Shown here: positions 1-64,000 of the stretch, piece by piece
Layout: every line of letters begins with the position of its first letter
Numbering within the stretch: the first letter of the stretch is position 1
Assembly: GCA_013388855.1 (NCBI GenBank)
Contig: JACAEM010000003.1
Span: 1 to 64,000, forward strand
Source: Chloroflexota bacterium
GTDB lineage: Bacteria > Chloroflexota > Anaerolineae > Anaerolineales > Villigracilaceae
Direction of reading: 5' to 3'
DNA length: 64,000 bases
Notes under the pieces: generated by a model
What the model was told of the DNA's origin: nothing
Seen by the model: only the letters and a program-made list of their open reading frames with translations
The model's database searches: none
Program-made: the position numbers and the translations under genes

Positions 1-2987
1 GCCAGCAGACGGCTGTACAAGCGGCTGCTCATCGATTGCCCGGCAACATCATCCTTGCGGCGGATGTAGACGCCGTCATGCGTGCCGCAGTCATGTTCGT
101 TGATGATGATGTCCTGGGCGATGTCCACGAGGCGGCGGGTGAGGTAACCGGCATCGGCTGTACGAAGAGCCGTGTCTGCCAGACCTTTGCGCGCGCCGTG
201 CGTCGAGATGAAGTATTCCTGCGCGGTGAGTCCCTCACGGAAGTTCGAGCGGATGGGCATGGGGATGATGCGCCCGGACGGGTCAGCCATCAGACCACGC
301 ATTCCCGCCAACTGCGAAATGGTGGAGAAACCACCCTTCGTCGCGCCGGAGGAGGCCATCGTGGACAGGTTGCCGTCGGGATCCATGTGCTTCTTGACCG
401 CATCTGCCACCTTGTCGGTGGTACCCTGCCAGATCTCGATCTCGCGTTCGTTCTTTTCCTGTTCGGTCAACAGACCGCGGCGGAAATCGCGCTGGACCAC
501 TTCCACCTGCTTGAGGGCATCTTCGATGATACCTTTGCGCTCCGGCGGGATGGAAATATCGGCTACGGCAAGCGTGGTGCCGGATTTCATCGCGTATTCG
601 AAACCGAGCGTCTTCACCCGGTCGGCAACCTCGGTGGTCTTTTCCTGTCCGCAAATTTCATACACCTCGGCGATCAGGTCCTTCACGCCGCCCTTGTCGA
701 GCTTCTCGTTGACGAACTGCACCTCTTCGGGCAGGATGCGGTTGAAGATCACGCGCCCGACGGTCGTGTCGATGATGCGGGTGACAGGTTCAGGGAGGCG
801 GTCGCCTTTATCGTCATACCAGGTGGTGGCGCGCAATTTGATCTCGGAATGGATATCCACCTGTCCGAGCGCGTAGGCCATCTCGACCTCATCAAAGTCG
901 GAGAAGGCGCGTCCGTCGCCCTTGTGATCCGCCTTCTGTTTCATGGTCAGGTAGTACACACCAAGCACCATGTCCTTGGAGGGGGAAATGATCGGCTCGC
1001 CGTCGGCAGGCTTGAGCAGGTTCTTGGAGGCGAGCATGAGATCGCGCGCTTCCTTGACCGCTTTCTGCGAAAGCGGGACATGGACCGCCATCTGATCGCC
1101 GTCGAAGTCCGCGTTGAAGGCGGTGGTGACGAGCGGGTGCAGTTGGATTGCCGAGCCTTCGATGAGGATCGGCTCGAACGCCTGAATACCAAGACGGTGC
1201 AGGGTGGGAGCGCGGTTCAACAGAACGGGGCGTTCGCCGATAACGCTTTCGAGCGCCTCCCACACTTCGGGGCGGTTGCGTTCGATCAAGCGGCGCGCGC
1301 CCTTCACGTTGGCGGCGTAATTGTTTTGCACGAGGCGGGCAATCACGAACGGGCGGTACAGTTCGAGAGCCATGCTCTTCGGCAAACCGCATTGATAGAG
1401 TTTAAGTTGCGGACCAACCACGATGACCGAACGCCCGGAATAGTCCACGCGCTTGCCGAGCAGGTTGCGGCGGAAACGTCCCTTCTTGCCTTTGAGCATG
1501 TCACTCAGGGATTTGAGTTCGCGGCGTCCGCGGCGGCTGAGCGCCTTGCCGCGCTGGGAGTTGTCAATCAGGCTGTCTACCGCTTCCTGCAACATGCGCT
1601 TTTCGTTGCGGATGATGACATCCGGCGCGCCGAGTTCGAGCAATCTCTTCAAACGGTTATTGCGGTTGATGACGCGGCGGTACAGGTCGTTGAGGTCGGA
1701 GGTGGCGAAGCGTCCGCCGTCGAGTTGTACCATCGGGCGCAGGTCGGGCGGGATCACTGGAAGAATTGTCAGAATCATCCACTCGGGGCGGTTGCCGGAG
1801 CGGCGGAAGGCTTCCACAACCTTGAGGCGGGTGGTGGCTTTCTTGCGCTTCTGTTTGGACTTGGTGGTCTTGACCTCGTGCCAGAGTTCTTCCGCCAGTT
1901 TGTCGAGGTCGAGGCGTTCGAGGATGTCAAAGAAGGCTTCGGCACCCATGTCAGCGCGGAAGACCTGTCCCCAGCGCTGTTTGAGCTCGCGGTAACGCAT
2001 TTCACTCAGGAAGGTGAAGGGGCGCAGTTCAAGCAGCTCGTCGCGCATGCGCGAGGATTGATTGGAGGAAGCGGTGGTCTGATCCTCCAGTTGAGAGCGG
2101 AGGGCTTCCATTTTCATATCCGCATCGGCTTTGACGCGACCCGATTCCATCTTGAGTTCTTCGAGTTCTTTGGCGCGCTGATCCTTCAGTTCGTTCTCCA
2201 GCGCCTCCAGTTTCTTCTGGACGATCTTCTGCACCTGAGTCAGGTGTTTGGCAGCCACCTTGTCATTGGCATCAATGATCTTTTCATCGGTCAGTTCGAA
2301 GATAATCGTCTTCTTGGCGGGTTCACCCATCTGACTCTGGAGCAGTTTTTCGAGCTTCTGCCCCTCCTTGATGACCGGGTCAAGCTTTTCAGCAATGACC
2401 TCGTCGTAGCCTTGCTCGAGTGCGGCGATCTTCTGGTTAATCTCAGCCAGGGTGTGGTCGCGCTTGGTCTTGATTTCGGCGATCTTGGAGTTGATCTCGG
2501 TTGCCTGTTCCCGTTCAGAGACGGAGATCTCGTCTTCGATGCGCTTCAAAGCTTTGTTGCGCGCTTCTTCATCCACATAGGTGACAATGTACTGGGCAAA
2601 GTACAACACACGGTCAAGGTTACGACGCGAAATATCGAGCAGCATACCGAGGTAGGACGGGATGCGGCGTGTATACCAGATGTGTGCGACGGGTGTGGCA
2701 AGGGCAATGTGCCCCATGCGTTCACGGCGCACGGCGGCGCGGGTCACTTCCACGCCACATTTGTCACAGACGATGCCTTTATAACGGGGGTTCTTATATT
2801 TCCCGCAGTAACACTGCCAGTCACGTTGGGGTCCAAAAATGGCTTCACAGAACAACCCGTCTTTCTCTGGTCGCAAACGGCGATAGTTGATGGTCTCTGG
2901 TTTGAGCACCTCACCATACGACCACGAAAGGATCGTTTCCGGGGAGGCTAAGCTGATGCGGAGTGCGGTCAGTCCCTTGGTTTCCAC
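1..2987 (-). CDS. rpoC: DNA-directed RNA polymerase subunit beta' (partial, C-terminus beyond window)
   Basis: This is the N-terminal ~995 residues of the largest RNA polymerase subunit; the gene runs off the left edge. The start is GTG at 2987-2985 with AGGAG about 8 nt upstream. Residues 59-77 form the zinc-binding CYC...CDKC motif. The catalytic NADFDGD loop that holds the active-site Mg is at about 625-631. Between the YFAQYIVTY segment (~130-137) and the MGAEAF segment (~347) lies about 190 residues of Glu/Lys-rich, coiled-coil-like sequence; E. coli has only about 30 residues there. Thermus RpoC also carries a large insert in this region. The gene upstream on the same strand is an ABC transporter behind a terminator, so rpoC is not in the usual rpoB-rpoC pair here. 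Confidence 0.97.
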
Positions 2988-3237
2988 TGGTCCTCTCCTA
3001 TATAAGGAAGATAACAATATTTGAGCCAGTCTCTGTACAGCGTATAGTCGGCTAGTACAAGAGACAAACAAAGGCAAGCGCTTCGAGAGTTTTTCTCAAG
3101 CGCTTGCAATGTTGTGCTCGTTTTTCTTTACATCCAACAGGTTGATTATACGCGAATCAGAAGAAGAGTCAAGCGCGTTTTTGCTTTGCTTCTCGAATTA
3201 CAGGGAGGATACGGTCTCTTTAAATTGTATATACATT
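2988..3237. other. intergenic region upstream of rpoC
   Basis: This 250-bp gap separates the ABC exporter stop from the rpoC start. It holds the hairpin at 3074-3107 and AT-rich sequence on both sides. I see no convincing gene. It should contain the rpoC promoter, because a terminator precedes it, but I could not choose one -35/-10 pair with confidence. Confidence 0.6.
3074..3107 (-). terminator. hairpin, probable terminator of the ABC exporter genes
   Basis: GCAAGCGCTT pairs with AAGCGCTTGC over 10 bp, with 4 further inner pairs (GAGA/TCTC) past a bulged base. On the minus strand a T-rich tract (CTTTGTTTGT) follows. It lies between the ABC exporter stop and rpoC, so it probably insulates rpoC. 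Confidence 0.65.
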
Positions 3238-5052
3238 TTATTTACCGATCATCTCTTTCACCTGCTCCACATATGCCAGGCTTTGATGCCTGAAATACGT
3301 GTTGTACAGCACGGCGTAATGCCCACCCTGCGCGAGCAAGCCTTCGTGGTTTCCCTCCTCGATAATCCTGCCCCTCTCCATTACCACAATCCGATCCGCC
3401 GCCTTGACGGTTGACAGGCGGTGAGCAATGAGAATGCTCGTCGAGTTCTTCAGGATGAGATTCAATGCCTGTTGAATCTGCCATTCGGTGAACGGGTCAA
3501 TGCTGGCGGTGGCTTCGTCGAGGATGAAGATGGCGGGCTTCTGCATGAGGACGCGCATCAACGCCACGAGTTGACGCTGTCCCATCGAGAGGCGCCCGCC
3601 TCTTTCCCCGACCTCGGTCTGGATTCCGTTGGAAAGGGTCTCCAGCCACTCCCCTTCCCCGATGCGGCGCGCCATGGCGAGAATCTCCGCGTCGGAGACG
3701 TTCGGCGCGGCATAGCGGATGTTATCTGCCACCGTGCCGGAGAACAGGAACGGCACCTGCGAGACGATGCCCAACTGCCGGCGGTATTGCGAAAGGTCGA
3801 ACGTGCGGATGTCGTGACCATCTATGAGCAGGCGTCCGTGCTGGAATTCGTAGAAGCGTGCGATCAACTTGGCGATGGAGGACTTCCCCGCGCCGGTGTG
3901 TCCGACCAGGGCAAGAGTCTCTCCGGGTTGGATGACCAGGTTGAAGTGAGTCAGAACCGGTTCATTGTCGGTGTAGCGGAAGTGTACGTCCTCGAATTGG
4001 ATGAGTCCCTTGAGCGGCGGCACGTCGCGATTCTCCGTCTGCACCACGTTGGGGTCGGCGTCAATCAGGGCGAAGACGCGTTCGGCGGCGGAGAGTCCGC
4101 TTTGAATTTGCGCCCAAAAAGCGGAAAGGTTGAGGACGGGGAAGAAGAACTGGTCGAGGCTCATGATGAAGAGATACCACGCCCCCACCGAGATGACGCC
4201 CTGCGCCGCGCTGAACCCGCCGACATACACGAGGATGGCGGTGAAGATGCCGCCCAGCGCGTTGAGCGTGGGAAAGACCAGCGAAAGCACGAAGCCGCGC
4301 TGAACATTGACGCGGTAGGACTGCTGGTTCGATTCGTCGAACGCCTGAAAGATGCTCGCTTCCTGACGGAAGTTCTTGGCGATGGAGATGCCGCTGATGG
4401 TCTCTTTGATGGCGGCGTTGACATCTGCCATGGCTTTCATGCCGCGCTTGGTGACGCGGCGCGCCAGCGTGCGAAAGAGTGACGCCACTCCGAAGATGAC
4501 CGGCAGGAACGCCACCAGCATCAGCGAGAGTTTCAGGTCGGTGCGGAAGAGGACCACGCCGAGAATGACCGCCTGGACGATTTGCGCCCCCACGTCGGTG
4601 ACGATGACGATGAGTTGTCCAAAGTCGTTGGTGTCGGAGGTGATGCGCGAGACGATGCGCCCGGAGGAAAACTGGTCGTAGAAGGAGAGGTCGTGTTCGG
4701 CGGCGGCGCGAAAGGCGCGCGTGCGCAGGTCGAGCACGGCGTCGCCGACAGCGCGCACGACAAGACTGCGCCGCGCCCAGTTCAAGCCCCACAAGCCGAT
4801 GCCGATGAGCAGCACCACCACGCTGACGAGGCTGATGGCGGTGAAGGATGGCTCGCCCTTCAGCAAATTGACCATGTTGCTGACCACCACCGGCAGCGCC
4901 GCGCCAATGCCCGCAATGACAATGACCAATGCAGAAACCGCCGCCAGGCGTTTCGCCTGCGGTTTGAAGTAGCCAAGGATGCGCCGCACCAATTCACGGT
5001 CGGTGTATTGGCGGTCGTATTTTTCGTCGTTGAGTCCGGCAAAGAAGCCCAT
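3238..5052 (-). CDS. ABC exporter subunit, fused permease-ATPase (catalytic-Glu half)
   Basis: A 604-residue half-transporter of the multidrug/lipid exporter type. A membrane domain with about six helices occupies residues 35-320 and a nucleotide-binding domain ~350-580. Walker A is GHTGAGKS (384-391). Walker B ends ILDE (~510-513), so the catalytic glutamate is present. The signature is LSMGQ (488-492) rather than LSGGQ. It follows the 5112-6899 gene with a 59-bp gap made mostly of 7-bp repeats. The two probably form a heterodimer of the TM287/288, BmrCD or LmrCD kind: this subunit gives the good Walker B and its partner gives the good signature. Substrate unknown. No signal peptide is expected for this family. 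Confidence 0.93.
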   Translation of the reverse strand: MGFFAGLNDEKYDRQYTDRELVRRILGYFKPQAKRLAAVSALVIVIAGIGAALPVVVSNMVNLLKGEPSFTAISLVSVVVLLIGIGLWGLNWARRSLVVRAVGDAVLDLRTRAFRAAAEHDLSFYDQFSSGRIVSRITSDTNDFGQLIVIVTDVGAQIVQAVILGVVLFRTDLKLSLMLVAFLPVIFGVASLFRTLARRVTKRGMKAMADVNAAIKETISGISIAKNFRQEASIFQAFDESNQQSYRVNVQRGFVLSLVFPTLNALGGIFTAILVYVGGFSAAQGVISVGAWYLFIMSLDQFFFPVLNLSAFWAQIQSGLSAAERVFALIDADPNVVQTENRDVPPLKGLIQFEDVHFRYTDNEPVLTHFNLVIQPGETLALVGHTGAGKSSIAKLIARFYEFQHGRLLIDGHDIRTFDLSQYRRQLGIVSQVPFLFSGTVADNIRYAAPNVSDAEILAMARRIGEGEWLETLSNGIQTEVGERGGRLSMGQRQLVALMRVLMQKPAIFILDEATASIDPFTEWQIQQALNLILKNSTSILIAHRLSTVKAADRIVVMERGRIIEEGNHEGLLAQGGHYAVLYNTYFRHQSLAYVEQVKEMIGK

Positions 5053-5058
5053 GTTGAG

Positions 5059-5100
5059 TTATCAGTTATCAGTTATCAGTTATCAGTGAGCAGTGAGCAG
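5059..5100. repeat. 7-bp tandem repeat between the ABC exporter genes
   Basis: Four copies of TTATCAG are followed by two of TGAGCAG, filling most of the gap between the two exporter genes and ending 6 nt before the downstream start codon. It resembles the heptad-period repeats at several other gene boundaries in this window. Confidence 0.9.
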
Positions 5101-5111
5101 TAAGTCAGCGG

Positions 5112-6899
5112 TTATTCTCGAAAAATCCTCGCATACGCCTCTGATGTTTTCATCAATTCCTCGTGCGTGCCGATGGCGGCGATGCGTCCCTTGCGCAGAA
5201 CGATGATGAGATCCGCCCAGCGAATTTGGGAGAGGCGGTGGGTGATGATGAAGGTGGTGCGTCCGCGGGCGGCGTTGGCGATGGCGCGCTGGATTTTGTC
5301 TTCGGTGGCGGAGTCAATGGCGGAGGTGGAGTCGTCGAGGATGAGGATGTGCGGGTCGGTGAGGAAGGCGCGGGCGAGGGCGATGCGCTGGCGTTGTCCG
5401 CCGGAGAGGGTGACGCCGCGCTCGCCGACGATGGTGTCGTAGCCTTTGTCGAACGCGCGGATGAACTCATCTGCCTGAGCCGCCCGAGCCGCCGCTTCGA
5501 TCTCGCTTTGGGTTGCTCCCGGTTTCCCAAAAGCGATATTCTCGCCGACGGTGCGCGAGAAGAGGAAGATGTCCTGCTCGATCATGGAGATTTGCGAACG
5601 GAGCGAGGCAAGATTCCAATCGCGCACGTCCACGCCGTCCACCAGCACCTGCCCCCCTGTGACATCGTAGGTGCGGTTGATGAGTTTGACGAGCGAGGTC
5701 TTGCCGGCGCCGGTCTGCCCGACGATGGCAACGGTCTGCCCGGGCTTGACTTTGAATGACACACCGCTCAAGACGCTTTCAGATGTCTTTCCTCTTTCCT
5801 CTTTCATCGTCGGATAAACAAAGTCCACATTCCTAAACTCAACCTCCCCTCTCATCGGTTCGGCATACCCTTTTGCATTCTGGTCGAGGTTGGTCTCGCG
5901 GTTCATGAGTTCGAGGATGCGGCGCGCACCGGAGAGACCGAGGGAAATTTGGGAATAGGCGAAGGTGGATGTGAAGGTGGGAAACTCCAGCAGGCGCAAA
6001 AGACCGAAGTACGCCACCACGTCGCCGAGGTTGAGCAGTCCGCTGCGAAAAAGCACAAGAGCATGAAACAGCCCGAAGGCGTAGGCGGAACCGAGCAGAA
6101 GCATGGCGACGTAACGTCCCTCCAGGTCGCCTTGTTTGACGAAGGCATCGCGCACGCGGCTGTCGTTCATCACGAACTTGTCCACTTCGGCGTTTTCCTG
6201 CGAGGCGCCCTTGACCACTTCCACGCCATCCAGCGATTCAGAAAGGTGCGTGTTCATCCTGCCAAAGGAGGCGCGCACTTCATCGGTGACGGGAGCGAGG
6301 GTCTTCAGGTAGCGGGAAAGAAAGTAAAAATACAAAACGATGAAGACCAGCGGGGTGAGGATGAGGGTCGGGTGGTAACGTCCTGCCACAAAGATGGGCA
6401 TAAGGATAAAGATGAACGAACCCACCACGAGGTTGATGCCGGGACTGAACATGAAATTGACTTCGCGCACGTCGTTGGTGGCGCGCGCCATCGTGTCGCC
6501 CACCGGCTGGAGGCTGTGGAAGGTCATGCTCTTGCCAAGCAGGGAGAGGTAGAGTTCGTCGCGCACCTGCCGCTCCAGCCTTTGCGCCAGCAGTTCCGCG
6601 CCGAAGTTGCGTCCCAGTTGCAGCACACCGCGGATGATCTGCGAAATGCCGATGGTGAGCGCCAGAGGAAGCAGGACGCTGGTATCGGGAAGCGGCTTGA
6701 GCATGGCGTTGAAGGCGTCGCCGGTCAGCACCGGGACGACCGCCGCCAGTGCGGCATTGCCAATCGCGCCGATGATCATCATGACGATGATCCAGCCGTG
6801 GCGGCGGGCATGCGACCAGATCCAGCGCACGGGACCGGTGCGGTCATAGACAACGGGGCGTTGCAATGAAAATTCAGCGGGGACGGAAAGTGTGGTCAC
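5112..6899 (-). CDS. ABC exporter subunit, fused permease-ATPase (degenerate Walker B half)
   Basis: A 595-residue half-transporter with the membrane domain at ~35-330 and the ATPase domain ~350-590. Walker A is GQTGAGKT (394-401) and the signature is canonical LSGGQ (498-502). The residue after Walker B is aspartate (ILDD, ~520-523), where the catalytic glutamate normally sits. The partner gene 3238-5052 has the reverse pattern, so both deviations fall in one composite ATP site, as in known asymmetric heterodimeric exporters. The start is GTG at 6899. There is no Shine-Dalgarno sequence, but a TAGAAT box lies 8 nt upstream, which suggests a leaderless transcript. First gene of a two-gene operon. 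Confidence 0.93.
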   Translation of the reverse strand: MTTLSVPAEFSLQRPVVYDRTGPVRWIWSHARRHGWIIVMMIIGAIGNAALAAVVPVLTGDAFNAMLKPLPDTSVLLPLALTIGISQIIRGVLQLGRNFGAELLAQRLERQVRDELYLSLLGKSMTFHSLQPVGDTMARATNDVREVNFMFSPGINLVVGSFIFILMPIFVAGRYHPTLILTPLVFIVLYFYFLSRYLKTLAPVTDEVRASFGRMNTHLSESLDGVEVVKGASQENAEVDKFVMNDSRVRDAFVKQGDLEGRYVAMLLLGSAYAFGLFHALVLFRSGLLNLGDVVAYFGLLRLLEFPTFTSTFAYSQISLGLSGARRILELMNRETNLDQNAKGYAEPMRGEVEFRNVDFVYPTMKEERGKTSESVLSGVSFKVKPGQTVAIVGQTGAGKTSLVKLINRTYDVTGGQVLVDGVDVRDWNLASLRSQISMIEQDIFLFSRTVGENIAFGKPGATQSEIEAAARAAQADEFIRAFDKGYDTIVGERGVTLSGGQRQRIALARAFLTDPHILILDDSTSAIDSATEDKIQRAIANAARGRTTFIITHRLSQIRWADLIIVLRKGRIAAIGTHEELMKTSEAYARIFRE

Positions 6900-7174
6900 A
6901 GGCGTTTATTCTACACCATTCGGAGATGCGAGATTTAGAAGCCCTCGCAGGCGATTTCTTACCTTCGCCCCAGTGTGGTTTGTCGGCTACTCTACACCAA
7001 TCGCCGCGAGCAATTCGTGAATCTTAGTGAAGATTGATGGACTTTTGCTGCCCCCCTTACCCTTTCAAAAATAGGACGCGGATTGACACGGATTTACGCT
7101 TAAAACGAGGAAAAACAAAAATTTTGAACAGATTAGTGGAGATTAGCGAGGATTGTGGAAAAAGACCCACCGCC
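6900..7174. other. intergenic region with repeat debris
   Basis: No gene seen. At 7074-7100 lies GGACGCGGATTGACACGGAT and a few more bases, matching one arm of the inverted repeat at 58284-58368. The flanking sequence has similar degraded motifs (GGAGATTAGCGAGGATTG). On the minus strand the GH1 gene ends upstream of this region's right edge, and no clean terminator is visible. Confidence 0.6.
6908..6913 (-). promoter_or_regulatory. -10 box (TAGAAT) of the ABC exporter, leaderless type
   Basis: TAGAAT on the minus strand lies 8 nt before the GTG start at 6899, so transcription would begin at or next to the start codon. No Shine-Dalgarno sequence is visible. One of a recurring set of such boxes in this window. 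Confidence 0.5.
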
Positions 7175-8500
7175 TCACACAGGGAACAACTTGTCGAACA
7201 CCTCCGGGCAATACTTCTGCACCATCTCACTGGTGAGACCGTTCTCTTTGCAGATTTCGGCATACAGGTCCGCGCTGGGGCGTTTCGTCCGCTTTTGGGT
7301 TTCGAGGTCCAGCGCCCAGAGACCGAAGCGCTGAGTCCAGCCGCGTTCCCATTCGAAGTTATCCACCAGCGACCAGTGGAAATAGCCCTTCACGGGGAAG
7401 TTGAAATTGACCGCCCGCCAGACCTGATGGATATGCTGGGCAATGTAACGCGGGCGCATTTTGTCCTCGGCATCTTCCACGCCGTTCTCGGTGATGAGGA
7501 TGGGCAGGTTGGGGTACGTCCGCACCGCCCATTTGATGGAGTCGAAGATGCCTTCGGGAATGTTGGCGATGAACTTCGTCGTGCTCAAATCGGAGTCCGC
7601 CGGATAGTACCGCCTGCCGAACATTTCGTTGGGATTCGTGATGTCGAACTTGACCGTATCCACCGAATAGTAGTTCAGACCGAGATAATCCTGCGTTCCC
7701 TTCGCTTCGGGGATACGTACACTGCCCAGCGGCGACTTCATCACGCCCGTGCTGATGGCGCTGGGGAACGCCATGTTGATTCCGTTATATTGGATGTTCC
7801 GCATCCACACATCGAGCGGAGACCAGGCGTTCTTCGCCTTCATCGGGCGGTAATGCAGGGCATAGCCCACGCGCGATTCGGGCTGAATTTCGTGAATGGC
7901 GCGGTACGCCGCGGCATGCGCGCGCAGCATGTTCGCCTGTACGCGCATGGCAATATTCAGCCCCTTGTTACAGGCAGGAAAGGTCCCCGCCACATAGCCG
8001 CTCAAGGCATAGACGTTCGGTTCATTGATGGTGCACCACAGCGTGCAATATTCCTTGAGCGCACCCACCACCTTGCGCACGAACTTCTCGAACAGCGGAA
8101 TCACCGCCTCCGTTTCCCAGCCGCACTGCTCATACAGCCACAGCGGGTCGGAAAAATGATGCAGGGTGACCAGCGCGGTCATGCCGCGTTCGCGCAATCC
8201 GCGCAGCATGAGGCGGTAATGTTCGAGCGCGTCTTCATCCCAGGTATCGGGCGTCGGCTGGATGCGGCTCCACTCCACCGACATGCGGTGTGCGTTCTGT
8301 CCGCCCTCGGCGGCGCGGTCGAAGTCCTCCCGCCAGCGTCCACCCCACCAATCGCAGGCAAGACCAGACGTCCCGTTAGTATGACCCGTCTGTTCCCACT
8401 GCCACCATTGATTGTTTGTGTTGTTGCCTTCCACCTGATGGGCGGCGGTCGCCGTCCCCCATAAAAATCCACGTGGGAAATGATAGGATGCTTGAACCAT
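7175..8500 (-). CDS. glycoside hydrolase family 1 beta-glycosidase
   Basis: A 441-residue, probably cytoplasmic family GH1 enzyme (beta-glucosidase/galactosidase type) that hydrolyses beta-linked sugars with retention. The start MVQASYHFPRGFLWGTATAAHQ is the classic GH1 N-terminus. The acid/base glutamate is in INEPN (E160) and the nucleophile in ITENG (E338). No signal peptide is present. It lies 16 bp downstream of rlmB on the same strand; the gap is part of a 7-bp repeat, and no Shine-Dalgarno is visible. Exact substrate cannot be told from sequence. Confidence 0.95.
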   Translation of the reverse strand: MVQASYHFPRGFLWGTATAAHQVEGNNTNNQWWQWEQTGHTNGTSGLACDWWGGRWREDFDRAAEGGQNAHRMSVEWSRIQPTPDTWDEDALEHYRLMLRGLRERGMTALVTLHHFSDPLWLYEQCGWETEAVIPLFEKFVRKVVGALKEYCTLWCTINEPNVYALSGYVAGTFPACNKGLNIAMRVQANMLRAHAAAYRAIHEIQPESRVGYALHYRPMKAKNAWSPLDVWMRNIQYNGINMAFPSAISTGVMKSPLGSVRIPEAKGTQDYLGLNYYSVDTVKFDITNPNEMFGRRYYPADSDLSTTKFIANIPEGIFDSIKWAVRTYPNLPILITENGVEDAEDKMRPRYIAQHIHQVWRAVNFNFPVKGYFHWSLVDNFEWERGWTQRFGLWALDLETQKRTKRPSADLYAEICKENGLTSEMVQKYCPEVFDKLFPV

Positions 8501-8502
8501 GG

Positions 8503-8537
8503 TAGTCTATAGTCTCCTAGTCGCCAGTCTCTAGTCT
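8503..8537. repeat. 7-bp period repeat at the rlmB end / GH1 start
   Basis: Five heptads of the form xTAGTCx/CAGTCT run from the gap before the GH1 start into the rlmB 3' end. The last residues of RlmB (about LETGD) and its TAG stop are encoded by the repeat, so the element has reset the rlmB C-terminus. Confidence 0.8.
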
Positions 8538-9263
8538 TGTGAGGTATGCCAGATACAATGCCACCGAACCCGCCGCCGCCGCGTTGAGGGACTCGATTTG
8601 TCCGCGCATGGGGAGTTTGAGGACGATGTCGCATTTGGCGCGCGTGAGTTGACGGATGCCCTCCCCCTCGCTTCCGACCACGACCGCAACTGCTCCTGTC
8701 AAATGACGCCTTGTCTTCGCCCCGATTGTTTCCCCGCCCTGATCCAGCCCCACCACCCAAACATTTTCTTCTCTCAAAGCCTCGATTGCCTGCGCCAAAT
8801 TCGAGCGCGCAATCAGCAAATGTTCGCTCGCCCCCGAGGAAGCATTGACCACCGCCGGCGTGACCTCCACCGTGTGCGCCAGCGGAATGACCACGCCATG
8901 CACGCCCACCGCTTCCGCCGTGCGGATGAGCGCGCCGAAGTTTTGCGGGTCATTCAGGGAATCCAACAACAACACGAACGGCGGTTCGTTCCGTGCGCGG
9001 GCGTTCTCCAGAATATCAAGCAAATCCACATACGGATAGCCGCTCACCTCCGCCGCGACGCCCTGATGGTTGGCGTGAATTTTGTCCAGCCGCGCCCGCG
9101 GCACGCGCTCCACTTGAATCCTTTGTTGCCTTGCCAGTTTGACAATGTCCGCCACCCGATCCTTCTCCTGCACCCCTTCTGCAACTTGAATTCGAAAGAC
9201 CTGCCTGCGCCTGGCGCGGAGAGTCTCATAAACGGCGTTGCGGGAGTAAATGAATTCTTTCAT
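8517..9263 (-). CDS. rlmB: 23S rRNA 2'-O-ribose methyltransferase, SpoU/TrmH family (RlmB-like)
   Basis: A 248-residue SpoU-family SAM-dependent RNA 2'-O-methyltransferase. The N-terminal ~75 residues are the substrate-binding domain (YSRNAVYETLR). The knotted catalytic domain shows motif 1 (NDPQNFGALIRTAEA), motif 2 (VVGSEGEGI) and motif 3 (LPMRGQIESLNAAAAG). The N-terminal domain matches RlmB, which methylates G2251 of 23S rRNA (E. coli numbering), but TrmH-like paralogues are hard to separate by eye. TATAAT lies 8 nt before the ATG and no Shine-Dalgarno is seen. The stop codon lies inside a 7-bp repeat. Confidence 0.9.
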   Translation of the reverse strand: MKEFIYSRNAVYETLRARRRQVFRIQVAEGVQEKDRVADIVKLARQQRIQVERVPRARLDKIHANHQGVAAEVSGYPYVDLLDILENARARNEPPFVLLLDSLNDPQNFGALIRTAEAVGVHGVVIPLAHTVEVTPAVVNASSGASEHLLIARSNLAQAIEALREENVWVVGLDQGGETIGAKTRRHLTGAVAVVVGSEGEGIRQLTRAKCDIVLKLPMRGQIESLNAAAAGSVALYLAYLTRLETGD

Positions 9264-9271
9264 ATTTCCCC

Positions 9272-9277
9272 ATTATA
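9272..9277 (-). promoter_or_regulatory. -10 box (TATAAT) of rlmB, leaderless type
   Basis: A perfect TATAAT on the minus strand, 8 nt before the rlmB ATG at 9263. The -35 region is poor. The spacing predicts a leaderless or almost leaderless mRNA. Confidence 0.55.
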
Positions 9278-9297
9278 AGAGACTTCCAAAGTCTGCA

Positions 9298-10101
9298 TTA
9301 CCGTTCCACCTTCACCTCAACAATCCGATCCAGCCGAAAATTCCGCTCCGCCTTCCGCAGATGACAATACGCCTGCAAATAGACGTAGTCCGCCAGCCCA
9401 ATCACCTGTTTGGGTGTAATCCAGCGTTCGGTTTCGTTGCCGTCCCCATCCACATAACGGATAAATATACGCTTGTTGCTGTAAATCGCCTCGCCCAGTT
9501 CGGTGGGCAGTTGAATGTCGTCGTTGGGCCAGGCAGGCGAGTTGTAAATGCCGATGTACGCATCGAGCGGATGGTTGAACTGCTTCAACCCATCCATCAT
9601 AGCAAAGAAAATGCCGCGCAATGTGCGGGCATCATCGAGGGCGCGGTGCACGGCGCTCATCGGCACATGGAATGCCTCCGCAATGGAAAGAAGGCTATAC
9701 GAAGGCAGATCATAGAATTCACGCGCCAGTTTCAACGTGTCAATCAGGTTGGGAATTTGCAACTCATGCCCCAGCCGTTTGAACTCGCTGTCCAAAAACT
9801 GAATGTCGAACTGGGCGTTGTGACAAACCACCACCGTATCGCTCAACAACCCCAGCACTTTGGGAGCGACTTGCTCGAACAACGGCGCGGACGTCAAATC
9901 CCGGTCCGACAATCCGTTCGTGGAGGCGGCGCCCGGCGAAAGCGGACGTTCGGGATTCACGAGGGTCTGATACTGTTCCCGGATGCGTTTCCCTTCGCTG
10001 ATCACAATCCCCACTTCGCAGATGCGGTCGCCGAACCAGGGCGAGAGACCGGTGGTCTCCAAATCCAAAAAGGCAAAGCGCGCGCTGGAAATATCGAACA
10101 T
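9298..10101 (-). CDS. DnaQ-like 3'-5' exonuclease fused to a WYL domain
   Basis: A 267-residue two-domain protein. Residues 8-170 are a DEDDh exonuclease: Exo I is FLDLETTG (D13, E15), Exo II CHNAQFD (D99) and Exo III HRALDDA (H152, D157). This part resembles the epsilon subunit of DNA polymerase III and DinG/RNase T-type nucleases. Residues ~200-267 read as a WYL domain: a strand-rich block with IFIRYVDGDG, WITPKQV, YVYLQAYCHLR and NFRLDRI. WYL domains bind nucleic-acid or nucleotide ligands and are common in phage-defence and DNA-damage regulators. TAAAAT lies 7 nt before the ATG and there is no Shine-Dalgarno. It could be a repair nuclease with a ligand-sensing domain; the cellular role is unknown. 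Confidence 0.85.
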   Translation of the reverse strand: MFDISSARFAFLDLETTGLSPWFGDRICEVGIVISEGKRIREQYQTLVNPERPLSPGAASTNGLSDRDLTSAPLFEQVAPKVLGLLSDTVVVCHNAQFDIQFLDSEFKRLGHELQIPNLIDTLKLAREFYDLPSYSLLSIAEAFHVPMSAVHRALDDARTLRGIFFAMMDGLKQFNHPLDAYIGIYNSPAWPNDDIQLPTELGEAIYSNKRIFIRYVDGDGNETERWITPKQVIGLADYVYLQAYCHLRKAERNFRLDRIVEVKVER

Positions 10102-10108
10102 GGGTGCT

Positions 10109-10114
10109 ATTTTA
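10109..10114 (-). promoter_or_regulatory. -10 box (TAAAAT) of the exonuclease-WYL gene, leaderless type
   Basis: TAAAAT on the minus strand, 7 nt before the ATG at 10101, within the 10-bp gap after the S51 peptidase stop and its 3' end. No Shine-Dalgarno is visible. Confidence 0.45.
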
Positions 10115-10825
10115 ACCGATTGTCTGTCCCCCTCCCTCCAGCAGAGTAAACGATGCTCCGCCGGAATGCGTGAACACTCTGCCCGCCCGGTAGATTGTCA
10201 CGTTGCCTGCGCCGTGCACCGTCCATGTATGAACATCACCCTCGTCCAACATGCCGGTCTGTTCGTCAACGCCGAGCAAAATCACATTGGGCATCTCTTC
10301 GGTGAGCCGCGCCGCCCAGGTCTTCCCAAACGTGTTGTGATGCGGCAAGAGGAGCGTATTGGAAATGAGGTTCAATCCTTCGTGGATTTTCCCTTCATAA
10401 GGATCGTAATACCACTGACACATGACCATCGCCCCCGCGCTTGAACCTGCAACCACCGCGCCGCTGTGATACGCCTCCAGCACGGCGCTCCAAGCCAGAC
10501 TGCCCTTCAACGTTTGAGCAAGGTAATGGGGAAAGCCGCCGAGCAGGTAACTCAATTTCGCCTCGCGCAGGGACTTGGCAATGCCCTCGTCGTTTGCGCT
10601 AACACGGTCAACCAGAGGCAGGGAGACCACGTCCCTCGCGCCGATGCTCCGAAACCAGCGGACTCCGTTGTTTCCAGCGTGGATGTGGTTTTGGTCCGGC
10701 GCGGCAGCCGTCGGCAGGATGCGAAGCGGAGCGTCGAATCCACCAGCCAGTTCAAGGGCGCGCAGGTCGGGTTCGCGCATCCGCCCGCCGAATTCCGCTC
10801 CGCCTTCGAGAAGCAAATATCCCAT
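10112..10825 (-). CDS. peptidase S51 / cyanophycinase-like protein (type 1 glutamine amidotransferase-like fold)
   Basis: A 237-residue protein of the S51 class, which holds dipeptidase E and cyanophycinase. The nucleophile motif is GSSAGAM, and LLLEGGAEFGG at the N-terminus and PHHNTF downstream fit the fold. I start it at the ATG at 10825 (MGYLLLEGGAEF); a longer frame exists but adds unlike residues. TACAAT lies 7 nt upstream, so it may be leaderless. The 3' end lies 10 bp from the exonuclease start on the same strand. No cyanophycin synthetase is seen nearby, so the substrate is open. Confidence 0.85.
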   Translation of the reverse strand: MGYLLLEGGAEFGGRMREPDLRALELAGGFDAPLRILPTAAAPDQNHIHAGNNGVRWFRSIGARDVVSLPLVDRVSANDEGIAKSLREAKLSYLLGGFPHYLAQTLKGSLAWSAVLEAYHSGAVVAGSSAGAMVMCQWYYDPYEGKIHEGLNLISNTLLLPHHNTFGKTWAARLTEEMPNVILLGVDEQTGMLDEGDVHTWTVHGAGNVTIYRAGRVFTHSGGASFTLLEGGGQTIG

Positions 10826-10832
10826 GTGGGGG

Positions 10833-10838
10833 ATTGTA
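10833..10838 (-). promoter_or_regulatory. -10 box (TACAAT) of the S51 peptidase gene, leaderless type
   Basis: TACAAT on the minus strand 7 nt before the ATG at 10825. It overlaps the divergent promoter for the diguanylate cyclase (10840-10867), so the two genes share about 70 bp of control region. Confidence 0.5.
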
Positions 10839-10839
10839 A

Positions 10840-10867
10840 TTGATGTCCGAAATGTCCACTGTATAAT
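10840..10867 (+). promoter_or_regulatory. sigma-70-type promoter of the diguanylate cyclase gene
   Basis: TTGATG (10840-10845), a 16-bp spacer and TATAAT (10862-10867). The start codon follows at 10895 with AAGGAG at 10883-10888. Confidence 0.7.
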
Positions 10868-10894
10868 GGAAATATCCCGCCCAAGGAGAATATC

Positions 10895-12313
10895 ATGTCG
10901 AATGAGCATTTTGAGAGTCTTTTTGAATACGCTCCCATCTCGTTGTGGGAGCAGGATTACAGCGGCATCAAAATCTTCCTGGATGAATTACGCGCGAGCG
11001 GCGTCAGCGATCTTGCCCATTATCTCGAAGAACATCCCGACGAAATCGACAAAAGCCTGCAACTCATCAAAGTCAAACGCGTCAACCGCGAGACGCTCCA
11101 TATGTTCGGGGCAAGGAACGAAACAGAACTGCTCGCCAATCTCGATAGGATATTTCGCGATGAGATGCGCGCGCACTGGCGTTCGGAGTTGATGGCATTG
11201 TGGAACGGTGAGAACCAGTGGTCCGGCGACGGGATCAACTACCGGCTGGATGGCGAAGCGCTCCACATCCGCCTGCACTGGCGTATTTTGCCTGAATGCG
11301 AGACCAATTGGGAGTGCGTGCTGGTGTCCATCGAAAACATCACTGCGTTGAAAAAAGCAGAACAGCGGTTTCGGAATCTGTTCGAACATGCGCCAATCTC
11401 GTTGTGGGAGGAGGATTACGCCGCGCTGAAACAGGAATTCGACCGCCTGCACACGCAGGGGGTGACGGACTTGAAATCGTATCTCACGCGGAACCCGGAG
11501 CTGGTGAACCGTTTCATGGGCATGATCCGCGTCCTGGACGTGAACCGCAAAACGCTTGAATTGTTTGGCGCCAAAAACAAGGAAACCCTGCTCACGAATC
11601 TCGACAAGGTATTCCGAGATGAAATGAGCGCTCACTTTGCCGGCGAACTGGTGGACATGTGGAACGGAAAGACCCACTATGAACGCGAAGGTATCAATTA
11701 CTCGCTTTCCGGCGATCCGGTGAACGTGCATTTACACTGGAAGTTGATGCCGGGACACGAACACGACTTCAGCTGGGTGCTGGTAGCCTTGCAGGATATC
11801 ACTGCCCGCAAAAAGGCGGAGGAATACCTGCGGTACCTCGGCACGCACGATGTGATGACAGGATTGTACAACCGCGCCTTTTTCGACGAAACCTTGAAAC
11901 GCCTCGAAAGCGAACGCCGCGACCCGATCAGTGTAATCATTATCGATTTGAATAATTTAAAAACGACGAACGACCGTTACGGTCATCAGGTGGGCGACCA
12001 GTTGATCCGCCGCACCGGAGAGGTGCTCAAAGCCAGCCTCGAGGATGAGTATCTGGCAGCGCGCATCGGCGGCGACGAATTCATCCTCATCCTGCCGAAT
12101 ACCAACGCGCAGACGGCAAATGCCATTATGGAACGCGTGGAATCGCTGGTGCGAATGAACAACAAGTATTATCGTGAACCCGAGTTGAGTCTTTCCCTTG
12201 GGACGGCAACCAGCGAGCCGGGGTTATCGCTCGAAAAAATGATCAGTGTGGCGGATGACGCCATGTACAAATACAAGGGGCAATACTATCGCCGCCGCAA
12301 AGAGGACCAGTAG
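10895..12313 (+). CDS. diguanylate cyclase with two PAS-like sensor domains
   Basis: A 472-residue soluble protein. Two near-identical PAS-like domains (about residues 1-150 and 155-305) each begin FE(Y/H)APISLWE(Q/E)DY and end in a short helix linker (KKAEQRF, KKAEEYL). A GGDEF domain follows from ~310, with RIGGDEF as the active-site loop and DLNNLKTTNDRYGH as substrate helix. It should make cyclic di-GMP. The RxxD inhibitory site normally just before GGDEF is not seen, so product inhibition may be missing. No membrane segment or signal peptide. AAGGAG precedes the ATG by 6 nt. The 3' end meets the NUDIX gene tail to tail, 5 bp apart. Confidence 0.93.
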   Translation: MSNEHFESLFEYAPISLWEQDYSGIKIFLDELRASGVSDLAHYLEEHPDEIDKSLQLIKVKRVNRETLHMFGARNETELLANLDRIFRDEMRAHWRSELMALWNGENQWSGDGINYRLDGEALHIRLHWRILPECETNWECVLVSIENITALKKAEQRFRNLFEHAPISLWEEDYAALKQEFDRLHTQGVTDLKSYLTRNPELVNRFMGMIRVLDVNRKTLELFGAKNKETLLTNLDKVFRDEMSAHFAGELVDMWNGKTHYEREGINYSLSGDPVNVHLHWKLMPGHEHDFSWVLVALQDITARKKAEEYLRYLGTHDVMTGLYNRAFFDETLKRLESERRDPISVIIIDLNNLKTTNDRYGHQVGDQLIRRTGEVLKASLEDEYLAARIGGDEFILILPNTNAQTANAIMERVESLVRMNNKYYREPELSLSLGTATSEPGLSLEKMISVADDAMYKYKGQYYRRRKEDQ

Positions 12314-12318
12314 CACGG

Positions 12319-12747
12319 CTACCATCCAAATTCGTCAAAGCGAATGCCGTTCAAATGATTTGCGATGCACCGTCTCACATATTCCACTGTGTTTTCCGGC
12401 AGTTGCTCGATATGTACCCAGCGTAAATCGTCGCATTTTTCAGGTTCCGCGTTGAAGGGTTCACCCTCCCATTTGCGAACCTGAACAAAGAAGTCGACGC
12501 GTTCATCATCTTCGATGCGGTGCATGACCGTGGAGAAAGACAGATCCTCCGCTGCGATCCGGACCCCGACCTCTTCTTCCGCTTCCCGAACTGCCGCCTG
12601 CAGGACAGTTTCTCCGCCATCCAGATGCCCCGCTGGGACGCTGTACTGTCCATCGGCGTAACCGGTGTTGAATCGTCGCAGCATCAGGAGCTGATTTCCG
12701 CGAAAGAAAAACAAGTGAACGGTCACAGGAAAACGAGCGCGGCTCAT
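12319..12747 (-). CDS. NUDIX hydrolase
   Basis: A ~142-residue NUDIX protein that would cleave a nucleoside diphosphate linked to another group. The Nudix box is complete: G-HLDGG-E-TVLQAAV-RE-AE-EE-V-G. The chosen ATG at 12747 overlaps the adenosine deaminase stop as ATGA, and GGGAG lies 11 nt upstream. An ATG at 12765 would add six residues. Coupling with adenosine deaminase hints at nucleotide clean-up, but NUDIX substrates cannot be read from sequence. Confidence 0.9.
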   Translation of the reverse strand: MSRARFPVTVHLFFFRGNQLLMLRRFNTGYADGQYSVPAGHLDGGETVLQAAVREAEEEVGVRIAAEDLSFSTVMHRIEDDERVDFFVQVRKWEGEPFNAEPEKCDDLRWVHIEQLPENTVEYVRRCIANHLNGIRFDEFGW

Positions 12748-13757
12748 AAAAAATATTTCTCCCATATCCGTTTCTTCTTCTCTTCCGCAATGAACGAGGC
12801 TTCATAGGCAAAACGATTGCACATGGCGATATTTTCCATGCTCATGCCAAGCACTTCGTGTGCAATGCGATATTCATTGTTGAGGTTGGTTTCCAGCACT
12901 TCGGGGTCATCAGAGTTGATTGTCACTTTTACGCCCAGGTCAAATAATCTCTTGAGCGGATGCTCCTCGATGGTTCGCACGGAGTTGGTCAGGTAATTAC
13001 TCCACGGGTTCACTTCCAGCGTGATATTGCGTTCCTTGATAAGTCCCACCGCTCGCATATCTTCAATGGAATGAATGCCATGCCCGATACGGTCCGGTCG
13101 GAAGGTGTTGATCGTATCGATCACTGCTGAAGCGGGCGTATCCTCCCCGGAATGGACTGTCACTTTCAGTCCCGCCTCTTTTGCTTTGCGCATCGGTTTC
13201 ACAAAATCACTCATTGGGTGAAGGAGTTCACCATCCGCCAGATCAACCCCAAGGATATGTTCACGATGACGGATCGCCCAATCCACAGTCTTGACGCATG
13301 AGTCCGCACCCATACCGCGTGAGGTGATGGCGATATAGCCAATCGCCATGTCGAATTCCTGCTCGGCCCGAACCTGGGCGCGCAACAGACCATCGAGGCA
13401 GGCATCCCAATCCAGGTTGTGTCCGTGGAAAGCCCAATCGGGCGAAAAACGGACCTCGAAAAGTCTGATGTTTTGTTTTGCCGCGTCTTCGAACAACTCC
13501 CATGCGATCCGTTCGACGATTTCCGGGGAGGTGATACTATCCTGGAAAATACCAAATGCCTCAAGCACGGTTTCCAGATCCCGCATCTGGTCATGGACTT
13601 TGACGTGCCTGTCCAATTCGCTGACTTCATAAGCGGGCAATTTCAAGTCGTATTCTTTGGCAATATCGATGATCGTCTGTGTGCGAATCGAGCCTTCGAG
13701 ATGGATATGAATTTCGGTCTTGGGAATGGAGTTGTATGTCGGGTCGAAGTTTTTCAT
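12744..13757 (-). CDS. add: adenosine deaminase
   Basis: A 337-residue amidohydrolase that converts adenosine (or deoxyadenosine) to inosine in purine salvage. Zinc and catalytic motifs are in order: HIHLEGS near the N-terminus, VTVHSGED in the middle (HAGE in many members), RIGHGIHS, and INSDDPEVL near the C-terminus. The ATG is preceded by AGGCAGG. Its stop overlaps the NUDIX start by 4 nt. Adenine deaminase is a close relative, but the HIHLEGS start and the length favour adenosine deaminase. Confidence 0.88.
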   Translation of the reverse strand: MKNFDPTYNSIPKTEIHIHLEGSIRTQTIIDIAKEYDLKLPAYEVSELDRHVKVHDQMRDLETVLEAFGIFQDSITSPEIVERIAWELFEDAAKQNIRLFEVRFSPDWAFHGHNLDWDACLDGLLRAQVRAEQEFDMAIGYIAITSRGMGADSCVKTVDWAIRHREHILGVDLADGELLHPMSDFVKPMRKAKEAGLKVTVHSGEDTPASAVIDTINTFRPDRIGHGIHSIEDMRAVGLIKERNITLEVNPWSNYLTNSVRTIEEHPLKRLFDLGVKVTINSDDPEVLETNLNNEYRIAHEVLGMSMENIAMCNRFAYEASFIAEEKKKRIWEKYFL

Positions 13758-13914
13758 GGAAACCTGCCTGATCCTTTGATTTTACACGTGTGAAAGAAAC
13801 ATTATTCGAAAAAGTCCATCCATTTGCCGACCTATGAGGTCAATGACAGCTACACGATTGTCAGGGCGTAGTCTTATGAAATTTTCAGACAGACATTGGC
13901 ACAAATTCTGAATC

Positions 13915-13942
13915 AAAAAGACTGACGAGCGTCAGCCTTTTT
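13915..13942 (-). terminator. terminator of the split-barrel reductase gene
   Basis: CTGAC-GAGC-GTCAG hairpin (13922-13935) that includes the TGA stop of the 13932 gene. On the minus strand it is followed by CTTTTTG; on the plus strand by CCTTTTTTG, so it may work both ways. Confidence 0.65.
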
Positions 13943-14333
13943 TGTTTGCCAGGGATTCCAAGTCAATACCCACGACCAGCGCGGTCCGCGCCCAGTGGCT
14001 GAAGGAACGTCCCACACGCCACTGTTCATATTTAGTTGCCAACATCCTGCGCGCCTTCATTTCCTCCTGTTCGTCGGTCACAAATCGCGCCGTTCCATTG
14101 AAATTCTTCTTTGCAATGCGGACTTTGACCTTTGGAGTTTTCACCAGGTTTTTGACCCAATCCGATTTTTCTCTGCCCTCGGAAAGCAAATAGATGGTGT
14201 GATTATCGAGTCCAAACCAGATTTCGATCTCGTGCGGCTTCCCGCTGACGCGTCCGGTGGTGGTCAGGTAGCAGTATTCCTCTTTTGCCAGACGGTTGAG
14301 GGTCGTTTCTTTGACAGGAGCAGGGTCATTCAT
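13932..14333 (-). CDS. flavin/F420 split-barrel oxidoreductase (nitroreductase/quinone reductase-like)
   Basis: A 133-residue split beta-barrel protein of the PPOX/deazaflavin-dependent reductase superfamily. The stretch EYCYLTTTGRVSGKPHEIEI, with KVKVRI about 50 residues on, is typical. Such proteins bind F420 or FMN and reduce small molecules. The ATG at 14333 has AAAGGTG about 7 nt upstream and overlaps the previous stop by 8 nt (ATGAATGA). An upstream ATG at 14354 has no ribosome site. Cofactor and substrate are unknown. Confidence 0.82.
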   Translation of the reverse strand: MNDPAPVKETTLNRLAKEEYCYLTTTGRVSGKPHEIEIWFGLDNHTIYLLSEGREKSDWVKNLVKTPKVKVRIAKKNFNGTARFVTDEQEEMKARRMLATKYEQWRVGRSFSHWARTALVVGIDLESLANKKG

Positions 14334-14895
14334 TTTCCGCACCTTTCGGTTCATTGGAAAGGAAATAGGTTTGCGCGGGGAGCAACTGGTGTTTGCGGGT
14401 GTTTGTGGTGTGTGTGGTGGTACAGCGTGAGCGCGCCAGCCGTTTGATCAGGGCGGAATCGTACAGGATGATGGTCTTGTCTGTCACGGCCTCGATCACC
14501 GTCCAATGATCATGGAAGCCCTGCAATCCCAGGATGATGGCACGACCGGGCGTCCCGTCCAGAAAAGCCTGCATCGAGTTCCAGAACGTGGTCAGATCGG
14601 GGTTCGGAACGCCTCGCCAAGGGATTTCCACACTCGAAATGCGCTGTTTACCGACCACCTTGTCGAGGATCATGAGCATTTGGGTGTGGATGATGCCGCC
14701 GATCAGCACCTTGCTCAACAGTCTGCGCCGGGAGAGGAAATGGACCAGATCGTCGAATAACTGCTGGGTTTCGTCGTCTGAGGAGCGGTTGATGATCCGT
14801 TCGGCGTTGATGATGCTGTAGAGTCCGCACAGGGAGTCGAGTCCGCCCTGTTGGAACGGAAGCAGCCCCGTGCTGTGGCGTGAAGCGTAGGTCAT
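14326..14895 (-). CDS. papain-like (C39-like) cysteine peptidase-fold protein, function unknown
   Basis: A 189-residue protein with the layout of a papain-fold enzyme: a cysteine in LDSLCGLYSIINA near residue 24, a histidine in HDHWTVIEA and an acidic residue in ILYDS. This is the Cys-His-Asp order of C39-like peptidases. No signal peptide or second domain. The chosen ATG at 14895 has TACAAT 6 nt upstream and no ribosome site, so a leaderless mRNA is likely; a longer frame up to 15069 has no family support. It overlaps the reductase gene by 8 nt. Which protein it cuts, if any, is not known. Confidence 0.65.
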   Translation of the reverse strand: MTYASRHSTGLLPFQQGGLDSLCGLYSIINAERIINRSSDDETQQLFDDLVHFLSRRRLLSKVLIGGIIHTQMLMILDKVVGKQRISSVEIPWRGVPNPDLTTFWNSMQAFLDGTPGRAIILGLQGFHDHWTVIEAVTDKTIILYDSALIKRLARSRCTTTHTTNTRKHQLLPAQTYFLSNEPKGAENE

Positions 14896-14901
14896 GGGGC
14901 A

Positions 14902-14907
14902 ATTGTA
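14902..14907 (-). promoter_or_regulatory. -10 box (TACAAT) of the papain-like gene, leaderless type
   Basis: TACAAT on the minus strand, 6 nt before the chosen ATG at 14895. Confidence 0.4.
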
Positions 14908-15012
14908 CTCAGAATCCCGGCGCGGCTGGAACGATGAATCCGCCCTGGACATGAGACCGCCCGGGAAAACCTTACAGTTCCCCACGTCATGGAAAAACAG
15001 TTCATTTGTCAT

Positions 15013-15041
15013 TTGCGCAAGAACGGAAAATTGTGTAAGAT
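15013..15041 (+). promoter_or_regulatory. promoter of the aminotransferase leader
   Basis: TTGCGC (15013-15018), a 17-bp spacer and TAAGAT (15036-15041). Transcription would start close to the leader-peptide ATG at 15051. Confidence 0.45.
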
Positions 15042-15050
15042 AAAGGTGCC

Positions 15051-15113
15051 ATGATACAAGTTCTGGCAATCATCCTTCGTGACATGCTCATGTCAAGGAG
15101 TCAGCGAGCCTGA
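15051..15113 (+). CDS. candidate leader peptide (20 aa) of an attenuator
   Basis: A 20-codon ORF beginning MIQVLAIILRDMLMSRSQRA. The first nine residues include three Ile, two Leu and one Val. AAAGGTG precedes the ATG. Its stop codon lies within the 5' arm of the terminator hairpin at 15108-15137. This geometry is that of a ribosome-controlled attenuator. No homology is claimed. Confidence 0.4.
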   Translation: MIQVLAIILRDMLMSRSQRA

Positions 15114-15144
15114 CGGGTACCCATGTACCTGCCGGGCTTTTTTT
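15108..15144 (+). terminator. leader terminator (probable attenuator) before the aminotransferase
   Basis: The arm at 15108-15120 pairs imperfectly with 15125-15137 around a CCAT loop; the inner GGTAC/GTACC is perfect. Seven T follow. An alternative hairpin GTCAG(15100-15104)-CGAGC-CTGAC(15110-15114) uses part of the same 5' arm, so the two structures exclude each other. Confidence 0.5.
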
Positions 15145-15167
15145 ATCCCATCCAAAGGAGTTAGAGA

Positions 15168-16397
15168 ATGCAAACACCCTGGGAATATCGCTACGCCCAT
15201 CGCATGCAGAACATGAAGAGTTCGGTCATCCGGGAATTGCTCAAATTGACCGAGCAGCCGGATATTATCTCGTTTGGAGGCGGGCTGCCCGCCCCGGAGG
15301 TCTTTCCGCTCAAGCAGTTCCAGGAAGCCTGCAATTATGTGCTGGAAAATTTCGGACCTCAATCCCTGCAATACAGCACGACCGAAGGCTATCGCCCCCT
15401 GCGCGAGATGATTGCACGGCATACTGCCCGTTACAGCGTGGAGGTGACTGCGGATAACATTCTGATCACGTCCGGCTCACAGCAGGCGCTGGATTTCATC
15501 GGACGGCTGTTCCTGAACCGCGGCGATTATATTGTGGTCGAGTCGCCCACCTACCTGGGCGCCTTGCAGGCGTGGAATTCCTACGGCGCGCAGTATATCC
15601 CGGTGCGCGCAGATGAAGATGGGATGGTGGTGGATGAGTTGGAGGCGGCACTTCGCATTGGACCGAAGTTCATCTATGTGCTGCCGAACTTCCAGAACCC
15701 AAGCGGCTCGACCCTCAGTCTCGAGCGGCGCAAGAAACTGGTCGAATTGGCGGACAAATACGGAGTGCCGATCGTGGAGGACGACCCGTACGGGCAGTTG
15801 CGCTACGAGGGCGAACACATCCCCTCGGTTGTTTCGCTGGATAGCGAGTATCGCGGACCCAATGGCGGGCACTACTCCGGCAATGTGATCTATCTGAGCA
15901 CCTTCTCGAAATTGCTCGCGCCAGGTTTGCGGCTGGCGTGGGTGATCGCGCCTCCTGAAGTAATCCGCAAACTCGTCATGACCAAACAAGCCGCGGATCT
16001 GCATACCGCCTCATTCAACCAGTATGTCGCCTACGAAGTGGCGAAAGGCGGCTTCCTTGACGAGCACGTCAAAACGATTCGCGCCACCTACAAGGAACGC
16101 CGCGATGTGATGATCGAAATGATGGAGGAGGTGTTCCCCGCCGGGATGCGGTGGAGTCATCCAAAGGGCGGCATGTTCCTGTGGGGCATCATGCCGAATG
16201 AGATGGATGCGGCGGAAGTGCTCAAGCGCGCGGTCGAAAAGAAGGTGGCGTTCGTGCCAGGCGAGGCGTTCCATGCCACCGGCGGCGGGAAGAACACCAT
16301 GCGGCTTAACTTCTCCTATTCCTCGCCGGATACGATCCGCGAGGGAATCGCACGACTGGGCGAAACGCTGAAGGAACTGATGGTAGAAAGAGTGTGA
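15168..16397 (+). CDS. PLP-dependent class I aminotransferase, 2-aminoadipate aminotransferase/LysN-like
   Basis: A 409-residue fold-type I aminotransferase. It has SGGG-like N-terminal FGGGLPAPEVFP, the substrate loop NFQNPSG, EDDPYG, and the PLP lysine in STFSKLLAPGLRLAW. This pattern matches the LysN/Kat-type group, which acts on 2-aminoadipate, leucine and aromatic amino acids. CAAAGGAGTTAGAG precedes the ATG. The leader upstream has a branched-chain-rich peptide ORF and terminator, which points to amino-acid control. It is monocistronic, and its 3' end faces the malic enzyme gene. Exact amino donor is not certain. Confidence 0.85.
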   Translation: MQTPWEYRYAHRMQNMKSSVIRELLKLTEQPDIISFGGGLPAPEVFPLKQFQEACNYVLENFGPQSLQYSTTEGYRPLREMIARHTARYSVEVTADNILITSGSQQALDFIGRLFLNRGDYIVVESPTYLGALQAWNSYGAQYIPVRADEDGMVVDELEAALRIGPKFIYVLPNFQNPSGSTLSLERRKKLVELADKYGVPIVEDDPYGQLRYEGEHIPSVVSLDSEYRGPNGGHYSGNVIYLSTFSKLLAPGLRLAWVIAPPEVIRKLVMTKQAADLHTASFNQYVAYEVAKGGFLDEHVKTIRATYKERRDVMIEMMEEVFPAGMRWSHPKGGMFLWGIMPNEMDAAEVLKRAVEKKVAFVPGEAFHATGGGKNTMRLNFSYSSPDTIREGIARLGETLKELMVERV

Positions 16398-16440
16398 AAC
16401 CTTCGCCGCGAATAGAATCCAAAATTTGCGGTTGATGATG

Positions 16441-16475
16441 CAAAGAAACAGGGACGACCCTGATGGTCGTCCCTG
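16441..16475 (-). terminator. terminator of the malic enzyme gene
   Basis: A perfect 11-bp stem, CAGGGACGACC/GGTCGTCCCTG, with a 5-nt loop. On the minus strand TTTCTTTG follows. It lies between two convergent genes and may serve both. Confidence 0.75.
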
Positions 16476-16479
16476 CCAT

Positions 16480-17829
16480 TTAACCTTCGGTATATGGAAC
16501 GTATTCGGCGCGGGCGATGCCTTGTTTGATGGCAGTCTCCGCCACGGCGCGCGCCACTTCGTGATGGACTTTTTTATCGAGCGGGTTGGGCATCAACTCG
16601 CCCGCAGGGGTCATGCGCACAAGCACTTCCATGGCGGCAATCAGCATCTCGTGCGTGATGCGCGGCGCGTTCGAATCCACGGCGCCGCGAAAGATGCCGG
16701 GGAATCCCAGCACATTATTCACGGACTTTCCATCCGCAGCGAATGCCGCGCCGCTCGCCAGCGCCAGGTCCGGGTCGATCTCGGCATTGGGATTCGAGAG
16801 CGCAAAGATGATCTGCCCCTTGCGGATCATCTCGGGCTTGATGAGGCGCGGGGCGCCGGTCGTTGCAATGACGACCTCGCATTCGGACATAATCTCCTTG
16901 AGGGTGGATCGCCTGCCGCCCTCACGTTCGAAGCGTGCCATCGCATCTTCGTTCAGGTCCGTGCCCAGAACCTGGTTGCCGGTGAGACGCATGATCATCT
17001 TCCCAATCGCGTTCCCCGCGGCGCCCAAACCGATCTGCCCGACCGTGACCTTGCCAATATCCACATGGGCGCGGTTTGCCGCGACGGTCAACGCGGCGGT
17101 GCTGACCACCGCCGTGCCGTGCTGGTCATCGTGCATGACCGGGATGTCGAGTCTCGCCTGCAACCGTTCCTCGATTTCGAAACAGCGTGGTGCGGAAATA
17201 TCTTCGAGTTGAATGGCGGCAAACGTCGGGGCAATGGTTGTCACCGCCTGTACGATCTCATCGGGATCCTTGGTGTTCAACAGCACCGGTACGCCGGACA
17301 GCCCGACCAGTGTTTCCATCAACATGGCTTTGCCTTCCATCACGGGCATACTCGCCAGCGGGCCGATATCGCCCAACCCCAACACTGCTGTTCCATCTGT
17401 GACGATGGCGACCATGTGACTGACGCTCGTGTATAACCGCGCCAGAGCGGGATCGTCGGCTATCTTCAAGCAGACTTCCGCCACGCCGGGAGTGTACACA
17501 CGCCGCAAGGTGGCGATGGAATCGATGGGAAACCGTGAGCGGATGGCAATCTTGCCTTTTTGGTGGAGCGCCAATACCTCGTCGCGGATTTCTAGCACGC
17601 GCGTGCCTTCGTTCGCGCGCATGGCCTCGATGACCTTGTCCATATGCTCGGCGTCGTCGGCATAGACGGTGATATCGCGCACTACGCTTTGCGCGGTCTC
17701 GGTAATCATATCCATGCTTCCGACGCTGGCGTCCAGGTTGGCAACGGCAGTAAGCAGGCGCGCCAGTACGCCCGACCTGCGTTCGTTACGGACGCGCACG
17801 GTCCGCATCATTTTACGTTCCCATGCCAT
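16480..17829 (-). CDS. NAD(P)-dependent malic enzyme with N-terminal ACT domain
   Basis: A 449-residue enzyme that oxidatively decarboxylates malate to pyruvate. Residues ~8-80 form an ACT domain (VRNERRSGVLARLLTAVAN), a likely allosteric amino-acid or metabolite site. The malic core follows: YTPGVAEVC, MVAIVTDGTAVLGLGDIGP, QLEDI, PVMHDDQHGTA and a Rossmann segment GLGAAGNAIGKM. SNPNAEIDPD closes the active site. AAAGGAC lies 7 nt before the ATG. Downstream is a strong terminator. NAD versus NADP use cannot be fixed by eye. Confidence 0.93.
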   Translation of the reverse strand: MAWERKMMRTVRVRNERRSGVLARLLTAVANLDASVGSMDMITETAQSVVRDITVYADDAEHMDKVIEAMRANEGTRVLEIRDEVLALHQKGKIAIRSRFPIDSIATLRRVYTPGVAEVCLKIADDPALARLYTSVSHMVAIVTDGTAVLGLGDIGPLASMPVMEGKAMLMETLVGLSGVPVLLNTKDPDEIVQAVTTIAPTFAAIQLEDISAPRCFEIEERLQARLDIPVMHDDQHGTAVVSTAALTVAANRAHVDIGKVTVGQIGLGAAGNAIGKMIMRLTGNQVLGTDLNEDAMARFEREGGRRSTLKEIMSECEVVIATTGAPRLIKPEMIRKGQIIFALSNPNAEIDPDLALASGAAFAADGKSVNNVLGFPGIFRGAVDSNAPRITHEMLIAAMEVLVRMTPAGELMPNPLDKKVHHEVARAVAETAIKQGIARAEYVPYTEG

Positions 17830-17853
17830 AAAACAGTCCTTTCGTAAATGATC

Positions 17854-17873
17854 GACAGTCGCTTAAAAGCGAC
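17854..17873. other. short palindrome between HAD and malic enzyme genes
   Basis: GTCGCTT-AAA/TTT-AAGCGAC is a nearly perfect palindrome in the 56-bp gap after the HAD gene. No T tract follows on either strand, so it could be a weak terminator or a protein site. Confidence 0.35.
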
Positions 17874-17885
17874 CATCTCTTATCA

Positions 17886-18611
17886 TTATATGCTTTTGAG
17901 AACGGATTTCAACTCATCAAAGGAACGGATTGTGGCGCAGTCCGCTTCGGGGAAGATGATGTCCGGGTCGTAGAGCACAGGTCGAAGTCCGGCGCGACGC
18001 GAGCCAACCACATCTGCGAAATAGTTATCACCCACATATACGGCTTCCTGTGCGGAGAGTCCGGCGCGTTTCAACGCGTGTTCGAACAGTCCGGGATCGG
18101 GTTTGAAAGAGTCCACTTCGCCCCCGGCGAGCGAAAACGAAAAGAACTCGCTGATGCCGTGGCTTTCGAGCGTTTCCTGAAAAGGCTTGTCGCGGTTCGA
18201 GAGGACCGCCATGAAATATCCCGCCTGCTTGAGTTCGGTGAGCGCCCGGCGCACATCGTCCGGGACGATGCTGTCAGGTTTGTAGAACTCGCCCATGTGC
18301 GCCGAGACTTTCGGCGAAAGTTCGACCGCCCAAGCGGGGGAGGCGCCCAGCGCAATGAGTCGACGGCGGCTGTATTCCACCCAGAAATTCTCGGTATCGC
18401 CGGAATGAGCAAGCAGATCGTCGCGCAAGTCGGCGGAACTCGCCCAGTATAGATGTTCCCAACGAATGGCGCGGATACGATCTTCGGGGTTCACGCGCAA
18501 ACCGAGTCTGGCAACATAATCGTTGAACACTTCGCCGCCCGATGGAACACTATGACGAAGCGTGCCGTCGAGATCGAAGAAAATGGCTTTAATACCGTTG
18601 GATGAAAGCAT
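17886..18611 (-). CDS. HAD-superfamily hydrolase
   Basis: A 241-residue HAD hydrolase with the four motifs: FFDLDGTL (nucleophile Asp), VLSNRDK, a Lys in SFKPDP, and VGDNYFADVVGS. The all-alpha cap lies between motifs 1 and 2 (C1 type, phosphoglycolate-phosphatase-like). CGGAGGT precedes the ATG. The substrate is not identifiable. Confidence 0.9.
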   Translation of the reverse strand: MLSSNGIKAIFFDLDGTLRHSVPSGGEVFNDYVARLGLRVNPEDRIRAIRWEHLYWASSADLRDDLLAHSGDTENFWVEYSRRRLIALGASPAWAVELSPKVSAHMGEFYKPDSIVPDDVRRALTELKQAGYFMAVLSNRDKPFQETLESHGISEFFSFSLAGGEVDSFKPDPGLFEHALKRAGLSAQEAVYVGDNYFADVVGSRRAGLRPVLYDPDIIFPEADCATIRSFDELKSVLKSI

Positions 18612-18715
18612 AGACCTCCGGGGTGAATGGTTGCAATGAAATCATGCTGTCACTGATCTGTGGGCATGATCGGATTAATATTGGGTTTGGATAGGAGGGA
18701 TGCGAGCGTGGATCT

Positions 18716-19723
18716 TCATCCTCCGATATGCGACATCTCCACTTTGGGCAGGGCAACCGTCTTTTCGGAGCGCAATTCGGAATAGCGGTCGCTCCGCCTG
18801 CCCCATAGGCGGGCGATTGCCTGCGATATGTCCTCGTCGGTTGCGCCGCCGCGCAGGAGTCCGCGCAGGTCGTGCCCTTTGACCGAGAACAGGCAGGTAT
18901 AGAGTGCCCCCTCGGCAGAAAGCCGCGCCCGGTTACAGTCACGGCAGAATGCCTGGGTGACGGAGGCAATCACGCCAATCTCGCCGCTCCCATCCTTGTA
19001 TCTCCAGCGCTCGGCCACCTCACCGCGGTAATTGGGATCAGCCGGTTCGAGCGGCAACTCGGCGTCGATCATCTTGATGATCTCTTTCGCCGAAACAACA
19101 TCGTCCATCCGCCAACCGTTGGTGTGACCGACATCCATATACTCGATGAAGCGCAGGATGTAACCCTTCTCGCGGAAGAAGCGCGCCATCGGTAGAATGC
19201 TCGACTCGTTCAATCCGCGTTTGACGACCATGTTCACCTTGATCGGCCCCAGCCCGGCGGCGGCGGCGGCATCCATGCCTTCGATCACCTTCCAAACCGG
19301 GAAATCCACATCGTTCATCGCCTTGAAAATTTCGTCGTCGAGGGAATCGAGACTCACGCTGACGCGCTTCAGCCCCGCCTCTTTCAACGCCCGCGCCTGT
19401 TTCGCCAGGATCGAGCCGTTGGTGGTCAGGGTCAGGTCGAGGTCCGGGGAGATCGCCGAAAGCATGGAGACGAGGACCGGCAGGTCGTGGCGAACGAGCG
19501 GCTCGCCGCCAGTCAGGCGAATCTTGCGGATTCCGTGTGCGACGAAAATACGCGCCAGCCGCGTTATCTCCTCGAACGTCAGGATCTGATCGCGGCGCAG
19601 GAACTGGTAGTCCGAACCAAAGATTTCCTTTGGCATGCAATAGGTGCATCGAAAATTGCATCGGTCGGTGACCGAGATTCGCAGGTCGCGCAGGGGGCGG
19701 TTCAAGGTATCTCTAAGGTTCAT
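18716..19723 (-). CDS. moaA: GTP 3',8-cyclase MoaA (molybdenum cofactor biosynthesis)
   Basis: A 335-residue radical SAM enzyme that makes 3',8-cyclo-GTP, the first step to molybdopterin. The N-terminal cluster motif is CNFRCTYC, followed by LTGGEPL. The C-terminal cluster is [11 protein letters not shown] plus a third Cys in LYTCLF. The protein ends SHIGG; the terminal Gly-Gly is a MoaA hallmark. I prefer the ATG at 19723, which fits the family N-terminus MNLRD...LRISVTDRC; a TTG at 19744 would add seven residues. The MoCo-sulfurase-like gene at 36 kb is the only other molybdenum-linked gene seen here. Confidence 0.95.
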
Positions 19724-19791
19724 ATCATCCGGGGCAGTATTCAAGGATATGGTTCATTATAACAATTTTATTAGAGGGTCGGATTCTTGAA

Positions 19792-19820
19792 TTGACTACG
19801 CATCCCAGCCATGCTATGAT
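19792..19820 (+). promoter_or_regulatory. promoter of the PIN-TRAM gene
   Basis: TTGACT (19792-19797), a 17-bp spacer and TATGAT (19815-19820), ahead of the ATG at 19867. AAGGAG sits at 19855-19860. Confidence 0.75.
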
Positions 19821-19866
19821 GATGATATTATTTCTCATTATTCTGCACGTTACAAAGGAGTTATTG

Positions 19867-20952
19867 ATGAGTACTGAATTTATTTTTCGCATTATTGGCA
19901 TGATCATCATGGGAATTCTGGGGTGGATATTCGGGGGATTTGCTTCCAGGATCGAGCCGTTCATTCCCGAACAGATTTTGCTGTATGAAATGGTATTTGG
20001 TCTCGTCGGCGCGCTGGCAGGGCTTGTCCTCACACCGTATCTAACCACCCGTCCCGCGCGCGCCATCCGTAACAAACTTGGGCGTCTCTCCGCAGAAACA
20101 TTGTTCGCCGGGCTTACTGGCTTGATCGTCGGTCTGCTGACTGCGGCATTGCTTGCCTTTCCCTTCTCGCAGCTCCCCGCTCCGTTTGGCCAGATCCTGC
20201 CATTCATCGGCGTGGTGATCTTCGCCTATCTGGGGGTGTCCCTGTTCGTGATGCGACAGGGCGACCTGATGGGGCTGATGAGCTCCCTGAGCGGGCGCGG
20301 CGGGGAAAGTGGATCCTCCTCCTCGTGGACGAACCTCAACCGCACCATCTTACTGGATACGAGTGTCATCATCGACGGACGTGTTGCCGACATCGCCAAA
20401 ACGGGATTCCTCCCCGGAACGCTTCTCATCCCACGTTTCGTGCTGAACGAGCTCCAATATATCGCCGACTCCCCTGACGGTCTGCGCCGCCAGCGCGGAC
20501 GCCGCGGCATGGAAGTGCTTGCCGAACTGCAAAAACTGCCGAACGTACTGGTGCGCATCAGCGACATCAACGCCGAGGGCGTGCGCGAGGTGGACGATAA
20601 ACTCGTCGTGCTGGCGCGCCAGTTGAAATGTCCGATCCTGACCAATGACTATAACCTCAACCGCGTCGCCGAACTGCAAGGCGTGACCATCCTCAACATC
20701 AACGAACTTGCCAACGCAGTCAAATCCGTGGTGCTGCCTGCCGAGCGTATGACCATCAACATCTTCCAGGAAGGCAAGGAACATGGTCAGGGTGTGGGGT
20801 ACATGGACGACGGCACCATGGTCGTAGTCGAGAACGGACACGATTATATCGGCGAATACAAGGAAGTGGTCGTCACCAAGGTCCTGCAGACCGCCGCCGG
20901 TCGCATGATCTTCGCCCGTGTGGAGGATGAAAACGGGAAAAAGAAGAAATAA
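19867..20952 (+). CDS. membrane-anchored PIN-TRAM ribonuclease-like protein (YacL family)
   Basis: A 361-residue protein. Three or four hydrophobic helices fill residues 1-145, then a short Gly/Ser linker. A PIN nuclease domain (~155-285) has acidic residues in LLDTSVIIDGR, FVLNELQ, DDKLVVLAR and ILTNDYNL. A C-terminal TRAM domain (~290-355) follows. This is the architecture of Bacillus YacL, thought to be a membrane-linked RNase. The ATG at 19867 has AAGGAG 6 nt upstream; an earlier in-frame ATG has none. It ends in a lysine run. The downstream gap holds a 114-bp palindromic repeat. Confidence 0.92.
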   Translation: MSTEFIFRIIGMIIMGILGWIFGGFASRIEPFIPEQILLYEMVFGLVGALAGLVLTPYLTTRPARAIRNKLGRLSAETLFAGLTGLIVGLLTAALLAFPFSQLPAPFGQILPFIGVVIFAYLGVSLFVMRQGDLMGLMSSLSGRGGESGSSSSWTNLNRTILLDTSVIIDGRVADIAKTGFLPGTLLIPRFVLNELQYIADSPDGLRRQRGRRGMEVLAELQKLPNVLVRISDINAEGVREVDDKLVVLARQLKCPILTNDYNLNRVAELQGVTILNINELANAVKSVVLPAERMTINIFQEGKEHGQGVGYMDDGTMVVVENGHDYIGEYKEVVVTKVLQTAAGRMIFARVEDENGKKKK

Positions 20953-20958
20953 TTGGAA

Positions 20959-21072
20959 TGTCATTGCGAGTGGTGTTTCAACATCACGAAGCAGTCCCCT
21001 GTTTTCAGGCAAGTATTGTCCGAACGAGCCGGGAGATCACCACTTCAGCCGTTCTGCTCCTTCGCAATGACA
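20959..21072. repeat. 114-bp dispersed palindromic element (TGTCATTGCGA family)
   Basis: Perfect 11-bp terminal inverted repeats TGTCATTGCGA / TCGCAATGACA enclose smaller inverted segments (TGGTG...CACCA). It fills the gap between the PIN-TRAM gene and cysS. Related copies lie at 35930-36007 and 49296-49385. Confidence 0.85.
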
Positions 21073-21082
21073 TGAGGTAATC

Positions 21083-22480
21083 ATGATCAAAATTTACAAC
21101 ACCCTCACCCGCAAAAAAGAAGAATTCCAGACCCTCGAGCCGGGGCACGTCAAAATGTACGTCTGCGGCGTGACGGTCTATAACGACGCACACGTCGGTC
21201 ACGCCATGTCCGCGCTCGTGTTCGACATCATCCGCCGCTACCTCGAATACCGCGGATACACCGTCAAGCACGTCATGAACTACACCGACGTGGACGACAA
21301 AATCATCAACCGCGCCAACGCGCTCGGCGAGGACCCGCTCAAACTGTCACAGCGCTACATTGAGGCTTATGCCAACGAACTCGCGAGTCTGAATATCCTG
21401 CCGCCCACAGCGACTCCACAGGTCAGCAAGACCATGCCGCTCATCATCGAGTTCATTCAGGGACTTATCCGCAAGGAAGCTGCCTACGCCGCGCCGAATG
21501 GCGACGTCTATTTCAGCGTCCCCAATGACAAGGAGTACGGCAAACTCTCCGGCCGCAAGATCGAGGACATGCAGGCGGGCGCACGCATCGAAGTCGGCGA
21601 GGCCAAGAATCACCCGATGGACTTTGCCCTCTGGAAAGCCGCCAAACCCGGCGAAATCTCCTGGGACAGCCCCTGGGGCAAGGGTCGCCCCGGCTGGCAC
21701 ATCGAATGCTCCGCCATGAATCTTGCCGAACTCGGCGAACAGATTGACATTCACGGCGGCGGCAACGACCTCATCTTCCCGCATCACGAAAACGAGATCG
21801 CACAGAGCGAGTCGTACACTGGCAAGCCCTTTGCCCGTTACTGGATTCACAACGGCATGCTCCAACTCGGCGGCGAAAAGATGTCCAAGTCGCTAGGCAA
21901 CATCGTCAGCATCAAGGACTTTCTCAAGAAGCGCGGCGCCGATGTCATGCGGATGCTCGTGCTGATGGGATCGTATCGCGCACCTCTCATTTTCAGCGAC
22001 GAAACCCAGGACGCCGCGGAAAAATCCCTGGAGCGTCTCAAGACCGCCCTGCGGCCTGCTTCCGCCTCCTCAGGTGGACTCTCCGCTGAAGTCGCCTCCG
22101 CCCTCGCATCCCAGGCAGAATCCACCAAGCAAGCCTTCATCGAAGCCATGGATGACGATTTCAACACTCCGCTTGCCCTTGCCGCCCTCTATGAACTTGT
22201 CAAAGCCATCAACACCGCCCGCGACAATGGCGCAACGGATGCACAACTCCAGCCCGCCCAATCCACGCTCCGCGAATTGACCGGTGTCCTCGGTTTGCAG
22301 TTAAAGGAAAAACAAGGTTCCAGCGAAGACGAAGCAAAGGTTAATGCGCTCATTACAGAACGCAACGAAGCCCGCAAACAAAAACAATGGGCGCGTTCAG
22401 ATGAAATCCGTGACCAACTCAAAGAGATGGGCGTGACCATCGAAGACAGCAAGGACGGCACGAAGTGGCGATGGAGTTAG
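21083..22480 (+). CDS. cysS: cysteinyl-tRNA synthetase
   Basis: A 465-residue class I aminoacyl-tRNA synthetase that charges tRNA-Cys. The HIGH motif is HVGH (in [11 protein letters not shown]) and the KMSKS motif is KMSKSLGN. Zinc ligands include the Cys in MYVCGVT and the region WHIECSAM...HHENE. The C-terminal ~150 residues are the anticodon-binding helical domain. GAGGTAATC precedes the ATG. A good terminator follows. Confidence 0.97.
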
Positions 22481-22507
22481 GTGTTGGTAAATCATAATTG
22501 GCTATTG

Positions 22508-22542
22508 AAGACTTCCAAGGTTTTGCTTTGGAAGTCTTTTTA
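22508..22542 (+). terminator. cysS terminator
   Basis: An 11-bp stem AAGACTTCCAA/TTGGAAGTCTT (22508-22518 / 22528-22538) followed by TTT and more A/T. Confidence 0.85.
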
Positions 22543-22665
22543 TATGTCGTTTTGAGCAATTGAAAGGAACGAAAAACGATTTCCCCATCATGGTCATCTT
22601 CCACGTTCGCTTACGCGCCTGTTGGGGGTAAACGCCCTCGGCAGCGCCAAGTACGCAGACAGGAA

Positions 22666-23685
22666 TTATTGCCGCAGGGCGGCGAGGAGGGAGGCGATGG
22701 TGGGGTGGTCGCTTTGTCCTTCGGGTGTGGTGAGACGCCAGTGATGCGCGTCCAGGACATCCACGTGGACGGGGTGACGGACGCCGTTGTTGTGGACTTC
22801 GTAGCCGATGCGTTCGAGGGCGCGCCAGGTCCAGGCGGTGGCGACGCCGTCCTTTTCACCGTGCAGGCTGATGGGTCCGCAAACGGGCTGGTGGACTTTG
22901 AAGGCGCCGCGGGCGTGGTCGAATTCCACGCCTTCACTTTGGAAGACGCGGGCAAGCGCGCCGTTGAGAGCGAGTTCTTCGGGCAAGCCGATGTGCAGTT
23001 CGCCGCTCGAGGAGAGCAGCCAGAGTTTGTCGGCGATGCGCAGGGCGAGGTCGAGGTCGTGAGTGGAGAGCAGGACGGCGCAGTTGGTCTCCCGCGAGAG
23101 GCGTTTGAGGAGCTGGAGGAGTTCCACGCGGCGGGGCAGGTCAAGGAAGGCGGTGGGTTCGTCGAGGAGGAGGACGGTGTCCCTCACCCCCGACCCCTCT
23201 CCCAAAGAGGGAGAGGGGAGGATTTGGGCGAGGGCGCGGGCAATCATCACTTTTTGGCGTTCGCCGTCGCTGAGTTCGTGGATGGGACGGGCAGCGAGGG
23301 CTTCGCAGTCTGTCAGTTGCATGGCGCGGCGGACGGCTTCTTCGTCGCGGGGGGTGAGACGTCCAAGCCAGTCGGTGTAGGGATGACGCCCCAGCGCCAC
23401 AAGGGCATAGGCGGAGAGGTTGCCCGCTTCGACGCGTCCCGTGAGGACGACGGCGAGTTGTTTCGCCAGTTCGAGGGCGGGGATGGAGAACAAGTCGGCG
23501 CCGCCCAGTCTCACCTTGCCTGAGAGCGGCTCCTGCATTCCCGCCAGCGTGCGCAGGAGGGTGGATTTGCCCGCGCCGTTCGGTCCGATGAGACAGACCA
23601 TTTCGGCGGGACGCAGTTCGAGGTCGAGGTCCGATGCGATGGGTCTGCGGCGGTAGCCGATGGTGAGGGAGGAGGTGGTGAGCAT
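22666..23685 (-). CDS. B12/iron-complex ABC importer ATPase (BtuD/FecE family)
   Basis: A 339-residue protein. Residues 1-250 are an ABC ATPase: Walker A GPNGAGKS (~34-41), signature LSDGE (138-142), Walker B LLLDEP (~172-177), and THDLD with the switch His. Residues 156-170 (about LPSPSLGEGSGVRDT), between signature and Walker B, are encoded by a palindromic repeat inserted in frame. The usual spacing there is only a few residues. A ~90-residue C-terminal extension follows the ATPase. I start it at the ATG at 23685; an upstream extension would be read from 7-bp repeats and the permease gene. The operon order is binding protein, permease, ATPase. Confidence 0.9.
   Translation of the reverse strand: MLTTSSLTIGYRRRPIASDLDLELRPAEMVCLIGPNGAGKSTLLRTLAGMQEPLSGKVRLGGADLFSIPALELAKQLAVVLTGRVEAGNLSAYALVALGRHPYTDWLGRLTPRDEEAVRRAMQLTDCEALAARPIHELSDGERQKVMIARALAQILPSPSLGEGSGVRDTVLLLDEPTAFLDLPRRVELLQLLKRLSRETNCAVLLSTHDLDLALRIADKLWLLSSSGELHIGLPEELALNGALARVFQSEGVEFDHARGAFKVHQPVCGPISLHGEKDGVATAWTWRALERIGYEVHNNGVRHPVHVDVLDAHHWRLTTPEGQSDHPTIASLLAALRQ
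23181..23222. repeat. CCCTCACCCC/CCCCTCTCCC palindromic element inside the ATPase gene
   Basis: Core arms CCCCTCTCCC (23194-23203) and GGGAGAGGGG (23209-23218) with an outer CCCTCACCCC arm at 23181-23190. It lies wholly inside a coding sequence and keeps the frame open. Confidence 0.9.
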
Positions 23686-23686
23686 G

Positions 23687-23714
23687 TTGGTAATTGGTAA
23701 CTGGTAATTGTCAC
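23687..23714. repeat. 7-bp tandem repeat between permease and ATPase genes
   Basis: TTGGTAA, TTGGTAA, CTGGTAA and a partial unit form the whole 25-bp gap between the permease stop and the ATPase start, so no ribosome site is visible for the ATPase. Confidence 0.85.
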
Positions 23715-24766
23715 GAGAAACGCAATTGGCGCTGGCGCAGGATGACCCAGAGGATGACAGGCACGCCAAAGAGGGACATGACGACGTTGAGCGGCAGGAC
23801 GTATTGGCTGCCCGGCGACTGGGCGATGACATCGGCAACGAGGGCGAAGGAAGCGCCCATCAGCATGGAGGCGGGAAGCAGGGCGCGGTGGTCGGCGGTG
23901 TTGAGCAGGGTGCGCGCCACGTGCGGCACGGCGACGCCGATAAACCAGATGGGTCCGCAAAAGGCAGTGGAGACTCCCGCCAAGATGGAAGCGCTCAGGA
24001 TAATCCAGAAGCGGGCGCGGCGGACGTTGAGTCCGAGCGAGCGGGCGTAGTCGTCGCCGAGCAGAAGGGCGTTGAGGGGTTTAATCATCACGAAGCCGAT
24101 GAACAAGCCCGCAACGGCGACGGGAGCGAAGACGCGCATCTGGTTCCAAGTCACGCCGCCGAAACTGCCCGAAGCCCACAGGCTGAAGACCTGCACGCGC
24201 TCCGGCTGGCTGAAGTAAATGAGCAGGCTGACGACGGCGTTGGTGAGGTAGCCGAACATCAAGCCGAGGATGAGCAGGGTGACGGTGTTTTGCACGCGGC
24301 GGGAAACGAGCAGAACCGCGCCGAGGACGGTCCCCGCGCCCAAACTGGCGGCGAGCGCCAGGCTGAGGTCGCCGAAGGTGTTCAAGCCCGCGATGAAGGC
24401 GGAGGCGCTGCCCGCGCCCGTGCCAAGAATCACCAGCGCCACGCCCAAACTCGCACCTGAACTAACGCCCAGAATGAACGGGTCTGCCAACGGGTTGCGG
24501 AAGAGGGTCTGCATTTGCAAGCCCGCCGCCGAAAGCGCCGCGCCAACCAGCAGAGCAGTGATGGCTTTGGGCAGGCGGAACTTGAAGATGACGTCCGCCC
24601 AGGAGGCTTTGTCGGGTTCGCCGCCAGTCAAAATCCGCCAAACCTGTTCGGGCGGGATGCGAACCGACCCCAGCGTCAGGCTGAGGATGAACGCCGCCGC
24701 GAGGATGACCAGCAGGAGGACGACAATCCAGGCGCGGAGACCGAGTTTGGGGAAGGGGGAGGACAT
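23711..24766 (-). CDS. B12/iron-complex ABC importer permease (BtuC/FecCD family)
   Basis: A 351-residue FecCD-type permease with about ten transmembrane helices. ALSAAGLQMQTLFRNPLADPFILG with following ASLGVAL is the typical FecCD N-terminal signature, and WASGSFGG and IWFIGVAVPH further on also fit. With the upstream lipoprotein and riboswitch, vitamin B12 or a related corrinoid is the likely substrate. Confidence 0.92.
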   Translation of the reverse strand: MSSPFPKLGLRAWIVVLLLVILAAAFILSLTLGSVRIPPEQVWRILTGGEPDKASWADVIFKFRLPKAITALLVGAALSAAGLQMQTLFRNPLADPFILGVSSGASLGVALVILGTGAGSASAFIAGLNTFGDLSLALAASLGAGTVLGAVLLVSRRVQNTVTLLILGLMFGYLTNAVVSLLIYFSQPERVQVFSLWASGSFGGVTWNQMRVFAPVAVAGLFIGFVMIKPLNALLLGDDYARSLGLNVRRARFWIILSASILAGVSTAFCGPIWFIGVAVPHVARTLLNTADHRALLPASMLMGASFALVADVIAQSPGSQYVLPLNVVMSLFGVPVILWVILRQRQLRFS

Positions 24767-24772
24767 GGGTGA

Positions 24773-24840
24773 TTGGTAAGTGGTAATTCACCCTCACCCC
24801 TGTCCCCTCTCCCGTTGGTAGAGGGGTGAAGGGGCGAGGA
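24773..24840. repeat. two repeat types between binding-protein and permease genes
   Basis: 24773-24786 has heptads TTGGTAA/GTGGTAA, and 24790-24840 has a degenerate CCCTCACCCC...CCCCTCTCCC...GAGGGG...GGGGCGAGG palindrome. They fill the 79-bp gap. Confidence 0.75.
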
Positions 24841-24845
24841 AAATT

Positions 24846-26090
24846 TTATTTCAACTGCCGATAGTACACCAACTCATGGTCGGGGAGCAGGTCGGGGTGG
24901 AAGATTTTGATGAGGTCGGCAAGGACGATTTCGGGATGGGCGACGGCGCTTTCGTAATAGTCGTTGCCGCCTGCGGGGGAGGTCTTGGCGTCGTTGTTCC
25001 AGACGTTGCCGTTCTTGTAAGCGGCGAAGTCAGCGTAGCGCGCGTCGGCGGTAAGCACGTCTGCGAGGGTGAAGAAGAAGCCGACGTTCACCCAGTAGTC
25101 CGCGTCTTTGGCTTTTTCAAAGACGGCTTCGAAGGCGAGGGGCAGACTGCCGGTGGAGGTATCGTCTGCCCAGAGGTAGTCCGCGCCGGCGTCCTTGAGG
25201 AAAGCGGCGGCAAAACTATTCCCGCCCGGCACGTTCCACGTTCCCTGATAGGCGGAGCCGGTGAAGACGGTGGGTTTCTCGGTCACACCGGCGGCAAGGG
25301 CTTTGAGTTCTTCGTATTTTCGCGCCTTTTCAGCGAACAGGGCTTCGGCGTCCGCTTCCTTGTTGAAGAAGGCGGCGATGAACTTGCCCCATTCGGCGCG
25401 TCCCAGCGGGGAGGTGTCCATCCATTCGGCGTTCAGCGCCACCTTCAGCCCCGCTTCGATCAGGACGGGGTGGGCGTCGTAGTCCGGCGCGCCGGAGCCG
25501 TAGGTCATGATGAGGTCGGGGGCGAGTTCGAGCGCTTTTTCCACGTTGACGCCGGAACCGTAGCCGAGCATGGTCAGTTTGCCTTCTTCCGCCATCTTCA
25601 GCACAGTCGTGTTGCTGACGTAAGTCGCGTCGTCCAGACCGACGAGGCGGTCGAGCAGACCGAGTTCATCGAGGAAGGGCAGATAGGAGGTGGACATGGT
25701 GACGATGGTCTGCACGGGGACCTCGATGATTTGCTCGTCGAGGAAGCCATCGGGCGCGGGCGTGCCGCACTGGACGAGGACGTATTCCACCGATTCGGCC
25801 GCGCCGGGGTAGGGCGTGGCAATGGTCACTACTTTGTAGTTGTTGAAGTACTCAATGCTGAAGTTTTCGGTTTGGGCGAGCGTGGCTTTTTCGGGGAAGT
25901 AGTCAATCGAAGCATCATACTCACCTTCCGCGACGCAGCCGTCGGTGAGGTTGTGTTCGGGCGCGACGGCAACGGGGGCTTCGGTGGCGGGAATTTCTGT
26001 TGGAGCAAAATCAACTTCCGGCGTAGTCTGAGGCGCACAGGCGGCAAGCAAGGCGATAAGCACTATCAAAATCAAGGTCTTGCGTAACAT
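24846..26090 (-). CDS. corrinoid/iron-complex ABC transporter substrate-binding lipoprotein
   Basis: A 414-residue lipoprotein. A signal peptide ends in the lipobox LLAAC (Cys18). The mature part has the FecB/BtuF fold: VVTIATPYPGA, a first lobe with LDRLVGLDDATYVS, LAPDLIMTYGSG, and a long central helix. It is somewhat longer than BtuF. AGGAGAAACC precedes the ATG. A cobalamin riboswitch stands directly upstream, so the ligand is probably B12 or cobinamide. First gene of the importer operon. Confidence 0.9.
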   Translation of the reverse strand: MLRKTLILIVLIALLAACAPQTTPEVDFAPTEIPATEAPVAVAPEHNLTDGCVAEGEYDASIDYFPEKATLAQTENFSIEYFNNYKVVTIATPYPGAAESVEYVLVQCGTPAPDGFLDEQIIEVPVQTIVTMSTSYLPFLDELGLLDRLVGLDDATYVSNTTVLKMAEEGKLTMLGYGSGVNVEKALELAPDLIMTYGSGAPDYDAHPVLIEAGLKVALNAEWMDTSPLGRAEWGKFIAAFFNKEADAEALFAEKARKYEELKALAAGVTEKPTVFTGSAYQGTWNVPGGNSFAAAFLKDAGADYLWADDTSTGSLPLAFEAVFEKAKDADYWVNVGFFFTLADVLTADARYADFAAYKNGNVWNNDAKTSPAGGNDYYESAVAHPEIVLADLIKIFHPDLLPDHELVYYRQLK

Positions 26091-26187
26091 GGTTTCTCCT
26101 AGGTGTTTTGCATAGAAGTATTTTGCGTAGAAGGCGTTCTCTAGCGCCAGTGCGGACGTTAGAGAACATCCGCTACGCAGGGGTGAG

Positions 26188-26217
26188 AATCAAAATCCCC
26201 AGCCGATGATGCTGGGG
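26188..26217 (-). terminator. expression-platform terminator of the cobalamin riboswitch
   Basis: CCCCAGC / GCTGGGG hairpin (26197-26203 / 26211-26217) followed on the minus strand by ATTTTG. It lies between the aptamer and the binding-protein gene. Confidence 0.7.
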
Positions 26218-26224
26218 AGGTTGG

Positions 26225-26397
26225 AGAGGCAATCCGAGCAAGCCGTCCTCCACCTCCTTTCCGCGAGAGTGTGGTAGAACCGACCAGAGCGGGCGACCTG
26301 ACTTGTGCCAGTAATCAATTTTCAGCAATGCTGGCATTCACAGTTGCGCGACAGTGCCGGACTTTCACCGGCTTCGCCGCTGACTGGTCGTATGAAA
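26225..26397 (-). ncRNA. cobalamin riboswitch aptamer
   Basis: On the minus strand the conserved core reads GCCGGTGAAAGTCCGGCACT followed by GTCGCGCAACTGTGA, the hallmark of B12 riboswitches. About 45 nt later comes AAGTCAGGTCGCCCGC, the B12-box region. Adenosylcobalamin binding should favour the terminator downstream and turn off the importer. The 5' end abuts the stop of the GT87-like gene. Confidence 0.92.
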
Positions 26398-27546
26398 TTA
26401 TGCAGGCATTGTATGCTTTTTATACAGCCGAGTCAAGATGGTAAAAATCACGGCAAGCGCACAGACCAGCAAAACAACATTTCCCGCGCGTTCGAACAGG
26501 ATGAGTCCCGCCCACGGCAAGAGGAAGACAAGCGCGATTGCCAGCCAGTCCATTGTAGTGTTGGCGCTGCCCGCCAGATAGAACAACGGAACAAGCGCGA
26601 ACGAAAAATCATAGTTCAACAAATACGGATTGACCAACAACGGGACACATACGAAGAAAGCGACAAACGCTTCATCAGCCAGCCGATGTTTGCTCCCGAT
26701 AAATAGAGCGATCCATACGAGAAGCATAATCCCCGCCACTGGCGCGGACTGGTCGAATCCCAATCCGAAGAGGCGGCCGACCGTCAACGGCAGGCTGACA
26801 CAGATCTCACATTCGGAGACATTCTTGAAATTAAGCAGTGATTGAGGATAGGTGATGATCCATGCCCGATCTGCAATGAATCCAAGAAGAAAGAGAGAAA
26901 TGCCGGCGAGGACTGTCCACCAAAACGCACGGCGACCAAAATCGTCGCGGCGCATCAGCAAATGAACGAGCACCGCCAGCAGGAGGAAGATCCCGACATG
27001 CGGCTTGAACGTGATCAGCGCCATACCCAACGCAAGCCATCCCGCCCGCTGACGTTTCAAGGCATGGACGATCAACGCCATACCGAGGATGGATGGAAAG
27101 ACATACTGTCCCACGATCAACGCGCCAAAAACGGGAAGGAATAAGAACGCCGCGATGAATGAATACAATCGTTCGCGCGGTTTCCAACCATCGGTCAGCA
27201 GCCAAACAGACACCAGCAGCATGGCAATATTGAGCAGGAACCACATCCGCACAGCGACCTCGATGGGGAGCAACGCCAGGGGCAGGGTGAAGACCGCGTA
27301 CCAGGGTGGATAGGGGAACGGCAGGATGAAGACTTTATCTACCGAAACACCGAGATCATCGGCTACGCGTTGCGCCTGTGCTGCCTGATCGTAGAGCGGA
27401 ATGCCGTGCAAAATGCCGACATCCGCGCGGTGGAGAACCTGGAAATCGAGGTAGGGGTCAAGGGGGATGGGGAGGTAGGTCGCGAGGGCGAGAAGAATGA
27501 GGGTGAGGAGAAAAATGGAAAGTAGAGAGATGACTATACGTTTCAT
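26398..27546 (-). CDS. multi-pass membrane protein, GT87/DUF2029-like glycosyltransferase
   Basis: A 382-residue protein with about ten hydrophobic helices. The N-terminal loop DPYLDFQVLHRADVGILHGIPLYD matches the family pattern of polyprenol-dependent mannosyltransferases (GT87). Its ATG at 27546 sits 2 nt after the stop of the SDR gene, so the two are translationally coupled. The family transfers a sugar outside the membrane from a lipid donor; substrate unknown. The B12 riboswitch begins right after its stop. Confidence 0.8.
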   Translation of the reverse strand: MKRIVISLLSIFLLTLILLALATYLPIPLDPYLDFQVLHRADVGILHGIPLYDQAAQAQRVADDLGVSVDKVFILPFPYPPWYAVFTLPLALLPIEVAVRMWFLLNIAMLLVSVWLLTDGWKPRERLYSFIAAFLFLPVFGALIVGQYVFPSILGMALIVHALKRQRAGWLALGMALITFKPHVGIFLLLAVLVHLLMRRDDFGRRAFWWTVLAGISLFLLGFIADRAWIITYPQSLLNFKNVSECEICVSLPLTVGRLFGLGFDQSAPVAGIMLLVWIALFIGSKHRLADEAFVAFFVCVPLLVNPYLLNYDFSFALVPLFYLAGSANTTMDWLAIALVFLLPWAGLILFERAGNVVLLVCALAVIFTILTRLYKKHTMPA

Positions 27547-27548
27547 GA

Positions 27549-28823
27549 TTAAGTGCTTTGCCTGGTGACCTTCCGAAATAGTGAACGAAATCTCAACCGG
27601 TGAAATGGGTAGAGCAGAAACCAGTAGAGGAATCCAGAGAGTCCTCGTGGACAGAAGTAGAGGGTGCAGGACAAAATTCCATTTTGTTCTGTGTGCCATT
27701 CGAGCCACTCGTTGCCGAAAGGATGGACGTTCTCTATCACCCCGCCACCATCATTCCCAAAGGGGGGGGCGACAGGAAATGGGAAATGCGAGCGAGAGAT
27801 CAAGTGATGCAAAATAAAACACCCCTCATGCTTGAGAAACTTGAAGCCCGCCTGTCCATCATCCCAGACGCGTTCGATGTGGTCGGGATGGGTAAATTTG
27901 AGCGCTTTTTGGGTAGCGGAGTCGTAATCAATCAGTTTGACTTCGGGAAAGACTTTCAGCGCTTCGGGATGTTTGACAACACTATCCGCTGATAAGCCGC
28001 CGATCAGCGCATAGGCGATGGGATAGGGGACAGGAGTCATCAACCCTACGCCAAATGCCATAAACCAGAGCGGGATGGCGGGAAGCAACAACATGCGGCG
28101 TTTGAGTCCGCGGGCGCGGGCATAGCGGACCATCAGGTCACCGTAGGTGGTAATTTCGGGACCTCCGATCTCGAAGACACCGCCATGTCCGTTCAGGTTG
28201 GTGAGCGCCGCCAGGAGGTAGTCAATCACGTTTTGGATGGCAATGGGTTGTGTTTTGTTCCTCATCCACAGCGGACCGGGCACGATGGGGAATAACTCTG
28301 TCATGAAGCGGATCATTTCAAAGGAGATGCTGCCCGAACCGGTGATGACCCCTGCGCGAAATTCTGTGACCGGGACTTTTCCTTCTCGTAAAACCTTCCC
28401 CGTTTCGATGCGCGAGCGCATATGCGGGGCGATGTGCTGTTCCGGGTCCGCCAGTCCGCCGAGGTAGATGATGTGTTCCACGCCCGCTTTCTCCGCGGCG
28501 GAAGCAAAGGCACGTGCACTATCGAGTTCGAGGGAGGTGTAGCCACGTCCGTGGGACATGTTGTGGATGAGATAATAGGCGGTGTGAACTCCGTCCATGG
28601 CGGCATCCAGCGTTGACGGTTCGGTCACGTCCGCCTGGACAACTTCGACATGACGGGACCAGGCCCGCCCGTGGAGTCGACGCGGGTCGCGGGCGAGGGC
28701 GCGGACGCGGTAGCCCGAGTCCAACAGGCGCGGGATCAATCGGCTGGCAATGTATCCGGTGGCGCCGGTGACGAGGATGAGGGGAGAGTCCAAAGAGTCT
28801 ACTTTCCGCTTTCTACTTTCCAC
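27549..28823 (-). CDS. NAD(P)-binding SDR-like protein with a shortened DUF2867 tail
   Basis: A 424-residue protein. Residues 15-290 are an atypical short-chain dehydrogenase domain (LILVTGATGYIASRLIPRLL, YYLIHNMSHG). It is a close paralogue of its upstream neighbour (28842-30299). The C-terminal DUF2867 domain is damaged: only the first segment and the last ~35 residues (CPRGLSGFLYWFLLYPFHR) align, and the part between is unlike sequence containing an eight-C run. The GTG start lies inside a 7-bp repeat. It may bind a nucleotide cofactor but be altered in its second domain. Confidence 0.8.
   Translation of the reverse strand: MESRKRKVDSLDSPLILVTGATGYIASRLIPRLLDSGYRVRALARDPRRLHGRAWSRHVEVVQADVTEPSTLDAAMDGVHTAYYLIHNMSHGRGYTSLELDSARAFASAAEKAGVEHIIYLGGLADPEQHIAPHMRSRIETGKVLREGKVPVTEFRAGVITGSGSISFEMIRFMTELFPIVPGPLWMRNKTQPIAIQNVIDYLLAALTNLNGHGGVFEIGGPEITTYGDLMVRYARARGLKRRMLLLPAIPLWFMAFGVGLMTPVPYPIAYALIGGLSADSVVKHPEALKVFPEVKLIDYDSATQKALKFTHPDHIERVWDDGQAGFKFLKHEGCFILHHLISRSHFPFPVAPPFGNDGGGVIENVHPFGNEWLEWHTEQNGILSCTLYFCPRGLSGFLYWFLLYPFHRLRFRSLFRKVTRQST
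28801..28821. repeat. 7-bp repeat at the start of the shortened SDR gene
   Basis: ACTTTCC, GCTTTCT, ACTTTCC: three heptads that encode the first residues of the protein, followed by a small CTTTCCAC/GTGGAAAG palindrome. Confidence 0.75.
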
Positions 28824-28841
28824 AAGAAAGTGGAAAGCAGG

Positions 28842-30299
28842 CTAATGAGCCAATACTTTTGCACGCGAAGCAAGCCTGCGTGTTAGTCCATCGAAGATGA
28901 AGCGATGGGGAATCCACATTGCATACCAGTAAAGGAAACCGAAGAGACCGCGCGAGGCAAAGTAGGCGGTGACAGTGAAGAGTGTTTTGCCGTCGCGGGG
29001 TTCCGATTTGAATTCAAGCCAGGCTTTGCCGGGTAATTTCATTTCGGCGCGCAGTCGCAGCAGGCGATTCTTTTCGACCTCCTCAACGCGCCAAAAGTCG
29101 AGTGACTCGCCGGGGCGAATGTCATCGGGATGACGGCGACCGCGCCGCAAGCCCACGCCGCCGACGGCTTTGTCCATCCAGCCGCGCATCGCCCACAACC
29201 AGTCCATGTACAGCCAGCCGCGCGCGCCGCCGATGCCGGTGTAGGCGCGAAAGACCGTCTCTGGCGGCACATCCAGAAGAACCTGGCGAGTCTCCACGTA
29301 CATGCCATCGGCAACGGTGAATTTATACGGCTTGATATCGCCTGCGGAGGTAACCAGCGCGTCGCTCCAACTGGTCTCGACGTTGTCGCGCTGGATGCGT
29401 CCCAGCGCCAGATGGACGGCGGTGCGGAAATCGATGGGCTTGATTTGCGGGAAGAGTTTCTTCGCCGCATCATCCCGGACGATGAGGCTGGCTCGCAGAC
29501 CCTCGATCAACGGCAGTACGACACGCCAATGGATGGGTGTGACCATGTGCACCCAATAGGCGGAGAGGCGCGGCGCGTTGAACGGCAGGCGGATGAGGTA
29601 ACGTTTGAGGTTGCGTTCCTTTGCATATTCGAGCAGCATCTGGGCATAGGTCAGGCGGGTGGGCCCGCCGATCTCGATCAGGCGTCCGTTGCTTTCGGGG
29701 GTCTCCAGCGCGGCGATGAGATACGAAAGCACATCGCGGATGGCGATGGGTTGCGCTTCGGAGAAGAACCACGCCGGGCAGCTCAAGACCGGTTCACGCT
29801 CCGTGAGATAGCGGATCATCTCGAATAAGGCTGATCCTGAGCCAACGATCATACCCGCGCGAAACTCGGTGACGGGCACACCGCCGTAACGCAGGATATA
29901 CCCGGTCTCATGGCGGGAGCGGAGATAGGGGGAGAGGTCGGAGGTAGGATCGACCAGTTCGCCGAGATAGATGATACGTTCGATCCCTGCCTGTTCCGCG
30001 GCACGGGCAAAATTGCGCGCCACGGTCAGGTCGCGGTCGGCATTGTCCCTGCCGCCCTGCTTGCCGTGGATGAGGTAGTACGCCACGGAGACATCTTTCA
30101 TGGCTTCGGCGAGGGTGCCTTCGATGAGAGCGTCACCAGCGACCACTTCCACCTTGTTCAACCAGGGACGTCCCTGCAACCGTTCGGGGTCACGGGCAAG
30201 GACGCGGACGCGGTAACCGGCATCGAGCAGGCGCGGTACGAGTCGTCCGCCCACATAGCCGGTGGCGCCGGTGACGAGGATAAGTTTGGCTTGCGGCAT
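28842..30299 (-). CDS. NAD(P)-binding SDR-like protein with DUF2867 domain
   Basis: A 485-residue protein. The N-terminal half is an atypical SDR (KLILVTGATGYVGGRLVPRLL, YYLIHGKQGG, PVTEFRAGMIVGSGS). The C-terminal ~150 residues form a complete DUF2867 domain (VFRAYTGIGGARGWLY, GESLDFWRVEEVE, FTVTAYFASRGLFGFLYW). Proteins of this build are annotated only as epimerase-like. TACAAT lies 7 nt before the ATG, so it is probably leaderless. It heads a three-gene run with its paralogue and the GT87-like gene, diverging from comEC. Confidence 0.88.
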   Translation of the reverse strand: MPQAKLILVTGATGYVGGRLVPRLLDAGYRVRVLARDPERLQGRPWLNKVEVVAGDALIEGTLAEAMKDVSVAYYLIHGKQGGRDNADRDLTVARNFARAAEQAGIERIIYLGELVDPTSDLSPYLRSRHETGYILRYGGVPVTEFRAGMIVGSGSALFEMIRYLTEREPVLSCPAWFFSEAQPIAIRDVLSYLIAALETPESNGRLIEIGGPTRLTYAQMLLEYAKERNLKRYLIRLPFNAPRLSAYWVHMVTPIHWRVVLPLIEGLRASLIVRDDAAKKLFPQIKPIDFRTAVHLALGRIQRDNVETSWSDALVTSAGDIKPYKFTVADGMYVETRQVLLDVPPETVFRAYTGIGGARGWLYMDWLWAMRGWMDKAVGGVGLRRGRRHPDDIRPGESLDFWRVEEVEKNRLLRLRAEMKLPGKAWLEFKSEPRDGKTLFTVTAYFASRGLFGFLYWYAMWIPHRFIFDGLTRRLASRAKVLAH

Positions 30300-30306
30300 T
30301 GATAAA

Positions 30307-30312
30307 ATTGTA
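30307..30312 (-). promoter_or_regulatory. -10 box (TACAAT) of the SDR/DUF2867 gene, leaderless type
   Basis: TACAAT on the minus strand 7 nt before the ATG at 30299. On the other strand TTGTAT(30308-30313)-16 bp-TATGCT(30330-30335) could drive comEC, so divergent promoters overlap. Confidence 0.45.
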
Positions 30313-30350
30313 TCCTACACACCCAATTCTATGCTATGATGAAAGGCAAT

Positions 30351-32801
30351 ATGCAGGCGGCGAATCCCTCATTTCTCAATCGGATAAAAGAGCAATCGGT
30401 CACACAGCCTCCGCTGATGTGGTTTTCGTTTGTCTTCCTTGGGGGAATCGCTCTGGGCAGGTTGGCAAATCTCCCAGTATGGATATGGGTGGCGCTGGGT
30501 GGTCTTGCCATTGTTTTCGCCATCCTTTCCCGTCCACTTTCCGCACGCCTGCCGCGTTCTACTTTCTCCTTGCTACTCCACCCTTTCGCCTTCATCCTTC
30601 TTTTCGCCCTCTTCCTCGGAGCGGCGCGTTACCAACTCTCTGTTCCCAGGTTCGATGCGTTTCACATTGCTTTTTACAACGACCGCGACTACGACCTGCT
30701 TATTACCGGGGTTATCGTCGAGCCGCCCGATTACCGCGACACGTACACCAACCTGCGCGTGGACGTGGAAAAAGTGGACACCGGTGACGGTGACCTGTCT
30801 GTTCATGGCTTGATCCTCGTGCGAGTCTCCAACAACCAGACATTCGAGTATGGGGAAAAGATTCGTCTACGCGGCAAGTTGAAGACTCCGCCCGAGAACG
30901 AGGATTTCTCTTATCGTGATTATCTTGCGGCGCAGCACATCCACTCGTACATGTCCAGCGCGGAAGTGACCGTGCTCCCCGGTGGGGGCGGCAATCCGAT
31001 TGTTGCGGCGCTGTATAAGGTCAAGGAGAAATCGCTGGCGAACATCTATCGCATGTTTCCCGACCCGGAATCATCCCTGCTGGCGGGCATCCTGCTCGGC
31101 GTGGATACAGGTCTCACCAAAGAGTTGCAGCAAGCCTTCAAGAACACGGGCACGGCGCACATTATCGCCATTTCTGGATTCAATATTGCCATCGTTGCCG
31201 GTGTCTTCTTTGCCATCTTCAGCCGTCTCTTCGGCGAGCGGCGCGGCGCGCTCCTCGCCATCATCGGCATCATTCTTTACACCTTCATCGTCGGCGCGGA
31301 GGCGGCCGTGGTGCGCGCCGCCATTATGGGCAGTCTGGCCCTCTTTGCAAGACAAGTTGGCCGCAGACAGACTGCGCTCAATACCCTGCTCGCGGTTGCG
31401 ATGCTGATGTGTTTGTGGAATCCGCTCTACGTGCAGGACGTCGGCTTCCAACTTTCATTCTTCGCCACGCTCGGACTCATCCTCTATTCCACGCCGTTCT
31501 CCGAGGCTGCGAATCGCCTCATTACAAAATATATTCCAACCTCCGCGGGAGAAAAAGTTGCCCAATTGTTTTCAGAGTTCGTGCTTCTCACGCTGGCGGC
31601 GCAATTGACTACAATCCCCATCATGGCATATCACTTCCAGCGTATTTCTCTTGTTTCGTTTATCGCGAATCCGTTCATCCTGCCGGCGCAGCCGGCGGTG
31701 ATGATCATCGGCGGGCTGGCAGTGCTGTTGAGTCTTGTCTGGTTGCCGCTCGGTCAGGCGGTGGCGTGGATTGCGTACCCGTTCGTTGTCTACACCATCC
31801 GTATGGTGGAATGGTTCGACCGCGTGCCGCACGGAACTTTGTTTCTCGGCGACCTCTCCGTCTGGATTGTGATCGGGGCCTACGCGGCGCTCTTCGCCGT
31901 GACGTTTGGCTGGTCCGGTTTCAGGGAGTGGATCCGCTCCCTCGGGCAGCGGGCAGGCATGGTCGGAGTCGGAAGCGTGATCGTCATCCTGACCATCGGA
32001 CTGTTGCTGGTCTGGCGCGCGGCGGTGTCCATCCCAGATGGGCTTTTGCATGTCACGTTCCTGGATGTCGGCTCTGCGGATGGGGTGCTGATTAAAACGC
32101 CCTCCGGCAAGAACATTTTGATCAACGGCGGCGAAAGCGTCACAACCCTTTCCGATGAGTTGGGCAGGCGGCTTTCGGCGTTCAATCGCAAGTTGGATTG
32201 GCTGGTGATTGCCGGGACGGATGAGGAGCAGGTTGCCGCGCTGCCGCGCGTAATCGAGCGTTATCCGCCCGGCACAGTGTTGTGGAGCGGGAACAAACAG
32301 GCATCGTTTTCGTCCCAGGTGTTGAGCGAATATCTGACACTGCAGGGGATTCCAGTGATTGATGCGAAGGCTGGAGAGGTGTTGAATCTGGGCGAGGGCG
32401 CAACGCTGACCCTGTTGACGGTGGGTCCGCGCGGCTCGGTGCTTTTGCTCGAATACCAAAACTTCCGCGTGCTGCTGCCGGTCGGTATGAGTTTCGAAGC
32501 GCTCGATGAATTACAGGGCGGCGCAAGCGTCGGACCGGTGAGCGTGCTTTCGTTGGCGGATGCCGGGTATTCTGTGTCAAACCCGCCAGAGTGGATCGCG
32601 AACCTGAACCCGGAACTGGTCGTCTTGAGCGTGGCGGCAGGCGATGAGAACGGCATGCCTGACGCGGATGTGATGGAACTAGTCAAGGATTATGCCGTGT
32701 TGCGCACCGACCGGAATGGCTGGATCGAGGTCTCGACGAACGGTCAGCAAATGTGGGTGAATGTGGAACGTCAGACCGTCAATGCAACACCGGAGGAATG
32801 A
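30351..32801 (+). CDS. comEC: ComEC/Rec2-family DNA uptake channel with degenerate beta-lactamase domain
   Basis: An ~816-residue membrane protein that would carry single-stranded DNA across the membrane. An OB-like DUF4131 domain lies after the first helices. The competence domain follows (SLLAGILLGVDTGLT, GTAHIIAISGFNIAIVAGVF, GAEAAVVRAAIMGSLAL). The C-terminal metallo-beta-lactamase-like domain starts HVTFLDVGSADGVLI. The expected HxDxDH metal motif reads GTDEEQV, so the nuclease site looks lost. I prefer the ATG at 30351 (AAAGG just upstream); two ATGs at 30336/30339 are possible. Confidence 0.9.
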   Translation: MQAANPSFLNRIKEQSVTQPPLMWFSFVFLGGIALGRLANLPVWIWVALGGLAIVFAILSRPLSARLPRSTFSLLLHPFAFILLFALFLGAARYQLSVPRFDAFHIAFYNDRDYDLLITGVIVEPPDYRDTYTNLRVDVEKVDTGDGDLSVHGLILVRVSNNQTFEYGEKIRLRGKLKTPPENEDFSYRDYLAAQHIHSYMSSAEVTVLPGGGGNPIVAALYKVKEKSLANIYRMFPDPESSLLAGILLGVDTGLTKELQQAFKNTGTAHIIAISGFNIAIVAGVFFAIFSRLFGERRGALLAIIGIILYTFIVGAEAAVVRAAIMGSLALFARQVGRRQTALNTLLAVAMLMCLWNPLYVQDVGFQLSFFATLGLILYSTPFSEAANRLITKYIPTSAGEKVAQLFSEFVLLTLAAQLTTIPIMAYHFQRISLVSFIANPFILPAQPAVMIIGGLAVLLSLVWLPLGQAVAWIAYPFVVYTIRMVEWFDRVPHGTLFLGDLSVWIVIGAYAALFAVTFGWSGFREWIRSLGQRAGMVGVGSVIVILTIGLLLVWRAAVSIPDGLLHVTFLDVGSADGVLIKTPSGKNILINGGESVTTLSDELGRRLSAFNRKLDWLVIAGTDEEQVAALPRVIERYPPGTVLWSGNKQASFSSQVLSEYLTLQGIPVIDAKAGEVLNLGEGATLTLLTVGPRGSVLLLEYQNFRVLLPVGMSFEALDELQGGASVGPVSVLSLADAGYSVSNPPEWIANLNPELVVLSVAAGDENGMPDADVMELVKDYAVLRTDRNGWIEVSTNGQQMWVNVERQTVNATPEE

Positions 32802-32872
32802 GAATTCGCCCGGCGAGGCATTGCTTTTTGCTTCTGAACCTTTTATAGTTAAGGCAAGTCAAAGGAGCCTGT

Positions 32873-33277
32873 ATGAGCGTTCTTGAGATCACAAGTTCAC
32901 AGATCCAGGGGGATGTCTCCGCGACCATCCTGCACCTGAACGGTTCGCTCGACCGGAACACAGACGATCAATTCATCGACCGCGCCCGGCAGGCCCATGA
33001 GGATGGCGCCAGATATCTTTTGCTTGACCTTTCGAACGTGGACATCCTCACCAGCTCGGGGCTGCATGCCATCCACACCATTTTCCGAACGTTCACCCCG
33101 CAAAGCGACCTGGATATGATGCACCAGCACCGGGATAAACCGTATAAGTCCTCCTACTTCAAAATCGTCTGCCCGAACCCGCAGACATATTACATCCTGA
33201 ATATTACGGGGTTTGTGCAAAACATTTTTGTCTACAATAACATGGAGGAGGCGATCAAGTCATTTGACCGTCAATGA
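32873..33277 (+). CDS. STAS-domain protein (anti-sigma factor antagonist-like)
   Basis: A 134-residue STAS protein. The core LLLDLSNVDILTSSGLHAIHTI carries the serine normally phosphorylated by an anti-sigma kinase. A longer than usual loop (about 85-105) separates the core and last helix. AAAGGAGCC precedes the ATG. No kinase or sigma factor is adjacent. Its last 18 bp overlap the 3' end of the convergent glycosyltransferase gene. Confidence 0.88.
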   Translation: MSVLEITSSQIQGDVSATILHLNGSLDRNTDDQFIDRARQAHEDGARYLLLDLSNVDILTSSGLHAIHTIFRTFTPQSDLDMMHQHRDKPYKSSYFKIVCPNPQTYYILNITGFVQNIFVYNNMEEAIKSFDRQ

Positions 33278-34348
33278 GTTCACGGCGGTTACGAACGTCT
33301 CGACCATCTTTTCGATATTGATCTCCTCCTTCACGATCCGGTACGACTCCTCCCCCATCCTTCGCAGGCGCGCTGCATCCGACAGCGCGTCTTTCATTGT
33401 CGAAACCAGCGCATCGAAATCATCCGGCGGAATTAGCCAACCGTTCCCCTCGCGCACGAGGTCATCCTGCGTGCCGTCCCCCTGCGCCACAATGACGGGC
33501 AGTCCGTAACTCATCGCTTCGTGGACGGCAAGCCCTCCAGTTCCCGGCAGGACAAAGAGGTCTGCTTCCGTGAAATAGGGCGTCAGCTCCGCCCCATGTT
33601 TGGCTCCGAGGAATTCCGCGCTCGGATAAAGCTCACCGGCAAGCGCCTCAAGCGCCTCGCGCTCTGGTCCGTCCCCGATGATGACCAGGCGCGGCTGGGA
33701 TTCCATTTCGGCGCAAGCTCCCAGCAACAAATCCACGTTTTTGCGCGCTTGCAGACGTCCCACGAACAGAACGCAGGGACGCCCCGTGTATGCCCCCGGG
33801 CGGACTGGCATGGACCATGTCGGCGCTGGAGAAACAGAGTTGTGCGCCACAAAAAGATAGTCCAGCGGGAAACCGAGGGCGGCATATTCGTCCGCACCGC
33901 GCTGGCTGTAGGCAATCAGCGCGTCGAACTGACGCAGGAAATTGATCCGCCCCCGTTCACGGAACCGGCTTACAGACGGCGCGCCCAGCCCCCAGCCGAT
34001 GACCGGTCGGTCACGTTTGTGCATCCAGTCCATCGCGGAGGGCGAGGAGATGTAACGCGGGTTGGCTTCCATGATGAGGGCATCGGGATTTGTTTCTTCG
34101 AGCCAGTCGATGAGTCCCTGTTGGTAACACAAATAGAAACTGCCGCCGAGCAAATGTATATTTTTCCCTACCCGGTAACTTGCAACCTGTAACTTGTCTG
34201 TCGTTATGATGCCTTCAGTGGGGCGCGGCAGTCCCGTGAACAGACTCATCCCTCCGTCACAGGCGGAAGCGAGCAGGTCAAAGAACGGGGCGCGATACCT
34301 GGGCAGGACGCGCTGTTGTACCGCGAGTCTTCCGGGGAAACGATTCAT
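33260..34348 (-). CDS. GT4-family glycosyltransferase
   Basis: A 362-residue GT-B glycosyltransferase. The C-terminal donor-binding half has VLFVGRLQARKNVDLLLGA, LVIIGDGPER, and the EX7E-like FVLPGTGGLAVHEAMSYGLPVIV. Residues about 51-60 (DKLQVASYRV) are encoded by a 7-bp repeat. The ATG overlaps the stop of the DUF4440-like gene (ATGA). Acceptor unknown; cell-surface polysaccharide is a fair guess. Confidence 0.88.
   Translation of the reverse strand: MNRFPGRLAVQQRVLPRYRAPFFDLLASACDGGMSLFTGLPRPTEGIITTDKLQVASYRVGKNIHLLGGSFYLCYQQGLIDWLEETNPDALIMEANPRYISSPSAMDWMHKRDRPVIGWGLGAPSVSRFRERGRINFLRQFDALIAYSQRGADEYAALGFPLDYLFVAHNSVSPAPTWSMPVRPGAYTGRPCVLFVGRLQARKNVDLLLGACAEMESQPRLVIIGDGPEREALEALAGELYPSAEFLGAKHGAELTPYFTEADLFVLPGTGGLAVHEAMSYGLPVIVAQGDGTQDDLVREGNGWLIPPDDFDALVSTMKDALSDAARLRRMGEESYRIVKEEINIEKMVETFVTAVNSLTVK
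34175..34195. repeat. 7-bp tandem repeat inside a glycosyltransferase gene
   Basis: GTAACTT, GCAACCT, GTAACTT: three heptads, in frame, coding for about residues 52-58 of the GT4 protein. Same type as the intergenic heptads elsewhere. Confidence 0.75.
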
Positions 34349-34776
34349 GATGGGATATGCGGAGCCTGATAGGCAGGCGACTTATGCACGTGGACAACCT
34401 TCCACGCACCATTACATTTGACGATAACGCGGCTCTCATTGTGCGAAGCAACCTTCACGCCTTCGGACGATGCCGTGCTGATGAGCAGGGTGTAACTGGC
34501 AATGATTGTATCTCCGTAATTCTGGATGTGCATATTCGAGAGATCGAATCGCGTCGGCGATTTGGCTTTTCCCTCCGAACCGAAGACTGTTCCGCGCTCG
34601 GCATTAGAGGTCATCATGAACTCATGGAAGGGGAGTCCGTCGATGCGATGCGGGGTGATCCACCATTCATAGAGGGTTAAATCCCCGGCGGTGGTCTCCC
34701 TGTAGGTTTGGATATCGTTATCCTGAATGGATTGCAAGTGTACTTTCAAGAATGCGATGATCTCATCGTTTGTCAT
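34345..34776 (-). CDS. NTF2-like protein (CaMKII-association/DUF4440-like)
   Basis: A 143-residue single-domain protein with the SnoaL/NTF2 pattern: an N-terminal helix pair (EIIAFLKVHLQSIQDNDIQTYRE), then strands ending VIVKCNGAWKVVHVHKS. This closely resembles the CaMKII association domain family. AAGGAAACCCC precedes the ATG. Coupled by a 4-nt overlap to the glycosyltransferase. Function unknown. Confidence 0.8.
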   Translation of the reverse strand: MTNDEIIAFLKVHLQSIQDNDIQTYRETTAGDLTLYEWWITPHRIDGLPFHEFMMTSNAERGTVFGSEGKAKSPTRFDLSNMHIQNYGDTIIASYTLLISTASSEGVKVASHNESRVIVKCNGAWKVVHVHKSPAYQAPHIPS

Positions 34777-34826
34777 GGGGTTTCCTTTGTTCTTTATATC
34801 ACCTTGAGGGAACGCAAGCGACCGAC

Positions 34827-34857
34827 ACCCTCACCTGGCACAAGTACAGGTGAGGGT
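34827..34857. repeat. palindrome ACCCTCACCT / AGGTGAGGGT
   Basis: A perfect 10-bp inverted repeat with an 11-nt loop in the 127-bp gap between the second GT4 gene and the NTF2-like gene. The arms match the outer arms of the CCCTCACCCC family, but the inner CCCCTCTCCC core is missing. Confidence 0.75.
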
Positions 34858-34903
34858 CATCATCACGCAGTAGAGATACCTCGCTACACTCAACATGACA
34901 TGA

Positions 34904-35908
34904 TCACAACAACACCTTCAAATACTCATCCACCATCCTGTCTAATCCCAGTGTATTTTCCGCCTGTTCGCGTGCCGCTTTGCGGAAGCGCGGCTGGTCG
35001 TCCAATACTTCCTCCGCGGCGCGGACAAGGCCGGAAATGTCCGGCGGCTCCAGTTTCCAGTGATCTGCCCCATACGGCGCGAGACGACCGGCGTCCCCCT
35101 GTACGATCTCGGAAAGCGAGCCGGTGTCGAAGCCGACGACGGGCAGCCCGCACGCTAGCGCCTCGATGACGGAATTCGGACAGGGAGGATTCACCTCGGC
35201 GGAAAACAGCAGGTGCGAGGAGCGCATCAACCACGGAATTTGCTCACGCGGAACTGACTCCATGAATTGGATGCGGAAGGGATATCGATCCCTCAGCCTG
35301 CCCTGTGCGCGCTTGTCCACGCGGCTGACGACGAACAGTTCGACTCGCGTCTTTTGCGATAGTTTCTCTGCCAGCCTGACCGCGCTGTACAAACCTGAGT
35401 CCAGGGCGCCGGAGAGACTCCCCTCCACCAGCAGGATGCGAACGTGACCGGAGGGGCGTTCATGCAAGCCGCTGGGCGAATACTGGTTCAAGTCCACGCC
35501 GTTGAGAATGACCGAGGCGGGCACACGCGCGGGACGATACCAGTCATCCCACCAGGCTTTGATGAACTGGCTCTGGTAGATAACATGGTCTGCCAGACGG
35601 TTGCGGATGAAGGACAGGTTGGCGTTGCCGTACACGGCGCGGACGGTGTAGCGCACTCCCGCCCAGCGTACGCGGTGCACCCAGTTGACGCCGTCCAGCC
35701 GCTGCACGATGCGCTGTCCGCGGCGGCGAGCCTTCCATAACGGGAGCAGATGCCGGGTCCCCGCGAGAACGAGCACTACATCCGCCGGCTGGTTGAGGTC
35801 GTGGGTCACGTCGATCCCGCGGGCGCGCAGTCCGTCTTCGAACTTCAGCCGAAAAGAGGTCACGCCGCCGAGTCCCTGCACGTAGGGTACGATGCAAATG
35901 CGAGGCAT
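34904..35908 (-). CDS. GT4-family glycosyltransferase
   Basis: A 334-residue GT-B glycosyltransferase. It starts MPRICIVPYVQGLGGVTSF; QRLDGVNWVHR and VILNGVD are typical of GT4, and PPCPNSVIEALACGLPVVGFD is the EX7E region. TATAAT lies 6 nt before this ATG. A frame extending to 35962 would read repeat sequence, so I reject the longer start. Substrate unknown. Confidence 0.87.
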   Translation of the reverse strand: MPRICIVPYVQGLGGVTSFRLKFEDGLRARGIDVTHDLNQPADVVLVLAGTRHLLPLWKARRRGQRIVQRLDGVNWVHRVRWAGVRYTVRAVYGNANLSFIRNRLADHVIYQSQFIKAWWDDWYRPARVPASVILNGVDLNQYSPSGLHERPSGHVRILLVEGSLSGALDSGLYSAVRLAEKLSQKTRVELFVVSRVDKRAQGRLRDRYPFRIQFMESVPREQIPWLMRSSHLLFSAEVNPPCPNSVIEALACGLPVVGFDTGSLSEIVQGDAGRLAPYGADHWKLEPPDISGLVRAAEEVLDDQPRFRKAAREQAENTLGLDRMVDEYLKVLL

Positions 35909-35914
35909 GAGGGT

Positions 35915-35920
35915 ATTATA
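35915..35920 (-). promoter_or_regulatory. -10 box (TATAAT) of the GT4 gene, leaderless type
   Basis: A perfect TATAAT on the minus strand, 6 nt before the ATG at 35908. Immediately upstream is the palindromic element at 35930-36007. Confidence 0.5.
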
Positions 35921-35929
35921 AGCGTTGAA

Positions 35930-36007
35930 TGTCATTGCGAGCGAGCGACGGGAGCAAAGCAATCTCCTGGCACTGTCGGAAATCGCTTTGCGGCGCTTGC
36001 AACGACA
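35930..36007. repeat. dispersed palindromic element (TGTCATTGCGA family)
   Basis: TGTCATTGCGAGCGA at the left end and CGCTTGCAACGACA at the right (one mismatch in the terminal arm). It contains the internal AGCAATCTCC motif seen in the other copies. Confidence 0.8.
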
Positions 36008-36048
36008 TGCAGTGAAGATTCTGTGGTTAAATTGATACGGAGGCGAAC

Positions 36049-37452
36049 ATGCCCAATCCCGATCCCGATTTTGTTGCGTTTCTCAAAGCCTATCCCGCCT
36101 ATCCCACGACACACATCATCGACGACTTGCGCGCGGTCGAATATGCGCGGCTCGATGCGGGCGGGCACATCTATCTCGATTACACGGGCGGAGGGTTATA
36201 TGCTGATTCGCAGCTGCGCCGTCACAATCGTTTGCTCGCCGAGCATGTGTTCGGCAACCCCCATTCGAGCAACCCCACGTCACAGGCGGCGACGCAGCTT
36301 GTGGAACATGCGCGTGAGTATGTGTTGAAATTCTTCAATGCCGACCCCGACGAATATCTCGCCGTTTTCACGCAGAATGCCAGCGGCGCGTTGAAACTGG
36401 TCGGCGAGTCTTACCCCTTCCCAAATGGGCGTTACCTGCTGACGTTCGACAATCACAATTCGGTCAATGGGATTCGAGAATTTGCACATGCACGCGGCGC
36501 ACAGGTGACGTACATTCCCGTCGCGCTGCCCGATATGCGCGTGGACGCTTCTCAACTGGACCGGGAATTGTCCCAGCCTTCGGCGAGCGGACATAACCTT
36601 TTTGCGTATCCCGCACAATCCAACTTTTCCTCGGTCAAGCATCCCTTGGAGTGGATCGAGCAGGCGCACAACCGCGGCTGGGATGTCCTGCTCGACGCGG
36701 CGGCATTCGTCCCCACCAGCAAGCTGGATCTGAGCGTAGTCAAACCCGATTTCGTTCCAATCTCGTTCTACAAGATGTTTGGCTATCCAACAGGAATTGG
36801 CGCGTTGATCGCCCGCAAGGAGGCGCTGGCAAAACTGCATCGCCCCTGGTTTGCGGGTGGGACGATCACGGTCGCTTCGGTGCAGGGCGACAAATATTAC
36901 ATGGCAGATGGCGCCTCCGCTTTTGAAGATGGCACGATTGACTACCTTAACATTCCCGCTGTCGAAATCGGACTTAAGCATATCGAATCCATCGGCTACG
37001 ATGTCATCCACGAGCGCGTCTACGCGTTGACCGGCTGGCTGTTGGATAATCTGACCGGGATGAAGCACAGCACGGGAGTCCCGCTGGTGCGTGTATATGG
37101 TCCAACCCAAATGGTGGGACGCGGCGGCGCAGTGACGGTCAACTTTTACGACAGGGATAACAAAGCCATCGACCATCGCTTCATCGAACAAAGGGCGAAT
37201 GAAGCGAACATTTCCCTGCGGACAGGCTGCTTCTGCAATCCCGGCGCGGGCGAGATTGCCCTCGGCATCTCGCGCGTGGAACTGGATGTGTGTTTCACCA
37301 GCCCCGGTCACGAGAACCGTCTGTCGGTGGATGACTTCCGCCATTGTATCGACGGCAAATCATCCGGCGCGGTGCGCATTTCCGTGGGCATGGTGACGAA
37401 CTTCAACGATGTGCAGGGATTCTTGGCGTTTGCAAGAGGATTGCTGGAATAA
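36049..37452 (+). CDS. class V aminotransferase-fold PLP enzyme, molybdenum-cofactor-sulfurase-like
   Basis: A 467-residue PLP enzyme. Markers of the MoCo sulfurase/NifS-like group are YLDYTGGGLYADSQ, GNPHSSNPTSQAA, the PLP-lysine segment ISFYKMFGYPTGIGALI, RPWFAGGT and the cysteine motif RTGCFCNPGA. These enzymes take sulfur from cysteine; MOCOS-type ones load the terminal sulfido ligand on Mo. The MOSC domain of full MOCOS proteins is absent. GGAGG precedes the ATG. No molybdoenzyme is nearby, so the target is uncertain. Confidence 0.85.
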   Translation: MPNPDPDFVAFLKAYPAYPTTHIIDDLRAVEYARLDAGGHIYLDYTGGGLYADSQLRRHNRLLAEHVFGNPHSSNPTSQAATQLVEHAREYVLKFFNADPDEYLAVFTQNASGALKLVGESYPFPNGRYLLTFDNHNSVNGIREFAHARGAQVTYIPVALPDMRVDASQLDRELSQPSASGHNLFAYPAQSNFSSVKHPLEWIEQAHNRGWDVLLDAAAFVPTSKLDLSVVKPDFVPISFYKMFGYPTGIGALIARKEALAKLHRPWFAGGTITVASVQGDKYYMADGASAFEDGTIDYLNIPAVEIGLKHIESIGYDVIHERVYALTGWLLDNLTGMKHSTGVPLVRVYGPTQMVGRGGAVTVNFYDRDNKAIDHRFIEQRANEANISLRTGCFCNPGAGEIALGISRVELDVCFTSPGHENRLSVDDFRHCIDGKSSGAVRISVGMVTNFNDVQGFLAFARGLLE

Positions 37453-37472
37453 AAGAAACTTTGGAGAAAAAA

Positions 37473-37661
37473 ATGAATATGGCATCTATCAAACAAGGAC
37501 TCGAAGCATTAGCAAGGGCATTGACAGCAATCAAACAGGCAAAAGACTTATTGCCTGATGAAAAGATTAAGGATGACGTTGTTGTTGCCATAGAAAACGC
37601 AGAGAGAGAAATGAAAATTGGCGAGTCGCAGACTGCCTATGAAATGGGATATGAACTATGA
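37473..37661 (+). CDS. small helical protein, unknown
   Basis: A 62-residue ORF starting at an ATG with TTGGAG 8 nt upstream, 20 bp after the PLP enzyme. It is rich in Ala, Lys and Glu, looks mostly helical (QGLEALARALTAIKQAKDLL) and has no membrane segment. Real by ribosome site and composition; function unknown. Confidence 0.55.
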   Translation: MNMASIKQGLEALARALTAIKQAKDLLPDEKIKDDVVVAIENAEREMKIGESQTAYEMGYEL

Positions 37662-37741
37662 CGAGATCATTTTTCTCCAGAGATAATGCTCTCGGCCGAT
37701 GATCAAAAATGGCAGGTCGCTATCGGCGAGAATACACATCT

Positions 37742-37936
37742 ATGAATGGACAAAAGCGCGCAGACATCAAGCCAGGCATGACCGTGTTGATCGTCCTGAA
37801 ACAGGACCAGCCCACAGGCAAACTGACCAGGGGCATCGTCAGGGATGTTCTCACCAAATCGCCGAACCATCCTCACGGGATCAAGGTCCGTTTGGAAAAT
37901 GGGGTGGTGGGACGTGTAAAAGAGATCGTAGCGTAG
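37742..37936 (+). CDS. YwbE-family protein
   Basis: A 64-residue protein that matches the small YwbE/DUF2196 family along its whole length: MNGQKRADIKPGMTVLIVLK at the N-terminus, then TGKLTRGIV and HPHGIKVRLE. The family is widespread and uncharacterised. The start is set by this pattern; an upstream in-frame ATG at 37709 does not fit. Confidence 0.85.
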   Translation: MNGQKRADIKPGMTVLIVLKQDQPTGKLTRGIVRDVLTKSPNHPHGIKVRLENGVVGRVKEIVA

Positions 37937-37962
37937 CCCTGACCCCATCAAAAGGAAATTCC

Positions 37963-38619
37963 ATGAAAAAACCGAACTGGTTTACGTCTCGCTTCGAGGT
38001 GATCAATGCCATCCTGATCGCCCTGGTCTCGTTGACCACCGCCTTTTCCGTTTGGCGGACAAACATGGTCGGTTCGTTGGCGGCGGACGAAAATCGCGCC
38101 GGGTTGATCGACGCAGTCAAGAGCCAATCGTACGATAACGAGAATTACCGCAAACTGTATCAGGAGGCGGGCTTTTCGTATCAGTTCGCAGTAAAGGAGG
38201 CTGAGGTACAGGCGCTTGAAGCGGGGGATAGTCTCGAAGCGCGCGACCGGGCGGCAAACATGCGTCAATATCTCCTCCCCAACATGCAATTGCTTGCCCA
38301 GCCGCTGGCAACCGACGAAAAATACCGCAAGGCAGATGGAACGTTCGACCTGCAAAAGCGGTTCGCCGACATGCAGAACGAAGTGCAGGACGATCCCGAC
38401 CCGACTCTGGCATTTGCGCGCGCCGATTCGTATTTTTCCGAACAACGCTGGCTTGTGGTCGGAAGTGTCCTGCTGGCAATCAGCCTCTTCTGGCTGACAC
38501 TGGCTGAAATCGGCAACGAGCGACTGAGAATGCTGGAATTTGCCATTGGGCTGGGCGTATACCTGTTCGGCGTGGCGTGGTTCCTGGGCGTCGAGATCGT
38601 TTTCCTGTTTTTGCGATGA
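37963..38619 (+). CDS. membrane protein, unknown (pair member A)
   Basis: A 218-residue protein: a short cytoplasmic start, one helix (~13-33), a ~125-residue soluble segment rich in charged residues, and two helices at the C-terminus (~165-185 and ~192-215). AAAGGA precedes the ATG. The layout is the same as in the next gene, though the sequences differ. No known family recognised. Confidence 0.7.
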   Translation: MKKPNWFTSRFEVINAILIALVSLTTAFSVWRTNMVGSLAADENRAGLIDAVKSQSYDNENYRKLYQEAGFSYQFAVKEAEVQALEAGDSLEARDRAANMRQYLLPNMQLLAQPLATDEKYRKADGTFDLQKRFADMQNEVQDDPDPTLAFARADSYFSEQRWLVVGSVLLAISLFWLTLAEIGNERLRMLEFAIGLGVYLFGVAWFLGVEIVFLFLR

Positions 38620-38627
38620 GGTGAATA

Positions 38628-39329
38628 ATGAACGAACCAGCGGCATCCCCCGTTAAAGAACCCGAAAACAAGGAAAAATACAAAGGCCTCATCATCGTTC
38701 TGACCGTCCTCACGACTGTGCTGGCGGCGATACTTGCCGCGTTGCAGGCGGATGCCAGCATCCGCGCCGACATTGCCAGCCGCGAATCGCAGTACTATGC
38801 CATCCAGATCTCAGGTGAGCTGCATCGCGTCGGATTGGAGACCAATTACGAGTTCAACGTCTACGGCGAGTACCTGACAAATTTGCAGGAAGCGACCATA
38901 TTGGAATTGACCGCGCTCGAACAGGAACAGGATGGGAATACCAAAGCGGCTCAGACCTCCCGTGAACTGGCTGCCGTCTCCCAGGCGCGCGCAACCCTGG
39001 GAGAGAAGTTTTCCATCTTCCACACCGACCCGCGCTACGCGCCGAAGAACGAAGGCGACCTGCCCAATGCAGAGCAATATTTGATCGACCTGAACAAGAA
39101 AATGACCGAACTCCTTGCCAAACAAAACGAAGCCGCCGACATCTACGACAAATGGGACGGCAAAGCGGATTCCTACGTCACCGCGCTGACGATCCTCGCT
39201 GTGGCATTCTTCCTCTTCGGTCTGGCACAGGCGGTAAAAAATGCCCGCATACGGCTGGCGTTTACCGGGTTTGGCACCGTGGTTATTCTTTTCTCATTAA
39301 TGGTCACCTTCATCACCCTGCTCGGATGA
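38628..39329 (+). CDS. membrane protein, unknown (pair member B)
   Basis: A 233-residue protein: one N-terminal helix (~20-40), a helical, coiled-coil-like soluble region (~45-180), and two C-terminal helices. GAGGTG precedes the ATG, 8 bp after pair member A. Its stop overlaps the PlsY-like start (ATGA). The pair may form a complex; function unknown. Confidence 0.7.
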   Translation: MNEPAASPVKEPENKEKYKGLIIVLTVLTTVLAAILAALQADASIRADIASRESQYYAIQISGELHRVGLETNYEFNVYGEYLTNLQEATILELTALEQEQDGNTKAAQTSRELAAVSQARATLGEKFSIFHTDPRYAPKNEGDLPNAEQYLIDLNKKMTELLAKQNEAADIYDKWDGKADSYVTALTILAVAFFLFGLAQAVKNARIRLAFTGFGTVVILFSLMVTFITLLG

Positions 39330-39922
39330 ACATGGTCAATTTCCTCATCCCTGTGCTGGGCTACCTTGCCGGGTCGCTCCCGTTCTCCGTTTGGGTGACG
39401 CGCCGCGTCAAAGGCGTGGATGTGCGGGATGCCGGCTCCGGTCATGCAACCACAACGAACACCATCCGGCAGGCAGGCTTTGGTTGGGGCGCGCTCGTGC
39501 TGACACTCGACATCGCCAAGGGATTCATCCCAACCTGGCTTGCCCTCGAACTCAGCGGTGAAACCTGGGTGATCGCCCTCACCGCTGCATGTGCGGTTAT
39601 CGGGCATTGCTGGCCCCTCTTCGCCCAATTCCGGGGCGGCATGGGGCTGGCAACTTTTGGAGGCGCGTTGCTCGCGGTCAATTGGTTCGCGTTTGTCATC
39701 GGTCTGGGTCTGTTGCTTTTCCTCACCCTCGTCATCCATCACGGCGCGCGCGCCAGTGTGATGACCGGTATCCTCATTGCGCCCGTCTTCTGGCTTTTTA
39801 ACCTGCGCGGACTCGAACTCTGGATCGCCGTTGCCGGCGGGCTTGTCATCGCCTACCGTTTTCTCATCGACTGGAACCGCAAATACCGCGAACTCTGGCT
39901 CGACCGCGAGAAAAAACAATGA
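39326..39922 (+). CDS. PlsY-like membrane acyltransferase, divergent
   Basis: A 198-residue protein with five or six helices and the overall PlsY pattern (GYLAGSLPFSVWVTRRVKGVDVRDAGSG...TLDIAKG). PlsY transfers an acyl group from acyl-phosphate to glycerol-3-phosphate. Key motifs differ: GSGNxGATN reads GSGHATTTN, and GGKGxAT reads GGMGLAT. Catalysis or substrate may have changed. It is coupled by ATGA overlaps to the genes on both sides, including degV, whose family binds fatty acids. Confidence 0.8.
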   Translation: MNMVNFLIPVLGYLAGSLPFSVWVTRRVKGVDVRDAGSGHATTTNTIRQAGFGWGALVLTLDIAKGFIPTWLALELSGETWVIALTAACAVIGHCWPLFAQFRGGMGLATFGGALLAVNWFAFVIGLGLLLFLTLVIHHGARASVMTGILIAPVFWLFNLRGLELWIAVAGGLVIAYRFLIDWNRKYRELWLDREKKQ

Positions 39923-40764
39923 AACTGGGCATCGTCACCGACTCCACCTCCGACCTCCCCAACTACCTTATTGATCAGCACGAACTGGAAGTGATCCCTT
40001 CGCTCGTGGTCATTGATGGGAAGGAATATACCGACGGGATCGGCATCACGCGCGAGGAATTTTACAAACGACTGCCATCGCTTCGCACCCCGCCGACGAC
40101 TGCCGCGCCCTCGATTGGCGAATTCGCCGCCCGTTACGACGCCCTCCTCCGCCGCGGTTGTGACCACATCCTCTCCATTCACGCCGCCCACCAATTGACG
40201 ACCATCATCAATTCCGCCCGACAGGCGGCAAAAGAATTCCCGGACAAGGTCACCTGTGTAGACAGCACTTCCCTCTCACTGGGCATCGGCTTTCAAGTAC
40301 TCGCCGCCGCCGAAGCCGCCGAACTTGGCTTGCAAGCCGCGCTGAACGCCATCGAATCCACCCGCAAGCGGCTCCGTGTCTTTGCCGCGTTGGACACGAT
40401 GGACAACCTCCGTCGCAGCGGACGTGTCCCGGCCGCAGTGACGATCCTGGGCGGGATGCTGCATATCAGACCGTTGATTGAACTGATCCATGGAGAAGTC
40501 AAACCGATTGGTGCCCTCCGCACCACAAGACAGTCCAACGAACGAATGCTGAACCTGCTTCTGCAGGAGGGTGAACTCGAACGACTGGCCATTCTGCACA
40601 CCGGAGCAGAGGCGCGCGCCAAAGAATTCCTGAGCATGGCGATGGAAAAAGCCATCCGTTCCATGCCGCGCGACATCTTGATGCTGAATGTCACCCCAAC
40701 CATCGGCACGCACGTCGGTCCGAACGGGCTGGGATTCGCCTCGATTGCAAAAACGGGGAAATGA
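39919..40764 (+). CDS. DegV-family fatty-acid-binding protein
   Basis: A 281-residue DegV protein. Marks are VTDSTSDLP at the start, PTTAAPS around residue 59, DTMDNLRRSGR and IGTHVGPNGLG near the end. FakB members present fatty acids to a kinase that makes acyl-phosphate, the PlsY substrate, so the pairing with a PlsY-like gene makes sense. No FakA kinase is seen in the window. It overlaps the PlsY-like gene by 4 nt. Confidence 0.92.
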   Translation: MKLGIVTDSTSDLPNYLIDQHELEVIPSLVVIDGKEYTDGIGITREEFYKRLPSLRTPPTTAAPSIGEFAARYDALLRRGCDHILSIHAAHQLTTIINSARQAAKEFPDKVTCVDSTSLSLGIGFQVLAAAEAAELGLQAALNAIESTRKRLRVFAALDTMDNLRRSGRVPAAVTILGGMLHIRPLIELIHGEVKPIGALRTTRQSNERMLNLLLQEGELERLAILHTGAEARAKEFLSMAMEKAIRSMPRDILMLNVTPTIGTHVGPNGLGFASIAKTGK

Positions 40765-40766
40765 CT

Positions 40767-41753
40767 TTACCGTTTGGCGCTGGAGCCGCGTGCGATCAGT
40801 GTTCCCTTAAGAATGACGGTCTTGGGAGAGCGAGTCGGGTCTTTGATCCTCTGGAAGAGCAGTTCGGTGGCTGTACGCCCAATCTCTTCGGTAGGCTGCG
40901 CAATGAGCGAAATCGGAGGGTCGACCAGCGCGCCCCAGGTCGTTTCATCGAAACCGACCAGCGCAACATCATCAGGAACTTTTAATTTGCAGCCACGGAT
41001 CGCCTGAAGAGCGCCGGCAGTTAGCAGACTGTTACTGGTGAAAATGGCATCCGGACGATCAGATTGATTCAGCAACGCGAGAGCGGTATCGTATCCCTGT
41101 TTGATCTTTGGGGGGATGGCATATTCCGCAAAGGGCTTTAATTGGTGTTCCCTTAACGCTTTCAGCCAACCCCGCCTGCGTTCCGGCGCGGTCGTGCTGG
41201 CATTGCCAAACAAACCAGCTATTTTACGGTATCCATTTTCAATCAAGTGATTGGTCAAATCATATCCCGCTGCAACGTTATCCAGCAAAACCATGTCAGC
41301 CTGTTTTGTGTTCACAACGCGGTCGATGATTACGATTGGGATGCTGGTATCGAAGGTGGAAAGTTTTGCGCCAAATTGCTGGGTGGGGGAAAAGATAAAA
41401 CCTGCCACGTTTTCATCGTGCATCAGGTTGATATACATTTCCTCTTTTTCGGGGTTCTCGTCCGTGTTACACATCAGCACCGAATATCCCTTTTCGTAGG
41501 CGGCATCTTCCACTGCGCGGCCGATCTCGGTAAAGAAAGGATTGCGGATATCGGAAACGACCAGCCCGATCTTGGCGCTTTTTTGCACGCGCAGGCTGCG
41601 GGCAATCAGATTGGGGCGATAGTTAAGATGTTCCACGGCATCCATCACCCGTTGGCGCGTCTCTTCGGTGACCTTTGCATTGTTTCCAAGCACACGTGAA
41701 ACGGTTGCGGTGGATACCCCGGCGATTTTAGCAACATCTTTGATGCTGGGCAT
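40767..41753 (-). CDS. LacI-family transcriptional regulator of the hexitol PTS island
   Basis: A 328-residue LacI repressor: N-terminal helix-turn-helix (SIKDVAKIAGVSTATVSRVL), hinge (NLIARSLRVQKS), then a periplasmic-binding-protein-like sugar domain. It is divergent from the PTS genes, and a perfect operator lies in the gap. I start it at the ATG at 41753; TATAAT lies 6 nt upstream. Frames to 41915 are not family-like. The effector is probably the imported sugar phosphate. Confidence 0.93.
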   Translation of the reverse strand: MPSIKDVAKIAGVSTATVSRVLGNNAKVTEETRQRVMDAVEHLNYRPNLIARSLRVQKSAKIGLVVSDIRNPFFTEIGRAVEDAAYEKGYSVLMCNTDENPEKEEMYINLMHDENVAGFIFSPTQQFGAKLSTFDTSIPIVIIDRVVNTKQADMVLLDNVAAGYDLTNHLIENGYRKIAGLFGNASTTAPERRRGWLKALREHQLKPFAEYAIPPKIKQGYDTALALLNQSDRPDAIFTSNSLLTAGALQAIRGCKLKVPDDVALVGFDETTWGALVDPPISLIAQPTEEIGRTATELLFQRIKDPTRSPKTVILKGTLIARGSSAKR

Positions 41754-41759
41754 GAGCAA

Positions 41760-41765
41760 ATTATA
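41760..41765 (-). promoter_or_regulatory. -10 box (TATAAT) of the lacI-type gene, leaderless type
   Basis: TATAAT on the minus strand, 6 nt before the ATG at 41753. Confidence 0.5.
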
Positions 41766-41908
41766 CCACTTCGGTAAAAGCGATGAAAACGATTTACTAA
41801 ATTCAACGTTAAACAAGATTAAAGAAATCAAATGCTTCCGAAAACTACGAAAAAGCATTTTTATTTTGCAGGAAAAAGCAAAAAAATGACCACAAAATCC
41901 GTCAAGTC

Positions 41909-41937
41909 TTGACAAACAAAATGTAATCGATTACACT
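41909..41937 (+). promoter_or_regulatory. promoter of the PTS operon
   Basis: TTGACA (41909-41914), a 17-bp spacer and TACACT (41932-41937). The LacI-type operator overlaps the spacer and the -10 box, so repressor binding would block RNA polymerase. Confidence 0.75.
41922..41935. promoter_or_regulatory. LacI-family operator
   Basis: TGTAATCGATTACA, a perfect 14-bp palindrome with the central CG typical of LacI-family sites, placed between the -35 and -10 boxes of the PTS operon. Confidence 0.85.
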
Positions 41938-42389
41938 ACCGCACATTGTAGTACCAAATTCCTATAAAGTCCATCAGAAACGAGTCAGGCGAGAGGTCTC
42001 ATGTTGGAAGCAACTGTACAATTGCAAGCCCCACTCAGCATTCCAACGGAATCGGTTCGGCAGAATGTTGCGTCGACCCGCGTTGTCTTGCCCGGTTTAC
42101 AATCAAGTGTTGCGGTTTTCAATCATTCCATGACCTGTTCTGGCATGGGATTTTCTGTCCCCACCGCCCCGGCATTGGCAGGTGTTTTGAAACGGGATCA
42201 GGTTCCGGCTTCGGCCTGAAGCGGAGACTGATCCCGTTATGTATTGGCTGCCCTGATCCTTTCCATTTGGTTACCAGGTGACCCAAATGTCACCTTCGTA
42301 ATTCGGGAGGCTACCATGGAGTCGCCCGACCGAAATAGTGCCTGATTATCTCAGGCGAACCCTCACATCTTGAAAGGAGAAGCAAGAAA
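41938..42389 (+). other. long structured 5' leader of the PTS operon
   Basis: About 450 nt separate the promoter from the IIC start. It holds a 72-codon ORF (42001-42219) with GAGAGG upstream but no recognisable family; a strong hairpin AACGGGATCAG/CTGATCCCGTT (42191-42201 / 42228-42238) with an inner UUCG-looped stem; a GGTGAC/GTCACC hairpin; a 9-codon ORF (42316-42345) behind GGGAGG; and a GCCTGA/TCAGGC hairpin. The hairpin's right arm recurs at 51841-51864. Confidence 0.5.
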
Positions 42390-43418
42390 ATGAAAGAGAG
42401 ATTGCAGCAATTTGGTGGATTTTTGGCCGGGATGGTCATCCCCAACATCGGCGCATTTATTGCTTGGGGTTTGATCACTGCGTTCTTCATCCCGACCGGT
42501 TGGACTCCGAACGAAACGCTTGCCAAACTCGTCGGTCCAATGATTACTTATCTGCTCCCCTTGTTGATCGGGTACACCGGCGGTAAGTTGGTGCATGGCG
42601 ATGTGCGCGGCGGCGTTGTTGGGGCAGTGGCTACGATGGGTGTCATCGTTGGCGCCGACATCCCCATGATGCTGGGCGCCATGATCATGGGCCCGCTTGG
42701 CGGCTGGCTGATTAAATTGATCGACAACGCGTTTGAGGAGAAGATCCCGGTTGGCTTTGAGATGTTGATCAACAACTTCTCGGCTGGTATTCTTGGGATG
42801 ATCCTCGCCCTGTTGGGCAACGTGGCTATTGGACCGGTCGTGGTGGCGTTTAGCAATGCCGCGGGCGCCGGTGTGGACTGGCTTGTCAGCGCCAAGCTTC
42901 TGCCTCTGGCAGCGATCCTTATTGAACCTGCCAAGGTATTGTTCTTGAATAATGCCATCAATCACGGCGTTTTGGGACCGTTGGGCGTGGCGGCGGCGGC
43001 GGATACCGGACGCGCCATTCACTTTCTGTTGGAGACCAATCCGGGTCCTGGTTTGGGATTATTGATCGCCTTCTATGTTGCCGGAAAGGGTATGCTCAAA
43101 GAATCCACACCCGGTTCCATGGTGATTCATTTCCTCGGCGGCATTCACGAGATTTACTTCCCCTACGTGCTGGCTCACCCCATCATGATCCTTGCCATGA
43201 TCGCTGGCGGTTTCTCTGCCGATCTGTGGTTTACGCTCACCAGCGCCGGGCTGGCGGCGACTCCTTCGCCCGGTTCGATCTTCGCCTACCTCGCGGTGAC
43301 TCCTCCCGGACAGCATTTTGCGGTTCTAACTGGTGTGTTGATCGGCGCGGTGGTCTCCGCTCTCGTGGGCATCTTTATCCTGCGCGTCCGCCCGGTGCCC
43401 GAAGAGAAGGCTGAATAG
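42390..43418 (+). CDS. PTS mannitol-type permease, EIIC
   Basis: A 342-residue membrane component. It keeps the mannitol IIC signature: [60 protein letters not shown], and the substrate loop [15 protein letters not shown] (the GIHE motif). IIB and IIA are separate genes downstream. AAGGAG precedes the ATG. Mannitol is the family default, but the dehydrogenase here is not MtlD, so another hexitol is possible. Confidence 0.93.
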
Positions 43419-43472
43419 CAGATTATTGCTGTCGGTCCGCAAGACCGATTGAACCTGCATATGCATAATAGA

Positions 43473-43533
43473 GGAAAGCGGCAGATGTGATCGCGCTATA
43501 ATCATTATCGTGCCCGTCACATCTGCCGCTTCC
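43473..43533 (+). other. strong hairpin between IIC and IIB genes
   Basis: GGAAAGCGGCAGATGTGA (43473-43490) pairs with TCACATCTGCCGCTTCC (43517-43533) over about 15 continuous bp, with a 26-nt loop. No T tract follows; the IIB ribosome site AAAAGGAG comes right after. Probably an RNA stability or processing element. Confidence 0.75.
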
Positions 43534-43551
43534 TAAAAGGAGAAAAATAAA

Positions 43552-43881
43552 ATGTCCAAATCCATCTCCGCCGCCCAGGTTAAGACCGTCATTTTTGCTT
43601 GTGAAGCTGGAATGGGCTCCAGCTTGATGAGCGTCAATTCCCTCAAGAAGAAATTAAAGGCCGCGCAGATCGCTGATGTAAGCGTTGTGCACAAGCCGGT
43701 GCGCGAAGTCCCTGCCGATGCGCAGGTGGTCGTCGTCCACAAGGGACTGGCGAAGTCTGCTGCGAACAAGGCGCCGAATGCGGTTGTGATCGCATTCAAC
43801 CACTTTTTGAACGACCCCGTGTTTGATAATTTAGTCAAAGCCTTCGTTGACAAGGCCGATATCGTGGGCACGGATTTGTAA
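43552..43881 (+). CDS. PTS mannitol-type EIIB
   Basis: A 109-residue cytosolic domain. The phosphorylated cysteine is in FACEAGMGSS (C17), as in mannitol IIB. It passes phosphate from IIA to the sugar during import by IIC. AAAAGGAG precedes the ATG. Confidence 0.92.
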   Translation: MSKSISAAQVKTVIFACEAGMGSSLMSVNSLKKKLKAAQIADVSVVHKPVREVPADAQVVVVHKGLAKSAANKAPNAVVIAFNHFLNDPVFDNLVKAFVDKADIVGTDL

Positions 43882-43885
43882 GACC

Positions 43886-44326
43886 ATGTCCATTCTTTCC
43901 AAGGAACGTATCCAGCTCAATGCTGTTGCCTCCGACCGCACGGACGCCATCCGCAAGGCGGGCGATTTACTGGTGAAATCAGGTTGTGTACTGCCTGAGT
44001 ATGTGGATGGCATGCTAAAGCGTGAGACGACCATGTCCACGTATTTGGGGAGCGGGGTTGCCATTCCGCACGGTGTGTATGAGAACAAGGAACATGTTTT
44101 GCAGACGGGCATCTCCGTGCTGCAACTGCCCCAAGGCGTGGAATGGGACGAAGGCGGCGAACCAGTTTACCTGGTGATCGGAATCGCGGCATCTGGAGAC
44201 GAGCACGTGGGAGTGCTGGCGAGTCTCGCGGAAGCCGTGGAGGATGAAGCCCTCCTCTACGAGATGGTCCACGCCACCGATCCGGAAGTCATTTTGAAAC
44301 ATTTGGGTAAGGAGCCTGCTGCTTGA
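43886..44326 (+). CDS. PTS fructose/mannitol-type EIIA
   Basis: A 146-residue EIIA of the fructose/mannitol family. The phospho-histidine is in GVAIPHG (H62). It takes phosphate from HPr and gives it to IIB. The start MSILSKERIQLN is 4 nt after the IIB stop; a longer frame overlaps IIB. Confidence 0.92.
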   Translation: MSILSKERIQLNAVASDRTDAIRKAGDLLVKSGCVLPEYVDGMLKRETTMSTYLGSGVAIPHGVYENKEHVLQTGISVLQLPQGVEWDEGGEPVYLVIGIAASGDEHVGVLASLAEAVEDEALLYEMVHATDPEVILKHLGKEPAA

Positions 44327-44379
44327 TTGTGAAGATTTAGTGGTTGATGGAAGGCCTTGCCGCAGAATGGAGTTTCGTC

Positions 44380-46425
44380 ATGAAGCAATTGGAGATCACA
44401 ATCAACAACGAGACGGGGCTGCATGCGCGACCGGCGAAAACGCTGGTGAATCTTGTCAAGCAGTTCAAATCGAACATAACCATCTGGCATGGGGAAAAGA
44501 AGGCAAACGCAAAAAGTCTAATCTCTGTGTTGACGCTGGGGGCATCGAAGGGCAGTCAGTTAAAGATCGAAGTGAATGGTGAGGACGAGGACATTGCGCT
44601 GGCTGAGATCGAGTCAGCGATCCTCTCCGGATTGGGCGAAGGGGAGCCGGTGAGTGAACCGGCGGCAAAACCAGCATCACCTCCCGCGCCGCAGGAGGAG
44701 GTTCCTCCTGTTGAAGAAAGCAAGCCTGTCAAAGCCAACGTATTGAAAGGCGTTGGCGCCGCGCCGGGCATCGCGATCGGTCCCGTATATCAATTCCAGC
44801 ACCAGGAGATTCCCATCAACGAAATATCAGACGGGTTGATCCTTGGCTGGGAGAGTTTGCAGGACGCGCTGGCGCGGGCACGCGAGCAACTCAGTAAATT
44901 GAATCATCAAATGGTCGAGAAGGGACTGAAAGCCGAAGCCGCCATCTTTGACGCTCATCTCGGCTTGCTGGATGACCCTGAATTGACCGAGGCGGTGCAT
45001 GATCGCATCCAAAAGGGACAGGATGCGCTGAAAGCCTGGAAGGAAACCATCGAAGACAGTGCCGTAGTCGTTGCCGCGTTGAATGACCCGATCCTTTCTG
45101 CGCGGGCGGATGATCTGCGCGACGTGGGCAGGCGCGTGCTGAGAATCATGGTGGGCGCCGAGGACAAAGCCGATTCGCTGCCAGATAAACCGGTTGTTGT
45201 TGTCGCTCGTGAACTTTCCCCATCCGACACCATTTCTTTCAACAAAGATTTCGTGCTTGGTTTTTGCATTGTCAATGGCGGACCGACGTCTCATACTGCG
45301 ATCCTGGCGCGGGCGCTGGGATTACCCGCCGTCGTCAGTGTGGACGAGTCTGTTTTGAAATTGGAAAATGACTCATATATTATCGTCAATGGTATCAATG
45401 GCTCCGTGATGTTCAATCCCTCACCGGAGGAACTCCAGGCAGCTGAACAGGAAAGAAATGCCTGGCTGGAAAAACGCCGCCTCGCGCTGGAACAGGCAAA
45501 TGTTCCCGCCATCACCGCGGACGGTCATGAAGTGGAAGTGGTCGGCAATGCGGGGTCGCTGGCAGATGCCGAAAAAGCCCTGAAGATGGGCGCGGCAGGC
45601 ATCGGCTTATTAAGAACCGAGTTCCTGTTCCTTGAGCGAACAACCGCTCCTTCCGAGGCAGAACAATTCGATGTGTATCGTCCCATTGCCGAGACGATGG
45701 GTAAGTTGCCGGTCATCATCCGCACATTGGATGTGGGCGGGGACAAACCTCTGCCATACATCGAGATGCAACACGAAGAAAACCCGTTTTTGGGCGAGCG
45801 CGGAATCCGCCTGTGTTTGAATCGACCGGAATTATTCCGCCAGCAATTGCGGGCAATCCTGCGGGCTGGGCAGTATGGAAATTTGCAGGTTATGTTCCCG
45901 ATGGTGGGCGATATCGAGGAATACCGGCGGGCGCGCCTGATGCTGGATGAACTGGAGATCGAATTGAAGGTCCCGCGCATCGTGGCGGGAATCATGATCG
46001 AGGTCCCGTCTGCGGCGTTGATGGCAGATGTACTGGCGAAGGAAGTGGATTTCTTTTCCATTGGCACAAACGACCTGACGCAGTATACGCTGGCAATGGA
46101 CCGGGGAAACCCCTTGCTTTCCGCCAAACAGGATGGGTTGCACCCGGCGGTGCTGCGCCTGATTGCAAAGACCATCGAAGGAGCGCACAAACATGGCAAG
46201 TGGGCGGGCATCTGTGGTGAACTCGGCTCAGACCCGTATGCCGTGCCGATTTTGATCGGTCTTGGCATCGATGAGTTGAGCGTGACCATCCCATCGGTGC
46301 CGCTGGTCAAGGCGCAAGTCAGGGACCTGAAGTTCTCGGATTTACAGCCTCTTGCACAGCAGGCATTGGAATGCGCCACCGCACGTGAAGTGCGCGAGCT
46401 GGTGAAGAAACAGTTGAATATGTGA
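44380..46425 (+). CDS. PTS HPr-Enzyme I fusion
   Basis: A 681-residue fusion. Residues 1-90 are HPr with the active His15 in GLHARPAK and Ser46 in AKSLISVL. A Pro/Glu/Ala linker follows (~95-128). Residues ~130-680 are Enzyme I: the phospho-His is in GGPTSHTAILAR, and the PEP-binding barrel has GLLRTEFLF, RTLDVGGDK and GTNDLTQY. It starts the phosphate relay for the whole system. TGGAG lies 7 nt before the ATG at 44380. Having its own HPr/EI makes the island self-sufficient. Confidence 0.95.
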   Translation: MKQLEITINNETGLHARPAKTLVNLVKQFKSNITIWHGEKKANAKSLISVLTLGASKGSQLKIEVNGEDEDIALAEIESAILSGLGEGEPVSEPAAKPASPPAPQEEVPPVEESKPVKANVLKGVGAAPGIAIGPVYQFQHQEIPINEISDGLILGWESLQDALARAREQLSKLNHQMVEKGLKAEAAIFDAHLGLLDDPELTEAVHDRIQKGQDALKAWKETIEDSAVVVAALNDPILSARADDLRDVGRRVLRIMVGAEDKADSLPDKPVVVVARELSPSDTISFNKDFVLGFCIVNGGPTSHTAILARALGLPAVVSVDESVLKLENDSYIIVNGINGSVMFNPSPEELQAAEQERNAWLEKRRLALEQANVPAITADGHEVEVVGNAGSLADAEKALKMGAAGIGLLRTEFLFLERTTAPSEAEQFDVYRPIAETMGKLPVIIRTLDVGGDKPLPYIEMQHEENPFLGERGIRLCLNRPELFRQQLRAILRAGQYGNLQVMFPMVGDIEEYRRARLMLDELEIELKVPRIVAGIMIEVPSAALMADVLAKEVDFFSIGTNDLTQYTLAMDRGNPLLSAKQDGLHPAVLRLIAKTIEGAHKHGKWAGICGELGSDPYAVPILIGLGIDELSVTIPSVPLVKAQVRDLKFSDLQPLAQQALECATAREVRELVKKQLNM

Positions 46426-46442
46426 AGTAAAAAGATAAATCA

Positions 46443-46567
46443 CGGTTGAGCGGCCCCAAGCGGTAGCGAAGGATATATCGAAACTACGAAACTTTTGTTG
46501 GAAAGAATTATCTTGTTACTTGTTGGTTTCGATACGTCCTGCATAGAACCTGCGGAACTATTCAACC
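46443..46567. repeat. ~125-bp imperfect palindromic element
   Basis: CGGTTGA...AGGA..TATCGAAAC (46476-46484) on the left and GTTTCGATA (46526-46534)..TCCT...TTCAACC on the right. It fills the gap between the HPr-EI gene and the dehydrogenase gene. A related piece (GTCTCGATGCGTCCCTGC...TTCAACCA) lies at 56231-56312. Confidence 0.75.
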
Positions 46568-46596
46568 AGCAGAGTAGATTGGAAAGGAAGAACCTA

Positions 46597-48336
46597 ATGG
46601 GCGAAAAATATCAGAAATATCATGCGGCAAATTATAAATTGCCGCGGCAAAGTTACGCTTGGAATCTTTACGGGGCGGGCATGGAAAGCATGGGCAAGGA
46701 TGGCAAGCCCGAACCGTTTGCGATCCCCGAACCGAACGATGATCAATTGCTCGTGCGCATCGACACGGTCAGTATCTGTTATTCGGATGTGAAGATTCTC
46801 AAACAGGGCGGCAGTCATCCCAAACTTTACAACCGCAATCTCGCCGTTGAACCTACGCGTCTCGGACACGAAGTCGCGCTCACCATCATCAAGGTTGGCA
46901 AAAATCTGGCGGATAAATACCGCCCCGGTCAGCGGCTCGCCGTTCAGCCCGACATCTATCAAAACGGCATGAGCACTGCCTATGGGTACACCATTCCCGG
47001 CGGATTGGTGCAGTATCACTGCATCGGCAAGGAAGTGTTGGAAACGGATGCGGGTGCCTGTCTTCTGCCTGTGGATGATGACATGGGATATGCTGAATCA
47101 GCCTTGTTGGAGCCGTGGGGATGTGTGGTCGCCGCCTACACCCAGCGCCGCAGGCTGGACCCGAAACCTGGCGGCACGATGTGGATTATCGGTCAACCCG
47201 GCGACTCTACCGAATATACCTTCTCCAAAGGTTTGGATGCTCCCGCTGTCATCGTCCTGACCGATGCGCCCGCTTCGGTCAGAAAGTTGGTCTCTGCCAC
47301 GAATACAAAGGTCATCGAACGGAACGGTCTTTCGGTCAACGACTACGAAGCGCTCAGCAAGGAATTGACCGAAAAAGGCTTCGATGACATCGTCATGCTC
47401 AACCCGACTTCGGCGGAAGTGGTTGGTCAGGTGGCGCGCTTCATCGCCCGCCGCGGAACGCTGAACATCGTCGGCACCAAACCCCTCGATGGATTGACCT
47501 CTGTAGATTTGGGGCGCCTCCATTATGACTACATCGCCTTCGTCGGCAACAACAGCACGGACATTGCCGCTTCCTATGGAGAAGCACGCAATCGCTGTGA
47601 ACTGCGCCCCGGTGGTACGACCGTTTTCATCGGCGCAGGCGGACCAATGGGACAGATGCACGTCCAACGCGCGCTCGAATTGCCGGATGGACCCAAGTTG
47701 GTGATCGCCACCGAGATCAGCGATGAACGTCTGCAAACATTGGTCGATATGTTCACGCCTCTCGCTGAGAAGCAGGGTCGCAAGCTGTTGATCTTCAATC
47801 CGAACACATCCAAACAAACCTTCCATGATTTCGTGATGCAGGCAACGAACGGTCAGGGCGCGGACGATGTCGTCGTCAGCGTGCCGGTCGCTTCGTTAAT
47901 GGAAGAGGGCGACACGGTTATGAAGCCGGATGGCATGATGGTCTTGTTCGCGGGCGTGCCCAATGGCACGATGGGCAGGGTCAATCTCAGCAACGTCTAT
48001 CTTTCGAACGCACAATACACCGGCACATCCGGGTTGACGATCCACGATCAGGCTTCCGTGATGGAAAGAAGAATCGCGGGGACGCTATCGCCCGGTCGTT
48101 CGGTGGCAGCTATCGGCGGGATCAAGACCGCGGCGGATGCCATCCAATCCGTGATGGACAGCAGGTATCCGGGCAAGGTCGTCATCTTCCCGCAGATTCA
48201 TGATCTGCCGTTGACGAGTCTCAAGGAGTTGAAGGACCGCATCCCTGAAGTGGCGGCCAAACTGGGACCGGACCAAATGTGGACGAACGAAGCCGAGGAA
48301 GCGCTCATCGAAAAGTTCTGGCAGGAACCTGCGTAA
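46597..48336 (+). CDS. zinc-binding alcohol/polyol dehydrogenase with two Rossmann-like segments
   Basis: A 579-residue protein, far longer than the usual ~350-410 residues. The N-terminal GroES-like part has the Zn-site pattern SICYSDVKIL and LGHEV. Two Rossmann-like segments follow: GGTMWIIGQPGDSTEYTF (~190) and GGTTVFIGAGGPMGQMHV (~340). It may relate to L-sorbose-1-phosphate reductase-type enzymes. In this operon it should oxidise the imported hexitol phosphate to a ketose phosphate. GGAAAGGAAG precedes the ATG. Confidence 0.8.
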   Translation: MGEKYQKYHAANYKLPRQSYAWNLYGAGMESMGKDGKPEPFAIPEPNDDQLLVRIDTVSICYSDVKILKQGGSHPKLYNRNLAVEPTRLGHEVALTIIKVGKNLADKYRPGQRLAVQPDIYQNGMSTAYGYTIPGGLVQYHCIGKEVLETDAGACLLPVDDDMGYAESALLEPWGCVVAAYTQRRRLDPKPGGTMWIIGQPGDSTEYTFSKGLDAPAVIVLTDAPASVRKLVSATNTKVIERNGLSVNDYEALSKELTEKGFDDIVMLNPTSAEVVGQVARFIARRGTLNIVGTKPLDGLTSVDLGRLHYDYIAFVGNNSTDIAASYGEARNRCELRPGGTTVFIGAGGPMGQMHVQRALELPDGPKLVIATEISDERLQTLVDMFTPLAEKQGRKLLIFNPNTSKQTFHDFVMQATNGQGADDVVVSVPVASLMEEGDTVMKPDGMMVLFAGVPNGTMGRVNLSNVYLSNAQYTGTSGLTIHDQASVMERRIAGTLSPGRSVAAIGGIKTAADAIQSVMDSRYPGKVVIFPQIHDLPLTSLKELKDRIPEVAAKLGPDQMWTNEAEEALIEKFWQEPA

Positions 48337-48363
48337 GTCGTCGCTGAAGACATCGGAGCCAAC

Positions 48364-49293
48364 ATGATTTACACACTCACGCTCAACCCGGCGATCGACC
48401 GCGAACTGACGGTTACTGAAGTGCAATACGACTCGGTGCTGTCGGCTGTCAAGTCGCAGGTGGATTTCGGCGGCAAAGGCTTCAACGTGTCGCGCCTGCT
48501 CAAGTCGATGGGCATGCCCAGTACCGCCCTCGGATTCATCGGCGGACGGACTGGCGACAGGCTTCGCTCCGGTTTGCAGGCGCTGGATATCGCGACCGAT
48601 TTCGTCGTGATCTCCGGCGAGACGCGCACCAACATCAGCATTGTCACCGAGAAACACGATCACTACATCAAGGTCAACGAAAAGGGACCGCTGGTGGAGG
48701 AGTCGAGTCAGCGTGAACTGCTCGATAAGATCGCCTCGATTGCCGGACCCGGAGACTGGTGGGTGCTTGCAGGCAGTTTGCCCCCCGGCGTGCCTGACTC
48801 GTTCTACGCCCAGATCATCGCCATCCTCAATGAACACAAGGCAGTGACAATTCTCGATACCACCGGGGAAAGTCTGCGGCTGGGATGTGAAGCCAAACCG
48901 TTCCTCATCAAGCCCAACGCCGAAGAGACTCACAAGCTGACGGGACTCCCGGTGGAAACCACGGCTCAAATTGTCCTTGCCGCAAAGGAGCTTCTCAAGA
49001 TGGGCGCGCAGAACGTGGTCATTTCGATGGGCAAGAAGGGCGCGCTCCTGCAAACCGCCGATGAAAGTTGGCTGGTTCACAGCCCGAAGATCCAGGAGAA
49101 GAATCCCATCGGCGCCGGTGACTCGATGGTCGGCGGATTGGTCTGGGCGTTGTCGCAGGGATATTCCCTGAAAGAGTCGCTGGGCTGGGGCGCTGCCAGC
49201 GGAGCCGCCACCGCTTCCATGAGCGGCACCGAAGTCGGCTCCCGTGCCTTGATCGAGGAATTGTTTCAACAAGTCACGTATGAAGCGTTGTGA
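48364..49293 (+). CDS. PfkB-family sugar-phosphate kinase (1-phosphofructokinase/tagatose-6-phosphate kinase type)
   Basis: A 309-residue kinase that starts IYTLTLNPAIDRELTV and has GGKGFNVSR, SLPPGVP and the catalytic loop PIGAGDSMVGG. This group phosphorylates fructose-1-phosphate, tagatose-6-phosphate or similar to the bisphosphate. It would act after the dehydrogenase. TCGGAGCC precedes the ATG. No aldolase is adjacent. Confidence 0.9.
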   Translation: MIYTLTLNPAIDRELTVTEVQYDSVLSAVKSQVDFGGKGFNVSRLLKSMGMPSTALGFIGGRTGDRLRSGLQALDIATDFVVISGETRTNISIVTEKHDHYIKVNEKGPLVEESSQRELLDKIASIAGPGDWWVLAGSLPPGVPDSFYAQIIAILNEHKAVTILDTTGESLRLGCEAKPFLIKPNAEETHKLTGLPVETTAQIVLAAKELLKMGAQNVVISMGKKGALLQTADESWLVHSPKIQEKNPIGAGDSMVGGLVWALSQGYSLKESLGWGAASGAATASMSGTEVGSRALIEELFQQVTYEAL

Positions 49294-49295
49294 TT

Positions 49296-49385
49296 CGTCA
49301 TTGCGACCTACGGGAAGCAATCCCTTGCCAAGTTGGAGATTGCTTCGCCCACTCGGCGTTTGAGCCTCGGGGTCTCGCAATGACG
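49296..49385. repeat. dispersed palindromic element (TGTCATTGCGA family)
   Basis: Perfect 11-bp ends CGTCATTGCGA / TCGCAATGACG, with an inner GAAGCAATC / GATTGCTTC pair. It fills the gap after the kinase gene. Confidence 0.85.
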
Positions 49386-49406
49386 GAATAAGAAATGGAG
49401 ACTAAC

Positions 49407-49748
49407 ATGCCATTCGAAGTCCATCAGGAAAAAGCATACTCTCAGGAACGCGGCAAGGTCTATGAGGCCGCGAAAAAATCCGTGGAAAAGCTCAAGGGGC
49501 AGATGTTGAAGTCCAAGCCGGAGGAGTTCCAATTCGAAGTAAAATTCGACAAGACCCTGCTCGGCAAAGTGCTCGGTGACCGGACACAAATGACCTGCGT
49601 CATCCAGGCGGATGGCGAAGGCAGTAAACTCGTCATGGACATCTATCCGCTCGACGCGGTGGGGCGTAAGTTGATGTTCGGCGCGCGGAAAGGTGTCTCG
49701 GAAGAAGTGCTCAGAATGTTTATGGAAAATTTGGAAAGTAACTTGTAA
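49407..49748 (+). CDS. hypothetical protein, 113 aa
   Basis: Starts MPFEVHQEKAYSQ with GGAG 7 nt upstream; an ATG at 49395 is less well placed. Soluble, alternating helix and strand (SRPBCC-like in feel, but not recognised). A perfect terminator follows. Function unknown. Confidence 0.65.
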   Translation: MPFEVHQEKAYSQERGKVYEAAKKSVEKLKGQMLKSKPEEFQFEVKFDKTLLGKVLGDRTQMTCVIQADGEGSKLVMDIYPLDAVGRKLMFGARKGVSEEVLRMFMENLESNL

Positions 49749-49758
49749 GTGGATACAT

Positions 49759-49793
49759 AAAAATCCGGAAGCCTGCTGGGCTTCCGGATTTTT
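49759..49793. terminator. bidirectional terminator
   Basis: A 15-bp stem AAAAATCCGGAAGCC/GGCTTCCGGATTTTT with a 5-nt loop, between convergent genes. Confidence 0.92.
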
Positions 49794-49809
49794 ATTTGCT
49801 GTTGACACG

Positions 49810-50247
49810 TTATTTGCTCACATCTCTGGGGATGAAATTCCTCCCCGCCACCCACGCCCCGACCATTGTCCCCAGCACACATAACAGGAAACTAAACAGG
49901 ATGATGGTTTCAAAGCGGCCAATCACCAGCGCATCCAGCACAGGCATTTCCTCCGTGCCAGCGCTCATCAACACGGATTTGGGTATCGCCGCGCCGACAA
50001 CTCCGCCGATGACGGCGCCCAATCCCATGCCGGTATAAGCCCCTACGCTTACGCCCTCGGTCGTCCTCGCCGTGCGGACGGTCAACGCTGCCACCAGGAC
50101 GCCATTCAAAATGCCAAGTGCAAATCCCGCGCTCGCGCCAGCCAATACCCCGTTCAGGGTTGTGGTAATCGCTCCCAGACCGGCACCGATCACCGATCCT
50201 AAAATTGCACCGACCAAACCGCCAAAGAGAATACTTTTCTGCAACAT
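49810..50247 (-). CDS. glycine-rich membrane protein, unknown
   Basis: A 145-residue protein with about four helices rich in Gly/Ala repeats (GGLVGAILGSVIGAGLGAI), like glycine-zipper membrane proteins. I start it at the ATG at 50247, which has AAGGA upstream. A longer frame to 50313 is unlikely. Function unknown. Confidence 0.7.
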   Translation of the reverse strand: MLQKSILFGGLVGAILGSVIGAGLGAITTTLNGVLAGASAGFALGILNGVLVAALTVRTARTTEGVSVGAYTGMGLGAVIGGVVGAAIPKSVLMSAGTEEMPVLDALVIGRFETIILFSFLLCVLGTMVGAWVAGRNFIPRDVSK

Positions 50248-50292
50248 TTTGTTTTTTTCCTTTTTCAAAATCGAGTTCGGAAAGTATAAACG

Positions 50293-50323
50293 AAAAAAAG
50301 CGCCCTCTTTCAAGAGCGCTTTC
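50293..50323 (-). terminator. icd terminator
   Basis: AAAGCGC-CC-TCTT / AAGA-GCGCTTT hairpin; on the minus strand it ends in a run of seven T. It lies 20 bp after the icd stop. Confidence 0.85.
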
Positions 50324-50342
50324 GACTGACTGCTTTTACCGT

Positions 50343-51746
50343 CTATCCCATATGCTTGATGATCGCATCGCCAAACTCAGAGCATTTGACCTCGGTTGCG
50401 CCGTCCATCAGGCGGGCAAAGTCGTAGGTGACGGTCTTTGCCGCGACCGCGCCTTCCATGCCTTTGACGATCAGGTCGGCAGATTCGGTCCAGCCCATGT
50501 AACGGAGCATCATCTCACCGGAGAGGATGACCGAACCGGGGTTGACCTTGTCCAGGTCGGCGTATTTCGGCGCGGTCCCGTGAGTCGCCTCGAAGATGGC
50601 ATGACCCGTTACATAGTTGATGTTCGCGCCCGGGGCAATCCCGATTCCGCCCACCTGTGCCGCCAGCGCGTCGGAAAGATAGTCGCCGTTCAGGTTCATG
50701 GTGGCGATGACATCGTAATCCTTCGGGCGGATGAGCACGAACTGCAGGGTCACATCGGCAATGGAGTCTTTCAACAGCAGTTTGGATTTCCATTTGCCGT
50801 CGCCGTGGGTATCCCACAGTTTCAATGCTTCTTCCACTTCGGCTTTGATCTCTGCCTGTTGCGCAGGACTCATCATGTCAAAACCGGGGTCGATCATCTT
50901 GGCATTGTCTTCCACCGAGAGATTCGGATTCTTCTCTTTGTTGCCCAGGATCCAGCTTTCGCGTTCGGTCACCACATCGTTGCGGAATTCCTTCTTGCCC
51001 ACCGCATAGCCCCAATCCTTGAAGGCGCCTTCGGTGAACTTCATGATGTTGCCCTTGTGGACGAAGTTCACGCTCTTGCGCTTGTTATCCAGCGCCCAAC
51101 GGATCGCAGCACGCACGAGGCGGGATGTCCCTTCTTCAGAGACCGGTTTGAGACCGATGCCGGCCGTATCGGGAAAACGCATCTTTGCGTATTCCTTCGG
51201 AAAGGCTTCCTTGAACAATTCCTTGAACTTTTTGTTCTCTTCCGTGCCATTGGCAAACTCGATACCCGTATAAATATCCTCCGTATTCTCGCGGAAGATG
51301 ACCATATCCACATATTCGGGATGCTTCACCGGGGAGGGCACGCCGTTGTAATAGCGCACCGGACGCTGGCATACATACAGGTCCAGCAACTTGCGGAGGG
51401 CAACATTCAATGAGCGGATTCCGCCTCCGATGGGAGTGGTGAGCGGTCCCTTGATTCCAACCAGAAACTCCTTGAACGCCTCGGTCGTCTCATCCGGAAG
51501 CCAGTTTTGGAACAGCTTGAACGACTTTTCCCCTGCGTACACCTCCATCCAGTGGATCTTGCGTTTGCCTCCGTACGCCTTCTCCACCGCCGCATCGAAC
51601 ACCCGCACCGATGCGCGCCAGATATCGCGCCCGGTCCCATCGCCCTCCACAAACGGGATGATCGGGTTATCGGGAACTTGCAGCTTACCGTCTTTGATCG
51701 AAATCTTTGCCCCACCTTCGGGGACTTTGACATTTTGATATGCCAT
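50343..51746 (-). CDS. icd: NADP-type isocitrate dehydrogenase
   Basis: A 467-residue TCA-cycle enzyme that turns isocitrate into 2-oxoglutarate. Conserved sites: [29 protein letters not shown] (with the regulated Ser of E. coli IDH), [13 protein letters not shown], and the cofactor segment [17 protein letters not shown] whose KY...V pattern is NADP-type. About 45 residues are inserted near 270-330 ([15 protein letters not shown]...[12 protein letters not shown]), similar in place to cyanobacterial IDH inserts. AGGAGG precedes the ATG. Confidence 0.96.
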
Positions 51747-51988
51747 ATGTGCCTCCTAGCGAAATGATGCATGAGATTATACCCCCGTGACTTGACTCAC
51801 CTTAGTGACGAACATCATGAGATTTGTCCACGATTCCTTCGAAGCCGGAAACTGATCCCGTTATATCGCTCATCACCCTCTCTTGACACTCTTTGAATTT
51901 GGCGTAATATTCAGCCCCATATTCGGGTATCTTCCTAGCACATCCCTTTTTTCGAGGAATTGAACAAATCGTTTAAAAAAGGAGCTAC
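51747..51988. other. intergenic control region, icd / Asp-box lipoprotein
   Basis: Divergent gap of 242 bp. 51841-51864 (GAAGCCGGAAACTGATCCCG plus TTAT) repeats part of the PTS leader hairpin. The plus-strand promoter is at 51883-51910. No gene seen. Confidence 0.6.
51883..51910 (+). promoter_or_regulatory. promoter of the Asp-box lipoprotein gene
   Basis: TTGACA, a 16-bp spacer and TAATAT. The spacer end GAATTTGGCG and the following ATTCAGCC nearly match the pyrC promoter at 53142. Confidence 0.8.
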
Positions 51989-53086
51989 ATGAAAGCCTCT
52001 CGGATCATCCCCTTTCTTGTTTTTGCCCTATTGATATCATCTGTCGGCCTAGCCTGCACAAGTAGCACATCGAACACAACCCCTGCCGACACAGCCGTCG
52101 TCATTCCATCGGCTGCTCCTGCCATCGTTACTGAAACTCCCACATCCCAGCCATCACAACCCTTGGATTTCCGCCAGGCGATGGATGTTGTCTTGGTGTC
52201 TGACCCGCAAATTCCCAACACGCTCTATATACAACAATCCAAATCGGATACTTTCCTGTATCAGAGTTCAAACGGCGGCACTTCATGGTTAAAGTTGGAG
52301 GGTGCAGATATTGCCGGGACTCCTCCGGAGGTCTTAAACCAGTTTCTATTGAGGGCAACTCCAAGTTTTCTGCGTTCCATTTTCACTCTAGACCGCGAGA
52401 CCTTGATGCTGACTGTCAACCCTTCAGATCCCAACACCCTGTACGCTGTGGACGAAACTGGCAGCAATCTGATCGTCAGCCGGGACCGCGGCGTCACTTG
52501 GGAGTCAGCAGGCGTACTGCCTAATCCCGCTTTTCCGGAAATGTCGGCGCTGGCGCACAATCCGTTGACGCCTGATGCCTTATATCTGGTAACCGGCTTT
52601 GGTCTCGCTAAAAGTACGGACAATGGCAAAACCTGGCTTGAGATCGGCACAGGCTTTCCGAAAGCCGGCCCTGCTCCCTACTATTACCCGACCTTGATAT
52701 TTGACCCGACCTCCTCAAACACGCTTTATTTCAACGATCCTTTGTATGGTGTCTACAAAAGCGTTGATAACGGCGAAAATTGGGTCGAACTCCCCCGTCC
52801 CGAACCACAGGAGGTTGTTTGCCTGTCCATTGATCCGCAAAATCCAGACACTCTTTACATGGTGTTCAAATATGGAGCGGGGATTTACCAAAGCACAGAC
52901 GGTGGAAAAAACTGGACAAAGACTGCCCTCAACTTGCCCGGCGCAGATGTTCACTATCTGACCTTCGACTCCCAAACGCTCGGAACTCTATACGCTGTTA
53001 TGGGAAGCGGTGATGTGAGCGGATTTTACAAAAGTGTGGATGGCGGTAGCACCTGGAGTGAAATCGTAACGGACCTTCTACCTTGA
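51989..53086 (+). CDS. secreted lipoprotein with Asp-box (BNR) repeats
   Basis: A 365-residue protein with a lipoprotein signal peptide (cleavage before Cys23, SSVGLAC) and a Thr/Ser/Pro-rich linker to ~60. It has six Asp-box motifs (SSNGGTSW, SRDRGVTW, STDNGKTW, SVDNGENW, STDGGKNW, SVDGGSTW), so it should fold as a beta-propeller outside the cell. No catalytic sialidase residues seen. AAAGGAGC precedes the ATG. Function unknown; perhaps binding to surfaces or glycans. Confidence 0.88.
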   Translation: MKASRIIPFLVFALLISSVGLACTSSTSNTTPADTAVVIPSAAPAIVTETPTSQPSQPLDFRQAMDVVLVSDPQIPNTLYIQQSKSDTFLYQSSNGGTSWLKLEGADIAGTPPEVLNQFLLRATPSFLRSIFTLDRETLMLTVNPSDPNTLYAVDETGSNLIVSRDRGVTWESAGVLPNPAFPEMSALAHNPLTPDALYLVTGFGLAKSTDNGKTWLEIGTGFPKAGPAPYYYPTLIFDPTSSNTLYFNDPLYGVYKSVDNGENWVELPRPEPQEVVCLSIDPQNPDTLYMVFKYGAGIYQSTDGGKNWTKTALNLPGADVHYLTFDSQTLGTLYAVMGSGDVSGFYKSVDGGSTWSEIVTDLLP

Positions 53087-53141
53087 ACTATAATCATATA
53101 AACAAGCCCGTTCTAATCTGCATGAAACGATTTCCAGGACC

Positions 53142-53169
53142 TTGACACATCCTCGAATCGGCGTAAAAT
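53142..53169 (+). promoter_or_regulatory. promoter of the pyrimidine cluster
   Basis: TTGACA (53142-53147), a 16-bp spacer and TAAAAT (53164-53169). The leader-ORF ATG follows after 8 nt. Confidence 0.8.
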
Positions 53170-53177
53170 TCGGCGCA

Positions 53178-53336
53178 ATGTCTGGACATTCTCACCCCAA
53201 ACGATTGATCCGCCCGCATTTCATTGGAGTGCCTGTTTCTTTTTTCAAAGCCCTGAGAGTCGCTTTTAGCGGCTCTCTTTTTTTGCCCCGTGACTCCCCT
53301 CTCCTTGTCAGGAGAGGGGACGGGGGTGAGGTCTGA
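53178..53336 (+). CDS. candidate leader peptide of the pyrC attenuator (52 aa)
   Basis: A 52-codon ORF whose ATG lies 8 nt after the -10 box, so it would be leaderless. It runs through the U-rich tract at 53236-53246 and the terminator at 53255-53284 and stops 4 nt before the pyrC ATG. This is the layout of enterobacterial pyrBI leaders, where UTP level sets the coupling of ribosome and polymerase. Its last ~15 residues are read from a palindromic repeat. Confidence 0.45.
53255..53284 (+). terminator. pyrC leader terminator (attenuator)
   Basis: GAGAGTCGCT/AGCGGCTCTC, a 10-bp stem with one G-T wobble and a 3-nt loop, followed by seven T. It sits between the promoter and pyrC. Confidence 0.8.
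53291..53331. repeat. CCCCTCTCC palindromic element before pyrC
   Basis: CCCCTCTCC (53296-53304) / GGAGAGGGG (53311-53319) then GGGGGTGAGG. It lies between attenuator and pyrC start and supplies the nearest purine-rich sequence before the ATG (GGGGGTGAGG). Confidence 0.8.
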
Positions 53337-53340
53337 ACCC

Positions 53341-54420
53341 ATGTTCAAACTCCCCGGCCTGATTGACCCGCACGTCCACGTCCGCGAACCCGGACAGATC
53401 CACAAAGAAGATTGGGACTCTGCCACCCAAGCCGCGCTGGCTGGCGGCGTGACGATGATCCTCGCTATGCCCAACACCAAGCCGCCCATCTTCGACGCCT
53501 CCACGCTGGACCTCGCGCTGGATTCCGCCAAACGAAAAGCCCGCTGCGACTACGCCCAATTTCTCGGCGCGGGTCCCGATAACGCCGATGCCGTCGCCGC
53601 CCTTGCACCCAAAGCCGCCGGCTTGAAAATGTACCTCGACTCCACCTTCGGCGAACTTCGTCTGAACGATATGACGTTGTGGATGCCCCACTTCCAAAAG
53701 TTCCCAAAGGATTACCCCATTGTTTTGCACTCCGAATCGCGCACAATGGCTGCCGGGATTTTGTTTGCCACCCTCTACGACCGTCCCGTCCACATCGCGC
53801 ACGTCTCGCTGAAGGAGGAAATCCTGCTCATCAAAGCGGCGAAGGAGCGAGGGATAAAGGTCACGTGCGAGGTTTGTCCGCATCATTTATATCTGACTAC
53901 TCCCTCACCCTTGCACCCCTCTCCCAGCGGGAGAGGGGATGGGGGTGAGGGCAGACTCGAAGTCCGCCCGCGCCTTGCCACGCAACAAGATGTGGACGCC
54001 CTATGGGAAAACCTCGATGTCATTGACTGCTTCGCCACCGACCACGCCCCGCACACCCTCGCGGAAAAAGACTCCGAAAATCCCCCGCCCGGCTTCCCCG
54101 GACTTGAAACCCTGCTTCCTCTCCTCCTCACCGCCGTTGACTCGGGACGTTTGACTTTAGACGACTTGATACAAAAGAGCGTCATCAACCCTCGCAAAAT
54201 CTTCCGCCTTCCCGAACAGCCCGAAACGTGGGTCGAAGTGGACGAAACCGCCGAGTACGAAATCAAAGCCGAACATCAATTCACGCACTGCGGCTGGACT
54301 CCCTTCGAGGGCTGGAAGGTCAAAGGCAAGGTGAGAAAGGTTGTCCTGCGCGGCAGGGTCGCGTTTGAGGACGGAAAAGTACTGGCTGAACGAGGCTATG
54401 GAAGGAACGTAAGGTCATAA
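53341..54420 (+). CDS. pyrC: dihydroorotase
   Basis: A 359-residue amidohydrolase that closes carbamoyl aspartate to dihydroorotate. Metal and active-site residues: HVHVREPG (His11, His13), the carboxylated Lys96 in LKMYLD, His130 in VLHSE, His154 in IAHVS, and the Asp in ATDHAPH. Right after CPHHLYLT, residues ~188-204 ([17 protein letters not shown]) come from an in-frame palindromic repeat, in a surface loop position. I start it at the ATG at 53341; an upstream GTG frame would read the repeat. Confidence 0.92.
53902..53951. repeat. CCCTCACCC/CCCCTCTCCC palindromic element inside pyrC
   Basis: A full copy with outer arms CCCTCACCC (53902-53910) / GGGTGAGGG (53943-53951) and inner arms CCCCTCTCCC (53916-53925) / GGGAGAGGGG (53929-53938). 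It is in frame within the dihydroorotase gene. Confidence 0.92.
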
Positions 54421-54423
54421 AAG

Positions 54424-54759
54424 ATGCAAAACTTCACCGACGTCAAACTCGAAATCTTTGTCCCACAAGACCACGCCCTGAAACTTGCCGACGCGCTCTC
54501 TAAGATCGACGTAGGCGTGATTGGCAACTATGACCACTGCGTCGCGTTGACCCCCGTGCGCGGATTCTTTCGCCCTCTGCCCGGCTCCAATCCCTTCGAG
54601 GGCGAGGAGAGCAAAATCAACGAGGTGGCGGAGTACAAGCTCGAAGTCAATTGCAGGCGCGAGTTGGTAAAGGACGCGATTGAAACGATAAAGCGCGTGC
54701 ATCCCTACGAAGAGCCGTTGATCAATGTCATTCCTTTGGCGAATCATCTGTTTAGGTGA
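54424..54759 (+). CDS. YqfO/NIF3-insert-like (CutA-fold) protein
   Basis: A 111-residue single-domain protein. The ends VKLEIFVPQDHALKLADALS and ...VHPYEEPLINVIPL match the CutA-like insert of NIF3/YqfO proteins, which also exists alone. Such domains form trimers. It starts 4 nt after pyrC. Role unknown. Confidence 0.75.
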   Translation: MQNFTDVKLEIFVPQDHALKLADALSKIDVGVIGNYDHCVALTPVRGFFRPLPGSNPFEGEESKINEVAEYKLEVNCRRELVKDAIETIKRVHPYEEPLINVIPLANHLFR

Positions 54760-54768
54760 GCGTGAGGA

Positions 54769-56211
54769 ATGAATTACACTTACCCCATGAAACAACAAAG
54801 CACTTTCAGTGAGCGTGAAAAAGAAGTAATTGATCTTCTCTTGCAAGGCAAAACGAACAAGCAAATTGCCTTGTCGCTTCGTATTTCTCGAAACACGGTT
54901 GAATATCACCTGAAAAGTATCTACAAAAAACTTGGCGTGAACTCCAGAATCGAGGCGGTTTTGCAATTGGGGAAATCCGTAGGCAGTGCCTCGAACGAGT
55001 TAGGGAAACCCATAGTTGAAGTAAACACCGAGCCCTCCAATAATAGGGACAAACCCATTTCACGGAGGATTCCCATGAATAAAATGTTTTACATTGTTGG
55101 CGGTGGTTTACTCACAACCACATTAATAGTTATGCTGGTAATGTTTAATTTTCCGTCCGACAATGCAAATGTGTTCGAACATAACGTAATACCCGACAAT
55201 ACGCTGACCCCTGCGCCGATTACTGAAACTTCACCCTCACGGCAAGATTCATCCAGAGAATATATTTTGGAGCAGATCCGTCAGTTGGCAGCGCAATACG
55301 ATCAGGCTGTTCAAGCAGAGAAACAAACGGGCAAAGTTGAATTTAGCAAAGACCCAAGTACAGGCGAGGATGTTTTTTTCTTCAAAGACGAGTCTTATGA
55401 GAAGATAATTGATCTTTACTCTCAATTTATGTTGGAAAAAACTCGTTTTGAGCAAATTTATACTCAACTGTATCGAGACGAAATATCCCCCACGCCATTT
55501 CCACGTCAATCATCCGCAGAGCAAGACAAGGCTTATTATGATTTGCTGGCAAGTCAGGCAGACATATATTGCTCCCTGGAATCTTGGCAAAAGGACAGCA
55601 ATGCGGATACTGTGGTTGTTTATGATCCTGATGAAGGAAAGTACATCCCCATTTTTATGGGTGAGGTTATTGCGCGTTGTAACATTTATGGTCAGATGCT
55701 TGAGGAGTTTCGCCTTGCCCCACTGCTGGCTAATGTAAATAAAGACCTGGATATGGCAACCATCCGCGAGGTTGTCGGCAAGCCCGATTTGCGCCTGATT
55801 TTCCAGACTATACAGGGTGTGACAAATGCGCCATGGCGAAATGCGGCGCTGTATGTAGATGACACGGGGACACGCTATTATATAGACTTGGAAACGGCGC
55901 GTCTCGTTCAAATCGAACCCAATTTCCCGACCCATCCCAATATCCCTGACAATGAGAAGAAAAGCATCGAAGAATTGCGGGCAATCGCGGAGCAATTTGC
56001 GCTTGCCAATTCGCCGCGTTTGCGGGAATTGAAATCTGTTCTTTTGTATGAGGAAAACAGCAAGGGAGATTTCTATTTTTTCCGCTGGGACTATCGCAAT
56101 AAGGATTGGAGTGGAACGGATTGGATGATCATGCCTCCATTCTTGCAGGTCGGTCTGCTTGCAAATGGCGATATAGTGATTTATATCAATACGCTGGATT
56201 TGATCGAATGA
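54769..56211 (+). CDS. LuxR-type HTH regulator with a membrane anchor and extracytoplasmic domain
   Basis: A 480-residue protein. Residues 12-70 are a LuxR helix-turn-helix (FSEREKEVIDLLLQGKTNKQ, then RNTVEYHLKSIYKKLGV). One helix spans ~106-127. Residues 130-480 lie outside, with no known family. DNA-binding domain and sensor on opposite sides of the membrane is a ToxR-like one-component plan. The gene is visibly richer in A/T than its neighbours, which may mean acquisition. It splits the pyr cluster. Confidence 0.82.
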   Translation: MNYTYPMKQQSTFSEREKEVIDLLLQGKTNKQIALSLRISRNTVEYHLKSIYKKLGVNSRIEAVLQLGKSVGSASNELGKPIVEVNTEPSNNRDKPISRRIPMNKMFYIVGGGLLTTTLIVMLVMFNFPSDNANVFEHNVIPDNTLTPAPITETSPSRQDSSREYILEQIRQLAAQYDQAVQAEKQTGKVEFSKDPSTGEDVFFFKDESYEKIIDLYSQFMLEKTRFEQIYTQLYRDEISPTPFPRQSSAEQDKAYYDLLASQADIYCSLESWQKDSNADTVVVYDPDEGKYIPIFMGEVIARCNIYGQMLEEFRLAPLLANVNKDLDMATIREVVGKPDLRLIFQTIQGVTNAPWRNAALYVDDTGTRYYIDLETARLVQIEPNFPTHPNIPDNEKKSIEELRAIAEQFALANSPRLRELKSVLLYEENSKGDFYFFRWDYRNKDWSGTDWMIMPPFLQVGLLANGDIVIYINTLDLIE

Positions 56212-56230
56212 CCATCTGAGTAAAAATGCT

Positions 56231-56382
56231 CATCGAAACCGAATCCGCCTCACCCGAAGAAAGAAGCGTAGTCTCGATGCGTCCCTGCAAAAACCGCTCA
56301 AGGCTGTTCAACCATCAGTCCCAAATCTCTAATTCGCCAGCTCTTCAACTTTCTATTCATCGAATTACGAATTACCAATTAC
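56231..56382. repeat. repeat-rich gap before pyrB
   Basis: CATCGAAAC...GTCTCGATG with CGTCCCTGC...TTCAACCA (56231-56312) resembles the right part of the 46443-46567 element. Then come heptads GAATTAC, GAATTAC, CAATTAC at 56362-56382. No gene seen. Confidence 0.65.
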
Positions 56383-56398
56383 CCACTAAGGAGTAAAC

Positions 56399-57382
56399 AT
56401 GCCAACTCAATCCTCTTCCCCCTACCTGCCCTTCGGCGAAAATAAAAACGCCTCATGGTATGGCAAGGACATCATATCCGTCAAACAGTTCAACCGCGCC
56501 GACCTCGAATACATCTTCGGCGTGGCACACGAAATGCGCGGCATGGTCGAGCGCATCGGCACGTTTGACCTGCTGAAAGGCAAGATTCTTGCCAACCTGT
56601 TCTATGAACCGTCCACGCGCACCTCGTCATCGTTCACCGCCGCAATGGAACGGCTGGGCGGATCGGTCATCCCCATCAACGAGGTCAAGTATTCTTCGGT
56701 GACAAAAGGCGAAAGCCTGACGGACACCGTCCGCACGCTCGAATGTTACGCGGACGTGATCGTGCTGCGTCACCCCGAAACGGGGTCGGCGGCGATTGCG
56801 GCGAAGGCGGCGCGCAAACCCGTCATCAACGCGGGCGACGGCACGGGCGAACATCCCACCCAGGCGCTGCTCGACCTGTTCACCATCTTCGAGGAACTCG
56901 GCGTCGGCGTGGTGGATGGGCTGACTGTGACCATGCTCGGCGATTTGAAATATGGGCGCACGGTTCACTCGCTGGCGCGTCTGCTTTCGCTGTTCAAGGT
57001 CAAATTGAATTATGTCTCGCCCGACATTTTGCGGATGCCAAAGGAAGTGATGGATGAGGTCGCGGCGAAAGGCATCCCACAAGCCGAGTTCAGCACGCTC
57101 GAAAAAGTCCTGCCCGAAACCGATGTGCTGTACGTCACGCGCGTCCAGAAGGAACGTTTCGAAGACCCCGCCGAGTACGAGAAGGTCAAGGGCGCGTATG
57201 TGATTGACCCCCAAATCATGAAAGCCGCGAAACAGGAAATGATCGTCATGCACCCGCTGCCGCGCGTCACCGAAATCAGCATGGACTTCGACGATGATCC
57301 CCGCGCCGCCTACTTCCGCCAGATGGAATATGGCTTGTACGTGCGCATGGCTCTGCTGGCGATGGTGTTGGGGAAGGCGTAA
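56399..57382 (+). CDS. pyrB: aspartate carbamoyltransferase catalytic subunit
   Basis: A 327-residue enzyme that joins carbamoyl phosphate and aspartate, the first committed step of UMP synthesis. The phosphate loop is PSTRTSSSF, and [14 protein letters not shown] and [10 protein letters not shown] are also typical. AAGGAG is 5 nt before the ATG. No regulatory subunit gene (pyrI) is seen. Confidence 0.96.
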
Positions 57383-57397
57383 GCGTTTACACGTTGA

Positions 57398-57435
57398 AAG
57401 GTTGGCAGGTTTGAACGTTTTAACGTGCCAACCTT
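57398..57435. repeat. inverted repeat between pyrB and pyrF
   Basis: AAGGTTGGCA / TGCCAACCTT (10 bp each) around CAGGTTTGAACGTTTTAACG-like sequence. The flanks carry more GTTTGAACG motifs. Confidence 0.65.
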
Positions 57436-57458
57436 CAAACTTTTGAACTGGAGACAAT

Positions 57459-58304
57459 TTGGAAACCTTCTTCACCCTCCTCGAAAAACGCGTCGAAGAC
57501 TCTTCATCCCTCCTCTGCGTTGGACTCGACCCGCACCTCTCCGACCTCAAGGAGCCTTCGCCCGCTTCTGCCCTCGACTTTTGCCTGACTCTCGTCCGAG
57601 CGACCGCTCCCTACGCCGCGGCTTTCAAACCCAACGCGGCGTTCTTCGAGGTCTTTGGCGCAGAGGGGTGGACGGCGCTCAAGCAGGTCATCGAAGCCAT
57701 CCGTAAAGAGTCGCATCAGCTTGGCTCGAAGATTCCCGTCATCCTCGACGCGAAGCGCGGCGACATCGCTTCGACGGCGGAAGCGTATGCCAAATCCGCT
57801 TTTGAAAATCTCGGAGCGGACTGCATCACGTTGAATCCCTATCTCGGTAAAGACTCCATCGAGCCGTTCATCCAGAATCCAGAAAAGGGCATCTTCCTGC
57901 TGTGCAAAACATCCAACGCGGGTTCGATGGACTTGCAAAATCTCCTCGTCATGCCGATGGGATCGGATATGCCCATGCCGCTCTACATTTACGTGGCAAA
58001 ACTCGCGGAGCAATGGAACGAGAAAAATAACGTCGGCATCGTGGTCGGCGCGACGCACCCGCAGATTATGGAAATGATCCGCGCCGCCGCGCCCAGCCTG
58101 TGGTTCCTCGCGCCCGGGGTGGGGACTCAGGGCGGGGAACTGGAGACCACTCTTAGGTCTGGCTTGCGAAGCGACGGGAAGGGAGTGCTCATCCCCATCT
58201 CGCGCGCCATCTCGCGGGCGGCAAATCCAAAACAGGCTGCGGCAGAGATTCGGGATCAGATCTTGAATATCAAAAGAGAAATGGGACGCGGAGAACGCGG
58301 ATAG
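57459..58304 (+). CDS. pyrF: orotidine-5'-phosphate decarboxylase (type 2)
   Basis: A 281-residue decarboxylase that makes UMP from OMP. CVGLDPHL near the start and the catalytic ILDAKRGDIAST are diagnostic; the length is that of the type 2 group. The start is TTG at 57459 with CTGGAG 6 nt upstream. The last residues (about MGRGERG) and the stop are read from the GGACGCGG repeat, so the repeat has replaced the native C-terminus. Confidence 0.95.
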   Translation: METFFTLLEKRVEDSSSLLCVGLDPHLSDLKEPSPASALDFCLTLVRATAPYAAAFKPNAAFFEVFGAEGWTALKQVIEAIRKESHQLGSKIPVILDAKRGDIASTAEAYAKSAFENLGADCITLNPYLGKDSIEPFIQNPEKGIFLLCKTSNAGSMDLQNLLVMPMGSDMPMPLYIYVAKLAEQWNEKNNVGIVVGATHPQIMEMIRAAAPSLWFLAPGVGTQGGELETTLRSGLRSDGKGVLIPISRAISRAANPKQAAAEIRDQILNIKREMGRGERG

Positions 58305-58368
58305 ACGCGGACAAATGCCGAAAAGAAGAAATCCGTGTTCATCCGTGTAATCCGTGGCATCCGCGTCC
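58284..58368. repeat. GGACGCGGA / TCCGCGTCC inverted repeat between pyrF and pyrE
   Basis: Perfect 9-bp ends with several internal copies of ACGCGGA and ATCCGTG. The left end codes for the pyrF C-terminus. One arm recurs at 7074-7100. Confidence 0.8.
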
Positions 58369-58383
58369 AAAAAGGATTTATCC

Positions 58384-58992
58384 ATGACTCAACTCGATTC
58401 TCGACTCTCATCCCTCGCCGACGAACTGCTCTCCGCAGGCTGCATCAAATTCGGCGAGTTCACCCTTAAATCGGGACTCAAATCTCCCATCTACATTGAC
58501 CTGCGGCAGATCATCACATATCCAAAACTGCTCGCACAAATTGCCGAAGCCTACCTTCCTATCCTGCATCGTCTATCTTTCTCGCGTATCGCGGGCTTGC
58601 CCTACGCCGCCATCCCCATCGCCACCGCCATTTCCCTCGCGGGGAACTACCCCATGATCTACCCCCGCAAGGAAGCCAAGACCTACGGCACGAAAGCCGA
58701 GATCGAGGGCGAGTATCACGCCGGCGAGACGGTCGTGGTCATTGACGATCTTGCCACCACCGGCGGGAGCAAATTCGAAGCCATCGAAAAACTGACGGGC
58801 GCGGGGCTGGTCGTGAAGGATGTCGTTGTGCTGATTGACCGTCAATCGGGCGCGAAGGAGTCGCTGGCGCAGGCGGGCTACTCTCTGCACGCGGTGCTGA
58901 CGATCACACAGATGCTGGATTATTGGGAGGAGACGGGGAAGGTTGAGAGGGATAAAATCGCAGAGACACGGAAGTTCCTGCAAGGGCAATAG
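58384..58992 (+). CDS. pyrE: orotate phosphoribosyltransferase
   Basis: A 202-residue enzyme that joins orotate and PRPP. SGLKSPIYIDLRQI is the substrate loop and VVVIDDLATTGGS the PRPP motif. The ATG at 58384 has AAGGA upstream; a longer frame would begin in the repeat. Confidence 0.95.
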   Translation: MTQLDSRLSSLADELLSAGCIKFGEFTLKSGLKSPIYIDLRQIITYPKLLAQIAEAYLPILHRLSFSRIAGLPYAAIPIATAISLAGNYPMIYPRKEAKTYGTKAEIEGEYHAGETVVVIDDLATTGGSKFEAIEKLTGAGLVVKDVVVLIDRQSGAKESLAQAGYSLHAVLTITQMLDYWEETGKVERDKIAETRKFLQGQ

Positions 58993-59017
58993 GGAACAAG
59001 AATCTTGTCTGTTCCCT
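58991..59017 (+). other. hairpin after pyrE
   Basis: AGGGAACA / TGTTCCCT, 8 bp, starting at the pyrE stop. No T run follows, so it is at most a weak terminator. Confidence 0.4.
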
Positions 59018-59039
59018 CCTGGCGGAACTGGTGGAAGAA

Positions 59040-59750
59040 ATGATCACTGGACTCAGTATGCGCTTCGATATTTCCCTCGGATCCAAACAATTGACCTTCG
59101 ACTCCGACTTGCGCGGATTGCGCATCCGCGGCGTGGATTACCTCTCCGGCAGGGATGGCACCCTCATCTACGACAAGACCCGTGATGTGGCCGCTGACCT
59201 CGTCGAGTTGCAGATGTCCACGAATACAAGCACGTTGATCCCGGCGTTACGGGCGCTGGGGATTCCGTATGCGCCTTATTTCGATGAGCGCCCCGTGGTG
59301 GACTCGCAGAACGACATCGCCTTTTACTGGAAGCCTTCCCAACTGGCGGCGTTCTACAACCGCTTTTCCACTGATGAATTGGACTACGCCGGGCGCGAAC
59401 CGGTCATCCGCCGCGCCGTGGACTTCATCGTCTCCAACCCTGAAACACTCCCCCTGCCGGAGGAATTCTTGAGCCGCATGTCGGAACCGTCTCGGCTGCT
59501 GGGCTTTTATCAGGGCTTCCCGATCTTCGACGGTTCGACCGGCTTTGCCAGGCTCCAATCGCGGCTGGGCATCCACGTGGACACGGAGACGGTCATGATC
59601 TCCACACCGCTTGATAAATATGAAACGGACGTGTACGAGCTTGCCGAACACCTGGCGAAGGAAACAGGGATGGAGTTTTCAAAGAAGAAAAACAGGGTGT
59701 TGTTTCTCAAAGAAGAGAAATTGCTTAGGGTGCTGGGGATTCAAGGGTAA
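59040..59750 (+). CDS. hypothetical protein, 236 aa
   Basis: Starts MITGLSMRFDISLGSKQ with GTGGAAG upstream; a GTG at 59031 is an alternative. Soluble alpha/beta protein with no family I recognise. It ends before a shared terminator facing gyrA. Confidence 0.65.
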   Translation: MITGLSMRFDISLGSKQLTFDSDLRGLRIRGVDYLSGRDGTLIYDKTRDVAADLVELQMSTNTSTLIPALRALGIPYAPYFDERPVVDSQNDIAFYWKPSQLAAFYNRFSTDELDYAGREPVIRRAVDFIVSNPETLPLPEEFLSRMSEPSRLLGFYQGFPIFDGSTGFARLQSRLGIHVDTETVMISTPLDKYETDVYELAEHLAKETGMEFSKKKNRVLFLKEEKLLRVLGIQG

Positions 59751-59763
59751 AAGAAACAGCTAA

Positions 59764-59801
59764 AACAGACCTCCGAGTTCTTGAAAACTTGGAGGCCTGT
59801 T
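59764..59801. terminator. shared terminator, hypothetical gene / gyrA
   Basis: AACAG-A-CCTCC-G-AGTT pairs with AACT-T-GGAGG-C-CTGTT with two mismatches, between convergent genes. On the minus strand TTTTAGC follows. Confidence 0.6.
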
Positions 59802-59808
59802 GAACAAT

Positions 59809-62400
59809 TTACTTCTTCTTTTTCGCAGGTGCTTTCCCCTTCGAGGACGATCCCCGCTTGGGGGATGATGTCTTCTTCTCTTTCGAGGACTTCACTTTAG
59901 CCGGAACTTTTGACTTTGTCCTCGCCGCAGGCTTCTTTCCTCTTTCTTCTTTCCTTTCACCCACAAACTTCTCCACCGTCCATGCCACGTTGACGGAGAG
60001 GGCCTCCTCGCCGGGTTTCACTTCCACGACCAGGTCGCCCTTCGCCGCCGCGCGCTTGCGGACGGCGACCGCATCCAGCCGCGTGGACTTCGGCGCGCCC
60101 TTGCTCAAGTGGATGGTCGCCATGTGATTGGGCTTGCCGCTCACTACGCCGACGAGTTTCTCCCTGGCGTGCAGTTCCCAGGCAATGACGCCCTTGCCGT
60201 ACCGTCCCTGCGTGGGGAAGTCCTTCTGGTCCACCCGCTTGGCTTTGCCATCGTTTGTCAGCAGGAACATTTCGCCTTCCGCGGGCAGGATTTCCATGCC
60301 AACCACTTCATCAGCATCGTCCAGTTTCATGCCGTTGACTCCCGCCGCCACAAGACCCATCGGGCGTACGTCATCTTCCTTGAAGCGGATCGCCATGCCC
60401 GCCGCGGTGACGAGCAGAATTTCTTTCCTGCCGTTCGTCAATCCAACCGAGATCAGGCGGTCGCCTTCGTTGATTTTGACCAGCGCAAAGGTTTGTGACG
60501 AGGGTCCGGGCAATTCGGTGACGAGACTTTTCTTGATCATGCCGAAGCGTGAACAGGTGATGACGCAGGTCTCTTCGGGCAGGTCCGATTTTTTGGAGGG
60601 CAGGGCAAACACCGCCGCCAGCGAATCATTCTCCTGCAAAGGCGTAACCTTGTAGAACAGCGAACCCTGCGAGAGCTTGTCCGCTTGCGGGAGGATGTGC
60701 ACCGCCACCGCGGCAGCGCGCCCAGATTTGGCGACAAAATAAATGGTATCGGTGGTCGAGGCTTTGACGAGCCAGCGCGGCGCGTCGTGACCGGAGTGTT
60801 TGGGCTGTTTGTCGTCGTGCGTGCGCGAGACCAGTCCGTCCGCGGTCACGCCAATCCAGATCTCCTGTTGCGGCAGGACGTCGCTGGCGGTCAGCGCCTT
60901 GCCCGCTTTGCCCGCCTTCAAGTTCGCGATCTGCGTGCGGCGGCGGTCACCGTACTGTTCCTTGACCTTCAACAGTTCGTCCGCCACCACGCCGCGCATC
61001 AACTTGGGCGACTTCAACAGCGCGGTCAATTCCTTGATGAGCGCCGAGACTTCCTTGTATTCGGTCTCGATCTTCTTGCGTTCCAGGGCGGCGAGTCGGC
61101 GTAGTTGCATGTCGAGGATGGCGTTCGCCTGCAACTCTGTCAGCTTGTAGCGTTTTATTAAACGGGAGCGGGCCGCGTCCACGTCAGAAGCGGAGCGAAT
61201 CAGTTCGATGATCTCATCCAGATTCTTCAACGCGACGAGGTACCCCTCCAGGATGTGCGCCCGTTGTTTGGCTTTTTCCAGATCGAATTCAGCGCGTCTT
61301 TTGATGACCGTGAGCCTGTGCTCAATGTAGACTCGGAGTGCCTGCTTGAGGGTGAGCGTGCGCGGCTCACCGTCCACCAGTGCCAGCAGGTTGATGCTGA
61401 ACGTGGTCTGCATGGGTGTGCGTTTGTAGAGCTCACGCAGCACGGCTTCGGGCTCGGCGTTCTTCGTCATCTCGAGCACGATGCGCATGCCCTGACGATC
61501 CGACTCATCGCGCAGGTCGGAAAGACCTTCGAGATAGCCGTCGCGCGCCAGTTCGGCGATGCGCTCGATCAGGCTGGATTTGTTGACCATGTAGGGCAGT
61601 TCGGTGACGATGATGCGGTTCTTACCGCGCTCCATTTCTTCGACGTGCGCCTTTGCCTGCACCGTGATACGACCGCGCCCCGTCCCATACGCGGACTCGA
61701 TGCCCTCGTCGCCTTTCTCCTGTACGATGATGCCGCCCGTGGGGAAATCGGGTCCCTGCACGAACTCCATCAGCTGTTCGACGTCGATGTCATCGAGCTT
61801 CTCATAACGGTTGAGCATGTAGACAAGCGCATCGACGATCTCCCCGAGATTATGCGGTGGAATGGAGGTTGCCATACCAACCGCGATACCGGTCGCGCCG
61901 TTCACTAAAAGATTGGGGATCGCCGCGGGTAAAACAGTGGGTTCTTCAAGTGTGTCATCGAAATTGGCGCCGAAGTCCACGGTGTTTTTGTTGATGTCTT
62001 GCAGCAGGTCGAGCGCGGGCGAAGCGAGGCGCGCCTCGGTGTACCTCATGGCGGCGGGCGGGTCGCCGTCGATGGAACCGAAGTTTCCCTGTCCATCCAC
62101 GAGCAGGGTGCGCATCGAGAAATCCTGCGCCATGCGCGCCATCGCTTCATACACTGCCGAATCTCCGTGTGGATGATATTTACCGAGCACCTCACCCACG
62201 ATTCTCGCAGACTTCTTGTACGCCGAATCCGGGCGGATGCCCATGTCGTACATCGAATACAGGATGCGGCGCTGCACGGGCTTGAGTCCATCACGCGCAT
62301 CAGGCAGGGCACGCGCCACGATCACCGACATGGCGTAATCGAGGTACGCCTGCTGCATTTCATGATCAATATCGATTTTTCTGATCAGACCAAGTTCCAT
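59809..62400 (-). CDS. gyrA: type IIA topoisomerase subunit A (GyrA/ParC) with lysine-rich tail
   Basis: An 863-residue subunit that cuts and rejoins DNA. The active Tyr120 is in [10 protein letters not shown]. The quinolone region reads [12 protein letters not shown] (Ser81, Glu85). The C-terminal beta-pinwheel starts near 520. The QRRGGKG GyrA-box expected in its first blade is not seen ([12 protein letters not shown] there); a partial QGRYGKG lies in a later blade. The last ~49 residues are a Lys/Ser/Pro/Ala tail like histone H1. It may be gyrase or topo IV. GGAG precedes the ATG. Confidence 0.9.
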
Positions 62401-62649
62401 TGAAACTCCATACCGTCCTCACCCCTTGCCCCTCTCCCGCTGGGAGAGGATTGGGGTGAGGGGAAAATTTGTTCTAAAGCGGGGGTAATTTTACGGGGAA
62501 AGAGAGGATGCGTCAAGTGCGGGCAGGATATCCCCAGTTAAAAACCCGGCGGGGGAATCATCGCCTGATGACAAATGACACATGGCATGGGGGATTGGGA
62601 ATCGTATACTGAATTAACCGTTTGCCGTTTCCTGCAATAGCACAACCCC
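62401..62649. other. intergenic region, gyrA / radical SAM gene
   Basis: Divergent gap of 249 bp. 62417-62463 is a CCTCACCCC...CCCCTCTCCC...GGGAGAGG...GGGGTGAGG palindrome in the gyrA 5' region. No gene seen in the rest. Confidence 0.7.
62417..62463. repeat. CCCTCACCCC-family palindromic element upstream of gyrA
   Basis: Outer arms CCTCACCCC (62417-62425) / GGGGTGAGG (62453-62461), inner CCTCTCCC / GGGAGAGG. Confidence 0.88.
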
Positions 62650-63930
62650 ATGAAAAACCGATATTCAACCCTGTTCATCCAGACGCCGTGTTATGAATTA
62701 ATGGATGACCGCCTTGAGCCGCCGCTGGGACTGTTATACCTGGCGACATGGCTCAATCGGCACGGACACGAAGCCCGCGTCCTGGACATCTCCTCAGTCC
62801 CGCCGCACTGCTGGGAACAAATCATCCCGCAGGCGGATGTGTACGGCTTTTCCACCTACTCGACCAGTTTTCACCGCACCCTCGACATCCTGACACTCGT
62901 GAAGCGAATCAACCCCTCTGCCGTGACGGTGGCGGGCGGTCCGCATGCAACCGCTCTGCCGGAGGGCGTCAAAAAGCATTTCGATTACGTCGTCATGGGT
63001 GAGGGGGAACAGGCAATGCTCCATTTAATGGAATCACTTGAAAAGGGTGAAGAACCGCCTCCCATTCTGCACGGGGAGCTTGTCCCCAATCTGGATGACA
63101 TTCCTTTTCCCGATTACTCCCTCGTGGATGTCGAGTCCTATCACCGGGTGGTGGATGGCTCCTCCAGTTTGAGCGTTCTCTCTTCGCGCGGCTGTCCGTA
63201 TCGGTGCGTGTTTTGCAACAGCATCGTTCTGGGGAGGACTGGCAGGATGCGGTTCAGAAGCGCAGAAAATGTGTGGGAGGAAATTCACCGGCTCAAAACC
63301 GACCTGGGAGTCACCTCCTTCCGCTTTCAGGACGATAACTTCACGCTCAACCGCCCACGGCTCCGAGAGATGACCCGTCTCTTTGAACGGGAAGAGATTC
63401 GCTATCGCTGCTTCGGGCGGGTGGACCGCTGTTCGCGGGAGGTGACCGATCTACTTTTCCGGGGCGGCTGCCGGCACATTGCCTTCGGGATCGAATCCGG
63501 TTCGGACGCAATCCTGCGCGGAATGCAAAAAGACCAGACGACCGACGACATCCGGCGCGGCATCTTCAATGCCAAAGCATCGGGCTTGGCAGTGCGCGTC
63601 TATCTCATGGTTGGCTTCCCCGGCGAAACCTGGGAAACGGTCCAGTCAACCGTGGATTTGATGCTGGAATGCCTGCCCGACGAATTCTCCGTATATCCGT
63701 TGATTCCCTATCCCGGCACGCCCATCTACCAACAGCCGGAAAAATTCGGCATCACGGACATCAATCCTGACTTCTCACAGTATTTTCAAGTGCGCCGAGG
63801 GCGGGAGAGTGGATACGTCTTCCGCACCGACAGCCTGGACGAGGAGAAGATCGCTTCCATGCGCCAGTATGTCATCGAGCAATTGGAACCGGCGATCACC
63901 TGGGCGGGCGACTCCAAACTGAACAGGTAA
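62650..63930 (+). CDS. B12-binding-domain radical SAM protein
   Basis: A 426-residue protein. Residues ~5-140 are a cobalamin-binding-like domain (PPLGLLYLATWLNRHGHEAR, AGGPHATALPEG, VVMGEGEQAM). The radical SAM core begins at SSRGCPYRCVFC, which holds the 4Fe-4S cysteines. Members methylate unactivated carbons or modify lipids and natural products. The next gene starts 5 bp downstream, so it is probably in an operon. Product unknown. Confidence 0.9.
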   Translation: MKNRYSTLFIQTPCYELMDDRLEPPLGLLYLATWLNRHGHEARVLDISSVPPHCWEQIIPQADVYGFSTYSTSFHRTLDILTLVKRINPSAVTVAGGPHATALPEGVKKHFDYVVMGEGEQAMLHLMESLEKGEEPPPILHGELVPNLDDIPFPDYSLVDVESYHRVVDGSSSLSVLSSRGCPYRCVFCNSIVLGRTGRMRFRSAENVWEEIHRLKTDLGVTSFRFQDDNFTLNRPRLREMTRLFEREEIRYRCFGRVDRCSREVTDLLFRGGCRHIAFGIESGSDAILRGMQKDQTTDDIRRGIFNAKASGLAVRVYLMVGFPGETWETVQSTVDLMLECLPDEFSVYPLIPYPGTPIYQQPEKFGITDINPDFSQYFQVRRGRESGYVFRTDSLDEEKIASMRQYVIEQLEPAITWAGDSKLNR

Positions 63931-63935
63931 TGACA

Positions 63936-64000
63936 ATGAACCATACCATGACCGCAACCACATACAAAGAGAACGCCGCACTGGTACCGGATTTCCCCAA
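63936..64000 (+). CDS. partial CDS at window edge, unknown
   Basis: An open frame from the ATG at 63936 (MNHTMTATTYKENAAL) that stays open to the right edge; 21 codons seen. It starts 5 nt after the radical SAM stop. Too short to identify. Confidence 0.4.
   Translation, partial: MNHTMTATTYKENAALVPDFP

Follow-up and report, generated by a model that had tools for sequence, protein, structure and literature searches.

The ATPase gene and the palindrome within it

The window, that is, the whole stretch of 64,000 nucleotides analysed here, carries on its minus strand a gene for an ABC ATPase of the FecE/HmuV/BtuD type, and a G/C-rich palindrome lies inside the open frame of this gene. The features referred to in the text are listed below.

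22666..23685, minus strand: ABC ATPase gene, FecE/HmuV/BtuD type, 339 residues (profile, family and alignment evidence)
23563..23586, minus strand: Walker A, residues 34-41 (invariant in the 70-member alignment)
23260..23274, minus strand: ABC signature LSDGE, residues 138-142 (invariant in the 70-member alignment)
23176..23223, minus strand: ILPSPSLGEGSGVRDT, residues 155-170, which replaces EPK of the empty ortholog (ortholog comparison)
23181..23222, minus strand: palindrome, a copy of the intrastrand triplex motif (pattern, triad check and covariance model)
23209..23218, minus strand: C-rich arm of the triplex, CCCCTCTCCC (triad check)
23204..23208, minus strand: first loop, TCTTT (read off the sequence)
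23194..23203, minus strand: G-rich arm, GGGAGAGGGG (triad check)
23191..23193, minus strand: second loop, TCG (shared with two E. coli copies, 12 and 20, tabulated in PMC4666352)
23181..23190, minus strand: third block, GGGGTGAGGG (triad check)
23155..23172, minus strand: Walker B LLLDEP, residues 172-177 (70-member alignment)
24788..24842: copy of the repeat between the permease and binding-protein genes (covariance model)
53280..53335: copy just 5' of the dihydroorotase-type gene (covariance model)
53900..53954, plus strand: second in-frame copy, in the dihydroorotase-type gene, directly after an 11-residue stretch
62413..62467: further copy (covariance model)

The protein possesses an ABC_tran domain and all of the motifs (Walker A, ABC signature and Walker B), and its gene adjoins those for a FecCD-type permease and a binding protein, which together place it in the FecE/HmuV/BtuD type. 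Its scores were below the curated cut-offs of single NCBIfam equivalogs, and among solved structures it is closest to the heme importers HmuV (4g1u) and BhuV (5b57). Upstream of the transporter genes, at 26243-26404, we found a near-threshold match to the AdoCbl riboswitch (49.9 bits against a cut-off of 50), so that the transporter is likely a corrinoid importer. We aligned the ATPase with 69 related proteins, which are those of the best 80 of 407 loci that remained after ten without a full frame and one short sequence (L129) were dropped. Walker A (G34-T42), LSDGE (138-142), the D175-E176 pair of Walker B and H209 were invariant across this 70-member alignment.

The minus-strand frame is open through the palindrome and reads ...ARALAQ-ILPSPSLGEGSGVRDT-VLLLDEP, and a pattern for the motif (38 positions, five of them free) matched the window once and none of 100 shuffles. 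The original prediction for this DNA, namely a palindrome at 23181-23222 in frame between the signature and Walker B of an ATPase with intact motifs, is thus borne out. On the coding strand, the copy runs CCCCTCTCCC-TCTTT-GGGAGAGGGG-TCG-GGGGTGAGGG. The available text of PMC4666352 defines an intrastrand triplex motif as three consecutive blocks with a stem of 6-15 nt, at most one mismatch and loops of 1-6 nt; the ATPase copy has a 10-nt stem, loops of 5 and 3 nt, and ten valid base triads out of ten for a purine-motif triplex. Read by eye, it does not match the strict TM_ECO pattern, CCCTCNCCC N3-6 GGGNGAGGG N3 GGGNGAGGG, as 9-nt blocks give a second loop of 5 nt, and it fits TM_ECO only when the arms are read as 10 nt. 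The predicted hairpin is stable both as RNA (-36.2 kcal/mol, z -3.4) and as DNA (-16.9, z -3.0). Many of the aligned copies extend to palindromes of about 50 bp, with the motif on both strands, and the ATPase copy has one outer arm only. Rfam models matched the copy at chance level only, with 19.8 bits where the cut-off is 70 and 17.2 bits where it is 40. Judged by its base pattern, the repeat is one of the G/C-rich intrastrand triplex motifs of the TM_ECO/PIT kind.

Filled and empty orthologs of the ATPase

Among the 17 other genomes of the genus, only G007 and G014 showed a close ortholog of the ATPase, the remainder reaching about 43% identity or less at best, and the near relatives are thus a small sample of three of the 18 genus genomes, including the source genome (G000). 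The G007 ortholog, which is 94% identical, is empty and reads ARALAQ-EPK-VLLLDEP; the G014 ortholog (80%) is filled and reads ARALAQ-ILPSPAVGEGLGVRDN-ILLLDEP; and both the G028 ortholog (72%) and one further close relative are empty at the insert site. Over the 70-member alignment, the distance from LSDGE to DEPT is 28 residues in 68 proteins and 41 residues in the other two, i.e., the ATPase itself and its G014 ortholog. At the level of sequence comparison, the insertion of the added segment is shown by these empty and filled orthologs. Residues were indeed added, albeit not the 15 or so that had been claimed: the 42-nt copy spans about 14 codons, and the net gain over the empty G007 ortholog amounts to 13 residues (39 nt). 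The join is ragged, as the codons flanking the motif differ from those of the empty allele.

The ATPase was modelled with AlphaFold at a mean pLDDT of 92.8. Residues 156-170 appeared as coil, with the block 161-170 at 64, and this loop sits between the helix 140-155 and the strand 171-175. The insert is therefore predicted to be a low-confidence loop on an intact fold, and probably just adds a floppy loop to the protein. The stretch had been said to tolerate little change, which is correct in so far as its length is constant in 68 of the 70 members of its own subfamily, but not in general: from LSGGE to DEP, 33 residues were counted in 4g1u and 37 in 5b57, against the usual 27 and the 40 of the ATPase. 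Since the solved heme importers carry natural extensions here, the site is a permissive loop, one that accepts length change in working transporters.

The history of the insert appears to be more complicated than a single gain. Over most of the ATPase gene, DNA identity between G000 and G007 is about 93%, but the insert with its ragged ends is common to G000 and G014. By this gene, G000 is closer to the empty G007 than to the filled G014, so two gains, or one gain plus a loss or recombination, would be needed. At informative sites, where G000 differs from G007 and G014 matches one of the two, all six between -22 and +1 agree with G000, three of them abutting the insert, and the tally across the whole of -260 to +320 is 15 versus 10. 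This distribution would be compatible with recombination over a short tract, among other histories. Downstream of the ATPase gene (L033-L035, L064-L065), G007 and G014 share DNA of about 86-95% identity and G000 has different DNA, i.e., the locus is a mosaic.

Copies elsewhere in the genome and its relatives

Counting by pattern was noisy (37 matches in the genome, 24 with the reversed control), and the copy numbers were therefore taken from a covariance model built on 20 copies. With strands and two adjacent partial matches merged, this model detected 62 sites in the source genome at E <= about 0.01, five of which are in the window, and the repeat is dispersed, as had been supposed. All 18 genomes of the genus had matches (at least 3 to at least 123 strand-matches each), as did at least 49 of the 61 genomes of the family at E <= 1e-4, with a patchy distribution within genera; these counts are lower bounds, since scoring was confined to the top 150 or 93 candidates of each genome. 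Another repeat, GGTAATTGGTAA-like, is also dispersed and occurs at 23689-23707, 24768-24786 and 56365-56383, with six matches against 0.11 expected.

Twenty-six of the 62 copies are internal to genes, with one open frame and coding-like codon usage on both sides, although the choice of open frames for this class itself selects for in-frame copies. These calls rest on a codon-usage score of 240-nt flanks, for which 30 long ORFs from the window served as the training set, not on annotation, and the least certain sites are C9:52167, C46:134177 and C20:72585. All 20 frames scanned against Pfam, which cover 21 internal sites, matched a family at E <= 1e-5 (L197, L206, L209 and L218 lay outside the scan). 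The hosts are HemD, leucyl-tRNA synthetase (LeuRS) with its editing domain, a MoCo/Fe-S oxidase, a DEAD-box/MZB helicase, a Cas4-like protein, an amidohydrolase (dihydroorotase-type), a LipB-type ligase, TatD, an amine oxidase, lycopene cyclase, a UvrD helicase (two copies), a CHAT/AAA protein, the MetH activation domain, a luciferase-like monooxygenase, an IF-2B family protein, GatB, a radical SAM protein, two N6 methylases and kynureninase. Eleven of the 21 scanned copies, as well as the ATPase copy, lie within the best-matched Pfam stretch. The genome search that the original prediction had proposed thus places the same type of insertion in other genes of this genome, in a lineage far from Rickettsia. 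Four of the other 36 sites (L173, L194, L207 and L215, near position 2000) are flanked on one and the same strand by coding-like sequence; inspected by eye, each reads as a junction at which one gene ends and another begins, the copy supplying a TGA for the upstream frame.

The internal copies show a frame bias. Over the 62 copies, 226 stop-free frames were classed by simple pattern and 24 were left unclassed; the RER register accounts for 71 of the 226 but is used in one of the 26 internal copies (P about 0.0007, with some class labels debatable). This bias suggests selection on the peptide, with Pro/Gly-rich registers being retained.

We also compared internal sites with their counterparts in the two near relatives. 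Three of the 26 sites (the ATPase, C9:52167 and C3:474) were excluded from this query, and 18 of the remaining 23 were comparable, 17 with G007 and 15 with G014. The flanks were 81-99% identical, except in three comparisons at 61-69% (C4:87681 against G007, at 61% and probably a paralog, and C20:88376, at 68-69%), and the copy segment differed. Nine sites were read on DNA, and at six of them the motif is missing from one or both close relatives. In LeuRS, the motif is absent from both G007 and G014; in the dihydroorotase-type gene, the amine oxidase and MetH, it is present in G000 and G014 and not in G007; in the helicase, it is shared by G000 and G007 and not by G014; and the lycopene cyclase of G007 is without it (the G014 match was not used). 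All three genomes have the motif in LipB, the monooxygenase and TatD, the TatD version being shortened in the relatives. Because the patterns at these nine sites conflict, a single simple tree does not suffice, and additional gains, losses or recombination are needed. In the MetH loop, where G000 has the triplex motif, G007 has the GGTAATTGGTAA-like second repeat instead.

Origin of the loop and known systems

The best explanation as a whole, to which we assign a probability of roughly 85%, is that a repeat with the triplex motif was inserted into the ATPase gene and is read through in a tolerant loop, and that the same has happened elsewhere in the genome. A small gene-less repeat with a G/C-rich intrastrand triplex motif would have entered the gene in the lineage of the window or a nearby one. 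As five of the six frames through the ATPase copy are stop-free, the copy would be read through as a Pro/Gly-rich peptide, which falls in the loop that joins the signature helix to the Walker B strand. Because solved relatives are extended in this loop too, the fold and the catalytic motifs are predicted to stay intact, and the ATPase very probably still works. Similar events would have taken place in about two dozen other genes, gene-breaking insertions presumably being purged and those in soft loops kept, a notion that the frame bias supports. In short, we infer the translation of the insert, its tolerance and the purging of harmful insertions.

The loop might instead be adaptive, the peptide having been recruited for a function such as tuning the ATPase or making contact with another protein. 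G014 retains 11 of the 14 residues of the segment LPSPSLGEGSGVRD and differs from it at the variable loops of the motif, and the frame bias indicates selection on the peptide. Nevertheless, mere tolerance explains that bias equally well, 68 of the 70 family members, including G007 at 94% identity, do without the segment, the same type of peptide recurs in many unrelated proteins, and the loop is predicted at low confidence; we thus regard a recruited function as improbable. The chances are slimmer still that the segment is absent from the final protein, either because the hairpin is excised from the RNA or because the ribosome skips it. A very stable RNA hairpin at the junctions, in a protein that is conserved elsewhere, would suit such a process, but in both G000 and G014 the copy is open and preserves the frame, and a bypass needs no biased register such as that of the 26 in-frame copies (the choice of open frames, however, selects for this). 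Finally, it is barely credible, even for a draft genome of 46 contigs, that the repeat is a G/C-rich run due to chance or a product of faulty assembly, as the pattern found nothing in the shuffles and the 62 sites have different flanks, and an assembly error is unlikely because the second genome, G014, carries the 41-residue form too, with a diverged copy at identical codons.

If the repeat was inserted and tolerated as proposed above, candidates for the copying step are template switching while the hairpin or triplex is being replicated and mobilisation in trans by a Y1/RAYT-type transposase. The one Y1_Tnp match in the source genome is a fusion with a response-regulator receiver (L063, 265-1896), in which no HUH motif was seen by eye. 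Y1 matches of similar score, in frames of 408-567 residues, were found in 16 of the 18 genus genomes. Across 40 of the 58 other Y1 neighbourhoods of the genus, seven motif sites of at least 27 bits fell in 164 kb against about 1.7 expected (P about 0.002, a post hoc estimate made by hand from lower-bound counts), and in the one case inspected closely (L273) another gene lies between the Y1 gene and the motif. A RAYT partner for the repeat is a weak, post hoc lead only. It is tempting to go further and to speculate, at somewhat short of even odds, that in these Anaerolineales one palindrome able to form a triplex continues to enter core proteins at their permissive loops, serving as a fast-turning, genome-wide source of new protein loops in which selection on the peptide picks the frame and lineages fill, empty and refill loops.

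Palindromes inserted in frame are best known from Rickettsia. The repeat was originally likened to the Rickettsia palindromic elements, and it does work alike: dispersed palindromes sit in frame in unrelated genes (26 of the 62 copies here) and are read through as peptide (available text of PMC10969869 and PMC2229807). By size it is set apart from them, the elements being 105-150 bp and our copies about 40-50 bp, in another host group. The accessible part of the review (PMC10969869) considers the same process conceivable in other prokaryotes. In-frame palindromes outside Rickettsia are already in print as the intragenic GTAG/CGTC REPs of Di Nocera et al. 2013, which, in the part of that paper available (PMC3733652), are likewise short palindromes in ORFs of many functions that supply stop codons at gene ends, GTAG repeats being reported from Chloroflexi as well. 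The present repeat is not one of them, as their tags are not enriched near the ends of the 62 copies (GTAG 1, CTAC 3, CGTC 3 and GACG 4, against about 6.9 expected each). Anaerolinea thermolimosa appears in a table of predicted REPs in the available part of PMC12306157. As for the protein, HmuV (4g1u) and BhuV (5b57) are the closest solved folds and have a longer segment at the same place, yet their extensions are 6 and 10 residues, compared with 13 in the ATPase.

Our literature search, whose coverage leaves out most subscription papers, returned no report that places the triplex motif in frame within genes or describes it from Anaerolineae; as far as searched, three things are new, namely the intragenic position of this motif, the lineage, and orthologs both with and without the insert at the core of an ATPase. 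Such orthologs open two questions to testing: by what route repeats of this small size are copied, and whether proteins truly gain new loops from them or tolerate them as litter. Gene models and structure predictions for such genomes also include repeat-derived loops.

The closest known system is TM_ECO, earlier called PIT, with which the repeat shares the order of C-rich, G-rich and G-rich blocks in nearly the same letters, the second loop TCG of E. coli copies 12 and 20, and the occurrence of inverted pairs. According to the available text of Holder et al. 2015 (PMC4666352), TM_ECO has 3610 copies in 262 proteobacterial genomes, G/C-rich triplex motifs are also found in cyanobacteria, and footprints in vivo did not support a stable triplex. 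The arms are 10 nt here and 9 nt in the published pattern, and the host belongs to Chloroflexota, a phylum unnamed in the main text of that paper. Furthermore, the 23 copies in E. coli K-12 are described there as always intergenic, whereas here 26 of the 62 copies lie within genes and in frame. A motif called strictly intergenic in E. coli sits in frame in many genes of an unrelated bacterium.
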